In this document: positions 1 through 64,000 of the stretch, one piece after another
Numbering within the stretch: the first letter of the stretch is position 1
How the letters are laid out: every line of letters begins with the position of its first letter
Assembly (NCBI RefSeq): GCF_921293095.1
Contig: NC_060252.1
Span: 8,308,001 to 8,372,000, forward strand
Direction: 5' to 3'
Length of the DNA: 64,000 nt
Source: Ischnura elegans
Lineage: Eukaryota; Arthropoda; Insecta; Odonata; Coenagrionidae
Program-made: the position numbers and the translations under genes
The notes under the pieces: generated by a model
What the model was told of the DNA's origin: nothing
Seen by the model: only the letters and a program-made list of their open reading frames with translations
The model's database searches: none

Positions 1-255
1 GCATGCATTGGTAACCTCAGACGATGTAAAACTCCGATCCTCTCGTGTAGAAACTAGGTCCCTGTGATGTCACGTGGAGTGGCATCGCATAGGCGCCAAT
101 CTGGCCTTTTTCAAATGAGGTAAAATTGAACATTGCCATTAGTCTAAACCGGTATTTCTAGAACGAAATAATTTGTATATTATGAATACACTAATGGTGG
201 GTAACGAATCACAATCAATACCTTTCGTTTTCTTTAATGAAGGAAACTACCCTAT
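1..255 (+). repeat. MITE-A copy 1, truncated by window start
   Basis: This is the right-hand part of a repeat found four times in the window (here, 13192-13861, 21391-22055, 33599-36018). It shares long near-identical tracts with the 13.2-kb copy and ends in GGAAACTACCCTATT, matching the terminal inverted repeat of the complete copies. A variant TGATGTCA lies at 65-72, where the other copies have a perfect TGACGTCA. It is non-coding; a short open frame inside it is also present in the other copies and is not a gene. Confidence 0.8.
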
Positions 256-394
256 TGTTTACATAAAATTAAAATATTCCATTAATCAGCTAAATTCCTG
301 TTTGAATCCTTTAAAGGCAATCACAATTACTCGCCAAAATCTTTGGTTTCCTGCTGCATAGGCGACCTAGTCAAACATTTTCACATTCATCATT

Positions 395-492
395 TAGTAT
401 TCGAGGTATTCGAAATTCGAGGTATTCGAATATTCGAGCTATGATTTAATATTCGAATTCGATATTCGAATTCGAGAAATCTACTATTCGAC
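395..492. repeat. ATTCGA-rich simple repeat
   Basis: Irregular tandem of ATTCGA, TATTCGA and TTCGAATTCGA units directly after the MITE-A copy. Low-complexity satellite-like sequence with no coding potential. Confidence 0.7.
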
Positions 493-499
493 CCATCCC

Positions 500-3400
500 T
501 AAAAAATTTATGAATTTGAATGAGTTTTAAGGAAAAAATATTTTCTGTGTTAAAGTTTTGCCTACACCCAGCTAACTGATCTGTTCACTAGTAAAATCGC
601 TAATCCGAAATGAGTCTGGTCTTAAGCATTCCAGATTATCGATCTTCTACTGTAATAATTTCTGCCTGGACAGGAAATGGTAAATTTTTCTGTTTGCTGT
701 TATCATTCCCAAATTATATTTTGTGTTACCTTAAGAGGAAAAAAGTAGAAAATTTTATGTGATGATTCACCGGAAAAGTGATGCACTGTCATAAATCATG
801 TCACTTTATTATATCCTCATATACACATATGCATAGTGAACTATTTATGTTTTTCATATCATTGCATTGAACCTTTCTTCCTGTTTTCTGTACTTTTACA
901 TAACATATTGAAATAAACACTTGCAATTTTTGGTGGCTATTAAATTGATTTTCATGATTATTACATAACATTTATTACAAGTGTTTATTTCTGTATGGAA
1001 AAATTCCACTCCATCACATTTGGATTTTCAAATTTTATTACATGTCACAAAAGACTGTCATAACCACAGTTGCAAAGATATTAGCATGAAAGAAAGAAGT
1101 TTTTACCTGAAAAAATAATTTCACCTGATGCAATGAAGACTGTCCCTGGTTGTATTATTATCACTTGCCGTTTTTGGGAGCTTAAAGCTTTTAGTTTCAC
1201 AAGGTTTGTATCGATTGCAGACTGTGTCCTCCAGGGTAATGTAAGCAGATGAAATTGATTCATTTTTAGGTGTTCTCTTCGTATTTGCCGTGTTGTTTTA
1301 TCTTATTTCAACCTAGCACAGTAGAAATAAAGAAAACACTGTATTGAAGGAAAGGATTTCATCTGATTGACATTGTCCCTGATGATACAGTCTGCAGTGG
1401 ACGTGAAAGCTTGGAACACAGTAGTTCCGTAAAGTGGCAAAGTTGTTTGACTGGTATCTGAGCCTGAATTGAATAGTTGCTGATTGGTTATGCCATGAGT
1501 TACACCATTGAGCTATCTTCTGTCAAAAAAGTTTTTTGTTACGAAGTTCATCCTTTTAACCCTTTCGTACCAGGCTCCTTCACGGAAAGTTGGTTTTGGC
1601 TGCACGAAGGCTTTGAGTATTTCTTTTTCGCCCTGTACGGAGTTGTTTCTCGGCAAGGAATTGTCCAGGTAGTCGCTTCCTCCACTTAATGATCTTGCCT
1701 TTCGGGGTGCTGGACCATTTCCTCGGCATCTGGTCAAATATTTATAATCCTATTTATAATTTATTATAATCCTTAACACTTTTCCCGAAGGCAGCCCATC
1801 ACGGCGTACTTTTGCGGTCAGTTTATTGTTACTAGAGTGATTTTAATTTTTTTTAATTGTTACTACTGCAGCAAATGTTAGTTTATCAATGTATACCTTT
1901 CATTTTGCAATTCCTCTAGAACTTAAAAACAAAGTTTTACGGTTATTTTTAGGGTTTTCAGCAAAAGGGCATTACATATATCATAGACCAACAAATACTT
2001 AAATTTTAATTAGCATTTATTGCGAATTTTATTTATAATACGTTTGTATTCAAAGGTTGATAAGAGGTTATTAAAAATAGTCGCTGTAATTTTGGCTCAC
2101 AACAAAGAACTGAGAGACTGAGAGAAAAGAAAGAAAAATGTTATTACATTAAGAGGGCTTTTTTTCGTAGTTCAATCGGATATTTCGCCAAATTTCACCG
2201 CAAATGTACACTTAGTATGTTGCTAACAGAGTAACGTATATCTTTAGATGTAAATCATAACAATATCACTCCTATATATTTGCTAGTAAGGTTTAAAAAT
2301 AACAATTAAACTCTAACATCTAACCTTAGCGTCTCCAAAATTTGTTCTATGTTATGATGAACTCCGTTAATATGAATGTTAGAGTTCTGTTTAAAATTTG
2401 TAACCTATGAACATTAGAGCCGTTCAAAATTTGGAACCGATCAGCAGAACATCCAGAATGTAATTCTTGGCATTGATTTTCCATAAATGCAATATTTGCC
2501 TTTTTAATTATTCTAACTTATAAACAAATAAGCAACCATGAGCACCTTCCTTGAGTGGGACATTTAGTACTGGAATGGGCCTAGATAATCCCCACACAGA
2601 CAATAAGAAAGGGTCGGAAATAAGAACCTCTCGCACTTAGGGACCATAATGGCGCTTGGGACCCACTTAAATGCCATTACAGTTTACAGTGCAGCCCGCT
2701 GATAATGAACCTTCTCATAGCGAAATCCTCCTTCACCATATTGCCTACTATTCCCTATTTAAACAGAAACTAAATAAATGTAAGTAATCCCACATAGTCA
2801 TATCCTTAATGCCCATTTGGAATGATGTTTCCGTACACTTTTATTTGTAAGAAGTAAATGCTGTGGAAATCACACAGTAATTTGGTAACTTTTCAAATAC
2901 AGTCATCATATGTCTTTTGAGTTTAAGTACATCCAAATGGACAAAAAATTGTGCATTGCGGGTGACTCCCGTAAAAGTTATCACCGTGGCTAGTCCCGGT
3001 ATACTTAAATTCGGACAAAAAGTTGTTATCAAAAAGGATAAGTGTTCAACTTATCTACTGAGATGCATGATAAATTGACTGTGACAGTAATGGAGTTGTT
3101 GGTTTTAATATGCTGGCAAATCTAATTTGATTCATTTCCAATAATTCGTGCAACTCTCTTAACTTATGATTTGCCCATTCATTGAAGTACCATTACCACG
3201 TAATGCCTTAAAACATTCCACCAAATGATGCTAAATTATGACGCTGTTACATAAACGTATTTGATGATAGGTGTATGTTCAATGATCATATTACAGTGTA
3301 ATCATGTACAGCAGATGTTGCATACTTCATGCCAATATTCAGTTGATGAAGGGGATACAGCACCAATAGCCATAGCCACCATTGGTTTAGCTTCTCCCAA

Positions 3401-6082
3401 GCATCCTTTAAAATTTATGGGAGTCAGGGGCATTTTGTTACTCCATGTACCACATACAAAATCATTTCCTTTATTTCCTTTTTTCTTCATTCTCATGTTC
3501 ATCATAACGTTTTCATCCATAAATGGCCTTGGGTTTCATGAGAGGATTGATAAAGTTAATTCTGAGAACATATTGTTAATTCTAGTAATACATTCAAAAA
3601 GTGCCTGATATTTGAATTATGAATATGCTGATGTTTATATTTTTGTCTTTCGAACAGCCCACAAATATACTGGGAGTTATATAGGTACTACTGGTAAGAA
3701 TCAACTGCTCAGTTACTTTTCCTACAGGGAATGTAAGTAGTGGGCTTTGACTAAATCAATTTAATGACATTTTGGTTATCCTTTCTGTACCACTTAAAAA
3801 TATTGGCACTGAACTTTGTAAATATAAATATGTCACGCTCTCCTCTCATAAGTTTGGGGAAACAGGCCTTAATTTTGCCCTCTTATTTTTTCCTCTCCAT
3901 GGTAAATTTCTGGATTTTTCAATGATTAACCAAATGGAAATGATCAAATTTACTCTGCAAATGATTGAACGTTCTGCTTCTGGTGTCTGGTGTGTGGTAC
4001 ACATTTTTAATTGGTGGTTTGAGGGCTTGCTGGTGTTGGCTTTAAATGTGAGTGCTAGGGAAACTTGCAAGTTGTCAAAAATGTGGATTCTAATCCATAG
4101 CATTTTTTGCCTTAGCATGCTTGTGTGTGTGTGTATGGATTGCTTTTAAGTTGTTGAAATGTACATTGAAATATTGCAAACCAGGGCTTATCTAAAAATA
4201 AGGACTCATTTTTCATCAATTGGCTAGTTATTTAAATTTGCTATGGTTTTCGTGGATTAATTTAAAACAACCCTCCCATATTAATATTTCATGTGTTCAG
4301 TATATTTTCCCAAGCTGTAATACTTTATACATCCCATTGTGATGGAAGCTAGCTACAAATTCTATTGTCAAATAAGTTTGTCATTGACTCAAAACAAAGT
4401 CTTTGAATAAAATTTGACATCTACTTTACCCATCCTGTGTCAGTTAATCACATCCATGCTAATTTTTCCTTTTTAAGTTTGTGAAAGTGATAGTCTCTGA
4501 GGCATGAGAATGGATGGACTGTGATCCACTTGAATTTGTACAAATAGTTATATTCTTATGGGTGACATATGTCAAGTTCTAGCCAGGCTGTTAACTGGCC
4601 TTTCATTACATTATAATTAAAGTTGTGAAATACATTCCCAGCAATATTTTCCCACCAATAAAATAACACTCATGGAAATTAGTTTTTACATTTTCTGCCT
4701 GTGGTTGATGGTAATAAGCAGATGCACTCATATCTATCCCATTATTATTTTGCACCCATATTATCCCATGTATAATTTGGAGAAAGTGCTTCGGAGATTA
4801 GTTATTTATTAAAGCTGAGCCTGATAAATTGAATTTACTCGGTGAACTTGTACTTATATTGTTGAAAATGAAATGTTAGTGCCGTTTTCAGTACATTCTC
4901 TGTGAGAATCAAGGCATTACTCGCCCCTTGCAGTCATTTCAAGGCAATTGAAATCTTCAGTTCAGATCGGAAAGAAAATTTTCCATTGCATCTGCAGTGT
5001 GTTGTACTGAGCAGTAGCATCATTTGTGTTCTTATTTAGGAACAAACTTGCATTATTGAGCTTTAAAGAGTTTTTTTGTCCTATGTTACATTTAAATTTA
5101 TTGAAACAACTTCATGCTTCTAGCACAAAAAATTCTGTAGTTAATTATAAGCTAACACATAATTGCCTCAAGTCTCTACTAAATGGAAGCATACAGCCTT
5201 TGTTATGTGTTTTGAGAAGAAAAGGTTTTACTTTCATTTTAAAAAATGCCTTTTTAATTCTATTCCTGGTATCTTTTTTACTTTTTCTTTCAAATGCAAA
5301 TTATTTCAAGTAACTATTGACTCATGCCCCACTTTTTTGCTTCATACTATTTTCTTCTTTGTCCTTAAGAGCTGTACAAGGAAACAATTTCTCTGTAATT
5401 TAGTTCAGTCAGTTGTAAATGATGTTTTAACACTCAATTGGGGATAAGTATTAATATATTATTTGATTTCCTTATTGGGACTTGGGGCTTCCTCAGTCAG
5501 CCTAATTCCATTTCCTTTTATCAAGTTTTCTTCATCATCAATTTCAGTATAGTCACTTTCTCTCTCTCCAGATGTCTTAGCTCCCTTCAGAAACATTGAT
5601 GTCCCTATTTAACATTCTGTTAACCTTATTTGTTTGCATATATCGTAAAGCTGAACTCTTAAGCATTTGGTAATCGAGGAACTATGAGGCTCATACATGG
5701 TGGAAGGGGCATTAGGGAACTTCAATGGTGACAAATGTGGTTTTGAGTGTGGTGATGGGATCCTGTAAGTCACAGGAGTGGCTGAATTCAGGGGTCACCT
5801 GCTGGGACTTTTTTCCAATGGTATTTCTGATTTGGGGACCTTATTTTTAGATAACCTCTTGTTCATAAAAATAGCCCTTTAGAAGCTAAAGAGACCACAT
5901 GCACTTACCCTATTTTGGCCTCATTGTGCCATTAGTGGATTGTTTTCATCTCCTCTGTGCATTGCTAAGTGCCTCTCTGTGATACAACTTTTATAGCTAT
6001 GTCAAATCCGTGGTGTGAGGATTTTGGATTCTGAATTTTACTCAGTTAATCAATCCAATCATCTTTGCTCATTGATTTCTAG
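500..6082. other. non-coding stretch upstream of visible ubinuclein exons
   Basis: AT-rich sequence in which I see no convincing exon on either strand. It is probably an intron of the ubinuclein gene, because the first visible exon starts in mid-codon. A TTAACCCTTT end like those of the TTAA-flanked MITEs elsewhere in the window lies at 1556, without a visible partner. The open frames here (the largest 125 codons) show no recognisable domain. Confidence 0.5.
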
Positions 6083-9000
6083 GGGTCTGGAAGATCCTCC
6101 TGCTGCAGGTGCCACTGGTGATTCCAAAGCATCTGTTGATGGCAAGAAAAGTAAATCTGGTATTCCCTTAAGAGTATTTCCGTGGAATGAAGAAGTCAGG
6201 TACAGGCTATAATAAGTATAATTTATTTAAATAAAACTGAAATTCATTGAACCTCAGTTGAGTGAGAGATTTTTTTCCCTCTCTTGACCTCTATTTTTAA
6301 TGTTGTGTCTGTGTCGTGCAATATAAGTGAATTTCCTCTAAGGCCTTTACTCCAAGACTCAACATTTAATAACATTCTCATTTCAAAATTTGTATTGGAC
6401 ATCTGTCCTCTCCTGTGTGATAAAAGAAGTCCTTCTCCACATATCCTTTTGCAGTATGCTGGTGAAGGAATACCAGTACAAATTATACTTGAGAAAGATA
6501 TATATCTTGCTTGACAGATGTATGAAACTTGATAGTTTGTCAGCAGTGCAGCAAATGTGAAAGTTTTTCTGCGCCTATGATTGAAAGGCCTTCAGGCTGA
6601 TACAAGTTGATTTATGCTTAAATTTTGCGAAATAGCATTCATTTTAGACAATCTCTCTTGAGTTCCTGCACTACCACCTTAATATTATTTTCTCATTTGT
6701 CCTTTGAATGAGCATCATGCCCAAATTCAAACAGTTAATTTACCCATAAATTTTTTCTATAAAAATGGTTGAAGTTAGTGTTGAATTGGTTAATGCAAAA
6801 TTTTAACTTATAAAATTTAAGTGTTAATTTTTCTGAAAAATAGCTGTTAAATTAAATGTTTATCTACATTTTTAACAATTAATGATAATCATTATTTCAA
6901 ACAATGGTCAATGACTCATACACAGTGATTGCATATTCAGTTGCACCTGGTGATGATAAGTTTTGTGTCTGCATTATAAGAATTGGTGATCTCCAGGAGG
7001 AATGATGTTGAAGGAAGTTGATAATTTACTCAAGTTTTTTCTACTTTAGGTCATTGCTATGTGAAGTGGTGAAAATTAAATTGCAGAGTTTTGAACTCAG
7101 TAAGCCTCGGAAAGAAAGTGCCAAAGAATATCTGAAAGGGTTTTTGGAGTCTGAAGTTCGAGGTCTTTGGCCTGCTGGATGGATGAAAACTATTATTCTT
7201 TACAGAGAAAGCAGAAGTGTTCATTGCAACACCATGTAAGTTTTGTTTTTCAATAGGTCTCAATAGTATTTTTGTAAATTCTCTTTCCCTGCTAAATGCC
7301 TCTGACTTGTATTACAGTAGACTCTCTTTATTACAAGGTTCTCAGGAGGGGAAGTTCGTAATAGTGAACCTTTCCTATATCTTGTAGCTCAGTTTTGCTT
7401 TATGTAGTTACGAACTAATAGTTACCTAGTCGTCAAAGTTCTTGCAAGGAATTGGGAATCCATAAATTATATAATGAATTAATGGACTAGCAAAGAATGA
7501 TGTCACAACAGCCGGTTGCCATGGGATGACCATTTTTTTTCCAAACAAATTCGTATTGCAGCAGTATCTTCCATGAGGAATTTTTGAGGATTGGATTTAT
7601 GATTTCTATGGTACTTTTAAGCCATCTTATCACTACTGAAAGTTGCTAAAGAATGTCTGCAACTTTCCTGTTTTTTTTATTATGAGCCTGGTGTTAATTT
7701 TCCATGCATAAAATGTTTTTATGACCGGAACAGATGATTTGTACATTCCCAAGGCACTTCCATGGTCTAATGTTTCCCCATGTTGGCTCTACCTCGCTTG
7801 GTAAATGAAAATGGGCTGTATGTGTTATTACTGTGCCTGTAAACAAAATATGGCGGCATAGTTCTTTATATATGTGACAAAATGCCTACTCACTGATGCT
7901 CCCAAGACAAATTTTTAGTCTGCTGTGCCAAATACAGTGGAGCTCACCTAAAATGAGTGTGGTAGGGTAGACTCCTGGGTTTTGTCTGCATTGTCATTTT
8001 GATGCAACGTTTCACCTACTGCGCTGTTGGTCTCCTCTCAGGCCAGGCTGAAGTGGAGAGTGCTTCTGTGTGTCCGATATTAATGCGGTACTGCCAGACT
8101 GAGAGAGTGCATTAGGGTGCCACGTTTTGCCACTTTTTTAGGACTGAATCATAATACCTGGCAAAAGTTGCATACCCGGGTGGGTATTACAGATATGATT
8201 TTTTTTTTTCAAAATAAGTTCTTCAAAATCAGTTTTTTCAAAATCTTCTGTTCACCATTGTGTTAAAATTTTGAATTTTTTAACGAAAAACGTAAAAAAT
8301 GTAAATAATTTAAATTCGGTTTTAGCAAGCACTCATTTATTTCAATCGAGTATAACATTCGTCTTTCCTTGATATTTTAGACCAAATACATCAGCTCTGT
8401 TGCCTTTAATTATTTATCGAGAAAATGACCTTTTATTGTGTCCCCGAAAGCAGTTTTCTGGGATAGGCTACCCGCAACACGCCGCCTCATTTTACGCCAT
8501 GCGAACGATAAATGACGCAAAATAGAGATGTTTTTCAGTCAAAACGTGGAAATCATGTCTGAAGTTGTCAAGGGTAGTCACTAGGATGGGAGTAAGCTCT
8601 TTTATGCCATTGCCGACTGTATTGACCATGTGATGTGGCAAGTGAAGTTGTAAGTTAAAGTTAAAAAGTCTCAGAATGAATGTTGTAAGCATGAATATCT
8701 TTGAGTAGATTTATGGAGTGAGGTTAGAACTTTTAATATCACTTAAGTTGAAAATATAACTGCAAAGAAATTACCCTTGAGAAATGTGGCTGCCCTGAGG
8801 AAGTATCATAATTTGAAAGTTAAATTTCAAGGTCAATATTACTTGATAGTGTGATACGGTACAGAAATAATTAATTTCCTGCCTAATGATTCCATTTCAG
8901 TTTGTGACGTCACAACATCACCAGTCCATTGTTATTTCCTAAAGTTTAGGCTTACATTTTCATTGATAATAGCTTTTATTGAAATGTTTTTCTTTGTTTC

Positions 9001-12000
9001 TGTGTCAACAGGACCAAACCAGGTAAGCCTAATACTGGACCCAAGAAAGCAGTCAACAAGCAACCTGTAAATTCATTGAACTCACCTGTGCAAAAGACAG
9101 CTGTACCTGCTGCATCAAAGACTTCACCAACTGTGTCTAATTCCCAGCCTAAAGCATCATCACCTGTCATAAATACTTCTCCAAAAGTGGTCACAGTATC
9201 CTCCAATGCAACCACAAAACCTGGTAATCCTTCTGCTGTTAGTGCAGTTAATGTTTCATCCTCCAAGGCAGCTATTCACACCAATGGATCCATAACAAAA
9301 TCAAATATGACCTCTGCTGCAAATTTGCCTTCCGCTCTCCAAACACCAATTTCATCTGCTTCCCCAAATAGCTCAGCGTCATCCTTACCACCAAGTGTTC
9401 CATCTTCTCTTGCCAGCAATGTATCTCCCTCTGTTACCATCATCAAATGTTCCACCTCTCAGACCATAACAAACACTCCGAGCCAAAAACTGAGCAGCTC
9501 TTTGTCGCGACCAACTACCCCCTCTGTGTCCACCCCCCACATTTCAACTCCCACGCATGTTAGTTCATCTGGTGGAGGGAAATCAAAGGCACTCAACAGT
9601 GGTAGCTTCAATGAATCAGACTCTACCAAGGTTCCCTCTAGGACAAAGTCATCTAATGATGGGAATAGGGAAAGTGTGGTGACAAAAAATCCTGTGTTGC
9701 TGCCCCAAGTGAATTTACCAGACTGCATCAGTGTTACCCCTGCTAATTCCATGCAGACTCCTTCAAACAAAAGTCCATCTACTCCCATCATGAGTCTTAA
9801 GCAGCGTATACTCCAAGATGCTGCTGCTGTGTCAGGTTCAAAGCAGTCTTCAGAAAATACTAACGGTGGCGGTAGTGCAGGTAAGCTTTTAACTTCAGGT
9901 GCAGATAATTGTGAGGTGCTTCTTGTTGGGGATGGGAAGAAGGAAGGGAAGTTGAACTTGTCAGGGTTGAGGCAATCTGGTATCCATAATCCAAAATCCC
10001 ACCCTCTCAGCATGGGACACAAAGTGGATGTGCCATCTAGTGTTAAGACTGAAAAGGATGCCGTTGCAAAAGAGAATCCAGTGTCTTTTGTTCCTAGGCT
10101 GAGTCCACCAAAAGAAGACAAATTTTCTGAGGGTAAGATAGTAGATGAGACCGTTACTGCCACTGATGTTCTTAGTCAAATAATTAATAGTAGTCTTGGT
10201 GGGTTTCCTAACTCATCAAATCCTGGGAAAGGTGGGATTAACTTAGACTCATTGTCTCATCGCCATGAGCATCTGGGGGATCAACATCTTGGGATGTTTA
10301 ATCGAATAGTATCGCACGCTGAGGTTGAAAATAAGGAGAAACTCAAGGACATTGTTGGAGTAGCTCAAACAAAGTGCTCTCTGAACTCCCGTGTTGATAA
10401 CCCCAATGCTGCCGTGGCTGATACTGAAGAATCAGTGCAGTTAGAGGTAGACCGTGTGATGAAGGAGCTTCTAGAGTTGCGTGAAATGACAGAAGACAGT
10501 ATGGAAAGTGAAACAGATAAGCACAGTGGTCCTCCATATAGGTCAAATGACAAAGCTCAATCGGCTTTGTCTAGCTCTGTGTCTGTCATAGCGGTGAACA
10601 GTGCCAGTTCTAAACATCACACTGCCAATTCCCAAACCCAAAAAATTAACTCTGCGGGACAAGTCTCCTCTAGTGCTATGAACTCATCATCTCAGTCCCC
10701 ATCTGCAGCCAGTCAGTTAAAGCGCTCGTCATCAGTGTCGTATAGTTCTGGAGTGAATCCAATACCCTCAACCAAATCGTACGGTTTCCAGGATGAGTTT
10801 CAGAGACATCTGTTGCAAGACTGTGGAAAAAGTGTGATTGATAGTGATGGGGCTGTGTACATGGGTAACAAAGTGCACAAGGAAGGAGAGAGGAGTAGGA
10901 CTGCTAGCTATAATTCTTTGTACCAGAATACACCTCTTGCCTCACCGGCTGCCCTTGACAGAAGTCGGGGATTACAAAACTCAGTTGATGGTAAGTGTTT
11001 CATTTTAAGATTTTTTCAAGTTGCAAAATCGTGCATGGAATAGTGTTTACTTTTCTATTAATTGTTCATTTTGATTTTTCATTGTAAGGGGAAATTTGTT
11101 ACTCATCCTCATGCCACTCTAGCATTAATGCAGAAATATTTCATTTTTTTTTAAATTATGTAATATACATATATTGAAATTTTGTTTTTAACATTAATGT
11201 TACTTAATTCATTTGCAGTGTTTAGCTAATTAAATTAATAATTTTGCTTATAAAGATATAAATTTATCTGCTTTCAAAAAACATTCTCTTTTTCCCCTTA
11301 ATGTCGTTTTACTCATTGGAGCATTGGCCCCAGATGGTCACTCCCTTGTCTTTGCGGGCTAAAATTTTAAGGGAAATGATGTCAGTACTTATGTTTTTGG
11401 ACTTAAAATGTGATATTTTGGGAATGTGCATTTTTTAGGGTTCACCAAATAATGGAATAATTTTCAAAAATTATGAAAATTCCCATTTACATGGTAATTT
11501 TGTTAGTGGATTGTGAAAAGGTAGGTGGAATATTGTGTCAAATCTAATGACTCCCTTATATCCATGGAGATATAAATTAGAAATAGACACTCGATAATAT
11601 AATGTGAAACTATATAAATGTATGTAATGGTAAAGCTATATGTTACAGATAATGGGTGCCCTCTTGGATTGTGTAGCCACTTGCTCTGTCCGTCAATTTA
11701 CCTAGCTCGTCCGATAACTTGGGGTCTCATTTTGCAAATATTTGGGGCAGGTTATCTTGCTAAAGATATAACGTACAGTAAGGATTTAAGTGAGAGCAGC
11801 CCATTCAATGGCATTTTTTTCATGCAAGCCATATACAGTGGAATCTTCAATTTACAAAATACTCCTTCTTACCTTTTTTCACTTAGGGAAAATTATTGAA
11901 AAAAAAAGCTCCAATTTGTGGTACCGAGTATATAGGCAGTCCCTAAGAGCTTCTTCGAAGAGAGTCTTCCTCCCACCTCTTTTAAATGAATTTCAATATT

Positions 12001-15000
12001 TCTCAAATTATATGTGACAAAGAGCTGCCCAATTTGACCATGGAAAAGAGTGCAGCAAAGTTTTCAAACAGAACAAGGAAACTTGTTGTCAGCATCCCTT
12101 CTTCTCCTCATTCAACTCTGAAAGAAGTTTGGTTTTATAACCTTATTCAATAAGAACTTCACATGTGGGTCATTCCATGTCAGTTCATCCAGGCATGACA
12201 CCCACCGACTTAGATTTTGATGAAACTTGGCAATTTTCATCCTTCCTTGTGGGAATTAAACAGTGTAAAATATTTCTTGGCTATCTCTACTAGTTTTTTT
12301 TTTTTTTACACGACCATTTTAAGTTTGGGTGGAACTGTATTTTTCAAGGAATGCTGTTACATTTCCAAGTTGAGGAACACGAAGAGATATGATATCCTAT
12401 ACAGTAAATAACTAACAGGGTTAGAGATTGTGATGTTAACGATGGTATAACGAAACTTTTATTGTAACAATATAACAAAAGTGTTTTTTCGATTAAAAAA
12501 TTGCTCTTTTCTATGAATGGTATTATATTGTGGAGATATTGTTTAAAATTATTTTTAAAATGTAATATAAAAATCCTTTTGCGATAAAGCTTAGCTACTG
12601 CAACGTATGAATTCATTTTTAAATTGCGTACCCATTCTATTTCTTGGTTTTACATATATACCATTTATACTTCATCGGTAGAGTATTACATTAAAGCCAA
12701 TATATCAATTCTAATGGGCAGTCATGTCTACAAGGAGACAGAATATGAATAAAAATGTGTAAGGTGTGGCATTCGCTGCAAGGAAATAATCGCACACAAA
12801 AAGTTGATTAACACAGCTTAGTTTATAAAGGAATTTCTAAGGAAAGTAGTGACGTGGTCTTGTTCAATGATATTCTGCGCCATAAGTAATGTACTAGTGT
12901 GACTTAGGCTGTTTTACTCCGTTCACATCATTGCGCAATCTTATGCATGTATGAAAGCAGAGTCAAAATTGCTTTGTGTAAAGCGGTGAATTGCTACAAC
13001 ACACAAGAGAATGCACTGCTGCTAGAGGGGAAAATAGGCCCTCCTCTAATTGCAGGCGTGGATTCTTGCAATTTCAAACAAATGTTTTCAATACTAACCT
13101 ACGCAATGATATGCCCCGTGTTAAAAAGCCTTTTTGCATATTCGAAAAGACGATATACCAATTATCACCGCTTCTGTCATAGGCGCGCTGTAATAGGGTG
13201 GTTTCCTATTATTTTTTTATTGCCTAAATCGAAAGATTATTACTCCTGGAGTACGTATTTCACGCGTTTAGATTTTTAAATGACGATATCTATTTTTCGC
13301 GATTAAATGAAAAGTGAAAATTTTCAAGCGCGCGAAAACGCGACGCTTAAGTATGAATGTCGGGAAGTCTCTCCGCGTGACGTATTTCTGGTTCCCCCTC
13401 CCGCCCTGCGAGGTGACCTTGAGGCGAGGCTTAGCTCTGATACGACGCAGGCTGCTAGCGGCTAGCCTAGTACCCTGTTGGCTGGTAGCGCTTGGCTTAA
13501 ATAAGGATTATTAATAACTTATCAAACGAGGAAAACTTTCCGACCTTAGCCAGTTTTAATAGGTGATTGTTAAGACATGTTTCCCTGAGCTCTGCGCCTC
13601 ATGCATGCAATGGTAACCTCAGACGACATATAACTCCTATCTCCTCGTATAGAAACTAGGTCCCTGTGACGTCACGCGGAGTGGCATCGCATGGGCGCCA
13701 ATCTGGCCCTTTTCAAATGAGGATAAAAATGGACCATTGCCATTCGTCTAACCCGGTATTTCTAAAACAAAATAATTTGTATATTATGAATACACTAATG
13801 GTGGGTAACGAATCGCAATCAATGCCTTTCGTTTTCTTTGATGAAGGAAACCACCCTATTAGGAAATTAAAGCGTAACAGTATGGTTATGTACAATAATT
13901 ACCATTAATCTAAGTGTGATAGGCATTGCTTATGTTAATGTTTATTCTTAATCAATAATATTAGAAACTTACCAACAATAGTTGCTCTCAACAATCAAAT
14001 CAAATATCCTCCTGGAATACATTGATACAAATGGCGCAAAGCAGTTATTCCTGTTTTTGACCGTGTTCCACCAATTTTAAAGATATGAAAAAAATTAGGA
14101 ATATACTTTAGAGTAGAGGTAACAACATATATTTTATTCGGCGTGTTTATTGTTTCCTAAATTTTTAATTTAATTTTGAATATTTCAAACTTACGTAAAA
14201 GTTGAGTTTTCGCTTAACAAATTAAAAAAAAAATCAGGATTGTAGAATGTAATTGTATTTACATTTTAAAATCAAGAAAGTGATTTTACAAAAATAAAAA
14301 CTGGAGATGTGGTTAAAAAACTAAAAATCGTGTTTCCATTTTTAGGGGTTATTATTCATTGTTGAGGCCTGATACTTTGGGGAAACATAATTTTGGATGC
14401 ACTTTAAGTTTATATTTTTTATTATTCAAAATATCTGGAAGCACTTTCCACCATCTTAACATACTAGACCCTTTGCAGGTTTACTGTAGAAGTCATGAGG
14501 ATTACAAATACTAATTGAAAATTATCCCAAGGGATATTGAAAATTCTCTAAACTCAGATGTTTCATAAGGTTTTAGAAAATTTTGAATCAAAAACATGGT
14601 TCTACAAAACATGAAATGTTGACCTGAGGCAACATGTGAATCAAACTAAATTATTTCTTCTAGTATTCCTTAAGGTATGACCCACCACCTGTAAAAATAA
14701 AATTCATGGCTTTTTGCTTGCTTTGTTGTTAAAAAAAAAAAATATTAAAAAAAAATCCCTTTTCCCGACTCTGGTAGTCAGTGTTGGGTCTTTCTTCAAG
14801 TGTGATGAAATTTTGTAAGGGAGAGTGAGTCAAGGTTGGGATATTTGTGGGTGTGGGAGGCATTGTATATGATGGTCAGCTAGTGTTATTGAGAGGTGCA
14901 ATAGTCATTGCTGTATGGTGTTTAATGAATTCGTCCTTCTGCAATGTATGCGTGATATTTAAAGAATATTCTGATTTTTTTTTACCTTGCCCCATTTTTA

Positions 15001-18000
15001 CTACAGTACTGGTGGTTTATAATGTGTGAGGTGATCTTTGCGAGGGTAATTGCACCCCTGCAGAGAAACTAGTGTACGCAGCCTTCAATTCACAAAGGCA
15101 AGCTCCCCTTTACAAACCTGCTGATTTACAATGTTAAACAATATCGTTTACTTTGACATAGTAAATTAGAGGTTCTACTGTATATGAGAAATGCATCTTT
15201 GGTTTACATCATCATTACTTAGCCTTTGCCTTGAGGTCTTGGTAACTTTATCATGCTATAAAATTGCTGTTTTTGTAGTTTCAGTTTATAAGAATGTTAT
15301 AATAAGTGCATGATGCAACTTTTAAATTAAGGATTCTTTTATTTTATACATTAGAAATTATTTATCTTGCCTAATATGTACACTTAATGGTAAGAAGTTT
15401 TTCTCATATTTGGAAATGTCATGCATTATTTCTGGTTCCTTAGCTTGGTGAAGTAATTTTTTGGATGATAAATTGTCAATCACTCAATTGTTCCTATCCC
15501 ATACTAGTACTCTAGAAGTAATATTGAATGAAAATGTAGTGCATATATTATTCAATATGTACTTTTTATGGACATGTTAGTATTATTTGCTTGAGAGTGC
15601 TATTTATTTATTTGCCATCCTAATGAATCTATTTCCATAGTTTCTTTTGTTGAAATGACCAAGATCATTGAATCTTGTATTTTATACGTATTAATACATA
15701 GTTGTTTTTTTTGTCCTTGTTGATTGTTTGCCTGAAAAATGTAAACAGGGCTTGCATGTTTCCTTTTAACTGCGGTATTTCTTTTACTTGAGGCCATTTT
15801 GCCCTACATGAATAGGTAAAGAAGGAGAAGTGACTATGGTACTACAAACTAATTTGGTCTAATTTTTGTGAAATATTATCGGGTACTTCGTTGTTATGAA
15901 ATGAGGATACGGTTAAAAGACCTAGAACTTCTTTATTCGGAAAAGGTGTTACAAATTGTTATCAATTCCTTGTGGAAACACGATAAACTTGAGTTCATGA
16001 TTCCAAGTTTTTATCTGATGTTATAATTTAAAATCCCACATAGTTAAATTTAATAAGATTCTAAAACTAAAATCCTAAAAATTCAGTACATATACATATT
16101 CTGCATCAAGGAATCTGTTGTGATTGATTGAGATATAATTGAGTTCAATGAGCTGTAAATTTAAATTTACTAGATTTTGATTTGCCTTTGTATCTTATTC
16201 TGCTATTGACGTGGATTTTTAGTCCTTGTGGTTGTTATCTATTTTTTTCTCATTTTGTGATGGATTAAGTTCCGATCGGCAGTGCCTGTATCTATCATGA
16301 CAATCAGTTTTTTCAACCTCTCGTATTACTCAGTAAAAGTAGACTGAAATTTTGTTAATAGGTATTATCAGGTGAAACCGTGAAGAAAGACCAATTTCTT
16401 GCTCCAAATTTGTAACTTTGGGCAGAGGAAACTAGATTTCTGATGTTTAGCATGTGGAAGATTGCTGTAGGTACATGCCGATATGTTAAGAATCGAATAG
16501 TAGTGTTTGCTTGTAAATTTAGAATAAACTGAAGCTCCTTCCATGCCTAAATTTCAAGCTTTTTAAAAATCTTAATGGTCAGCTATGGTTAACAACACAT
16601 TAGATATACACATAAAGAGATATGCTGGCCTTCGTGGCAGTGGGATGAAGCCCTCGCCTCTTTTAACCTAAGGTTCTGGGTTCAGATCCCGTGTGTTTAA
16701 GATACTTCTATCTAGGGCATTGATGTTTGTGATTGTTTTCATGGATTTGGAAATAAATCTATATTGAACCTGAGTTGTTTATGCCCCATGTTTATAGCCA
16801 TAAAAGTCATACTGATGTTATATTTCTATACATATTATCCTTCTTACCATTGTAAGGGTATGGGGTGCTGAAGGGGTTACTCCTATCTCTTTGTTTTGCC
16901 AGGTGTTAATTACACATGCTTTTTAGAACTGTTGGAAACAGACTTGAATCAAAGGTGTGCTTGAGTTCTTATTATAGAATGAGTTAGTATTTTTGCACCA
17001 CAAGTGTGTATGTATTGTGTAAATGATGTTATTTGAGCTTGGCCAGGAATACTGAATTTTTTCTCTAAAAAAGTAAAGTTTCCTCTGTGAAATAATTATT
17101 ATGACATAGCTATATTCATATGATTTGTTTTTTTCCATTTTATTTTAATCTCATAAACTTCATGTTCCATGAAAATATAACTGTGGCTTAATTTAGCTGG
17201 CAGATATTATTCTTATTGGATGAATTTATTGAAAAGTGATTATGTAGTTAAGTGCAACAGACTGGGAATCCTTATAAAATCTCTGTGGTGTTCATGCGTA
17301 AACGGATGTATTTTTAAGGTTTTCTAGTGTTATTCACTTTCAGGGGCCAATGACCACCACAGTGTATTGATGTCTCTATCACAATTTAAAAATTTGGGAG
17401 AACAACACAAGCATAACAACCCTCCTAATGCACATCAACATACACGGCACAGCCTACCCACCCATAACAGGTGGGTTTTTGTATGTAAACAACTGATGTG
17501 GCTCATGCTGAAAGTGCATTATACATGTTGCGTGTAAATTTTTAAAGATAGAGGTGTCATTTATTTGTAGTTATTTCTCATGAAGGCTAGAATTTAAAAA
17601 TAGTTTTAAACCTAATAATGTGAGGTATCTTATTCTGAGGGTGTAAGAGAAATTACATTGTGTTGCCTTTTAAATTTTGCTGAATTATCAAAAGGAATCA
17701 ATCCTAATCAAATTTAAGGCAGATAATCTTTTGAAAGCTTCCATATCTCGTAACTATTAGCCTCTTGCACAATTTCTCATTATGAATAAAATATTATCCG
17801 GGATCAGTGCATTGAATAACATACAAGTCATAAATTCCCAAAAATAATGATAGGCTTTATGTATAGATGTTAACATTAACTTTTGGTTTAAACATTGCGA
17901 GCATGAAAAGTTGAGGGCTTGCTATTATCAGGCCTCCCATTATCTCGTATTCCAGGTACCAGATTTTGCTCGTTGGAGAGTAAAAAGTGCATTAAGTAAT

Positions 18001-21000
18001 GAAAGTGACCTGATAATTTTATTCAGGATAGAAAAATGACTTGTAGGTATTTTTTATGTGTGCTGGCATTCTTCTTTTTCTCGAGCTGCATTCCCTGATA
18101 AATAAGCATCTTTGTAGTATTTTATCCATATAGATATTTATTTTATTCATATTAAAACCATTTGGTGTCTGCTATTATATAGAAATCTACTGGTGGTGGT
18201 AGGATACTAAAATTACTTTGAAATCATGGAATTAATTTAAAATGTCATTATATAATAATAAGGGCTTCAGTTTTTTCTGTTTTTATGCCTTAAGTGATAG
18301 CTTATAAATATTGATGACCTCAAACATATTCTTAGATTAGGGCTCCCATGAAGAAAGGGAAATATTTATTTTCAGGATGTATAAGTTATCCTTAAACCAG
18401 GTAAATCTTGTCAGCATTGCAGAATTGCCTCTGATATGTATTTCATTAGGGACCACTTTCATTTCAGTTTCAAAATGGAATCCTGCCCAAATATTAACTT
18501 CTCAGGGAATGGTATCAAACCGAGGATATCCAGCCAGCAATTCTCAGCACCAGAATTATTGACTCAGGTAAATTCACTGAGGTTTTGAACTGTACTGTTT
18601 TAATGGATCCTATGAAAAGTTCTTACATACAATTTATCCAGATGTAATTCCATAATCGTGTAATCACTTGACTGTTCACACTTTTGGGGAAACTATGTCT
18701 TTTGCAAAATAAGAAGTATCTTGTTTTTTTTATTTAAAGATTATCTGGGGAATAAAGGATAATAAATTAAGGTGACCTATTGTATGTAGCTGACTGCTGC
18801 TAAAATATTTTATAATGATTCGACCGAAAAACCAGATGTTCGTTATAACAAAGTTTGTATGAACATTTCTTTTAGAAATCATCAAAAAAAAACATTGATA
18901 GTCAATATTCCTTGTCTCTCCAATCTCCTGTACTTATAGTCGCTCTACGAAATATGTAGCTTCATTGTCAAGTGTTTACTATACGTTATAAAATTACGTG
19001 CAGATGTATAAAAACAAGTAAATTATAAAAAAAGAAATTGGTTCTGGGAAAGACTGGTAAAGAAATCCATCGAGATCCAGCTGACAGGTAACACCCTCAA
19101 CTGTGATGCCAGGTATTCACTAAGTAATGTATGGAAACCGGCACTTAGGAAAATAAAATAAGATTGGCTGCCCACCAGCCAATCACGTTAGACCTTACAA
19201 CCAATTGAAAACTATATAAGCTGGCAAACTTCATCCACTCACCATTAGCCCTGATGATGGAACCCGACTCGTGTTCCGAAACATCGGCAGAATGGAGGGA
19301 GACCACCCGGCTGGAAGCCCGGATAGCCTTTTTCGAAGGATGTGGCATGACGCAATCGAGGGTTAATATCTTCCCGAATACAGTAAGACCTCGATAGGTG
19401 AACGAGATGCATTCCTTGAGACCTTGCTCATAAGTTGATATACTTATGCAAGGCATTGAGGAGTGTGTTTATCCTGCAGAATGCGACACTGCATCACAAG
19501 TGTGCAGTAACTCACGATTTTGAAGAACTGATCTAGGTGGGCATGCCACGGAGCCGATGCTGAAAAAATTGCTGTCCGCAGGAAAGAAGATCAGGTAAAA
19601 GGTTGAACTGTTCCTGACTTCACTCTGGATTCAATGATACTTTCTTCAGATTTTCTTCTTTCTTTATCAGATCGAGTTCCTCTGTGCCACACTGCATCGC
19701 ATCGGCCTACTCGTAAGGTGCCAAATTTGAAATTTTGGGCACGCTTGAATTTTTCGAAAGGTCGTATCTCTGAAAGTTCGTAAATCAAATGTGCATAGAA
19801 AGAGGACTAACTCTACGTCTAATTTACGAGAGGTCACTTTGATTCCACTGGAATGAAGCTTATTATATGATATGTAGATCCTGAAGTGTCTCCCACTGAA
19901 GAAAAAACCTACTGTACTGACCATAATTGACGCTCTTGGGCAAGGTACACCAGGAGAACTTAAACATAGTACAATGATTATTACGTAGTGTTATGTATAT
20001 CCACCTAAATGTCGTTGCTTATCAGTGGAACTTCGTAATAAAGTTCTTTTTGTAACTGCTGGGACCGGGACTAAGATTCGTAATGTCATAATAACATGTC
20101 TTTTACTATAGATTGGATAAGCGTTTTCGTTGGGACCCACGATTTACTAAGTAATAAGGAGAATTGATGATAAGGTTGTTTGTATTGACGAGAGTCTACT
20201 GTATTACCCATGAATAAATTGGTAATTGATGTTTTGGTGCTCTCACAGAGTCATCGAAGGGGAAATCCGTACAAAATTATGGGCATCAAATAAATGTTAA
20301 TAGTCATCACTTGATGGAAACTTGGAAATGCCAATCAACACTGAGGCCTTATATAAAAACCGTCGGCCATTAGAAGCATTCTCGCCTTTTACTTATCAGT
20401 TTAGGAAAATTGACCTCATTAATAAGATGTAACTATGTAAGTAGTGTAAAAAAATAGGTATTATAAACATTATGGGTAAAATCATTTGGATCGACAAACA
20501 ATGTGGTTCACTTGGTGTAAAAGTTTATTAGGAGAAGTAGTAAATTAAAAACCAGTTCACCATATAATGCCGGTAAAATAGAAAAATATGTTCAGTGGAA
20601 AAAAAGAGTTCCGTGGAAAACACCGTATCAGCAGAAAAAAAAAACAGATTTTATTCACTGAACCAATGAACTGTCGTAGCCAAAGGTTTTTTTCAAACTG
20701 AGAACTGAATAACTATTAATAACAATAGAAATATTGCTGGCATCATCTTAATCAGCCTGAAGTATCGAAGTACATATAAAAGTGTCTGGTGTCCCATCCC
20801 TTAAAATTTCTATAGATGGCTGAATATGCTGCAAAATGGGTGAAAGCACCTCCAAAAAGGGGTTTATATGCCATGTAACCATTGTGTGTGAGACTTTCTG
20901 AATTCCTATACCTGTTCCTATGGATGAAAATATGACTTCATTGAATATCGAGATGGTATTCATTGATTTTTGTCACTACTTAAGTTGACATTTTTAAAAA

Positions 21001-24000
21001 CTTGGTCCAAAAAGTTTTATTACATGAGGGCTCTCCAGAATGTAACAGATGTTTTGAAATAAAAAATGAACAAAGTAAAGATAACAACTTTTACTGTCTA
21101 CATTTTGAATGTAAACTCTTTTGCTATTTTTCCTCATAATCACCATTTAAATAAGTATTTATGATAACGTGGGACTAGCTTTTCAATAATCTCTCTGTAG
21201 AAATCTGCCTGAAAGATCAACCACTGGTTTACTCTGGCATGCAGTTCAACGTCAATGTCAAATCGTTGTGTAGAGAGCCATGTCTTGATCGCTGGGAAAA
21301 GGTGTTAGTCGCTTGGTGCCAAACCTGGGCTGTACAGCAGATAATTGAAAACTTCCCCTCCAAAACCATTCAAGAACTCTCTTGGGTACAAAAGGGTAGT
21401 TTCCTTCATCAAAGAAATTGAAAGGCATTGATTGTGATTTGTTACCCACCATTTGTGTATTAATAATATACAAATTGTTTGGTTTTAGAAATCCCAGTTA
21501 AGACGAATGTTAATGGTCAATTTTAACCTCATGTGAAAAAGGCCAGATTGGCGATGCCACTCCACATGACGTCACAGGGACCTAGTTTCTTCACGAGTAG
21601 ATAGGAGTTTTACATCGTCTGAGATTGCCAATGCATGCATGAGGCACAGAGCTCAGGGAAACATCTCTTAATTATTACCTATTAAAATTGCCCATGGTCA
21701 GAAAGCTTCCTTCATTTGATTAAGTATTAATAATCCTTCTTTAAGCCAAGCGCTACCAGCCAAGCGCCAGGGTTCTCTACGCTAAGCCATGCTCGGCAGC
21801 AAGCAGCCTGCATCGTCGTGGCGTTCAATGCCTTGCATCCAGGTGGCCTCGCACAGCAGCAGCCAGACGTCACTCAGGCTTTTCCCAGCATTCATACTTA
21901 GCTGTTGCGTTTTTGCGCACTTCAAAATTTTCACTTTTCATTAAATCACTAAAAAATAGATATTGTCATTTAATAATTTAAAAGCGTAAAATACATACTC
22001 CAGGAGTTATAATCTTTTGATTTAGGCAATAAAAAAATTAGGAAACCACCCTATTGGTCATGTGCGGATGAGAGTTGTCGTGGAGAAAAAAATACCCTCT
22101 TGCTGAGCTTTCCTCTACAGTTGCTTTGTACCATGCACCTTAATTTTCTGATGTGTTTTGCAATATCTCTTTGAGTTGATTGTTGGGCCAATCTGGTGAT
22201 AAATTTCAATTGGTTTGTGATTTTTTGCGTTCAAAAACCTCATTTCCTGTTGCACTTTATAATTGGCAGTATTTTCAATTGCTGCACTCATTAACCCTCC
22301 GCTGTGAACGAAGTACGATAGGCACGGTGCACAAGCTAGAGCAAGAGTGTAGGAAAACTTTGATGCCAAGATTGCGGTCCTAGTGCCACCCACTGCCGCA
22401 ACATGCCTAAACATCTGTTACACTCTGGATAGCCCTAGTATTTAATCAAGTTAAAGGATACCGCTGAAGTATGGGTTATAATTTTTATTCATATTAATCT
22501 ACTTTGAATGAAGGCCTAAGTATCCAATAACATTTCTTTCATTCATGCTTCATTATTGTGTTATTGCATACCTTCCATCTTTATATTTTTTATAATGGAA
22601 AGTAAAGAAAACTTTTCAATTCCACGTAAATATTTAATGTACGACCTATATGGTCACACACTTAAATCAAACCCTTTTCCGACCTTGCCTCCTGTTCTAC
22701 CTCATATGACTATGTTTTCATGGACACACTCGTATTCCCCTCCTCCCTTTCACCCGACCAATGCACAGCTACCTCCCCCGACCCTTTTTTGAAGATAATG
22801 TAAGCACGGAAATCCCAAGTCCTCTCCATGCTCTACACCCATTCCCCACCTCTTTGGCCAAACACTATGCCCCTGGGGATTTCAACTCTTGACCCTCCCC
22901 TCAGACAGTTGTGATTTAGATATTTTTGAAATAATTTTGTGACTGTTTATTCTCTGTCTTCTGTGCATCTGTTCCAGATGATGACGTGCCACATTGAAAC
23001 CTTGGTCTTGCATAAAATATTTATGTGGAATTATAAAGTCTTCTCTACTTTTCATTATGTCAAGTAGATTCCATAAATTCATGCCTGAAACAACTAATTA
23101 TAGACATCTTAGTCTTAAGGACATTTTCAAGGGTTATAGCTAATTATCTAATTGTAACGTGAAGGGATTATTATCGCACCGAAATTTTACCGGGACCATA
23201 TTTTTTGAGGCCTCATACTGAGGAGAAGCATACACATACTCCCTTTCTCTCCTTGTTTGAGTTGGTTTTAGTAAAATGTTGCTGTAGTGTTAAATGATGT
23301 GGCAATTATCTGTGATCTTCCAGGTGCAACCAAGTAGAATTTTATTCATGAGCATGTTAGACAGTCATTTATGAAATAGATATTGTTTGAATGATAGATA
23401 TTGAATTGTGGTGCATGATTGCCTACTTCCTCTGTTGTGATTTACCTTTTCTCTTGTAGTGGGTGATAAGTTTCTCATATCAAAATATTAGTGTTCTTTC
23501 ACGTTTAAATATTTTTTTACAGAGTGCATTATTTTCAACATGAGATGGATGCATGCTTTTCTTTCATTAATCAATCCGCCATGGGTCATGGTGCGATTAA
23601 TTGAGTGTTGTGGAACCATGTGTATTACCGGATATGGTCAGTCAGCTAAATAAGTTTCACAAAATCGTCAGACTTATCAATTCATCTGGATCCTCTTCTC
23701 CTTTCAATAATGAAGTCATAATTTAAAAGGCTTGTAATGGATTCCATAGCCTTAAAATGCCCAGGGCACCTGTACAGGCCCAATAAATTTTGTGTTCACA
23801 TTAAATCCAGTATTGAAGGGTGGCAATTGGGCGTTTGAATTCAGCTGCAAAATGTTAAAGGTGACTTAAATGCATACTTACTCTGGTATTGCACGGGGTC
23901 TCAGTGTGGTGGAACTCGACAAGCATGAGATGGATGAGAGCAGGAGTCAGTCCAAGAGTCCAATAATATTGCACTTCAATAGGTAAAAACTCCATCAATC

Positions 24001-26361
24001 CAAATATATAACGTAAAATTTAAAAACTAGAAAATTAAGTAAAAAGTAATTCTAGAAGTAAAACTTCTCCAACATTGCTATACATTCTGGCATGGAAAAG
24101 GAAAATCCAAAATCCACTCATAAGATCAAAGAAATTGCAACTTATTAAAGTTTATTCCAGTCTACTGTGGAATTTATAAAAGTTAATGGCAGCTTTGAGG
24201 AGAAAAATAAAATAAAAAACTTCTTTGCTGTGGAGCTTATTCATCTCCGGGATCAGGCTGGGATAGAATGCACTCAGGGTCACTGTCACACTTCATTCTC
24301 TGTAGTGTGATGTACAGCTGGGCCACGTGTTAGTCTAATCTCTAGCCACTGCCTGGAGGGTTTACCGCATTGGTTGTTCTTCTGCCAATGAGATCAGGAA
24401 GAGGAGAAATGGAGGAACTTGGGGCAGCTACCATTCTCTTTATAGCATTTTACTACTACTCACATAATTTTTTGGAATTTCAGTAATCAGAGTACATATA
24501 CAATATCATGCCCATTACTATCTGATACAAGCAGATCTATTAAAAAATATTAGGATATTAATGTTGTGCCCTATGTGTATCCATGTACACAAGATTTTGG
24601 TGACCATGTCCATCAATTTTGTCAAATAGTTTTTTTTTACAGTTTAGCTTAAATTATCCATCGTAATGGAGGGGCTGCTCAGACAATTAATGAAAAGAGA
24701 CTGATATTAATTATCATTTGTTAGAAATTTTTACTTTGCTTTCTGTCTCAGGCTTTCTCTATACCTTTTGTGCCCATTGATATTACATCAGTGTTTGGAG
24801 GCCCTGGCCAGGAGTGATAGATAATGCAACCGACTGATAATCAAGGCTCTACTGATTTTTTATTTAGTTTTCAAGAGAGAGTTTCTTTTCCATTATTTTT
24901 GTATGTCATAGTTTTCTGATCCCTGCTAGGTTCATTCCTTTCAGAAGCATAACTAATACTGCCATAAGGATGAAAAAGTTTATTCTTGAATTTTTTGTTG
25001 GAATCTGTTCTGGGAGTTTTTTGTGTAGTGAATGCAGACAAAAAACATTGTTGAAAAGTCATCAGTTCACCTCTTTAAGGAATATTCAAGAATATTTAGA
25101 TAAAAAGAATACTTAGTACTTAAGTTTTTTGAACTTCATATTATTGTCAACTCTTGGTCTTGAAAGTTACATAAGAGTTTTGAGGAGATAAAACAGGGCT
25201 AACATATTAATTATGTGACAAATTAATTTTATGCACAAATTGAATTTTGAAGTGGAGATTCCGCGAGGCACAGTAAACGCTAAGCCTTATGGAATATCAA
25301 GAGAGCATAATGTGAACCCAAGCTTTTAAGAAAATGTAATGTTAACTATTTTCACTGCTAATAAGAAACTTGTGCAATCATTGCAAACCAAAAATTTGGC
25401 ATGAGTTCCAGTTATAAAGTGTGTTCATCTAAGACAGAGCAATATGACACTTATGATTTTGAATTAAAATGTGCCTCTAATGTATAGCCTAGGAGGTTGT
25501 AAATATACTGGAGGAGGCACCACTGGCTCCGAGCGTGGAGCAAAGTGTGGCAGGAATGGGAATGCTTGGGTAGGACGCCCACTTCGATAACCAAAACATT
25601 GACAATCCCATTAGGGTCAAATCTTACTATTTGGTGAATTTATTGGTCTTAACTCGTTAACTCATGAAAATAAACTATGGGACGCGCAATGTAAACCTCT
25701 TTTTCTTACTTCATTGGTGGCCTTGTGAAGTTATATCTCAAACGTCTTTTCCCTGGGAAAAATTATTATCAATCACCACGGTTACGTTACACAACCAGCT
25801 CAGCTGAAAATAAAATTTTACTATCATAAACTAGTCATTTACCTGCACTTATACTGGTATTTAATTACGATATAGACAATGGAAATCTAACAATTATAGT
25901 TCAAAAGTATATTTTCAAGGATATCCTGATCAGTAAAGTGGCTAATAGGAAACAGAGTTGATACATTAATAAAAGTGTTGCGAATGATGAGAAAATGCCG
26001 ATGACAATCACTGGCTAAATAATAGTGAGTATTGTACCATTTTTTACTAAATCCCATTAAGGTCAAATCCCATTAGGGTCAAATGCAGTGTATTTTCAGA
26101 ACAAAACTTAGCCACCTTGGAATATCAGTCAGAGACTAAGTCCAAAAATTGTGAAACTGAGATGGTGGAACTTTGACTACGCTAAAAACTTTGAATAACA
26201 GTGCTTGCAGATAGTTCAACCTCCTTGGGTGTAGCTCTCTTCAGTTGTAAAGTTTCATGCCAGCATTTATATTGAAACACCCTTTTTTATATTTTAAATT
26301 TGTAATCGATGTATTTCTTTCCTCACAGGTCCTGCCCCACATTCCACAGAATATTAAATGA
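6083..26361 (+). CDS. UBN1: ubinuclein (HIRA-complex H3.3 chaperone subunit), 3' six exons
   Basis: Ubinuclein (yemanuclein in flies) works with HIRA and CABIN1 to deposit histone H3.3 without DNA replication in the nucleus. Exons read by eye: 6083-6199, 7050-7235, 9012-10990, 17344-17470, 18468-18567, 26329-26361 (stop TGA 26359-26361). All junctions are AG/GT and all phases agree, giving about 846 C-terminal residues. The first two exons encode the conserved ubinuclein middle domain, including WNEEVR, SLLCEVVKIKL, FLESEVRGLWPAGWM and ESRSVH. The rest is a long Ser/Thr/Asn-rich tail, as usual in the family. The N-terminal HIRA-binding domain is not seen; the first exon begins with one base of a split codon, so at least one exon is missing, probably before base 1. 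Introns are up to 7.8 kb and loaded with repeats. Family assignment is strong; the small 3' exons rest on splice and phase agreement only. Confidence 0.88.
7050..7235 (+). CDS. UBN1: ubinuclein exon with the core of the middle domain
   Basis: Acceptor CTACTTTAG before 7050, donor GTAAGT at 7236. It completes a codon begun in the 6083-6199 exon and passes a split ATG to the next exon. It encodes the hallmark block: leucine-rich helix SLLCEVVKIKL, then YLKGFLESEVRGLWPAGWM and ESRSVH. The LWPxGWM and ESRSVH segments are the part of the ubinuclein/yemanuclein family I recognise most readily, so this exon identifies the gene. Confidence 0.92.
7236..9011. other. ubinuclein intron with pogo-type end fragments
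   Basis: Intron between the middle-domain exon and the large exon. TA-CAGTAGACTCTC at 7316 and TA-CAGTGGAGCTCACC at 7935 look like pogo/Tigger-type left ends, but I found no right-hand partners. Nothing else can be named. Confidence 0.4.
9012..10990 (+). CDS. UBN1: ubinuclein large exon: Ser/Thr-rich disordered tail
   Basis: A 1979-bp exon open throughout, with acceptor GTCAACAG and donor GTAAGT at 10991. It starts in a Lys/Pro/Asn-rich linker and then becomes very rich in Ser, Thr, Asn and Pro, with no folded domain that I recognise. Two less disordered patches stand out: MSLKQRILQDAAA at 9790-9828 and an acidic helix-like segment with VDRVMKELLELREM at 10447-10489, which may be short interaction motifs. 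Reading past the donor gives only 17 more codons before a stop. The 234-codon open frame on the opposite strand is a shadow of this exon. Confidence 0.88.
12166..12240 (+). repeat. solo end of GGGTCATTCCATGTCA family
   Basis: GGGTCATTCCATGTCAGTTC, followed by a related TTAGATTTTGATGA stretch, matches the arms of the fold-back element at 43257-44743. No inverted partner is present nearby, so this is a solo end or a decayed copy. Confidence 0.5.
13192..13861 (+). mobile_element. MITE-A copy 2, complete
   Basis: A 670-bp non-coding element with perfect 16-bp inverted ends: TAATAGGGTGGTTTCC on the left, GGAAACCACCCTATTA on the right. The outer TA is probably the target duplication, as in Tc1/mariner-type MITEs. 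It has a GC-rich centre and a perfect TGACGTCA at 13667-13674. It lies in a ubinuclein intron and serves as the reference copy for the other three. Confidence 0.85.
13870..16620. other. ubinuclein intron, AT-rich, no gene seen
   Basis: AT-rich intronic sequence with poly-A/T runs (for example near 14730). No splice-compatible exon with coding character was found, and the flanking exons join in phase without one. The right end of the possible pogo-like element is at 15179. Confidence 0.5.
16625..16800 (+). repeat. tRNA-derived SINE-like repeat
   Basis: An A-box-like GTGGCAGTGGG near 16636 and a B box GGTTCAGATCC at 16679-16689 have the spacing of a tRNA promoter, but the sequence does not fold into a plausible tRNA with paired acceptor ends. 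This fits a tRNA-headed SINE rather than a tRNA gene. The 3' limit is a guess. Confidence 0.45.
19040..19360 (+). pseudogene. Penelope-like retroelement 3' fragment
   Basis: One frame from 19060 to a stop at 19159-19161 reads KKSIEIQLTGN followed by YSLSNVWKPAL, which resembles the extreme C-terminus of Penelope-like proteins, after the GIY-YIG nuclease. It is followed by about 90 bases of untranslated sequence and a hammerhead-like motif, the expected order at the end of these elements. The reverse transcriptase is not present. It lies in the last ubinuclein intron. Confidence 0.6.
19248..19288 (+). ncRNA. hammerhead-ribozyme-like motif (Penelope type)
   Basis: GCC, then the CTGATGA box (19251-19257), then stem II formed by GGAAC and GTTCC, then the GAAA box (19278-19281), then C-ATC and GGC pairing back to the GCC. 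This is the order of a minimal type I hammerhead with ATC as the cleavage triplet and almost no stem III. Such minimal hammerheads are known from Penelope-like elements. The usual GTC is ATC here, giving a C-A mismatch in the single stem III pair, so activity is doubtful. Confidence 0.6.
19381..20201. mobile_element. pogo-like MITE
   Basis: TA-CAGTAAGACCTCGATAGG on the left and, inverted, CAGTAGACTCTCGTCAATAC on the right, followed by TA, bound 821 bp. The imperfect ends follow the pogo/Tigger style, and no transposase is readable. The left end begins within about 100 bases of the hammerhead motif. Confidence 0.5.
21130..22414 (-). pseudogene. mariner transposase remnant
   Basis: Minus-strand fragments in mariner order. 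An N-terminal piece has QQEMRFLNAKNHKPIEIYHQ (HTH region, about 22200-22260). HDNSHPHMT, the region of the second catalytic Asp, ends at 22056. After the MITE come YSPGLAPSD and HLFPAIK (C-terminal region with the third catalytic Asp), then VNQWL and LVPRYHKYLNGDY. The central part, including the first catalytic Asp, is deleted, and there are stops within the C-terminal piece. Clearly inactive. Confidence 0.75.
21391..22055 (-). mobile_element. MITE-A copy 3, inside the mariner remnant
   Basis: Reverse orientation relative to the 13.2-kb copy. It starts AGGGTAGTTTCCTTCATC and ends GGAAACCACCCTATT. It has a perfect TGACGTCA at 21567-21574. It sits exactly between the HDNSHPHMT and YSPGLAPSD segments of the mariner transposase and is therefore younger than the mariner. 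Confidence 0.85.
22588..23065. repeat. fold-back repeat with hammerhead-like motif
   Basis: The left arm at about 22590-22650 contains ATAATGGAAAGTAAAG and AATTCCACGTAAATATTT; the inverse at about 23000-23060 contains ATAATGAAAAGTAGAG and AATTCCACATAAATATTT. Between them is a C-rich tract (22670-22910), followed by GATGATGA, GAAAC (22996-23000) and CTTGGTC. A C-rich tract followed by a hammerhead-like core also occurs at 53800-54055 and 59770-60104, suggesting one Penelope-like family. Confidence 0.5.
23100..26328. other. last ubinuclein intron, right part
   Basis: No gene seen. The phrase CCATTAGGGTCAAAT recurs at about 25610, 26050 and 26070, a short local repeat. Open frames here are short and show no family signature. 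Confidence 0.45.
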
Positions 26362-27080
26362 AGAAGGTGATATTTTTAGTGCCATCCAACTCCAAAAACT
26401 GTGTTGTTTTTTTAAGAAAACTTTATTTAGAGACGATATTTGAAGGTGATTCATGATAGTTCATTTTGTAGACTTCAATGAATGAAAATTTAAGCTGCAA
26501 ATCTTTTTATAAATGTTGATTTCAAACAAAAATGAAATTCATCTACTCATGGTTCATCTGTTGTTCATCATATCGGCTCCTGGTTGTAATTTGATAAATT
26601 ATGATTTAAACTCTTGTAGTATTTGTTTTCTATTTTTTTCATATTTTAATATATTTTTCTCCATGTCAAATTCATTTTAAGATGTTTTTGTCATTGTAAT
26701 AGTCTTCTGTGTTTATACATAAATATTGATTTAATTATTGCTCTTTGTGTACACCATCAAATTCTTGTGCTTTGTGTTTTTAATCCCTTGTGTTCTGTTA
26801 CTTTTGTGCCCATTGGTATGTAAATTCTGAATTTAACAATGAAATTGTGAATATAATGACATTTATGTATGTAATTTAAGAATTTTGTTAGATTTTTAAG
26901 ATATGTTAATATAATTTCAGTAATTTAATAATGTTTGCATCAAGAGCACAAATAACATTTGTACAAAATATGAAAATGAAATGGAAATGTACATAATGTG
27001 TTATTCTAATGAAACATGAATGCACTATGGATATTTTTTCATTATTATAATAAAGTTCCTTTAGAAATTTCAGGTTTTAA
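26362..27080 (+). other. UBN1: ubinuclein 3' UTR and polyadenylation signal
   Basis: AT-rich, non-coding sequence after the TGA at 26359-26361. An AATAAA lies at 27049-27054 and is the likely polyadenylation signal; cleavage is probably within the next 30 bases. The extent is inferred. Confidence 0.55.
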
Positions 27081-27440
27081 ACCAGTATGTGGATTGCCTT
27101 TATCTCTGAACGTAGACATTTTCAAGCTCCCTCTAGGTGAGTAGAGCTCCCATAGAGTAATTGCCCATCGTGAGTTCATTGAACATTAGAAACTATATTC
27201 TCTATTTTTGCACGTCAAAGAAATCCATGTCATCAAATTTTTCTTTGGATTGTGGTTCTTACCATGTGTGTATTGAAAGTGCCTTTTTTATGATATCTTC
27301 ACCGCGTTGTATTCACCCGGCAGTCTTTCACGTAGAATATGTTCTACATTAATTTTCAAATGATTGCTGTGTGTCTCTGATAACAATTTTATCAGTGGTT
27401 AGGAGAATGCTAGTCATTGCTGTAGCCTTAGATAATAACC

Positions 27441-27925
27441 CTGCTAAAAATGTCTTCTATTGTTTTCAGTAGGCCTGTATGAGTTTTGAAAGAGCCTGTT
27501 GTTTTCAGTTGATCTACTGAATTCCTACTGATTTCTACTGTTCACAGTAGGTCAACTGTAACCTGACTATCCTCTTATCATTTTCTGTTAAAATTTGAGT
27601 CCAATAAATCTACTGAAACCAGTGGGAACCAGTACAGGTCACCAATTTTAACTGTTGCAAACCAGTTGGTTGAATTATTGTATTGTAGGTACTATTTAAA
27701 AACTAATTCTAGAGAACTGTTGGGATACATTAGGAAACAGTAGGCTTACTGAAACAGTAGAAGTCAGTCAATTGCAATTAGTCTGCTGAAACTAGGAGAA
27801 GTCGGTCTCAAACTATTGCACTCCTGGCATTAGAGTACAGTAGTATACATAAGGGAGCAAAAGATTACAGTGAGAGACAATAAAAAAAAAACTCCTACTG
27901 AAAACAGTAGATATTTTTGCCCATG
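27441..27925. mobile_element. MITE with repeated CTACTG/CAGTAG motifs
   Basis: Imperfect inverted ends: TGTTTTCAGTAGG on the left and CCTACTGAAAACAGTAG on the right, each next to an AAAAAT tract. The interior repeats CTACTG, CAGTAG and their variants many times in both orientations. Non-coding; the target duplication is not clear. Confidence 0.55.
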
Positions 27926-28550
27926 AATGTTTCTTTCGATTCTTTCTTCAAAGATTTGATAGTGGTGTTTGATTTTCTCCCTGGGCGGAACGGAAGTGTA
28001 TTCTTCTATTCATGTGTTGACTGTGCATCAGTCAAGCTCTGCATAACTCTTCCTGGCTTTTCTCTGTGGTCATGCATTCAACACATGACTTCAGCTTCGG
28101 CTCTTAGAGCAAGAGGAGTAATAGAGAGGAGTGGATTTTCAAGATTTCATTAAGCATTTTCTAAGAAAAAATTAAATAAGTAGAGTCAGAGCGACATATG
28201 TATTTATGCATGCCATACCATTCAAGAGTCAAAATTTTAAGAAAATCATTGAGATGGGTAAAAACATGATTGAGATATGAATTATCCCCTCACAAGTTTT
28301 TCATAAAACACTAGAACATTTGTCACCAGAACATTCTGCAGAAGATGCATTGTTGATAGAGTGTTAGCATATGAGTCACCAAAAATCTTTGTTTTGTGTC
28401 ACGCGAGATTCTTGAAATTGCAAATTTTCAGTGTAAATACATTTTACTTCATTGTATCTGATTAATTAAAAAAACAATTGGTTTAATTATTTTCTCAATT
28501 CAACCCGGTTTTCTCGCAATTCACACTGCTTCTTGTGGGAAAAAAATACT

Positions 28551-28855
28551 GATACTTGCCAGGCCTTCCCCCCACATGAGATACAGCTTGATCCCCTCTC
28601 CCCTTAACAGCTCACATAATGAATGGATGCCCCCTTATTTGTGATTGCCATACTTGTCGTATATGCCACCAAAGAAGATTTAGGTTATATAAATTTATAA
28701 ATTTGAGACTTACTTTGCCATTTACTGATATCAACCTTTTATTTTTTATGGGGGCATCCGTTAATCACATGAGGTGTTTAGGGGTAGAGGGGGTCATGTC
28801 AATTCTCTCCTAATCATGTGGGGGAGAGGGGAGGAGGGAGGTCCTGGCAAGTATC
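28551..28855. repeat. small fold-back element, GATACTTGCCAGG ends
   Basis: GATACTTGCCAGG at 28551 is inverted as CCTGGCAAGTATC at 28843-28855. The match continues inward through a pyrimidine-rich/purine-rich pair and CACATGA/TCATGTG, then a GGATGCCCCC/GGGGGCATCC pair. Half of a related sequence (GGGGGTCATGCCAA to GGAGGGAGGTCC) lies at about 39570-39622. Confidence 0.65.
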
Positions 28856-28945
28856 ACTTCATTTTTTTTCAGCAAGAAACAGTGTAAAATGTGATTCTGG
28901 ACTAAGATGTTAATAAACTTAAATACTAGGTAGTCTTTACTAATC

Positions 28946-29140
28946 TTAACCCTTTGCGGTCAGACGTTGAGGCTGACTCGACAGGCCTAGTGCTAGAATC
29001 AGATCCAACGACAAGTTTAGCTGGACATCACAAGGCACTGCGATTATACAAGGGCTCAAGGTCAAAGGGTCAATTTTGTTTCCTAAATGTTATTTTGAAA
29101 AAAAAATAATGTAATAAATTATTGGACCGCAAAGAGTTAA
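28946..29140. mobile_element. TTAA-flanked MITE, AACCCTTTGCGGTC ends
   Basis: TTAACCCTTTGCGGTC on the left is inverted as GACCGCAAAGAGTTAA on the right, giving about 187 bp between TTAA copies, as in non-autonomous piggyBac-type elements. It ends only 11 bases before the TTAA of the full piggyBac. Confidence 0.65.
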
Positions 29141-29910
29141 ATAAAAATAATTAACACGTTCACCCCGGCTCACCTTTTCTGATGCAGGCCCTGGGGGTGG
29201 CTAGGTACCAGTAATAGAGCGTATCGGGCGGCGGATTAATAATGAAAAGTTTTATTTTCCATTATATATATAATATTCCTTTTTCTAATTTACTGTTTTC
29301 ATATACCTAGTTATATAGTATTTATGTTTATTTATATACTTATAATACCTTATTTATTACGCATCAACTGTGAATACACAAAGCTCTTAGATCGAAATTT
29401 GGAGCATTAGTTTTTGCCATCGGGCGGCGTGACCCACCGGTGGGTCACATTAGTTTCCGCCACCAGACGGTGTGACCCGGCCGTGGGTACGTCGAGCATT
29501 GTCATGTTTTTTCAATCAATGCTATTTTGAGAGGGCTCGAAAACTCAAATCCCTACTGAGACTATCAAGCCATGATAATTTTTATGCTTCTTAGCTTTCA
29601 GACGTATACTTTGTATCCACAAGGCTTCATCGTCAAATGCTATTTCAGTCCACCCATCAAATCGGAAGGAATACAAATTGATCGTCCTGAGGTACTGTTA
29701 TATTGTCGTGAAGATAAAACGGCGAATCACAGTTCTGAGACTTTTTTTGCATCGCGATAGCAAAGTAACTAGAAAGTGTCAAAATCCAGTATCAATTACT
29801 TTTTTCTGTTCAGTCCTCTCCGCTGGTTCTCTTTTCATTGGAACTGTCGACATATTCCACACAGGGAGTCTTTTGGCAGACTGTGTCAGCATCAGGTTAT
29901 AACTCATACT

Positions 29911-30265
29911 TGTAGGATAATTCAACCCATAAGGTAAGATAGTACTTGTTATGGAATTTGCGATATTTTATATCTGAGTTGAAACTTTTCAGTTTACCGA
30001 AATATACTACCATTATTTTATAATGAACAGGTTTCTCAGGATTGCAAAGAAATTCAATCATGAGAACGCTAGAAGAATGTGGGACCAGATAATAACTGAC
30101 TGGAATGACATCTCAGTTGTAGGATAATTCAACCCTAAAGGTAAGATAGTAATTGTATAGTAATTCACGACATTGCATATCTGAGCTGAAACTCTCCGGT
30201 TTACGGAAATATACAACCATTATTTTTTATTGAACAGGTTTATGAGGACTACAGAGATATACCGT
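29911..30265 (+). repeat. 207-bp tandem duplication in piggyBac 5' region
   Basis: TGTAGGATAATTCAACCC and about 130 following bases occur twice, offset by 207 bp (donor-like AAG-GTAAGAT at 29934 and 30141). Each copy ends at an acceptor-like TGAACAG-GTTT. Each copy therefore looks like a short exon end plus a roughly 100-bp intron in the 5' UTR of the transposase gene. Confidence 0.65.
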
Positions 30266-30362
30266 TGTAATAACACTTGAAGAGGGAAGGACCGGAGTGG
30301 AGATTAGAGTAGACCGGAGTAAATTTTAGTCTAAATTGTCTTGACTTTTTTCACTTCTGACT

Positions 30363-32048
30363 GTGATTATGAAGAGGGGGTTGGATCCGGCTTGCATTAG
30401 CAAGCTTATTGATGACGATTCAGAAGACGATCTGAGCCAACCAAGTTGTTCGCGTAGGCAGGGGGCCCGTAAAAGAATACTATATTCTTCTGAATCGGAA
30501 TTGAGTAATTTCAGTTCAGAGACATCAGATTCATCTAGTGATGAAACTGAAGAAGTTCCTAACACTGAGTGGGGTCCAGTAACTACGCGTACGTCCGCAC
30601 TAGAATTACACTGCAAAGATTTAGAGCTGTCATTGTCGGCAAATAACTGTGCAAGTCCTCTTGATCTGTATAAGTTGTTTCTTACAGATGATATGCTGGA
30701 GTATATCGTAAGAGAAACTAATAGATATGCTAATGAATTTACAAACTCGCATGCTAAAAATGAAGTAGGCAATTCCCGAAAACAGCAGCAAATTTGGGTA
30801 CCGGTTACCCTCGGAGAAATGAATAAATTTATAGGTATTTTACTAATCATGGGTGTTGTTCATATTCCAGAAATTCGTCTTTATTGGTCGAATGATCCAA
30901 TGTACATGAACACACTTATAAAAAGTATTATGCATAGGGATCGCTTCCTAGCTATTCTAAGATTTTGGCACTTTTGCGATAACAGTCAAGCGCGATGTGA
31001 AGATCGTTTACATAAGATTAGCTCAATTCTTCATAAAATAAATGAGAATTTCCAAAAACATGTGAAACCTGGAAAAGAAGTAGTGATTGATGAAAGCATG
31101 GTTCCCTGGCGTGGGCGTCTTTTATTTCGCCAATATATACCGGGTAAACGACATAAATACGGCATCAAAGTGTATAAGCTTTGCCTTCCTGAAGGCTACA
31201 CTTATAATATGAGTGTATACTCAGGTAAAAGAGAATATTCATCTGAAAAGGGACATGCGCATGACATTGTAATGAAGCTCATGAATGGACTCCTGTATGA
31301 AGGTCGCATATTATATACGGACAGTTTCTACACAAGTGTTCCTCTAGCTAAAGAGCTATTAGAGAAAAATACATACCTGTGTGGAACAGTACGCTCTAAC
31401 AGAAAACATTTGCCCCAGGCCGCAAAAATCAAACAAAAAAAGGGTGAGATATTAGGTCTACAAAATTCAGATGGAATCAAATTTGTGAAGTGGACAGACA
31501 AAAGGCCTGTACTCATGTTGACAACGTGCAAAACTCATAAATGTACTTTAGTTGACGTCAGCGAGTCTGTTAGAAAACCAGATACCGTCATAAGCTACAA
31601 TGCTGCAAAGAAAGGTGTTGATATATCTTATCAAATGTCTTCATACTATACATCTTTGAGGAAGACCATAAAGTGGTATAGGAAAATTATAATTGAGCTA
31701 ATTTGCGGCACCATGCTAGTAAATGCGTGGTGCATTCATAAAAAATTAGATAACCAGAAAAAGCTGAGCATTTTACAATTTCGTGAGAACATTATTACCG
31801 CATTACTTGCCCAACCAACGATAGCTGCAACACCACCGGCCTCTAAAAAAAAAGAACATTTTCTGAAAAAGTACGAAGGTGCGACCAGAGTAATACGAAA
31901 AAGATGTAAAGAGTGCTATAATTCAATTAGTAAAAAAGATGGAAGAGAAGCAGCGATGAAGAAAACCAAAAAAGTTGTAACTTATTGCCCAGATTGTAAG
32001 AATCAACCTGCATTGTGCTTGGAATGTTTCAAAAAAATTCATAATTAA
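30363..32048 (+). CDS. piggyBac transposase
   Basis: The enzyme cuts and pastes its own element at TTAA sites in the nucleus, through hairpin intermediates and without leaving a footprint. The 561-residue frame has no stops. Order: acidic Ser-rich N-terminus (residues 1-75), DNA-binding and RNase-H-like DDE core, then a C-terminal cysteine-rich domain with CKECYN, YCPDCKNQPALCLECFKKIH (cross-brace zinc finger). Likely catalytic Asp residues are D243 in VIDESMVPW, D320 in LYTDSFYTS and D420 in KGVDISYQMSSYYTS. The family usually has a fourth conserved Asp three residues after the third (GVDxxDQ); here that position is Tyr. The start at 30363 lies 1.2 kb inside the left end, after two predicted 5' UTR introns; a second Met two codons later (MKRG) is also possible. 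Length is typical of the family. Confidence 0.92.
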   Translation: MIMKRGLDPACISKLIDDDSEDDLSQPSCSRRQGARKRILYSSESELSNFSSETSDSSSDETEEVPNTEWGPVTTRTSALELHCKDLELSLSANNCASPLDLYKLFLTDDMLEYIVRETNRYANEFTNSHAKNEVGNSRKQQQIWVPVTLGEMNKFIGILLIMGVVHIPEIRLYWSNDPMYMNTLIKSIMHRDRFLAILRFWHFCDNSQARCEDRLHKISSILHKINENFQKHVKPGKEVVIDESMVPWRGRLLFRQYIPGKRHKYGIKVYKLCLPEGYTYNMSVYSGKREYSSEKGHAHDIVMKLMNGLLYEGRILYTDSFYTSVPLAKELLEKNTYLCGTVRSNRKHLPQAAKIKQKKGEILGLQNSDGIKFVKWTDKRPVLMLTTCKTHKCTLVDVSESVRKPDTVISYNAAKKGVDISYQMSSYYTSLRKTIKWYRKIIIELICGTMLVNAWCIHKKLDNQKKLSILQFRENIITALLAQPTIAATPPASKKKEHFLKKYEGATRVIRKRCKECYNSISKKDGREAAMKKTKKVVTYCPDCKNQPALCLECFKKIHN

Positions 32049-33598
32049 TGTATTTATTTTTATACTATTAAAAATGGGATCTATATAAAGTGTAATCAAT
32101 ATAATTTTCCTCTTTTTATTACTTACCCAAAAAAGACGAATAAATACATCAATACTGAGTGAAAGTAAATTTTTCGAATAAGAGCATCGAGTTAATTAAT
32201 GCGAAAATTCATAAAAAAAGGAAATGTAATTGAAACCCTAAAAGATCTATCTGGCGGAGGACAATTCAGGATATAATACAACAGAACTGTTGCGCTGAAA
32301 AATCTCCTACAGATCTATGGAGAGTGTGACCCACGGGTGGGTCACGCCGCCCGATGGCGAAAACTGATGTGACCCACCGGTGGGTCACGCCGGCGTGAAC
32401 GTGTTAAACTACGGCGGACTCCCGATTATCCGGCTGCGGATTATCCGTGTATGATTTTCACTCTCGCTCAATTTATTCCGCAGCCTTTATAAAAAGTATC
32501 GGACGCAAAATCATCCGAATTACGGCATTAATGTTAGGATACACCGCGCTTTTATTTCCGTTAAAATCCCCTTCGTAAAACGGAAGCGATCACGCGCTAG
32601 ATGCATTCACGGGAGCACCGTGTTCCTGTTTTCCAAGCCTCACAGTGCGCGACCGCGCTCCTTGATCACGGATACACGTCGCGCAGCAGTTGCAACCCGG
32701 GCAACTTCTGCGGGACGCGACTACGTGGCATGGTGCCTGATAGTGAAGTTTCCGACGTCGAGCAGTGGTTTTAAAGCATTGGTACAAACCACTTTTCTGT
32801 ATCTGTGATCACACAGCCACGGATGTATGGTTTACGAAACCAGGCCTTACATGGAGCATTACTAATACGAATACAACCATGTTATCGCCGCTAAAAAGAT
32901 CGCGAATTGGCGAAGAAAGCTCTCATTGAGTCCGGGAAGCACTCTTAAATAGCAGAATAACTGCATTACGGTGGTCCTTATTTTTAAAGTTTTAGAATAT
33001 CTTTTTTTGGGACGCCCCCCAGTTTTGTTCCATTTGTAGAGAAAATAGTACGTGAAAATTATTTTTGTAATCAGATGCCGGGAAAACGTGCCGCATCGCA
33101 CTTAAAAGTTTTGAAATTTTGGTATTTTTGGGCGTTTTTCGGACATAAGTGAAGATTATGTCATTCTCGGGTGATTCTAACACGTTTTTGTCTTCTACAA
33201 CGACTCGTTAGACATTTGTAGAGTATCACCTCAATTTTCTTACTTTTCTGTCCTTTGGTTCCCGAGATATCGCACCGAGAGTGAGCGAGTGGTTGATGAG
33301 GGTAGGAGTGCACGAGGAGAAAGGAAGGATTAATACCTCATTAAAAATCTAGTTTTCTAGGTTGTACTAAACATCAATAGATATCCCAGAAACCGATGGG
33401 CAGAAATGAAAGATATCAAATATGCCCGATGCTGGAGAGTTGCCAACTTACACCAGGGGCTCAGGTAAGAAATTTCTAAAAATTGGACATTATTAACCAC
33501 CGCCGATCGGGCACCAAAGTCCATTTTTTCCCAAGATCTTGCGAACATTCAGGCTGAATTTAGACAGAAGCACTTATTGTTAGATTTTAGATATGGAG

Positions 33599-36018
33599 AA
33601 TAGGGTAGTTTCCTTCATCAAAGAAAACGAAAGGCATTGATTGCGATTCGTTACCCACAATTATTCTATTCATAATGTACAAATTATTTTGGTTTTAGAA
33701 ATTGCAGTTTAGACGAATGTTAATGGTCAATTTTAACCTCATTTGAAAAAGGCTAGATTGGCGCCCATGCGATTCCACTCCACGTGACGTCACGGCCTAG
33801 GGCCGTGTCCCAATCCAGAAGGGTGTACCCTGCGCCCTGTGCCCTATCCGCCCTTGGGAAATTTTCCGCACTTCGTGCTCTTTCAACCGACGCTAGCGCC
33901 AAGGAAGAAACTGGCTACTGTGTGAATCATAAACAAATGAGGTACGGTTTCCACAAATGCTGATTTTGTGCAAAATCAACCATAATAAATGTTTTTTACT
34001 GTAAAAATCGTTTCTAAATCGTCCTTATTACAGTAAGAAGATAACGATTAAATACAACATATCATGGAGCATGCATGTGCTGTTTAAGTATTAATAAGAA
34101 TAAGTTGTAAATATAAAATATTTACTTATGCCTATCACATGAAAAGAATTCTTTGGTGTAATAAAAGGCTTGCTAAAATGCCATGAAAGGTAACATCCGA
34201 CTAATTTTACAGACTATGGTGAGGTTTATCAGTAAAGACGTTAAGTTTAAATACGGCGTAAAGGGTAATATATGCAGTGATATAACATTTCACCATCCAG
34301 TACCACTACCCCAGAAACCACTCCACTTGATTGATATATTGTTAAAAGTTGATGACAAATAGTAACCTTGATCGTTAAGTAGGTTTACTCAAGTGCTACA
34401 TAACCTCGTACCACATAATCCGCATCGACATAAACTGAAGTTCAGAGGAACAAAATGAGAATACACGCTACCGAAGAATTACATGCATGATACATTTACA
34501 TTAATGAAAAGCTAGTTAAAACATACTTCTAATTCACGATTAGAGCCTTCACTCAGTATTCCATTCAATTAAGATAAATAGTTGGCTTCATACGAACTTA
34601 CGTTCAACTGAATGAAGAGATACATGATTTGGGATAATAAAAAATAACCTTCTTAAATCTCTAGCTTTTGGAATTTATATTGCTTCTGATAACAACGAAT
34701 TTGTTGACTAAATTCGACAATAAACCTAAATTTGACACTTAATCCCCTTCCTGTTCACCAAATGGATGCTCATGAACGGAAGCACTAAAAGTACCTTCAT
34801 TTACAACGTTTCTACAATAAAACCAACGAAAATTCCGAGTTTGATGAACTCATAATTGGGTGAACATTTCCACTATGGAAGCACATGATTCGGAGATGGG
34901 AATGTAAATTACGGTGAATATAATGTTTAGGTCCCACATTCATTCACATCAAGTTGTTAAATATTTATCACTTTTTGCAAAATACTTTACTCATGTAAAG
35001 TGGCTTGTAATATATGCCTGTAAGCCATAAAACAACGAGCCAACTTCACAGTATGAGAGTAATAGCACATGGCACAGAAGACGCAATTCAAAAATAGTAT
35101 CTTCATTTATTATTTGTGCAGCAAATGCGATATATTAGAAAAAACTTTAAATTACTCAACAGGATTAACTTTTTAAGATGACACGAATGTACACACCATT
35201 GCCATTACGCCAGCCATCACGGAACGGACGTTTGTCCTAATATTGAACTTTATTCCTTATAATTATTATGAAAACTTCCGTAAATTTGATTGAACAACAT
35301 TCACTTAAACAGGTATGAATAATTTTAGGTGTTTAAAACATTCTGCCGGGGTGGTGATCTCCGATCCTTTTGTATCGTCGACCGCCGAAGGGCACGTAGG
35401 TACCTTTCTCGTACCCTTCGTGCCCTACACTCCTCACGCCCTTCAAACCCTTGCACTACGCGTATTGGGACGACCCTTCCCTGACGTCACTTCCTGAGCG
35501 TGACGTCACCAAGGGCACGAAGGGTGCATAACCGTGGATTGGGACACGGCCTAGTTTCTATACGAGTAGATAGGAGTTTTACATCGTCTGAAGATTACCA
35601 ATGCATGCATGAGGCACAGAGCTCAGGGAAACTTGCCTTAATAATCGCCTATTAAAACTGGCTAAGGTCGGAAAGATTTCTTCGTTTGATAAGGTATTAA
35701 TAATCCTTATTTAAGCCAAGCACTACCAGCTAGCAGGGTACTCTGCTACCTGCTAGCATCCTGCGTCGTATCAGCGCTCAAAGCCTCGTTCCAAGGTCAC
35801 CTCACTTGCGGCAGCGGAAGCCAGAACGACGTCACACGGAAGTTTTTCGGCATTCATACTTACCCGTCGCGTTTTTGCGCGCTTGAAAATTTTCACTATT
35901 CATTTAATCGTGAAAAATAGATATCGTCATTTAAAAATCTAAAAGCGTGAAATACGTACTCCAGGAGTAATAATCTTTCGATTTAGGCAGTGAAAAAATA
36001 ATAGGAAACCACCCTATT
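33599..36018 (-). mobile_element. MITE-A copy 4, split by a nested element
   Basis: Left part 33599-33800 and right part 35552-36018, reverse orientation, with ends AATAGGGTAGTTTCC and GGAAACCACCCTATTA. Without the guest at 33801-35551 it is about 670 bp, like the 13.2-kb copy. The TGACGTCA is at 33785-33792, eight bases before the insertion point. Confidence 0.85.
33801..35551. mobile_element. nested element with GGCCGTGTCCCAATCC ends
   Basis: 1751 bp with 16-bp perfect inverted ends (GGCCGTGTCCCAATCC and GGATTGGGACACGGCC) and a TAG repeated on both sides as a 3-bp target duplication, suggestive of the PIF/Harbinger group. Subterminal zones repeat AAGGGTGT, GTGCCCT and CGAAGGG units. Two TGACGTCA sites lie at 35482-35489 and 35501-35508. 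The interior is AT-rich and non-coding. Confidence 0.75.
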
Positions 36019-36029
36019 AACTAGTGCTA

Positions 36030-38596
36030 TAGAGCGTTCCACATTTAGTTGAGAGTACGGGCCTTATGGATAACAGTGTTGACAAGCTTCCGCTCCGCCG
36101 GCAGGCATCCTAACAGCTTATGCAACCAACTTAATATGGCGCCAAAATGGATTTAGTTCAAAAAGGAGTTAGGGATCGCACGAAAGACGGCGTAAATTAA
36201 GGAATTTTTTAGCGTAAATTACTATACCTTTGCTGCAATATAAAAGGAAAAATCTTTTGTTATTTCATGTATGTACTTATTCAATGCACAAGCTGAATAA
36301 TGAATAATCTGTAATGTAAAAAAAAAACAATAAATTGAAGGATAATAAAAATTATCGCCACTCCTGAATGAGCCAAAATTTCTATTCCTCCCGTATTATG
36401 CAATATTTTTTGGCTCTGGCTAGTATTACATGAATGGCGATTTTATGTAAAACATCATCAATCTTGAATTTTTCAAAATTTTCCCGTACTTGGTTTATTG
36501 TAAATTAAAGATCTCTTTTCAAGCTGACATCTTCAAAGCTAATTTCCTTAATGTTCTTTTTCCTCCACCTTGTAGTAGGCAAGGATTCCAATTTCCTTGA
36601 GTAATAAGAGGCATTATCTACCACTATAATTGATCCTTCGGGTAAGTTTGCAAGAAGTGAGTGCTCAAACCATCTCTCGTAACACTCGCCACCCACTTCT
36701 TCATGCTCATCCATTGAGTTCTTTTTGTACAGAAACCCATGCGATGCTCCTTTTATGAACCCATTTTCCGTTCCTGCGTGTATAATTACAAATCGTCCTC
36801 CTCGGGAGGTGGGGGCCAAGCCCAGTATTTATTCCAGCAAGGAAAGCTTGACGCGGATTTTCTAATTGTTTGTTTCGTAAACTAATGTTGACTATCTCTC
36901 CAACAGTAATCCAACTTTCGCCTGTTAATACACTCGTCCTGTGTTCGCGACGATATTTTTTTTAGCTGCCTTAAGTAATTAATTGTGCCACCAACGAATA
37001 ATATCATCCCTTTCGATAAGGATGATTCTTTTCCCCCTGCGTTCGTACACGAAGCCTATGTCCAAAAGAAGACAATATACTGTTGTCCTTTTGTAATCTG
37101 GGAGAATACTATCCATATATACCGAGTTTAAGATGGATTTTAAAGTCGGTGGACTATTTTTCACGAAGGATTCATGTACCTTCCTTCTAATTCCCGATCT
37201 CACAAAATCGTCGAAAATCACGGCTCTCGAATTTTTGTAAGGCTGTCTAATTTCTTTAGTTTTTGAAGGAGTTACCAATGGACTACGGGAGCTTTCCTTT
37301 CTCACTCTGTAAACAGTAGACTCCGAGCACCCAGAAGCCTTCGAAGTCTCTCGGGAGGCCTCACTAATGATGAGAGATTTCCTGAAGTACGAGAAGACTT
37401 TGAGCACCAACTGTCTTTCGCGGCTTAAGAGCTTCTCACCTTTTCTCCTCTTCTTTATATCGGACATATTGATTGGGCGTGTTACAGCAGAGATAAGTGT
37501 AAAACACACTTCACAATTCTCAAATTCAGCAGACCACACAACACTTGTTCACTCAAAAAATAATGCAACGACAAACTGAACGCCGTCGTAAATTCTTCCC
37601 ACGGCCCCTTCGGCTAGGGTCGATTCTGGTGCAGGTTTTATGGTACCCTATGAAAGGAACTCAGAAAAAACCCAACCCCCCTTTTGTAAAAGGCGTGCAC
37701 TGGATGGGGTAGTGTTTCGCACATATAATGAGATATTCTCTTTCTTGGTTTCCGCGATGGGACCGAAACACCCAAGGCGAAAGCGACTTATTTCCAAGCC
37801 GCTTGCTTACTTTCGTGCATCAATGTATTAAGATAAAAACACTACTGTTACGACGTATGAGTATTCTCTGTTTAGTATATCAAACGAATAGATAAATACA
37901 TTTCATAGTATGCATTGACAAAAAACTCCTTTTCCGCCCGAGAATTTTCCCTCTGCGCGCAAGAAAAAGCAAGAAGCCCGGCCCAGCGGCGCCGTAATAT
38001 TTTTTCCTAAGATCAAAACCTTGTAACTCGCTTCAGAATTGATGTAAGTTAATGATTTTTTCACCAAAAATAACTTTGTAGTTTTCTTCACATTTGATAC
38101 GCAGCATATAGGGACCTACGACGTAAGAAACGTAAGTTAGTAAGCGACTACTTTTTACCTTGCAAAACTCAAAAATTTCTTGTCCTAAAGGGTGTTACGT
38201 AGGCATAACAGCATTTTTACTCAATATTTGTACAATTGGTGAATACCTTCAAAGAGAAAATAGTGTGAAGAATTTTTTACAGAAGATTTATTTCAATACA
38301 GAAAACGGTCAGGCAGACATTGCGAGAAGAAGATAAAGTAAAAAAATACACGTTTCTGACGGAAATTTAAGGAAATGTTTTTTATAGCTTTTGTTATAAT
38401 TTTTAGCGAAAAACTATTAAAACCAATGATTGCAGCATTTCTTTCTACATTAGAATGCAATTTTTAATCAGTGCATAACGCAACATTAATTTTCGTGCTG
38501 TTATTGACAACACCGCGCTCCCGGCCTTATGGAGATTAACATGGGAAACGATTCTCCATAAGAGCCCATACTGTCAACTAAATGTGGAACGCTCTA
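36030..38596 (-). mobile_element. Tc1/mariner-like transposon, decayed
   Basis: Inverted ends TAGAGCGTTCCACATTTAGT plus TGA match perfectly for about 23 bp and continue imperfectly (GGGCCTTATGG against GGGCTCTTATGG). A TA flanks each end (36028-36029, 38597-38598). 2567 bp. It carries a broken minus-strand transposase and starts 10 bases after the end of MITE-A copy 4. Confidence 0.85.
36490..37539 (-). pseudogene. Tc1/mariner-like (DDE) transposase, frameshifted
   Basis: The N-terminal piece (minus strand, 37470 down to 36979) has a Lys/Arg-rich start and a helix-turn-helix-like segment with SKASGCSESTVYRVRKES. After a stop and a change of frame, TGESWITVGEIVNISLRN and ENPRQAFLAGINTG can be read. 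After a further 1-bp shift near 36825, TSRGGRFVIIHAG follows and then SIIVVDNASYYS, which holds the second catalytic Asp. The first catalytic Asp is not evident where expected, and the segment with the last catalytic residue is missing. Inactive; the family assignment rests on the TSRGGRFVIIH and VVDNASYYS blocks and the TA-flanked ends. Confidence 0.7.
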
Positions 38597-39207
38597 TACG
38601 AAGCCCTACTTTGTTTTAGTTTTGGTAATAAACAGTGATAACTATAGCATTCATGGTTATAATGACCAAGGTTAAAGTTTATCTTAAGAAATTTATGCTT
38701 TTGCGATGAGTGAGAATGATTAACAAAATTTGAGCGTATGCAACCCGCGTGTCACACAAATTGTCTGAATGGGGTGGCGCGCGCTCTCTCTCGGGAACCA
38801 AATGACACAAATGTAAAAAAATTGAGGTGCTTCTCTGCAAATCTCTAACAATTCGTTGTGGAAGACAAAAACGTGTTAGAATAATCCGAGTGTGTTATAA
38901 TCTTCACCAATGTCCGAAAAATGCCAATATTTTAAAACTTAAGTGCGATGCGGCACGTTTTCCCGGTATCTGATTGCAAAAATAATTTTCACGATTTATT
39001 TTCTCACCAAATGGAACAAAACTGGGGGGCGTCCCAAAAGATACTCGAAAACTTAAAAAACAAGGACCATCCTAAACTGCATATATAGTAATATAATGTT
39101 TGTTTTACGTAAATTATAAACATTACAAGGCGTTTAAGTTAAAGTTTAGATTATCCGTGTTTCTCGATTATTCGTGCCGTCCTACCCGGATAATCGCGAG
39201 TGTACTG

Positions 39208-39646
39208 TAATTGTAATTAATTTTTTCCAACGGATTGAAGCAGGGATGCCGACTAACAAAAAATATTGGGGGTGCCCAAACCGGTGATCTTGCCCGGGGA
39301 AATTTTATAATTAACGAGTTTAAAGTTTGTTAAGCATTTTCGAAGAGTCATGATCAACATTGGAACCCTGATAACTCGAATCTTGATATCTGGACACTCC
39401 GGGGAAAATCGACAAGCCTGATACATGTTTTCATCACACCCGTAATGAATTTTTGATGGAGCTCGGGCCCCCTCAGGCCCCATGGAGTCGGCGGCACTGG
39501 ATTGAAGCATAGATTAATGCATTTACTGTGAAAATTTGCATTTTGAACAACCTCTTGTCACATTAGAGGGAGGGGGTCATGCCAAATCTTAGGATATCTC
39601 ACTAAAGGGGAGGGAGGTCCAAAAATAGCCTCATATAAATAATGGT
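39208..39646. other. gap between pogo-like element and next element
   Basis: No gene. Contains a half-copy of the small fold-back family of 28551-28855 at about 39570-39622. Confidence 0.45.
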
Positions 39647-41503
39647 ACAGTCACTTTCAAAAGTCGGTCCCCACGACCAGTGCGAGCAATTACGTTCTCC
39701 ACTGCACTCGAATTTCGGGTATTGCTTATGCCTTCTGTGCATTGAATGGACCAGTTTGACTTTCACCATCCGCAAAATCTTACCGAGGCATTCTTCTCTA
39801 TTCCTAGATTCTTCGCGACCTCCCCGACTCCCGGTGCCAGAACACAAGGTGAAGCATAAGTTCTCAGTCACGCGATTCTCACTGTGATAGTATTCTGAGA
39901 CAGATGGTCTGAGTAGTCTGCTTGTACTAAAAATACTGAGACATATCTGCGTCGCAACGCACATGAAAGGAAGAGGAGAAAATTGGAATTTACATCTGAA
40001 AGAGTATTCTATAAGTTGCCTCCAAAATAACATTCTAGATTACTTATACCTTTAACACATTATTACCAAACACGATCAATGCATATTGCTCTATTATCCT
40101 ACAAATATACCTGTACCTGGTGACTATTTCCACGCAATTAATAAAAACGATATGTATCAGCTACCAAACATAAAGCTTGTGATGCAGCGCTGGATAAAGA
40201 AAATGGATGGAAAAAGAATGAAGGCATCAGAGATGTGAGTATAAAAAAACAACGGAAAGGTGAGATGCTCGGAGAGGAAAAGAATTGAAGAAGTGCTATC
40301 CATAGAGGAGAGATTTGAGGTACGAGGGGAGGAGAAAGATGAAGGTAAGGATAGAATAAAAGGGCCCTAATGCAATGGGCGTTACTGTTAATTTAAGTGG
40401 TAAGTTCGAGTTCGGAGGGGTGCAGGCGGGGTGATTCGTAAAATCTCTCATGTAATCCAACATTATCTGGATACCTTTCATTATAACAATATATACTCCC
40501 TTTTTCATTCCAGAAGGGCAGGAAAATTTTGTTTTTTCATGACCACTATAAATGGTTGACTCACAATCATAATGCCACACTGATTTCTCGCTCGCTCTAT
40601 TTTTCTTAAAAAAACACCAAACAATACTAATGTATGGGTATTCCCCAGAGAGAAAAGGGCAACATTTCCTACTACACAATACGGTCTGAAAGTTTGCCAT
40701 TTTTCTCAATGCCCATAAATATCTCGCCACTTCTTTCAGAGAAAAATTATATTTACTTATCTTCTAAGCAATTCAAGGCAATCCGATCGCTCATCTGAAA
40801 AATATAATGAAAAATTATATTCTCTTATAAAACAATTTCTTTGCCGGTGGTTTTTCTAGGGAAAAATTAAAATACCACTTCTTATTTTATATTAACAGGA
40901 TGGGAATAAGTTACCGTATTCAAAATGTAGGCACCACTTGTACTCTGAATAAACTTAAACTTGGGAAGTAACTGATATTTCACTTGTAAACATTGAAAAA
41001 ATCTGAAAATCCTTCCCCCTCGACACTAGTGAACGCGAGCATGGATGGTACCCGTGACGCAAACGACAATATTAACATTGGAGTATATATTTTCGTATTT
41101 TTATCAAGACCATGTTGAGAAAAAAATATTGGAGTATTATGCTCGAAATGTTCCAAAAATTTTATTTGTAATATATGTGCAGTATAAGTTTACCGAACGA
41201 TTCGGATGTCCCTCTCACTTCCCCTCACGCCAGAAAAATCCTTAAATTCTTCTCCGCTTTCTTAGATGGTGGAATTGTTTGGCTGTGTGGGGGGAGGGTT
41301 CAGCGGGACCCTCATATCTCTGAAATCGTGCTTGGGGCTCTTGGCAACGGTTAAAGTAGTCAACTTTCACCATTTGCACAATCCGATCAAATCAAATCGG
41401 TCCCCAGCAGACTAGGAAAGCATAAGAAATATGCGAAGGTCGACTTCGGAGAATAACAGAGACGGCTGCGCCAGGTATGTGGACCAACTTTTGAAAGTGA
41501 CTG
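39647..41503. mobile_element. TA-flanked element with CAGTCACTTTCAAAAGT ends
   Basis: TA-CAGTCACTTTCAAAAGTCGG on the left and, inverted, CAGTCACTTTCAAAAGTTGG on the right, followed by TA; 1857 bp. The TA target fits Tc1/mariner/pogo elements. No open frame inside resembles a transposase, so it looks non-autonomous. Subterminal similarity continues inward on both sides (GACTTTCACCAT and CAACTTTCACCAT appear in direct orientation). Confidence 0.65.
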
Positions 41504-41740
41504 TACATTCATCACAATTGATGTGATATTTCTCCTGGAGGAGTATATCAGTTTCAGTAGTGCTCAGTAAGTCCCTTAATTTGGTGATCGATGCAGTGTT
41601 AGATTTGAGAGTACAAGGTGTGTTAAGGAAAATGGACCCCGGACCTTCACAGAGACTGCAACTGTCTACCTAGAAATAGAGGCCTGTAAAAAAATCATAA
41701 AATTATACAATATGTATTCTACATACTGTTCCACCATGTC

Positions 41741-42265
41741 CAGGGCCGGTTTAAGCAGTAAGCAATTAGTATGCGGCCGTATAGGGTGCCTGAGCACTCA
41801 GTCCAATGTTCAGTGCTAATCAAACAAGCAGGTTAAAGAATATACTCCACCATATAAATGTAGAAATTAGTATATATTGTAAACCCATAACCCCCAATAC
41901 TCAGGTTTTTGTTATTCCCAAATGGACTCGTCCAGTCGTCTGTTAACATATACTGCTATTAGATCATGAGTCCATAGCTGATGGAACAATTGTTCCATCA
42001 GCTATGGACTCATTCGTAATAGTAGTCTGAATTTTTGTATGTAGTTGGTTTTTATGCTCTAAAAATATCATATTCAATATGTAAGAGCAAGCACGTTTTA
42101 AGTTCATGCTGATACCTATTTAAGTCTCGACCCTTATTCCTAAAGTATTTTTATTTATTTTAAAATGTATCTGGAGAGAATCCCTACTACTTCTCGGGTT
42201 ATTTTTGTGGTGGGGCATGGGAGTGCTATTTGCTTATTCTAGAAAAATGCCTGTAAACGGCCCTG
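41741..42265. mobile_element. hAT-type MITE with 8-bp target duplication
   Basis: Ends CAGGGCCGGTTTAAGC and, inverted, CAGGGCCGTTTACAGGC. The flanking octamers ACCATGTC (41733-41740) and ACCATATC (42266-42273) differ by one base, as expected for an 8-bp hAT duplication. 525 bp, non-coding. It contains a perfect 48-bp palindrome at its centre. Confidence 0.8.
41966..42013. repeat. perfect 48-bp palindrome
   Basis: The left arm begins ATGAGTCCATAGCTGATGG and the right arm is its exact reverse complement, with no spacer (centre between 41989 and 41990). Beyond it, CTATTA and TAATAG continue the symmetry imperfectly. It could extrude as a cruciform. Confidence 0.9.
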
Positions 42266-42608
42266 ACCATATCTCACCAAATGCAGTTGAATTCCTTCTA
42301 CTTATTGTTTTTTTCTTGCCACTGAGGCAACATTAATAATATAAGAGAGCAATGGAGATTGATTTTGAATGATGTGAAGTTTCAGATCTGCCAGGAGGCA
42401 AATGCTAAATTATTAAATTTGATGATTAAGAGGAGACTTGGAAGCCTGCTCAAATTTACAAGGCGACTAGTAAATCATTCGTGAAAGGTGGCTGAAAGTA
42501 GCAGTCCAAGCTTTAGTGGTGATTTGGCAGGTGAGTTCAAGCAAAAACTGATGTGAATCTGGAAGTACTACACCTGGGGTATAAATCAAGATACTATCGT
42601 GATATCCA

Positions 42609-42920
42609 CCCTGGCGAAAAAGAATGGTAACATTTGTGTAACCTAATGGTAACTTTGGAGTGTACCATTAGTGTAGGAAAATGGTGAAGGCTGTGTGTAA
42701 CCATAGTGTACATAGTTATAACTCCAGTGTACAATCTGTGTAACTTTGTGGTGAAGTGGCCCAATCTGTGTAGGTTTTGTGTGTATATTGTGTAACAATT
42801 GGCGCTGAATTGTGTACAGTGAGTACAGTCTGCAGTGGTACATGATGTGTACATGATGTACACTATAGTACCATTTAGTACACAGGTGTACAATAATGGT
42901 ATCAAGGGTACCATGCAATT
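42609..42920. repeat. left terminal GTGTA/GGTAC array
   Basis: Irregular array of GTGTAC, TGTGTAA, GTGTAGG and GGTACC units spaced roughly 10-25 bp. Two open frames on the minus strand (rich in Tyr, Thr, His and Cys) are just translations of the array. Confidence 0.7.
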
Positions 42921-42998
42921 AGGATTAAACTTAAATACATAAATGCAGAATGTTTAAAAATCAATCTTTATTAGTGTATGTACATATTTGATGAATTA

Positions 42999-45900
42999 CT
43001 ATAAATCATCTGTCGTTTCCTCCCCTACTCCCTCTTGATGATCTTGATAGTTCCTGTTGAATGAAAAAGTAAAATTAAAAACATATGTCAAGCAAAATTT
43101 TATAACATGATAAAATGGACAATAATTTGGTTTAATGCATAACATTACACTTTTTCTGGCAAAATAATCTTTATTTTTTCAAAAATGAAATGAAACTGGT
43201 TGAGAAGACTTAATGTTTCACAATATTTTCATACATAACAACCCCTTAAGTTACTGCAGGGTCATTCCATGTCAACTCAACAAGGGTCCCACGCCTGCCA
43301 TCTGAGATTTTGATCATTTTTTCCCTGTTGTTGTGCTTCTATGATTTTTTAGTGATGGTTGTAAAATGGTGGGCTACAGCACTTACATTTCAGGGCTTCC
43401 CCAAAAAGGTGGGTTGAATTTGAGTATTGAGATTCCTATAAACCCCTATCATTCTTTAAATTTAGCAGCCAAGCTATTTTTAATTTCCAAAGAGTATAAA
43501 ATGGCAACATTTTAGAAAATATATGAATTTACTAGATATTTGCAATTAGGCAAAAAACTGGTTGAATATGTACCTACTTGAAGAATGAATACATACCTCT
43601 GACCTCTAAGCCTGATATTAAGCACTCCAGGCCTTCTCAATAGCAGTGACTGTGCAATCTGCCAAGGTGTACTGACTTCCTGTAATGGTCTTACGCACAA
43701 GAACTCTGATCTTAGATGTCAAACACCTATGGCCTAAATGATGTCTACTCTGTGTTGAGAGCTAAAGCATAGCAACATGAAACATGGGATTCCAATGAAA
43801 GTAACTAACACATTGAAAGTGCTCAAACTCAAAAGCAGACTTGAACTCCATATATCTAAATGTCTCCACTTCCCATATATTTTCATCATGCACCTGGATA
43901 TTACATCGCTGATGTGAATGAAAACAGATGTTACAATGGCTTTATTGTTCAAACAGTTGAGGGTGGTACAATTCTTGTGAATTTCCTGACATCTGATGGT
44001 AAGGCTAGGTCAAACACGTGGCCAAAATAAGGATTAGTGCAGGATTACATAAACAAATTTGTGTTAATGCTAGTAACAGTGCGTAACACCATTACAGGAA
44101 GTCAGTACACCTTGGCAGATTGCACAGTCACTGCTATTGAGAAGGCCTAGAGTGCTTAATATCAGGCTTAGAGGTCAGAGGTATGTATTCATTCTTCAAA
44201 TAGGTACATATTCAACCAGTTTTTTGCCTAATTGCAAATATCTAGTAAATTCATATATTTTCTAAAATGTTGCCATTTTATACTCTTTGGAAATTAAAAA
44301 TTTATATATATACATTTAAAGAATGATAGGGGTTTACAGGAACCTCAACACTCAAATTCAACTCACCTCTTGGGGGAAGCCCTGAAATATAAGTGCTGTA
44401 GCCCGCCATTTTATAACCATCACTAAAAAATCATAGAAGCACTATCAATCATGGGAGCAACTTCAGGTTTAATTTTCCTGCAAGAGGGAGGATAGTGCAT
44501 GGTTACAGCTACAGGGGCACAAATATGGTAGTTTTGAATAATTTGACTGGTGCGCAGAATTTTTGTGTGTGCCTCATTGACTTCAAACACTCATATCTTG
44601 GAAATTACTTGCAATGGGTCTTTAATATTTTGGATTTTTCTTAACTAAGGTTGAAACTAACAACAGGGATAAAATGATCAAAATCTGAGATGGTGGGCGT
44701 GGGACCCCCCAAAAATTGGTTGAGTTGACATGGAATGACCCTGCTCTTATTTATTTTACCTCATACCATGTTGATTCAAGCTAACTTATATTAAGCCAAT
44801 TGGTAAAATAAAATTTGAAGCAACTTACGGAGCCAGGTTCTCTGCAATTTTTTTTTTCCCCATGCCAGTGTTCCGTCGTCCATTCAAGTCTCTGGCCAGC
44901 TTTGATAGCATGGTCATCACCTCCGCAGACTTTTGAGACAGTGCTGAGTGATTGCCCTCAAATCCAGTTCTGGTTAAGAACATTTCGTAGTGAGCTGCAG
45001 GGAAACCATAACAAATCAATAAATTATATCTACAAGTGCAACTCAGGAATATCTGTAAATATATATATACCTCTAGCTGCTGCTTCAAATTGTGTTGCGA
45101 ATGGCACAAGCTCTCCCTTATTCTGGTCATGGACCCGATACCTCAGTCGCTTGGCCTCTTCTCGACTGTAACAGCCTAGCAGGAGTGCCCTGCACCATTT
45201 CCTGCTATTAGTTTCGCACTCCATCACTCTTAGGGCAGTTGCAGCAATTGGTATTCCTGGTGCAATAAATGCCTTGAATGAAAAAAAAATGAAAATGAAA
45301 AAAAAAAGGAGTTATGGGAAGAATGTTAAGATCACGATGTAGGAGACAATCTAGAATCTAGAAATTAGATTTTACCTCTTGTCCTTGTGCACTGCTGCAT
45401 GAAGCTAGTTCACTTGCGACACCACTCGTAGGCAATTTAGCATCTGCAACAAGCCACAATTATTCAAGACTGGATTTAGTACAATTTGTAAAATTAAGAG
45501 GGGGAAAAAGGCTTCCAAGAAGAGCATAATGCATAGCAGTAGCTGTTGCTGAAATGGAAGCTATTAATCTTTGTTGCAATGTCAATTATTTAAAATTTTA
45601 AAATGAAATAAAATATCATAGGAAAGATTAATAGGAGGGATTTAACAAGGAAGAGGCACTTATTCAACCATTGACCCACTACAGCATGCTTTGAATCACA
45701 CTTACTTAGAGTAGAGTCGACAGAGGCCAAGCAAAATTTTAAACTTGATACCTCTGAGGTCAAATTGGTAACTTGAGAGGTGAGGTCATCAAGTCTTGAG
45801 ATGATCGCATCATCTTTAATCGATTTCGCTTCTAAATCTTTCTTTGCTTCTAGAGCAACACATTTCCAGTGCTCTGCCTCCTCCTTGTATTTCTTCACTT

Positions 45901-46909
45901 CAGAATCTTGGTCTAAGCCACAAGGGAAGGTGTTACCAGATGAAGACTTTGAAACACACTCATTGAGGCTGGCAGGCTTGGACAACTTAGATTTCTTTGA
46001 AACCCCAGGTTTGCCTTCACAAGTGATTGCCTTGACAAACTCATGCATTTTGTCCGTACTACAAGTATTTGCACTCCTCTTCTTACTTTCATTCTCTGCA
46101 TTGGACTGCAATAGGAAAAAATGTTATCAGTATGCCATATTCTTGCATATAAATATTGGCCAGTGTTGAATGCTAAATTTAATTCATCCAGGGATTCAAT
46201 AAAATAAGAATGTGAGAACTCTATCGAACCTGAGATTCAAGTGAAGTCTCATGTTCGATTGTTTTGTCATGTAAATCAACACATAATATGCTTCTTATTG
46301 GAAAGACAGGATTCACGACATATGATGAGAAAATAATTAATAACTAATCGTAATAAGAGAGAAAACAAACCTTCTTCGGTTGCACCAATCTTCCTCGCTC
46401 TACTTCACTCTCAGACCCAAGAGCATCAGAATCTGTCGGTCGCAAAACTGGCCACTTCAACCTGGACTTCTGGATGCTTTCGTTCAATGCTTTTTCATTC
46501 TCTGTGGATACATCCCGTAGATAATAATAATTATAGCAAGTGTATTGTATTTTTTAAGGTTTGAAACTTTGAACACAAACCAAATCGAACTTTCAAAAAA
46601 TACCTAAGTCATACCTCGTGACATAATTCAGTAATACAATAGGCGACTTGGATGAAACTTACCGGCAATTCTACAAATGTAAACTTTGAAGAGCTGATAT
46701 TTGTCCTTCGCATCACTCCACTCCTTCGACTTTATCAGGTACTTTTGCCCGGGATTAAAGTCTTTATCATGCCTCGGCTTGTGGTGAACGAGTTGATGCA
46801 CTCTAACCGTTTCGTCCAGTGCATCCGTGTGCTTACACGCTACAAGCCAATCTTCCGGGATTTTTTCAGCTGCAGCAGCAACACAGTTGTCATTTACTGG
46901 ATAAGGCAT
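42999..46909 (-). CDS. coiled-coil, possibly BEN-domain protein, seven exons
   Basis: Exons in transcript order: 46909-46663, 46501-46371, 46105-45706, 45443-45376, 45272-45071, 44994-44829, 43053-42999. All have GT donors and AG acceptors, and every phase agrees, giving 422 residues; stop TAG at 42999-43001, AATAAA (as TTTATT on +) at 42967-42972. Exon 1 has WLVACKHTDALDETVRVHQL and FNPGQKYLIKSKEW, an N-terminal domain I do not recognise. Exon 3 is a Lys/Ser-rich linker and then a coiled coil (EVKKYKEEAEHWK through SRLDDLTSQVTNLTSEVSSL). Exon 5 has GIPIAATALRVM and SRKWCRALLLGCYSREEAKR, which resembles a BEN DNA-binding domain, though the match is by eye and tentative. No nuclease or DDE motif is evident. 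It fills a TIR-bounded element, so it may be the element's own protein or a captured host gene. Confidence 0.65.
43257..44743. mobile_element. fold-back element with GGGTCATTCCATGTCA arms
   Basis: CAGGGTCATTCCATGTCAAC at 43257 is inverted at 44743, and the two arms stay nearly identical for about 440 bp, for example AAGTCAGTACACCTTGGCAG against its inverse near 43665. The central spacer is about 370 bp. The right arm has about 210 bp (44443-44650) absent from the left arm. It lies in intron 6 of the coiled-coil gene and does not touch an exon. Confidence 0.8.
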
Positions 46910-47261
46910 TATTTATCTAAAGCGCAGATTTACCGAATCAAATCTAGAGAAGACCGACGTCAAAACTTAAACAAACAATCCAAACGTACATAAACCGACG
47001 CGTAAGGAAAAATCCAAGCAACGTGGTTACGAATTTCTGCATTCAGTTGTTTGTTTGGATATGTCCTAAGAGTAAAATAATACTTCATGAATTTAAAGTG
47101 TAACTTTCGATATGTTCTTCACTATGGCGTAATACTGTTATTTATCCTCCGTCTCAATTCCAAATAAATCCGGTTGGAAAGGAAAGTTGATGTACCTCAT
47201 GGATAAATTGTAATCTGATGTTAATAAAATCTTCTTTTCAAACCTAGTAAGTTATTTTGCA

Positions 47262-47706
47262 ACAAAAGTTCCCTCTAACACTGAGTGTTGATCTACACTT
47301 GACAAAAAAATGTGGTACATGACATGCACGAAAAATGGGTACAGTTGGTGAGAATGGCCTGTAAGTACAGAAAAAGTGTGGGGTAATATCTCTGTACTAT
47401 GAGTGTAAATTATTGGTATCGCGACACAGTGGTAAAATTGTGATGACATTTGTGTACCCAAAAATGGTGATTGATGTGTACAAATTGTGTACACTTCTGG
47501 TGTATGAATAGACTGGTAACTTAGTGGTATAATCTGTGTAACATCTTATGCATCACATTGAGTACAGCTGTGGTACCAATAATGTACAGGATGTACCAAC
47601 TGTACGATTTGTGTAACTTTGTGAGTAGAAAAGTGTAGTAAATATGTAATTTTACATAATGTACCATATTTTTACACATATTTGTTACACAGATTTTTCG
47701 CCAGGG
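47262..47706. repeat. right terminal GTGTA/GGTAC array
   Basis: The same type of irregular array as at the left end. Most units read GTGTA on the + strand, as on the left, while the last 60 bases before the terminus carry TTACACA in the inverted sense. Confidence 0.7.
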
Positions 47707-47792
47707 CACTCCTAAAGTGGGCCTATAATTGAATGAATGCATTGGTATCATTAGGAATAAGCTTCGGGGGAGGGTGACCCCCCTTACTCCAG

Positions 47793-49817
47793 GGGCGGAA
47801 TTCTGTACACGGATACCGACGATCGTCGGTGTCGGTAGCTACCGACGATCGTCGGTAGCACCGATAGAAATGTGATTCACAAAACGCCGCTACCGACAGA
47901 TTGTCGGTGCAACCGACAAATTCGTGACGTAATGCTTTTGTCGGTACGAAAGTGGCACCCGCACGCGAGGCTAGGCGCCTCGACCAATCATATTTCCCCT
48001 TTGTTTGCATTAAACAAATGAGGCTCCGAAAACGCCATCTGTTATTCGTCAGCCCGCGAAGAAGTTAAAAAGAGTTGATCACTGCTTTGTGAGATATTTA
48101 CGATGTTTATTCACTCTGCGAACACAATTTCTTACTCCCGTTGGTGCGATGTGGCTTGTATTCCGAGATTTTGCCGTATTTACCATAGGATTTTTTCTAG
48201 CCCAAGTAAAAAAGCCTTTTTATTCAAGGATTCAACGGTCGTTGATAGAAGAACACCGGCAACATTTGGTGCTCAATGTATTGGAATTTTCAAGTATAAT
48301 TGTCTTGAAGAGGACTTTGTCTGCTACATAATTGTTCACCTACGCTTATTATAATTGTATTCTTGGGATTAGCAGTGACGAAATTATTTTTATTAGTATT
48401 GTAACAATGTACCTTCATCTTCAGCCACGGTTTGTTTACATCGTTTGCCTCATTGTTCGCTGTGAGTCCGATGCTACCACAAGGGTAATTATTTCATTAG
48501 AAAACATTTTTGTCGCTTGAATTGAACATTTTGAGCTATTTAAAATACATTCGTTGAGAAAAATACCGAGATTCCGCGGATGTCACGGAAGGTATCATCA
48601 GTATCATCGCGTCAAGTGTTGTGATTGTGAACTTGAGTGACATACTTTACGCTATCTATTTGGAAGTGTTAACTTTTGCATTTTGATACCATTTGTGTTA
48701 TTTCAAACTTAGCGTTGATATGACTTTGACTAAATATGCTTGATCAGTGTTAATTTGTGATATACCGTTGAAAGTATGAAGGTTTTCTCGTGTTGAAATG
48801 AAATTTTTGTAGTTTTATGATGAATAATTCATTAAATGTTTCCTTGTTTCGTGCAATCATTCTTTTTATTTGCCCCTTTCTACCGATGGAATACACGGTA
48901 CGTACCTACTCAGTGCTCTTATAGTAATAATGAAAATCTATCTTGAAGTCCCGTACGGTGTTTGGTTAGTATGTTGAAGTAAATTCAGCATTAATTTTAC
49001 GGGAAGTTTTGTGCACCGGTAACGACGTCAAAGAGTGAGAGGAGTTAAGTGATGCCATTTATATTCTTCTAAAATATAGTAGCAATATGCTTTTTCTATT
49101 TCGTCGTTGCTGTCTGATGCTCTCAAGAGTACTTACGAAGGTAGGAGAGTTATTTTCATTATAAATCCCATTCTCAGATGCTCACATAGGGTATTGAAGT
49201 TAATATGAAAGTGAACGAAATGTCCACGTATATATTTCATTGAAAGTGCATCAATAAGCATTCGTTTTTATTGACAACATAAATTAATTTCGGATCCAAA
49301 CTTTACGAATCAACAATAGATACCTATCGTGTCTTGTTGTGAGTAATTTAAAAGCAAAGCAATACGTTACATACTTAAAATTACGGAATATTTATAATGT
49401 AAAATACCTTACGCTATTGGAACGCATAATGTAATATACGTGTAACATTGGTAAAGTTAAATACTGCTCCCACTATGTAAATTTTACGTTTCAAGTGTTT
49501 AATCAATCATTTTTATTATAAATAACATACAATTAGAGCGCTTCCACGGATCTAGCGTCGTAGATTATGATTTAAAATCCTCAGCTTAGGCCGAAAAGTG
49601 TAAACAAAAGTCCGCCATGATGCTAAAAATTTGTCGGTAGGTCCTACCGAGCGTTTTGAAATCGTCGGTATGTACCGACGCGTTTACCGACAACTGTCGG
49701 TAGGATAACGACAATCGTCGGTAAAACGTGTCTCCTGAATCGCTCGTACCGAGACTTATCGGTAGGACCGGCTTACCGACACCGACAATCGTCGGTACGG
49801 TGTACAGAATTCCGCCC
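47793..49817. mobile_element. element with ACCGACGATCGTCGGT subterminal palindromes
   Basis: Inverted ends GGGCGGAATTCTGTACAC and GTGTACAGAATTCCGCCC, with CAG repeated on both sides as a probable 3-bp target duplication; 2025 bp. The outer 150-200 bp at each end are packed with ACCGACGATCGTCGGT-like palindromes and half sites (ACCGAC, GTCGGT). The interior is AT-rich, with only short open frames and no recognisable protein. Unclassified non-autonomous DNA element. Confidence 0.75.
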
Positions 49818-51194
49818 CAGGCAATGGGGTCTGGGAAAATTCTTGAAAAATGACATGCCTGGCAATATATTATACATTATTTTAGCATTTGGGTTTCACA
49901 TATGTAATTCTGCAGGAAATCATATCATAACAGAGAAAATATAGGCAATAGTTTTAAATATTTTTTTATTTTCTTGAGGCTTTGGGGTATTGTTTTTTGT
50001 CCAAATGAAATGCATCGTGGAACACCCCCGTCCAGTTGTATAAAAAATTTGGATGCAAATTTGACCGTGGGACATCGGCATTATGGTTATCATACCACGA
50101 CTAATAATACCTATAGTTACACCACTGAATGAATGTATATGTACATATATCTGGAAGTGCACACTTTATGTTGAATATTGACTAACCTAATATTTTTTAT
50201 GTTGACCATTATGTAATGGCAGTAGCTATGGATGAGTTGAATGTTATTTCTATAGAAGTAAAGAAAGTTTTTTCTGTTCAACAAAAAGAAGAATTGGGTA
50301 TTTATTCATTCTCTCTCAATTGGGTATTGAGAAAAGAATTTTCCCACGTTATGCAAAGAAACTAAAGTTTCTTTCATTACCCTACTCTATGGCTTAAGCC
50401 CAGTTTTTAATTCACCCTGAAAGGATCGCTCTGTGCAGGCTGGGGTAGAACGTTAAGAAATATATGAAGGACAGTTTGCTGATTATTGTGAACTTGACTG
50501 CAAAAAGAATTCGGCTGACGTAAATATTGTGAGGCATACCTTGGTAATAGCCTTAAGGTGTGATGGTTAAGTAATGGAACTTTGATACAGGGCTGGTTTT
50601 CTTAATTTAAGTTTAAAGAGCGATTACGAAGGAGCAAAAATATGACAGCACTAGTGACTTTATAAGCCAATTTAATTCTATGGGATTGAAATGGTCGTTC
50701 AATAAGAGTATTTTAGTAAAGGAGGCATCGGATGATAATAATTTTGGTTATGATCCTAAACTATCATTCAGACGCTATTTAATCCATCATTTAAAATTAT
50801 GCCAATTGAGAGAACTACGATATAAACCATGATCCATGTATTACAGAATACCAAATTCCATGATACCATTAGAATAGAATTACTATCATTTTGTGATCCG
50901 ATAACATAATATCGTCTTTCGATGGTGCGGTTGGAATTTATGTGCAAGTTGGTACGATTGGGCCCTACGATATTACGGTGGTTACGGTTGGCACTTCCTG
51001 ACCTACTGGCGCCGAGCATTAGTCGTTTGTTATGCCGCACGTTTTAACATCGAGTTGACTGCACCGTGTGAGAATGACCGCGGTGTTTCTTAAAGTGTTC
51101 ATATTGTTTAGGCTGTGATGGACCTTATTAAATGAGATAATTCTCGGTAAATATCCTTAAATAATGCGAAAAATATCATTTCGTGTGATCCGCA
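49818..51194. other. intergenic sequence upstream of EEF2KMT
   Basis: Contains a solo end, GATGCAAATTTGACCGTGGG, at about 50050, matching the ends of the 54361-55705 MITE. The last 150 bp before the EEF2KMT start are relatively CpG-rich and should hold its promoter and 5' UTR; no TATA box could be assigned. A 90-codon minus-strand frame at 50768-51040 is probably not a gene. Confidence 0.45.
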
Positions 51195-54100
51195 ATGGAG
51201 GTTGTGCTCGTTCAAATTGAAAAGCAGTTTCTATCGGGGTACCCTTTGAACAAGTGGTGTTGGAAGGTGTGTATCCTATTAAATAAACATTAGAATTTAA
51301 ATTATGCAAAATGGTATTGGTTAATAAATTTTTACTCCGTTTTTCTTAGGCCATATTGGAAATAATTGTCCAAATGGATGATGAGGCGTTGTTATTTCAG
51401 AAGAGGTTGTTAGAAAGAACTGTCCTGCATCCCCTGATGGATAAGTTCCCTCTGAAGTTGTCTTATCAGAATACGTTTTTAAAGATGCTTGTTACCAAGG
51501 CAAGTGTTATTATACGTATCTACTCGTATTATTTGGCTGGAATTAGTATTACGTCTCGTGAATGAATACAATGTATTTTTGTCAGACATAACAATCATTA
51601 AACGGGAAAATTATCTCAGGGAAAATTTTCTGATGTGTAAGAATGTCATATATATCCTTTGTAACCCCTGATTTGAATGTGCTTTCGAACTGCTTTGGAA
51701 ATAAAACACGCTACACGGCAGTTCGTGACATCATAGTGTCCTACCATGTCATCAACTTATTTGTGCACCTTTCTAGCTTTGTACACATTTCTACTCGTTT
51801 GTAGCTGGTCTAGCTGGTCACCCGTTTTGGAACTCATTTGTGCACCATGCAAACTGCAGCAGTTCGAGATGGCTTCTAGGGTTTCCTTGAAATTTATGGT
51901 GATCTGTTCAGAAACTTTATTCCAGGCGATGATGGCATTTTGAAGTGCGGCAGTACCTTCATCTCAAAATTTTGAGTAGTCACCAATGTCAGTTACTGCT
52001 CTATGAGTAGCCCCATTGCCTTTTCAAATTTAGCCAGAAGCGAAGGTCCTTCCAGTTTGGCATACTCAGCACAAGCTATGTACCGTTGAATTGGTAGAGT
52101 GGGGGGTAAGTGGTTCTGGTGGTCAAGAAAATCCACATCGAGAGCTTAACCCTGGTCATACATGGTTGACGTGGATCATTCAGTGTCCATTTCTGAGTGA
52201 AATTCCTTTGTTTCTGTATTTTTTCCTTGAAAACCATCATGTAAAAAAGTCCTTTCCGGGTTCCTGAACTTGTCTGAATACCACGATATTGAAACAGATT
52301 TTCGAAGGAGGGATTTGTTTTTGGCAAAAAAAAAGTCGTAAAATTTGGAAAAAAAATTGGAGATAAACTATTGCCTGGGGATCTGGAAGACAATACATCG
52401 ACCGGTATGTTTTTTATAAATCGATGCAAAATAAAACTTCTGAAAATACAAAAGAACGAAATCATTGAAAAAAAAATTGCAAAAAAATACCATAAAATTC
52501 AACAATCATGTGCAAAATATATTTTGAAAGCATAGACATTGATGTTTTTACAACAATAATATACTTATAAAATGCCAAAAACGCCATTATTAACTATGTT
52601 TGCCATGAAGTTGGTGTTTTTAAGCAACCAAGATTCTCGGTATGTAGTGAAGATAACCTTGATGCATTTCAAAATGGCCCCATAAATATAATTTAAGCAA
52701 CAAGAAATTAGAATAATTATTATTTAAACTCATTTGAGTGAACATTTTGAAGTTCCGTTTCCATTAACTGAGTTACTATTATTTCTTAAACCATTCTTTC
52801 ATATTCCATTCTTATATGCATTTCTATTGCATATCCTAATAGAGAATTTTCATTTTCCTGAGCAAACGAATCAGACAACTTGGCTATGGTATGCCAGCAG
52901 GTGGAAGATAGTTTCAAAACAAATGATGATGTCTAAAAATTGCATGGAGTTGTTCAACAGGAATTGCAAATGTATGGAAAGCAGTTACGAATCTTCTCAG
53001 TACACAGCAGTTACAATACGGATGATGACGTCTGGAAATCCTGTCGAATCATTCAAAAGGAGTTCCAAATGTGTAGAAAGCAGTTCCACACGAACACACT
53101 CTGTGCGAAGGAGTTCCAAGGGAGATTACAAATCCTCTTTTTTTTCTCTAAATCTAATCCTTCCTCTTCTTTACCCTTGCACTCCTATCCTATCCCAGGA
53201 AGCTTCGTTGGGCTCCTATCGTGGCGGCACTTACTTCCTTGTCCTCCCCCTTCCGCGGTGAGGGTGAAAAGCGAAGGCTTATAGACCCTGCCTGGAGAGT
53301 GTAACCCTGCTAGCCCGCCCTGGAGTCTCATTTCCACTGCTTATCTACACAGGATTTCCTCTTTCGGATTTCCCTATGCATGGAAATCTTTCCTTTCTGT
53401 AGAAACAGCAAAGCTTGGTTTCGCAAGTAGTGGGCCCCGTCGTCCTAATGACGGTGTGGGTTCCCTCCCTGTCTCCTCTCTTTCATCCCTATCCTCTCCT
53501 TGGAGTTGTTGTCAGGCTCTCATCGTGTCTGTACCTCCTATCCTTATTCCTTATTTCCTTCCCTGTCTCCTCTCGCTTCCAAGGTGTGCGGGTGAAAAGC
53601 AAAGGCAATTATAGACCTGGTACTCAGGAGAGTAACCCTGGGTCCTGAGCCCATCCTGGGTCCCCTTGTTCCACCTGCTTGGCTCCTTGGGTCAACCCCC
53701 GGTCAATATTGGTCACCACCCCCACCCTTGCATGAACCTCTCACCCTCACTACACCCTGTCTCCTGCTATCTGGTACCACTAATTAATTATTTCTTTCTG
53801 CTTGGGGGTAGATAGAGCCATAGGCCTAATATCCACTTGGCTCCTATCCCAACCCACCCCCTGCCCTCTCTCAATCCAGGACCAAACAAGTCTCAAAATT
53901 CTTTTCTTGGGGCCTCCTTCCTTTGACTCACTCGCCCAACCCTCCCCACCCCTTCCATCTTCCTCCCCCTGCTACTCGTATGTAGATCTGAACCTCTTCA
54001 CTTTTCGTTAATTAAATATTTCCCTGAGGATGATGCCCTGACATCTAAACCATGCGATCGTAGAGAAATAACTTTTCCATCAAAGATAGTAAGTTCATCA

Positions 54101-55438
54101 AAGTTTTATCAAGATGATCCATTACTGCTTCAACTGCACTGGTCCTGGTGCACTTCTGCTTGATGGTCTTGCGACTCAGAAATTGGTTCTCCTCTACCAT
54201 GCTCAGTACTATTCGCTCCAAAAAATTGTAGTTTGTCTTCATCTCCAGATATCACAGATAGGGCACTCATTTTAAGGACCATTTAATTAGTTTGAATCAT
54301 TATTAGTAAATAAGTATCACTTTTTGATCCATGATGAACCACAGAGATAAATTTGCTTTAAGCCAGTGTCCCACGGTCAAATTTGCATCAAAATTTTTGG
54401 ACCAAACATTTTGATGCAAAAATTTGTATGCAATGGTCCCACGATGCATCTAAAGTCGATATGTATTTATGTAAACAAATTTGGAAGCCTGTGTAGGTGA
54501 AGGATTCTGTCTTTTTTAGCTGGTGAAATGGTCTGAACAGGCCTCTTGAACATTAAAGAGGCGAAAGAAAGAAAACAAGGAATGCTGAACTTGGCCTTGG
54601 CAGGAAAGGGGGTATGAAAGCGTTAGAATAAGCGTGCTAAACATGTTGGAGAAGGAGTTGGTCACCGATGTTCCCATATATTATCGATAATAATTGACGA
54701 TAAGTGAGGATATTTTCATGTCCCTTATCAGCAAGGTTGAGGGCAAAATAAAACGCCAGAATACAAACTTGAGGCAGTTTATTCCCGCGAGGAAAATGTT
54801 ATTAACAAATGATGGACATTGTGGTTGAGAAGATGTTATGAATAGTGCTGTAAACATAATTTAAATCACATTTTTTCTCTCCTAATCTAGCAGTTGCTAA
54901 AATAAGGTCCTTATCCTATAATCATAGTGATAGAAACGGGCAGCTATAGTGTTTCACAGGTATAATCATCATTTCATGTAAGTCATTTCTCCAACTGCTC
55001 GCTCGCTCAGATTGCATGCCCTCCACAAAGCTAACCTGTGGAATTCGGCCTTGATACCTTAAGTAAACCTTTTATTCTTTCCAAAACATCCCTCCTTGTA
55101 TTGCGATTCTAAAGATTGCTTCCTTCTTATTAAAGATCAACTCATTATTACAGATTTCCTAGTTGAGAGTTTCCATCGCCTATCGAGACCAATTATATAT
55201 GTATATATTTGAAATAATGTTTTGTGAGTTAACTTTGCGGTATGGTGACATTATAGATTTAAAACTAAACCTTTTAGGATTCCATACAGTATTTATGAAA
55301 AAACTCAACCGGTTTCGACCTTTTCAGGTCTTTATCAAGAGGTTTACGATAATGATAATGACCTGAAAAGGTGGAAATAGGTTGGGGTTTTTAATGAATA
55401 TTGTGTGGAAAACAACGAAATTTACTTTTGTGTTCATA

Positions 55439-55470
<32 letters not shown>

Positions 55471-58400
55471 TAATTAATTAAAAGGCTCATGCAGACGATA
55501 AATAAGTTTAACCTATGAGGCCTGTGTGTCAGCGCTTGGCGATACTTTTTTGTCATAGACCCTGTGAATGGTTGGTTTCATCCGATTGGATGAAAATTTA
55601 TAACCTGTCCTATCCATTTGTACCAAACGGTGTTTTGTACAAATGATAGGACCAAAAGCTAGGTGCATCAAATTTTGATGCAAATTTGACCGTGGGACAT
55701 CAGCTTTATAGTATCTAGGGCTGTTCTGAGAAAAGTTGAAAATAATGACTGTTACACAGACATAAACATACTTACATGGAGTACATGCTTGTATGGGAGA
55801 AAAGTGCAGATCCACTCTGCAAGGGTAGTGGCTGTTAGCAGAGTATTACGAAAATATTTTTCTCTGCTTCATATTTGATTGTAACACTTAATAGTAAGGA
55901 AATAAACAATCAATTAGTGCTTTTTTATTTTTGTTCCATCCTCGTGTTTATTGAGAAATCCATTTAGATAAATATGTATGTTTTGCAAATGTCCGTGCAA
56001 GTCTTCCTGGAATTAGTATGTACCTACAATGTATCTACATTTTTAGAAGCCCCATTAATGACATAAATGTTTGATATTATTATTGTATGTGATTATGTTT
56101 TAGTCTAATTTTTTCCCAATTAGATGGAAGAAAGTAATGCTGAAGTGTGTGATGAAATCTATGAAGTGTATTGCCGTCTCCTTGGCAGTGGTGGAAATCA
56201 CGAAAATTGTCTTCAAGATAAGCATTATCGTCATTTTGCCCTGGGAAAAACATACATTTCCTTACAGGAAAGCACAAGCATTATATCTGAAGGAACCACT
56301 GGCCTTTATGCGTGGCAGGTAAATTTATAGAGTAAAATATTCTTTTTCCATCCATAGCTCACTAGTGTGTTAAAGATGTCATCAGGATATATTGAATACA
56401 TTCCTGAGCAAAAGACCCCCAAAAAAGAGCTTGCAGAAACATCGTATATATGTGGGATAAATAAAAGCTGTTTAACCCTTTCGCTGCTACAAGCGGGAAT
56501 ACCCGCAAAAAACATTATGGTTATTGCCTGCGACATGCGGGGATATTCCACGACTTTCAAAAAACTTTTCCTTTCAACACGACATGCGGGTAAATATCTA
56601 CGTTTTCGAAAAACCCTCCCTTCAGTCGTAGGTGCTGTCATCTGCTCGAAATTCTAGCGGAACTACGTCCATTCGTGCGGCGACATTCAGCGACGTCAAA
56701 TGAATGATTCAATTAATTTTTTTCTGGATAATAGGCAAAATAATGGAACCGATGAAAAATCTATTGAAGCAGCAAAAGGGTTAAAGTCAATGCAATTTGA
56801 GAATAATGTGAAATAATATTACCGCAGCAGTCAGTCAGCTGAAAGTCACATTGTTGGCTACTTGGGTTCTTTGATTCTTTAGTTATCTTACAGATTTCTT
56901 TGGTTTTATTACTTGAATTTATAATTCTACGGTCGTTGTAGGATTTTTTTGTGGATTTTAATATGTTATGGTAGTTTTTCTTTAGGGCAGCCTAAGCCAC
57001 CCGGTCCACCAAATCAGTTTCATTTTTATATTATGCAGCTGCAGTCTTCATATTACTTGAGAGAATTCGAATTTCATCAGTAACCCAGCGCTTTTTGTCT
57101 GCTGTCGCAGTAAAGGTAACTTTGGGCTTCTTGAGAATGAGAGGGGAAAAAAGTCAATACAGTGCTGGAAGATAGTATAGAAGTAATATAAGCTATTATC
57201 AAAAGATTCATGGTTATAGATCTCGGACCAGTTCTGTGAACAGAGGATATCACAAAAATCAAGCGTATTCTGCCCAGAGAAGTGTCTTTTATTTTAAAAC
57301 TTTATAGGAATTGCCATGGACAAGTCGGTTCACTTCTAGTAGCACTGATGTTGGACGAGGATAGTACATCCTCGAGTTCTTGCTTGTTTTTGGTTTTCGC
57401 CTGTAAATTGCAATTAAAATCTCCTAAAACAAGAATATTTTTAACTGAAGTATCGATCATTTCTAGAAATTTTGCAAGTTTAACAACAAATACATGAAAT
57501 CACTAGTGGGGGAGCGATACACCGACGCAATTACATATGTGGTATTGTCAATTAAGACTGACAACACAGAATTCAAAAGTTTGCTCCCCGATTAGGAAGT
57601 CATCAGAAAAATGTATCGGAGAGAGAGACAAACGATCTGACTCTAGAATCATGACACCTCCACATTTGTGGATTGATCGACTGAAGACGTCAGCGATGTG
57701 ATAGCCGGGCAATTTATAAGTACCAAGTTCTCCGGACTTGAGCCAGTGTTCTTGGTCGCACACGACATCAGGTTTGTTTTCCCTCACTAAAAGCTCAAAA
57801 TCTAAAAGCTTGTTGCGCATACACTGAATATTTACTTGCATGACTTAAAGATTTCTGTGCATTATTCCTTTAAAATGTGAGTCGTGAGACCTTTTACATG
57901 TACCAATTGAGGTAGCTAGAAAATTATTAAAAAATTATAATTTCTTGGCTTGGAGTTCAAGGTAGGCTGGAAAACAAGCATATAATTTTTTAGATAGCTA
58001 TAGCGGAGTACTATAGGGAAATGCAACAGTGTTCATACTGGTCAGAGAAATAAGGGAAGTCAGGGAGATAAATATTTGGATTGGAAGTCGGATTGTGGTC
58101 ATTAGATTTACATTTGGTTTTGTTTGTGAAGTTTGCCTGGAATATGATGCACTCCTTAATAATAATAAAGAAATTTTAAATGAAGAAATTTTATTTCCAT
58201 GTGTACCTTGGTGCAATTTTCTACAAACTCCCATTATGCAAGTGCTCTGCTATTGATATAAAAAGTCAGCTAAATGAAAAAAATGGGATTTAAATCAGGG
58301 AAATCAAAAATGGAAAGGTAGCGTGAGCTCTATGCAATAATTCCTATCAGAATATATATTTCATTGATGGAAATATTTCATATCCTGTTCCACAACATCC

Positions 58401-61400
58401 ACCATTGGTAATTTAAATAAAGTCAAATTATCCATCATGGTGCGAAGTAGCACTTCTGGTATTTTCCACCGTGAAAACGTGTATGTATTTCTTTACCATT
58501 TTTCTTTGTTGTGTATGATTTTGGCAGAAAGCATGAAATAGCATTTCCATATTTTTTCCTATCCTGTAGGCTTCAATGGCATTGGCAGAATGGTGTTTGA
58601 AACACAAAGAAACTTACCTTAAAGGAAAAAATATTCTAGAACTGGGCTCAGGTGTTGGCCTTACTGGACTTGCATGTTTATTAAGTACTTGCAATCAGCC
58701 TATGAATCATCAAGGTGCTGTCAGTGAGGATATGAAGGAAATAAACTCCCATGAAGGTGGTGAAAATCCACAAATTCTGGAAAAATTGTCATTGTCTCCA
58801 TCAGCTTTTACATTTTCTGACTGCCATCCATCTGTCCTGACTCTTCTCTGTGGAAATGTGAGGATGAATTTGATGGATTCTTCAACTGAATCGTGAGTTT
58901 TTGGCATCAACAAATCATTAGGTTTGAACCATTACCTCATTTAAAAATTTTTCTAGTATTATTCTGAAAACATGTTTAACTATGCTTTGTATTCTATCCT
59001 GTCTATTCTAGAATATACGCCTTATTAGCCATCATTTTGAATGTATTTGTCAACTCTTAGCAATGGGGAAGTTGTGTACTTCTTATTCAGAAAATGACTA
59101 GATTTACCATGTTGGCTTGAGGTATAATTTTCCACTTTTTTTGAAAATCTTGTTAATTTTTGGTTTATATAATTTGAAAAAAAAGATAAAATGATGGAAC
59201 ATGTGTGTTGTTTTTATGTAAAAATTTTAAATACAGTAGATTTCGGTTAATGGGTCCACCGGTGACTTGGGGCAGCCGCTTAATTGGGGCAGAAAGAACA
59301 GAACCCAATAGAAGAATATCCCAGAGTTTTCCCCACTTAACTGGGACAGTACGCTGCTTTATTGGGCCATGAGTCTGGGACATTGACTCTATACTCAAGA
59401 AAAAATTAAAATTGTTCCATATCAGAATACGGTTTTTTTTTAACATTCTCCTCCCTTAATTTAGTTTTACTTTTCACAAGTTCTACTCTTGCCTTATTCT
59501 TAAAGCTCTTGCTGTTATACTATCCGTTAGAGGATTCAGATTCCGTTTCCCGGCCATGAGACTTCATTCCACGTGGTGTTGTGTTTAAGAGGACTTCAGT
59601 GGCGGTAGCTGGAGTATGGATGATGGAATGAGTGCGGTATAGTGTGAAAGAAGTGGCGACACCTGTAATGAGGGTATACGAGTAGGTATGGGCCAATTTC
59701 TTGGGATTACAGACTGATGTTGAGCAGAGGAAACTGGTCGGGGTGAACAATTTTGCTTACCAAGAGCAATCTTGAATCTCTCTCAAGAGAATCCTCTCTT
59801 TCTTCCCCAACACTGCCACCTTCTTTAGCTCTCGTCTCCTCACCCACTATAACCCCGCCCTCCCCTGGCTGGTCGGATACCCACCCTCACAGGAAAAACC
59901 CTCGTCCCAAATCAAGGCTGCCCCTTTCCCCCACCCCCTCTCCCTATTTCAGCCCATGTTTAACCCTCACCCCCGCTCTTTCAACCAGTCCTTTTCCTTC
60001 CGATAGATGTCCTCAATGTCACTTGTGTACTTTGTGTGTAAATGTATGATGCATGCTAGATCAGTCACCTGACGATGTAACCAAGTTACGAAACCCGGGT
60101 CGTGCCCATAATTAAATAACAGTGAACCTTACAAAGTTTTATTTCCTTACTTCCAATACTAGAAAGTATTCAATATTCAAGATCTTGAATAATTATGCTA
60201 AAGGTACAATCTCGAATACTTTGAATTTCGCGCCATACATGTCGCACGCACGTCGTTGGTAGTTGACTCGGAAAAATGTAGAAAACTAGTCGTTAAGTGC
60301 ATGCAGCACCGTTTTAGGCAAGTGACAAACCACACCAAATTCGTGGATAAAAGCGGTGAAAAGAGTTGGATGTGGGGAACTGAAATTGATTGGGTGAAAA
60401 AAATCCGAACGTCCTCGGTTTCCCCCACCAGGAGAACCTCAGTGCCGTGGTATAGTAACTACGTAGCACAATTCCCAAAATCCGCTACCTCCTCCATCCA
60501 TCAGCCCTCGGACCCCCCTCCGATGCTTTCCTCATCTCCGAAATCAAACAAAAGGCCCCAGCTCGCGCAGGGTTCGTATTACGAAGACCATAAATCAAAA
60601 GCTTTTAAAGAAAATATCAAGTTACATGAGAATAATAGAATCGTGTTTCACCCTTCCCTCTTTCTCCCCCACTGACCTTTTTCTGCCTACCTGCCTCGAA
60701 GTTCCCCATTTCTGGAGGTCAACTGCTGCATGAGTCATCTATTAGCCCAAAAGGTATCTAACTATGACTTCCGGCAATTGATATTACACCCTTATTGGAT
60801 TGAAATTTGAGTAATGTACGCGTAATTTAAAAAAGAGTAAGACCAAACACGACGTATTTCTGACTTCATTTAAGCATTTTACGCTAGAAAATAAATGTCG
60901 GAAAGACGAACTCGATATCCTTGCAGCTGAGCTTCTCGGAAGTTGATGCGGTATTTTTTTCCGAAAACATTTATCAAGTTACAATTTATGAGTTATGCTT
61001 TAAATCTCTATTGTCACAGTCACAGACAAAGGGATATTTTCTCAGGATATTTGGTTTCTCCCTGATAGCAATTCGAATTCATTTGCTTTTTTTCATGAGA
61101 GCTTCCAAAGATGGACTGAAAATAATTGAAGAAGAAGAAAATCCGGTGGAGAAGCGCATGTATTTTGCAAAACGCCTCGGATTGTCTGCTAGCACTTGAC
61201 AGTAGGAGTGGGGGTAAAGCAAGCTACCTGTTGAAAATAAGAAGTTGGATGAGGCCGAGTATCAGATGAGCGTGCTGCTGAAATGGCGTTTGGAGATACG
61301 AATGTTTACATCAGACAGAAATCCATCGTAGCAGTGTAAATACCGAGACGCCATGCAATCATTTTTTTGTGATGTGGTGGCAAAGACATTCATCTGGCAT

Positions 61401-63984
61401 CACCTGAGGCTGTGAAAAATATTTTCAACTAATTGTAAGATAATTACAATTCTCAAGAAATGTTAATAAATTGGCTCACTCATTTATTAAACAAATTAAT
61501 AGGTTAATAAAAGTTTTTTGCATTATAAGTATTCTTTAGTCTTCTATCTATTATTTCAACGCTTGTTTATGCCCATAAACAGGAAAGTTATCCTAATTGG
61601 GGCAAAGTGTGCCTTTCCAGATATGTCTTAATTAACCGGAACCTACTGTATTCCAGATGGATAACATATTAACTTTTAAAGAATCATCTAAGGATCTCAT
61701 TTACCTGTAAGTGAGAGTGAAGGCAGTTACTAAATAGGTTGCAGTTCTGGCTGTAGTGTAATTTCCCACAGTAACATAGGTAGTGATGAGAATAGTGATA
61801 ATGGGGTGCACACCAGAAAATCAGTGTACAATTTGATATCATATAAAACCTAATATTTTTAGTCCAGATAATTTTCTTTTTGGTGCATAGAAGTAAGGTT
61901 ACGTAAAAAAATTCATTGGTTAAGATTATGGGATAATTGAACCGCTATAGCATTTTTTTTTCAGAACGTCTAACACATCTTTGAGATGCCCACTGCTTGG
62001 AATGTGCTATGGCACCACTAAAGTGAGGGTAATCAACCTCTTGTGGCAAGATGTAGAAGCTGGTTCTAAGGAAACCCTGGATGTGATTGGACAAGTTGAT
62101 ATTGTCATTGCTGCAGGTATATCTTATAAATGAGATGGCATTAAATTTAATGTAATTATTGTGATTATAATGTCTGATGTCCATTTTGGATTTGATATCT
62201 TCTCTAGCAGGTGCACTTGAAGTGAGTGCTCCTCACTTTATACTCAAATCCAATTGAAGTGAGTACAGGGTATATTTTCTACACATTTCTGGTACGTCTG
62301 TTCAGATGGAATTTCGTTGTGTCTGGAATGTTAAGGAAAATGATGTGAAAGGCTGGAAATATTATATTTGCTGTAAAATTTAAGTAGTAATTTTTCCTTA
62401 CTTTAGTAGGTAGGTGGGTTGAAATCTGAACTTCCTATTCTCAATTACCCCAATACATAAAAAAAGGTGGGGATCAGGTTGGAGTGGTGGCTAGAGTGTT
62501 GGCTTCCCACCCAGCAGGCTCGGGTTCAAATCCCGGCAGTGGCAGAGAATTTATAAGATTGCCCAATCCCTCCTTGAACGTTGTGTGGAGGACATTTGAA
62601 GCGCAACACTCCATCCGTCGAATGGGATGTTAAGCCGTGGTCCCCTTGGCGCCTTTCGTTAGGAGCAGGCTAATGCCGATGCTGGATTTCTCTCCACCCA
62701 TCCCTCCATACCCTCCCCTCATGGCGCAAATGACCTAAGCTGTGGGTAGCCTCCTCCAAATACCATACCATAAAAAAAGATAGTTAGTTAACACTCTTGC
62801 TTGAAGAATTACGGGCCAATATCCATGCTCTTGGCCTTTTCCAAATTATTTGAGAAAATAATTTACCAGTGCATTCTCTGCATCCAAAGATAAAATATAA
62901 ATACGGAAATGATGGTTATTCTCTATAAAATAGTCAGAAAAATGACAAGAATTGCTTAGATTGTCTAGAAAAGTCTGGAAATTTGAGGTTGATATTTGAG
63001 TGGCCACCCTTTACATCCTTTCTTTGGTTGGTTATATACTCGTGTGGTAGTCATTGGTAGGAAGAAGAGTCTGGCAACCATCCATCTGGAGAGTCTGGCA
63101 AATGTTCCTAGTAGATGACGTTGAGGTAGATGACCTTAGAAGTTGTCTGGGTGTGGTTGTAGATCAATTAAGAAAAGATGGGTGGGTAAGCATTCTTTTT
63201 ATAAGTACATATTTTCTTCATCGTAGTTATTACAACTTTTTCTGTATTTTTTACCATGCATTGTGTTTCTTTGTGGAGGGAGTAAATCGAAAAAGTCCAG
63301 ATGGATTAAATGATTAGTTGAGCGTTCAAGGAGAAATATTGTGAAGGGAAGGTCAAAGGAGGAGATAAAGTAGGCCTTGGAAAGAGAGTTAAGCTTGGAA
63401 TGCTGTTTCAATCAAAAATGGTGCAATATGTGTTAATGAGTATCTTTGTTTTATAATAGTTTGTTGTACATCTTTATTTGATGCATGTAAAATCTTCTTT
63501 TAGTATAATGATGTTTTTCATGTAAATTTTATAGTAAAAAAATTATTTTCTTCTTTTTCAGATGTAGTTTATGATCAGTCACTTTTCAAGCCATTAATTG
63601 GTGCCTTAAAAACTCTTACTTCTATGAATAATGGTCGTGAATTATTACCTGTGATACTCGCATGCACAAAAAGAAATCCTGAAACATTGAAAGAGTTTAT
63701 TGATTGCTTAAGTGAGTATTTTCTTTTTCTATGGGACTAATTTAAACATGCATGTTGGCATAAAAAGCTAAGTTTTCAACAGGACTGCTGGGCATAATAT
63801 GTTACAGCTTAGCTTTTGTGCAGAAAATTAACATTTGAAGCTTAACAATTGCTAATTGCACAATCGTGATGATTTTTCAGCCAAATCAGGGTTTTTGGCC
63901 GTAGAGGAGGAGCCTGTACAACCACAGTATTTCGTTTATGAGTCTGATCCTGCCGTTGGAATTTATCGGATAACTGTGCCCTGA
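51195..63984 (+). CDS. EEF2KMT: EEF2KMT/FAM86 protein-lysine N-methyltransferase
   Basis: The family (seven-beta-strand SAM-dependent methyltransferases) trimethylates a lysine of translation elongation factor 2 in the cytosol. Seven exons: 51195-51266, 51350-51499, 56124-56318, 58570-58892, 61965-62116, 63562-63711, 63881-63984. Phases all agree, giving 381 residues. The N-terminal exons match the FAM86 N-terminus in style (QFLSGYPLNKW, ERTVLHPLMDKFP, EVCDEIYEVYCRLLG, LQESTSIISEGTTGLYAWQ). SAM motif I is ILELGSGVGLTGLA (residues 161-174). FSDCHPSVLTLLCGNVRMN follows after an insertion of roughly 35 residues relative to the human protein. The post-I acidic motif DIVIAADVVYD precedes CTKRNPETLKEF and a C-terminal beta strand. 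The intron after exon 2 uses a GC donor (AAG-GCAAGT). Introns carry a PIF-type MITE, LINE and Tigger remnants and a SINE. The 3' UTR runs out of the window. Confidence 0.92.
51500..51501 (+). promoter_or_regulatory. EEF2KMT: non-canonical GC splice donor
   Basis: ACCAAG-GCAAGT ends exon 2; phase 0 joins it to exon 3, after CCCAATTAG at 56123. The consensus around it (AAG-GCAAGT) is the strong form typical of GC-AG introns. No GT donor in the same frame is as good. Confidence 0.65.
51502..54357. other. EEF2KMT intron 2, left part
   Basis: No exon seen. Contains C/T-rich low-complexity sequence from about 53150 to 54010, with two similar blocks (GTGAGGGTGAAAAGCGAAGG near 53260 and GGTGAAAAGCAAAGG near 53590). 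Open frames here are products of the compositional bias. Confidence 0.45.
54024..54060 (+). ncRNA. degenerate hammerhead-like motif
   Basis: CTGAGGA, a GATG/CATC stem with a 6-base loop, TAAAC, then CATGCGATC. The order follows the Penelope-type hammerhead, but two core boxes have mutations (CTGAGGA for CTGATGA, TAAA for GAAA). It follows a C-rich tract as at 60066. Probably inactive. Confidence 0.4.
55280..55420. repeat. head-to-head repeat with hammerhead-like segments
   Basis: ACCTTTTCAGGTC and its surroundings occur once and then inverted. On the minus strand the left half reads CTTGATAAAGACC, TGAAAA, GGTCGAAACCGGTTG, like the CTGATGA-stem-GAAAC order with a degenerate first box. The right half reads GACCTGAAAAGGTGGAAA on the + strand. 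Confidence 0.45.
55438..55466. repeat. (TA)n microsatellite
   Basis: Uninterrupted TA dinucleotide run of about 14 units. Confidence 0.9.
56472..56784. mobile_element. TTAA-flanked MITE, CCCTTT ends
   Basis: TTAACCCTTTCGCTGCT on the left, AGCAGCAAAAGGGTTAA on the right. GCGGG units recur inside (GCGGGAATACCCGC, ATGCGGGGATATTCC, ATGCGGGTAAATATC). Same style of ends as the 28946-29140 MITE. Lies in EEF2KMT intron 3. Confidence 0.65.
57070..57841 (-). pseudogene. LINE endonuclease-domain fragment
   Basis: Minus strand: NIQCMRNKLLDFELLVRENK, then KPDVVCDQEHWLKSGE and HKCGGVMI, the start of an APE-type endonuclease of non-LTR retrotransposons. Further on, in another frame, is ILVLGDFNCNLQ with the GDFN motif. 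Stops and frame changes show decay, and there is no reverse transcriptase. CR1/Jockey-like by general appearance only. Lies in EEF2KMT intron 3, antisense. Confidence 0.7.
59234..61648. mobile_element. Tigger/pogo-like element, decayed
   Basis: TA-CAGTAGATTTCGGTTAAT on the left and, inverted, CAGTAGGTTCCGGTTAAT on the right, followed by TA; about 2.4 kb. Near 61110-61195 an open segment reads IIEEEENPVEKRMYFAKRLG then LSAST, like the N-terminal helix-turn-helix of pogo/CENP-B transposases; a stop follows. It contains a C-rich tract and a hammerhead motif that probably belong to a separate retroelement insertion. Lies in EEF2KMT intron 4. Confidence 0.6.
60066..60104 (+). ncRNA. hammerhead-like motif with palindromic stem III
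   Basis: CAC (60066-60068), CTGACGA (60069-60075, one change from CTGATGA), stem II GTAAC-CAA-GTTAC (60077-60089), GAAA (60090-60093), CCCGGG (60094-60099), with GTC as the triplet (60099-60101), then GTG pairing with CAC. Every element is in hammerhead order. ACCCGGGU has no loop, so stem III could pair only between two molecules. The C in the first box may weaken catalysis. Confidence 0.6.
62473..62775 (+). repeat. tRNA-derived SINE
   Basis: A-box-like GAGTGGTGGCTAGAGTG followed by B box GGTTCAAATCC (62523-62533), then a body with ATGTTAAGCCGTGGTCCCC and TTGGCGCCTTTCGTTAGGAG, ending at CCATACCATAAAAAAA. The layout is tRNA head, conserved body, A-rich tail. It is not a tRNA gene. Lies in EEF2KMT intron 5. 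Confidence 0.75.
62780..63561. other. EEF2KMT intron 5, right part
   Basis: AT-rich intronic sequence. Open frames near 63054-63317 have no recognisable features, and the flanking exons join in phase without them. Confidence 0.45.
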
Positions 63985-64000
63985 AAATAGTTTGTTACAC

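Follow-up and report, generated by a model that had tools for sequence, protein, structure and literature searches.

The element at positions 42609-47706 of the window (the whole stretch of Ischnura elegans DNA that was analysed, 64,000 nucleotides in length) is a known kind of transposon, namely a CACTA/EnSpm element of the animal TRC type. With a probability of roughly 0.78, it is a young, dSpm-like deletion derivative of a 9.4-kb TRC-type CACTA/EnSpm element, and its accessory protein is a probable end binder. The features that define the element are the following.

42609..47706, no strand: CACTA/EnSpm (TRC-type) element, internal-deletion derivative, 5098 bp (ends and comparison with the parent)
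42609..42621, plus strand: left terminal inverted repeat (TIR), CCCTGGCGAAAAA (exact 13-bp match)
47694..47706, minus strand: right TIR (exact 13-bp match to CCCTGGCGAAAAA)
42607..42608, no strand: left copy of the 2-bp target-site duplication, CA (read from sequence)
47707..47708, no strand: right copy of the 2-bp target-site duplication, CA (read from sequence)
42609..42938, no strand: left subterminal repeat array of GTGTAC/TGTGTA/GTAAC-like units (motif count)
47299..47706, no strand: right subterminal repeat array (motif count)
47175..47177, no strand: three filler bases at the deletion junction, replacing 4,228 bp of the parent (comparison with the parent)

The 13-bp inverted ends proposed in the sequence-only reading are exact and form the outermost points of the matching arrays, and the element reads CCCTGG...CCAGGG with CA on either side. 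In the 64-kb window, CCCTGGCGAAAAA has two matches at up to two mismatches, both exact and both being the element's ends; this is a loose setting, at which shuffled sequence yields a mean of 1.31 matches. According to passages of PMC1636069, animal TRC elements have TIRs beginning with CCC and 2-bp duplications. The present family has a 13-bp CCC TIR, and duplications of variable sequence flank ten of the twelve elements with both ends read (the remaining two are C1:32.88M, with CA/GC, and C13:17954466, with TC/TA). The terminal arrays were also confirmed, and subterminal arrays of this kind are a further CACTA/TRC character: the motif KGTAM, chosen together with the array limits after inspecting the arrays, occurs 34 times on the plus strand of the arrays (738 bp in total), while 2000 mononucleotide shuffles give a mean of 4.3 and a maximum of 11. 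Its density is about 46 per kb in the arrays and about 5 per kb elsewhere in the window.

The parent is a 9,395-bp copy at C13:3203233-3212627, which has the same ends and accessory gene, plus a divergent transposase gene. It is 99.4% identical to the window copy across a stretch of 3576 bp and 99.8% identical across another of 993 bp, and the final 529 bp show no difference (100%), in keeping with the young insertion suggested earlier. A single deletion in the window copy accounts for the missing 4,228 bp, which include the entire transposase gene; the element is TIR-bounded and non-autonomous, the latter being part of one of the two options originally put forward. The other option, an undescribed mobilising protein, does not hold, as the mobilising enzyme is a CACTA transposase of the ordinary kind, which the parent has and the window copy has lost. 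It is a four-exon, 891-aa CACTA/EnSpm protein that matches Transposase_21 (PF02992), the domain of CACTA/TRC transposases, with a score of 44.4 bits, the cut-off being 28.6. Its presumed catalytic residues, assigned by eye (D331, D417, C436xxC439, H652xxxH656, and FEGE from 675 with E676/E678), follow the CACTA/EnSpm order, given as D...D...C(2)C...H(3-4)H...E in a section of PMC12730594.

The only gene recognised in the window element is the accessory gene, whose parts are listed below with the foldback insertion in its sixth intron.

46663..46909, minus strand: exon 1, start codon at 46909, small N-terminal domain (gene model, sister comparison)
46371..46501, minus strand: exon 2 (gene model, sister comparison)
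45706..46105, minus strand: exon 3, coiled-coil region called by eye (gene model)
45376..45443, minus strand: exon 4 (gene model)
45071..45272, minus strand: exon 5, BEN-like region (gene model, sister comparison)
44829..44994, minus strand: exon 6 (gene model, sister comparison)
42999..43053, minus strand: exon 7 with the stop codon (gene model)
42967..42972, minus strand: AATAAA polyadenylation-like signal, about 27 bp beyond the stop codon (read from sequence)
43257..44743, no strand: nested 1.5-kb foldback insertion with ends CAGGGTCATTCCATG, intron 6 (sequence and copy comparison)

The seven-exon minus-strand model was upheld: it comprises 1269 nt and 422 codons, all six introns are GT/AG, and the phases are consistent. 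The AATAAA said to lie just inside the left array was likewise found. The foldback insertion, on which the sequence-only reading is silent, is common to both C13 copies and absent in all four derivative copies inspected. A Pfam scan of the 422-aa protein returned no nuclease or transposase domain and no meaningful match of any kind, and the C-terminal 140 residues have no match in the PDB. Single-sequence AlphaFold models of exons 1 and 5 were uninformative (pLDDT 46.0 and 47.5). The C-terminal tail varies among copies via a run of A.

The accessory frame is still open because the element is young. Recent selection, which had been offered as an explanation of the open frame, is not borne out, since the window copy differs from the parent by six nonsynonymous and no synonymous changes in 396 codons. 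Against the second transposase-bearing C13 copy, the window copy presents 14 nonsynonymous and 8 synonymous differences (raw ratio 0.49), and the two C13 copies differ from each other by 16 and 8 (raw ratio 0.56). Selective constraint on the gene is thus unsupported by the counts among these three copies.

The exact TIR 13-mer occurs 309 times in the 1.72-Gb genome, compared with 9 times for a reversed control. Given that 21 of the 30 loci fetched are unrelated and 9 resemble the family, the 309 occurrences were rejected as a copy number. Three larger TIR pairs considered as autonomous candidates, on C3 (11.6 kb), C4 (8.9 kb) and C5 (13.4 kb), proved to be copies of the 3.2-kb type with nested insertions. 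Among the eight elements compared (the window one and seven others), none resembles the transposase at E 0.001. A relic at C1:21.52M has pieces of the accessory gene interrupted by stops, and shows no likeness to the transposase stronger than E 0.15. The proposed check for empty sites gave nothing: the joined flanks match solely the window's own two flanks, and therefore the genome holds no other copy of the target from which the insertion is missing.

The BEN assignment had been made by eye, and Pfam does not bear it out for this protein. The window protein has no match to the BEN family PF10523 up to E 10, and of the 20 PF10523 matches that the genome has under the same E limit, not one falls in the window or in either C13 copy. 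Its sister accessory L084, which adjoins a transposase 43% identical to the parent's, likewise lacks any Pfam match, PF10523 and DUF4806 included, even in its BEN-like exon. Yet L084 is collinear with the window accessory and shares with it a phase-1 intron at the identical place after exon 1, and the scores of three collinear exons were reached by 2, 11 and 9 of 3000 shuffles. L084 in turn resembles the accessory L081 (score reached by 1 of 3000 shuffles), whose BEN match is above the Pfam cut-off (24.1 against 23.2 bits). Compared directly, the window exon and L081 are not significantly similar, as 665 of 3000 shuffles reach their score. An hhalign comparison of three near-identical accessory copies with BEN accessories gave P values of 0.05 (local) and 0.11 (global), with a probability of at most 1%. 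Through L084, the window accessory may be linked, weakly, to BEN-type accessories.

PF10523 is matched by all four of the CACTA-adjacent accessory pieces scanned (L079, L080, L081 and L083), with E values no higher than 0.0011 and one piece over the cut-off. L080 also has a very weak match to DUF4806 (PF16064, E 0.16), a BEN subtype according to a passage of PMC11075544 citing Pan et al. 2023. The window protein and L084 match neither family. In a PDB search with the BEN piece of L081, BEND6 appeared at E 1.1, with an unrelated splicing factor at equal E.

Helper genes related to this accessory, several of them of the BEN DNA-binding kind, recur head-to-head with CACTA transposase genes in the I. 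elegans genome. At least 65 transposase loci exist, 69 of 498 first-look candidates having been scored; at 27 of the 65 listed, an accessory lies within 15 kb, always divergent, though many of the matches are weak, and at the other 38 none was found within that distance. No accessory was found within 3.5 kb upstream of L085, one of these 38 transposase loci. Eight of the 20 Pfam BEN matches (E up to 10) are beside a listed transposase, all eight divergent, against 0.08 expected; one of these eight is above the Pfam cut-off. A second accessory query yielded 44 loci, 17 of which are beside a listed transposase, all divergent (expected 0.26); in eight of these pairs the underlying match has an E of 0.03-0.5, and one pair is at the locus of the query itself. 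For a third query, the pairs number 7 of 30, again all divergent, six of them from matches with E 0.06-1.8 and one being the query's own locus. Many accessory–transposase pairs are copies of few families. As for DUF4806, the match at C2:93224038 has a transposase match 10 kb away in the same orientation, and no divergent pair was seen by eye among the 81 matches listed.

In the proposed mechanism, faulty gap repair after excision would have produced the 4.2-kb deletion with its filler bases, taking away the transposase gene and leaving the accessory gene in place, along with the TIRs and the two subterminal arrays. The accessory protein, with a putative small N-terminal domain, a coiled coil and a degenerate BEN-like C-terminal region, would most likely dimerise and bind the GTGTAC/TGTGTA-type subterminal repeats, as TnpA and TNP1 do, and would join both element ends for the transposase. 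It is most likely a functional counterpart of plant TnpA, assisting transposition as a putative subterminal repeat binder. Where the transposase is missing, it might sit on the ends and dampen activity, and the window copy would presumably move only with transposase supplied in trans, for example from a C13 copy.

The same deletion derivative could encode an accessory that acts on chromatin, or against silencing, instead of binding ends for transposition. BEN domains are described in chromatin factors and also as DNA-binding domains of repressors (titles cited in PMC5704228 and a section of PMC11075544), but the family's dense subterminal arrays and the plant TnpA precedent favour end binding, so that the chromatin role is considered unlikely. 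Given that TnpA also affects promoter methylation, as stated in part of PMC1636069, the two roles are not exclusive. Much less probable is the second option of the sequence-only reading, in which a non-autonomous element picked up a DNA-binding gene from its host. The genome's seven top-scoring Pfam BEN matches are far from any listed transposase match, and some may be host genes; the best of all, C6:40266270, is itself similar to an accessory of a transposon (E 2.2e-7). However, the accessory gene accompanies the transposase in the parent and in the other transposase-bearing C13 copy, and is therefore the transposon's own gene, which contradicts a recent capture; divergent relatives beside 27 of the 65 listed transposases also argue against one. 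An ancient capture, early in the history of the transposon lineage as a whole, is possible. Least probable of all is mobilisation by the 422-aa protein itself: although its gene is the sole one recognised in the element, the protein has no nuclease or transposase domain and the parent has a classical Transposase_21 gene.

We entertain as a tentative proposal, at somewhat less than even odds, that animal CACTA transposons as a group are two-gene systems in which Transposase_21 is accompanied by a divergent BEN-family analogue (not homologue) of TnpA that reads the subterminal repeats. If so, animal transcription factors of the BEN/DUF4806 type would in part be domesticated transposon accessories, or the source of these, and the pairing would connect transposons with a family of DNA-binding domains of animals. 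In plants, CACTA elements depend on a second protein that binds their ends and diverges fast, and the head-to-head BEN-type or related protein is a testable candidate for this part in animals; the window copy, having the accessory and not the transposase, is a natural separation of both genes.

No description of a protein in the role of TnpA in animal CACTA elements was found in the literature searched, as far as the sources' accessible text goes, and within that literature the accessory of BEN type seems to be a variant not yet described, Repbase lying outside that search. The window family shares with SmTRC1 and animal TRC elements the CCC TIR, the 2-bp duplication, Transposase_21 and truncated copies in the same genome (passages of PMC1636069). 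It differs in its separate divergent accessory gene, given that SmTRC1 products are alternatively spliced from one transcription unit; no such separate gene was seen for SmTRC1 or animal TRC elements in the main text of PMC1636069, where the word "accessory" occurs 0 times. In plants, non-homologous accessory proteins bind subterminal repeats and are required for transposition, and deletion derivatives move via proteins supplied in trans (passages of PMC2613891). En/Spm with TnpA and TnpD, Tam1 with TNP1 and soybean Tgmt*, as portrayed in the same passages, resemble the window family in having a transposase and a second protein, subterminal repeat arrays, and internal-deletion derivatives mobile in trans. 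Maize TnpA, however, arises by alternative splicing of a shared transcription unit (a passage of PMC1636069), whereas the second gene of the window family is separate, divergent and BEN-like.

The inverted ends, the terminal arrays and the seven-exon gene described in the sequence-only reading were all confirmed in the sequence. The genome searched is eukaryotic, with 1.72 Gb in 110 contigs, and the window is C7:8308001-8372000. The features of the window are as follows.

42609-47706: CACTA/EnSpm element of 5098 bp, with CA on either flank and a minus-strand, seven-exon, 422-codon gene (the accessory gene)
43257-44743: insertion of foldback type inside intron 6 of the accessory gene, its arms up to 99% complementary and its ends CAGGGTCATTCCATG
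47789-49821: another element, bounded by inverted ends (CCAGGGGCGGAATTCTGTACAC) and carrying ACCGACGATCGTCGGT repeats, which begins some 82 bp beyond the CACTA element's right end
30363-32048: open 561-codon transposase (DDE_Tnp_1_7 at 295 bits), piggyBac-like
36979-37539: frame of 186 codons, perhaps where another transposase begins, with weak helix-turn-helix matches that stay under the cut-off
9076-11043: serine-rich open frame of 655 codons, with nothing in Pfam at E 0.01; it may be a large host-gene exon

On the plus strand, the motif KGTAM occurs 34 times in the 738 bp of subterminal array, against 4.3 in shuffles, and the arrays are dense at both ends of the family. The foldback site is empty (TTACTG directly followed by CTCTTA) in four derivative copies.

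A fuller copy, the parent, was found at C13:3203233-3212627 (9395 bp, duplication TC/TC). Three stretches of it align with the window element: 3576 bp at 99.4% identity, 993 bp at 99.8% and the final 529 bp at 100%. Where the window element has three filler bases the parent has 4,228 bp, and the parent's intron 2 is about 71 bp longer. Within these extra 4,228 bp, a gene of four exons and 891 codons occupies positions 4822-7770 of the parent on the opposite strand; its exons were placed by eye with GT/AG sites. Transposase_21 (PF02992) scores 44.4 bits (cut-off 28.6) on a 637-codon open stretch lying nearly all within the last exon, and the residues show the order D, D, C(2)C, H(3)H, E, which is given for EnSpm and relatives in an excerpt of PMC12730594. 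Given a parent with the same ends, the accessory gene and a transposase, the comparison shows that the window copy arose recently, by deletion, from a two-gene transposon. The deletion left untouched the TIRs, the two arrays and the accessory gene, which keeps 265 bp ahead of its start codon. The second C13 copy (C13:17954466-17965465; 11,000 bp) has mismatched flanks, TC/TA, and its accessory exon 3 has a stop codon and a lost acceptor.

The open frame had been attributed to recent selection or a young insertion, and only the latter stands: over 396 codons, the nonsynonymous and synonymous differences of the window accessory gene number 6 and 0 from the parent, and 14 and 8 from the second C13 copy, with no sign of constraint, and the frame is open because the copy is young. 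Window and parent differ by 1 bp in an A-run, which alters how the C-terminal tail is read, so the final residues of the protein are not certain. Pfam gave nothing meaningful on the 422-aa protein (best E 0.013, a baculovirus family at 16 bits where the cut-off is 38), and a PDB search with its last 140 residues found nothing.

Searching the genome with the accessory protein yielded 57 matches, 19 of them in the window copy, the two C13 copies and a C1 relic, and the remaining 38 limited to residues ~368-400. Eight loci of the latter type were fetched: five elements measure 2,992-3,252 bp, and the other three are of this type but enlarged by nested inserts (8.9, 11.6 and 13.4 kb), with 87-95% identity in the stretches common to them and the window element. 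A ninth paired copy likewise exists at C3:16.2M (2,356 bp), without the residue ~368-400 stretch. The exact 13-bp TIR sequence occurs 309 times (150 + 159), against 9 for a reversed control. Because only 9 of 30 fetched loci resemble this family, the 309 occurrences are unusable as a copy count. At C2:85087917 the same 13-mer is followed by TGTGTGGTAAAA repeats, which looks like the end of another CACTA family. By eye, CCCTGGCGAAAAAT followed roughly by CAGACACTTCTTCACTTCCCTGCCACCCTGC is part of an unrelated repeat at 13 of the 30 sampled loci:

L037, L040-L043, L045-L049, L054, L055, L061: loci of the unrelated CCCTGGCGAAAAAT-bearing repeat

The Pfam BEN domain (PF10523) matches the genome 20 times at E up to 10, with eight matches over cut-off. 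Eight of the 20 have a parent-transposase match within ~12 kb, divergent in every case (0.03-0.08 expected), and only one of these pairs, on C8, has its BEN match over cut-off. No transposase match is near the seven best-scoring BEN matches, and some of these may be host genes; the best (C6:40266270) is also similar to a transposon accessory. With L079, a BEN-type accessory on C12, as query, 55 matches at 44 loci were obtained. Seventeen of the loci have a transposase locus within 15 kb, all divergent, against 0.26 expected with 100 Mb assumed for contigs whose own length did not enter the calculation and 12 Mb for C16; they are not independent events, because a few families account for many of them as repeated copies. 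Nine have E below 1e-4 (one being L079's own locus) and eight have E of 0.03-0.5. Merging gave at least 65 transposase loci, with 69 of 498 first-look candidates scored. By one or other query, a divergent accessory accompanies 27 of the 65 listed, both C13 copies included; none was detected at the remaining 38, where an accessory could be missed because of introns or divergence. At one of these (L085) the 3.5 kb upstream held no accessory by eye or tblastn.

The window accessory is weakly linked to these proteins through L084, a divergent gene on C17 upstream of a 43%-identical transposase, with one in-frame stop. Its exon 1, exon 2 and BEN-like exon are collinear with those of the window accessory (scores reached by 2, 11 and 9 of 3000 shuffles, respectively), and a phase-1 intron follows exon 1 at the same place in both. 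Ordinary tblastn detected no similarity between the window protein and L084 (best E 2.6). The BEN-like exon of L084 has no Pfam match of its own and is similar to the C8 accessory, L081 (1/3000 shuffles), which is over the BEN cut-off at 24.1 against 23.2; compared directly, the window BEN-like exon and L081 are not significantly similar (665/3000). The L084 query returned 46 matches at 30 loci, seven within 15 kb of a transposase and all seven divergent. Six of these are weak matches (E 0.06-1.8), and the seventh is the L084 locus itself.

In the PMC library, no paper names BEN domain and EnSpm together. BEN domain and CACTA co-occur in a paper that has them in unrelated places of the text, and in a peptide proteomics paper. 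The PMC excerpts naming BEN domain and DNA transposon draw no link between them, and DUF4806 is given as a BEN subtype (PMC11075544).

According to excerpts of PMC2613891, transposition of plant CACTA elements depends on the transposase together with a further protein, TnpA in En/Spm and TNP1 in Tam1, which binds the subterminal repeats. From one family to the next these partner proteins are unlike, and deletion derivatives are mobile with proteins supplied in trans. By analogy, the accessory protein is probably the end-binding factor of the window family: it would bind the subterminal repeats, taking the part of TnpA/TNP1. A copy that lacks the transposase and still produces this protein could be a competitor for the ends.

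Of the 12 elements read at both ends, 10 carry a 2-bp duplication, whose sequence varies. With this duplication and a TIR beginning CCC, the family resembles the animal CACTA elements of Schistosoma, Aedes and Tribolium, as far as excerpts of PMC1636069 describe their CCC-starting TIRs and 2-bp target duplications. In its transposase, second protein, subterminal repeats and deletion derivatives, it resembles the plant elements En/Spm and Tam1, as these are portrayed in the excerpts.
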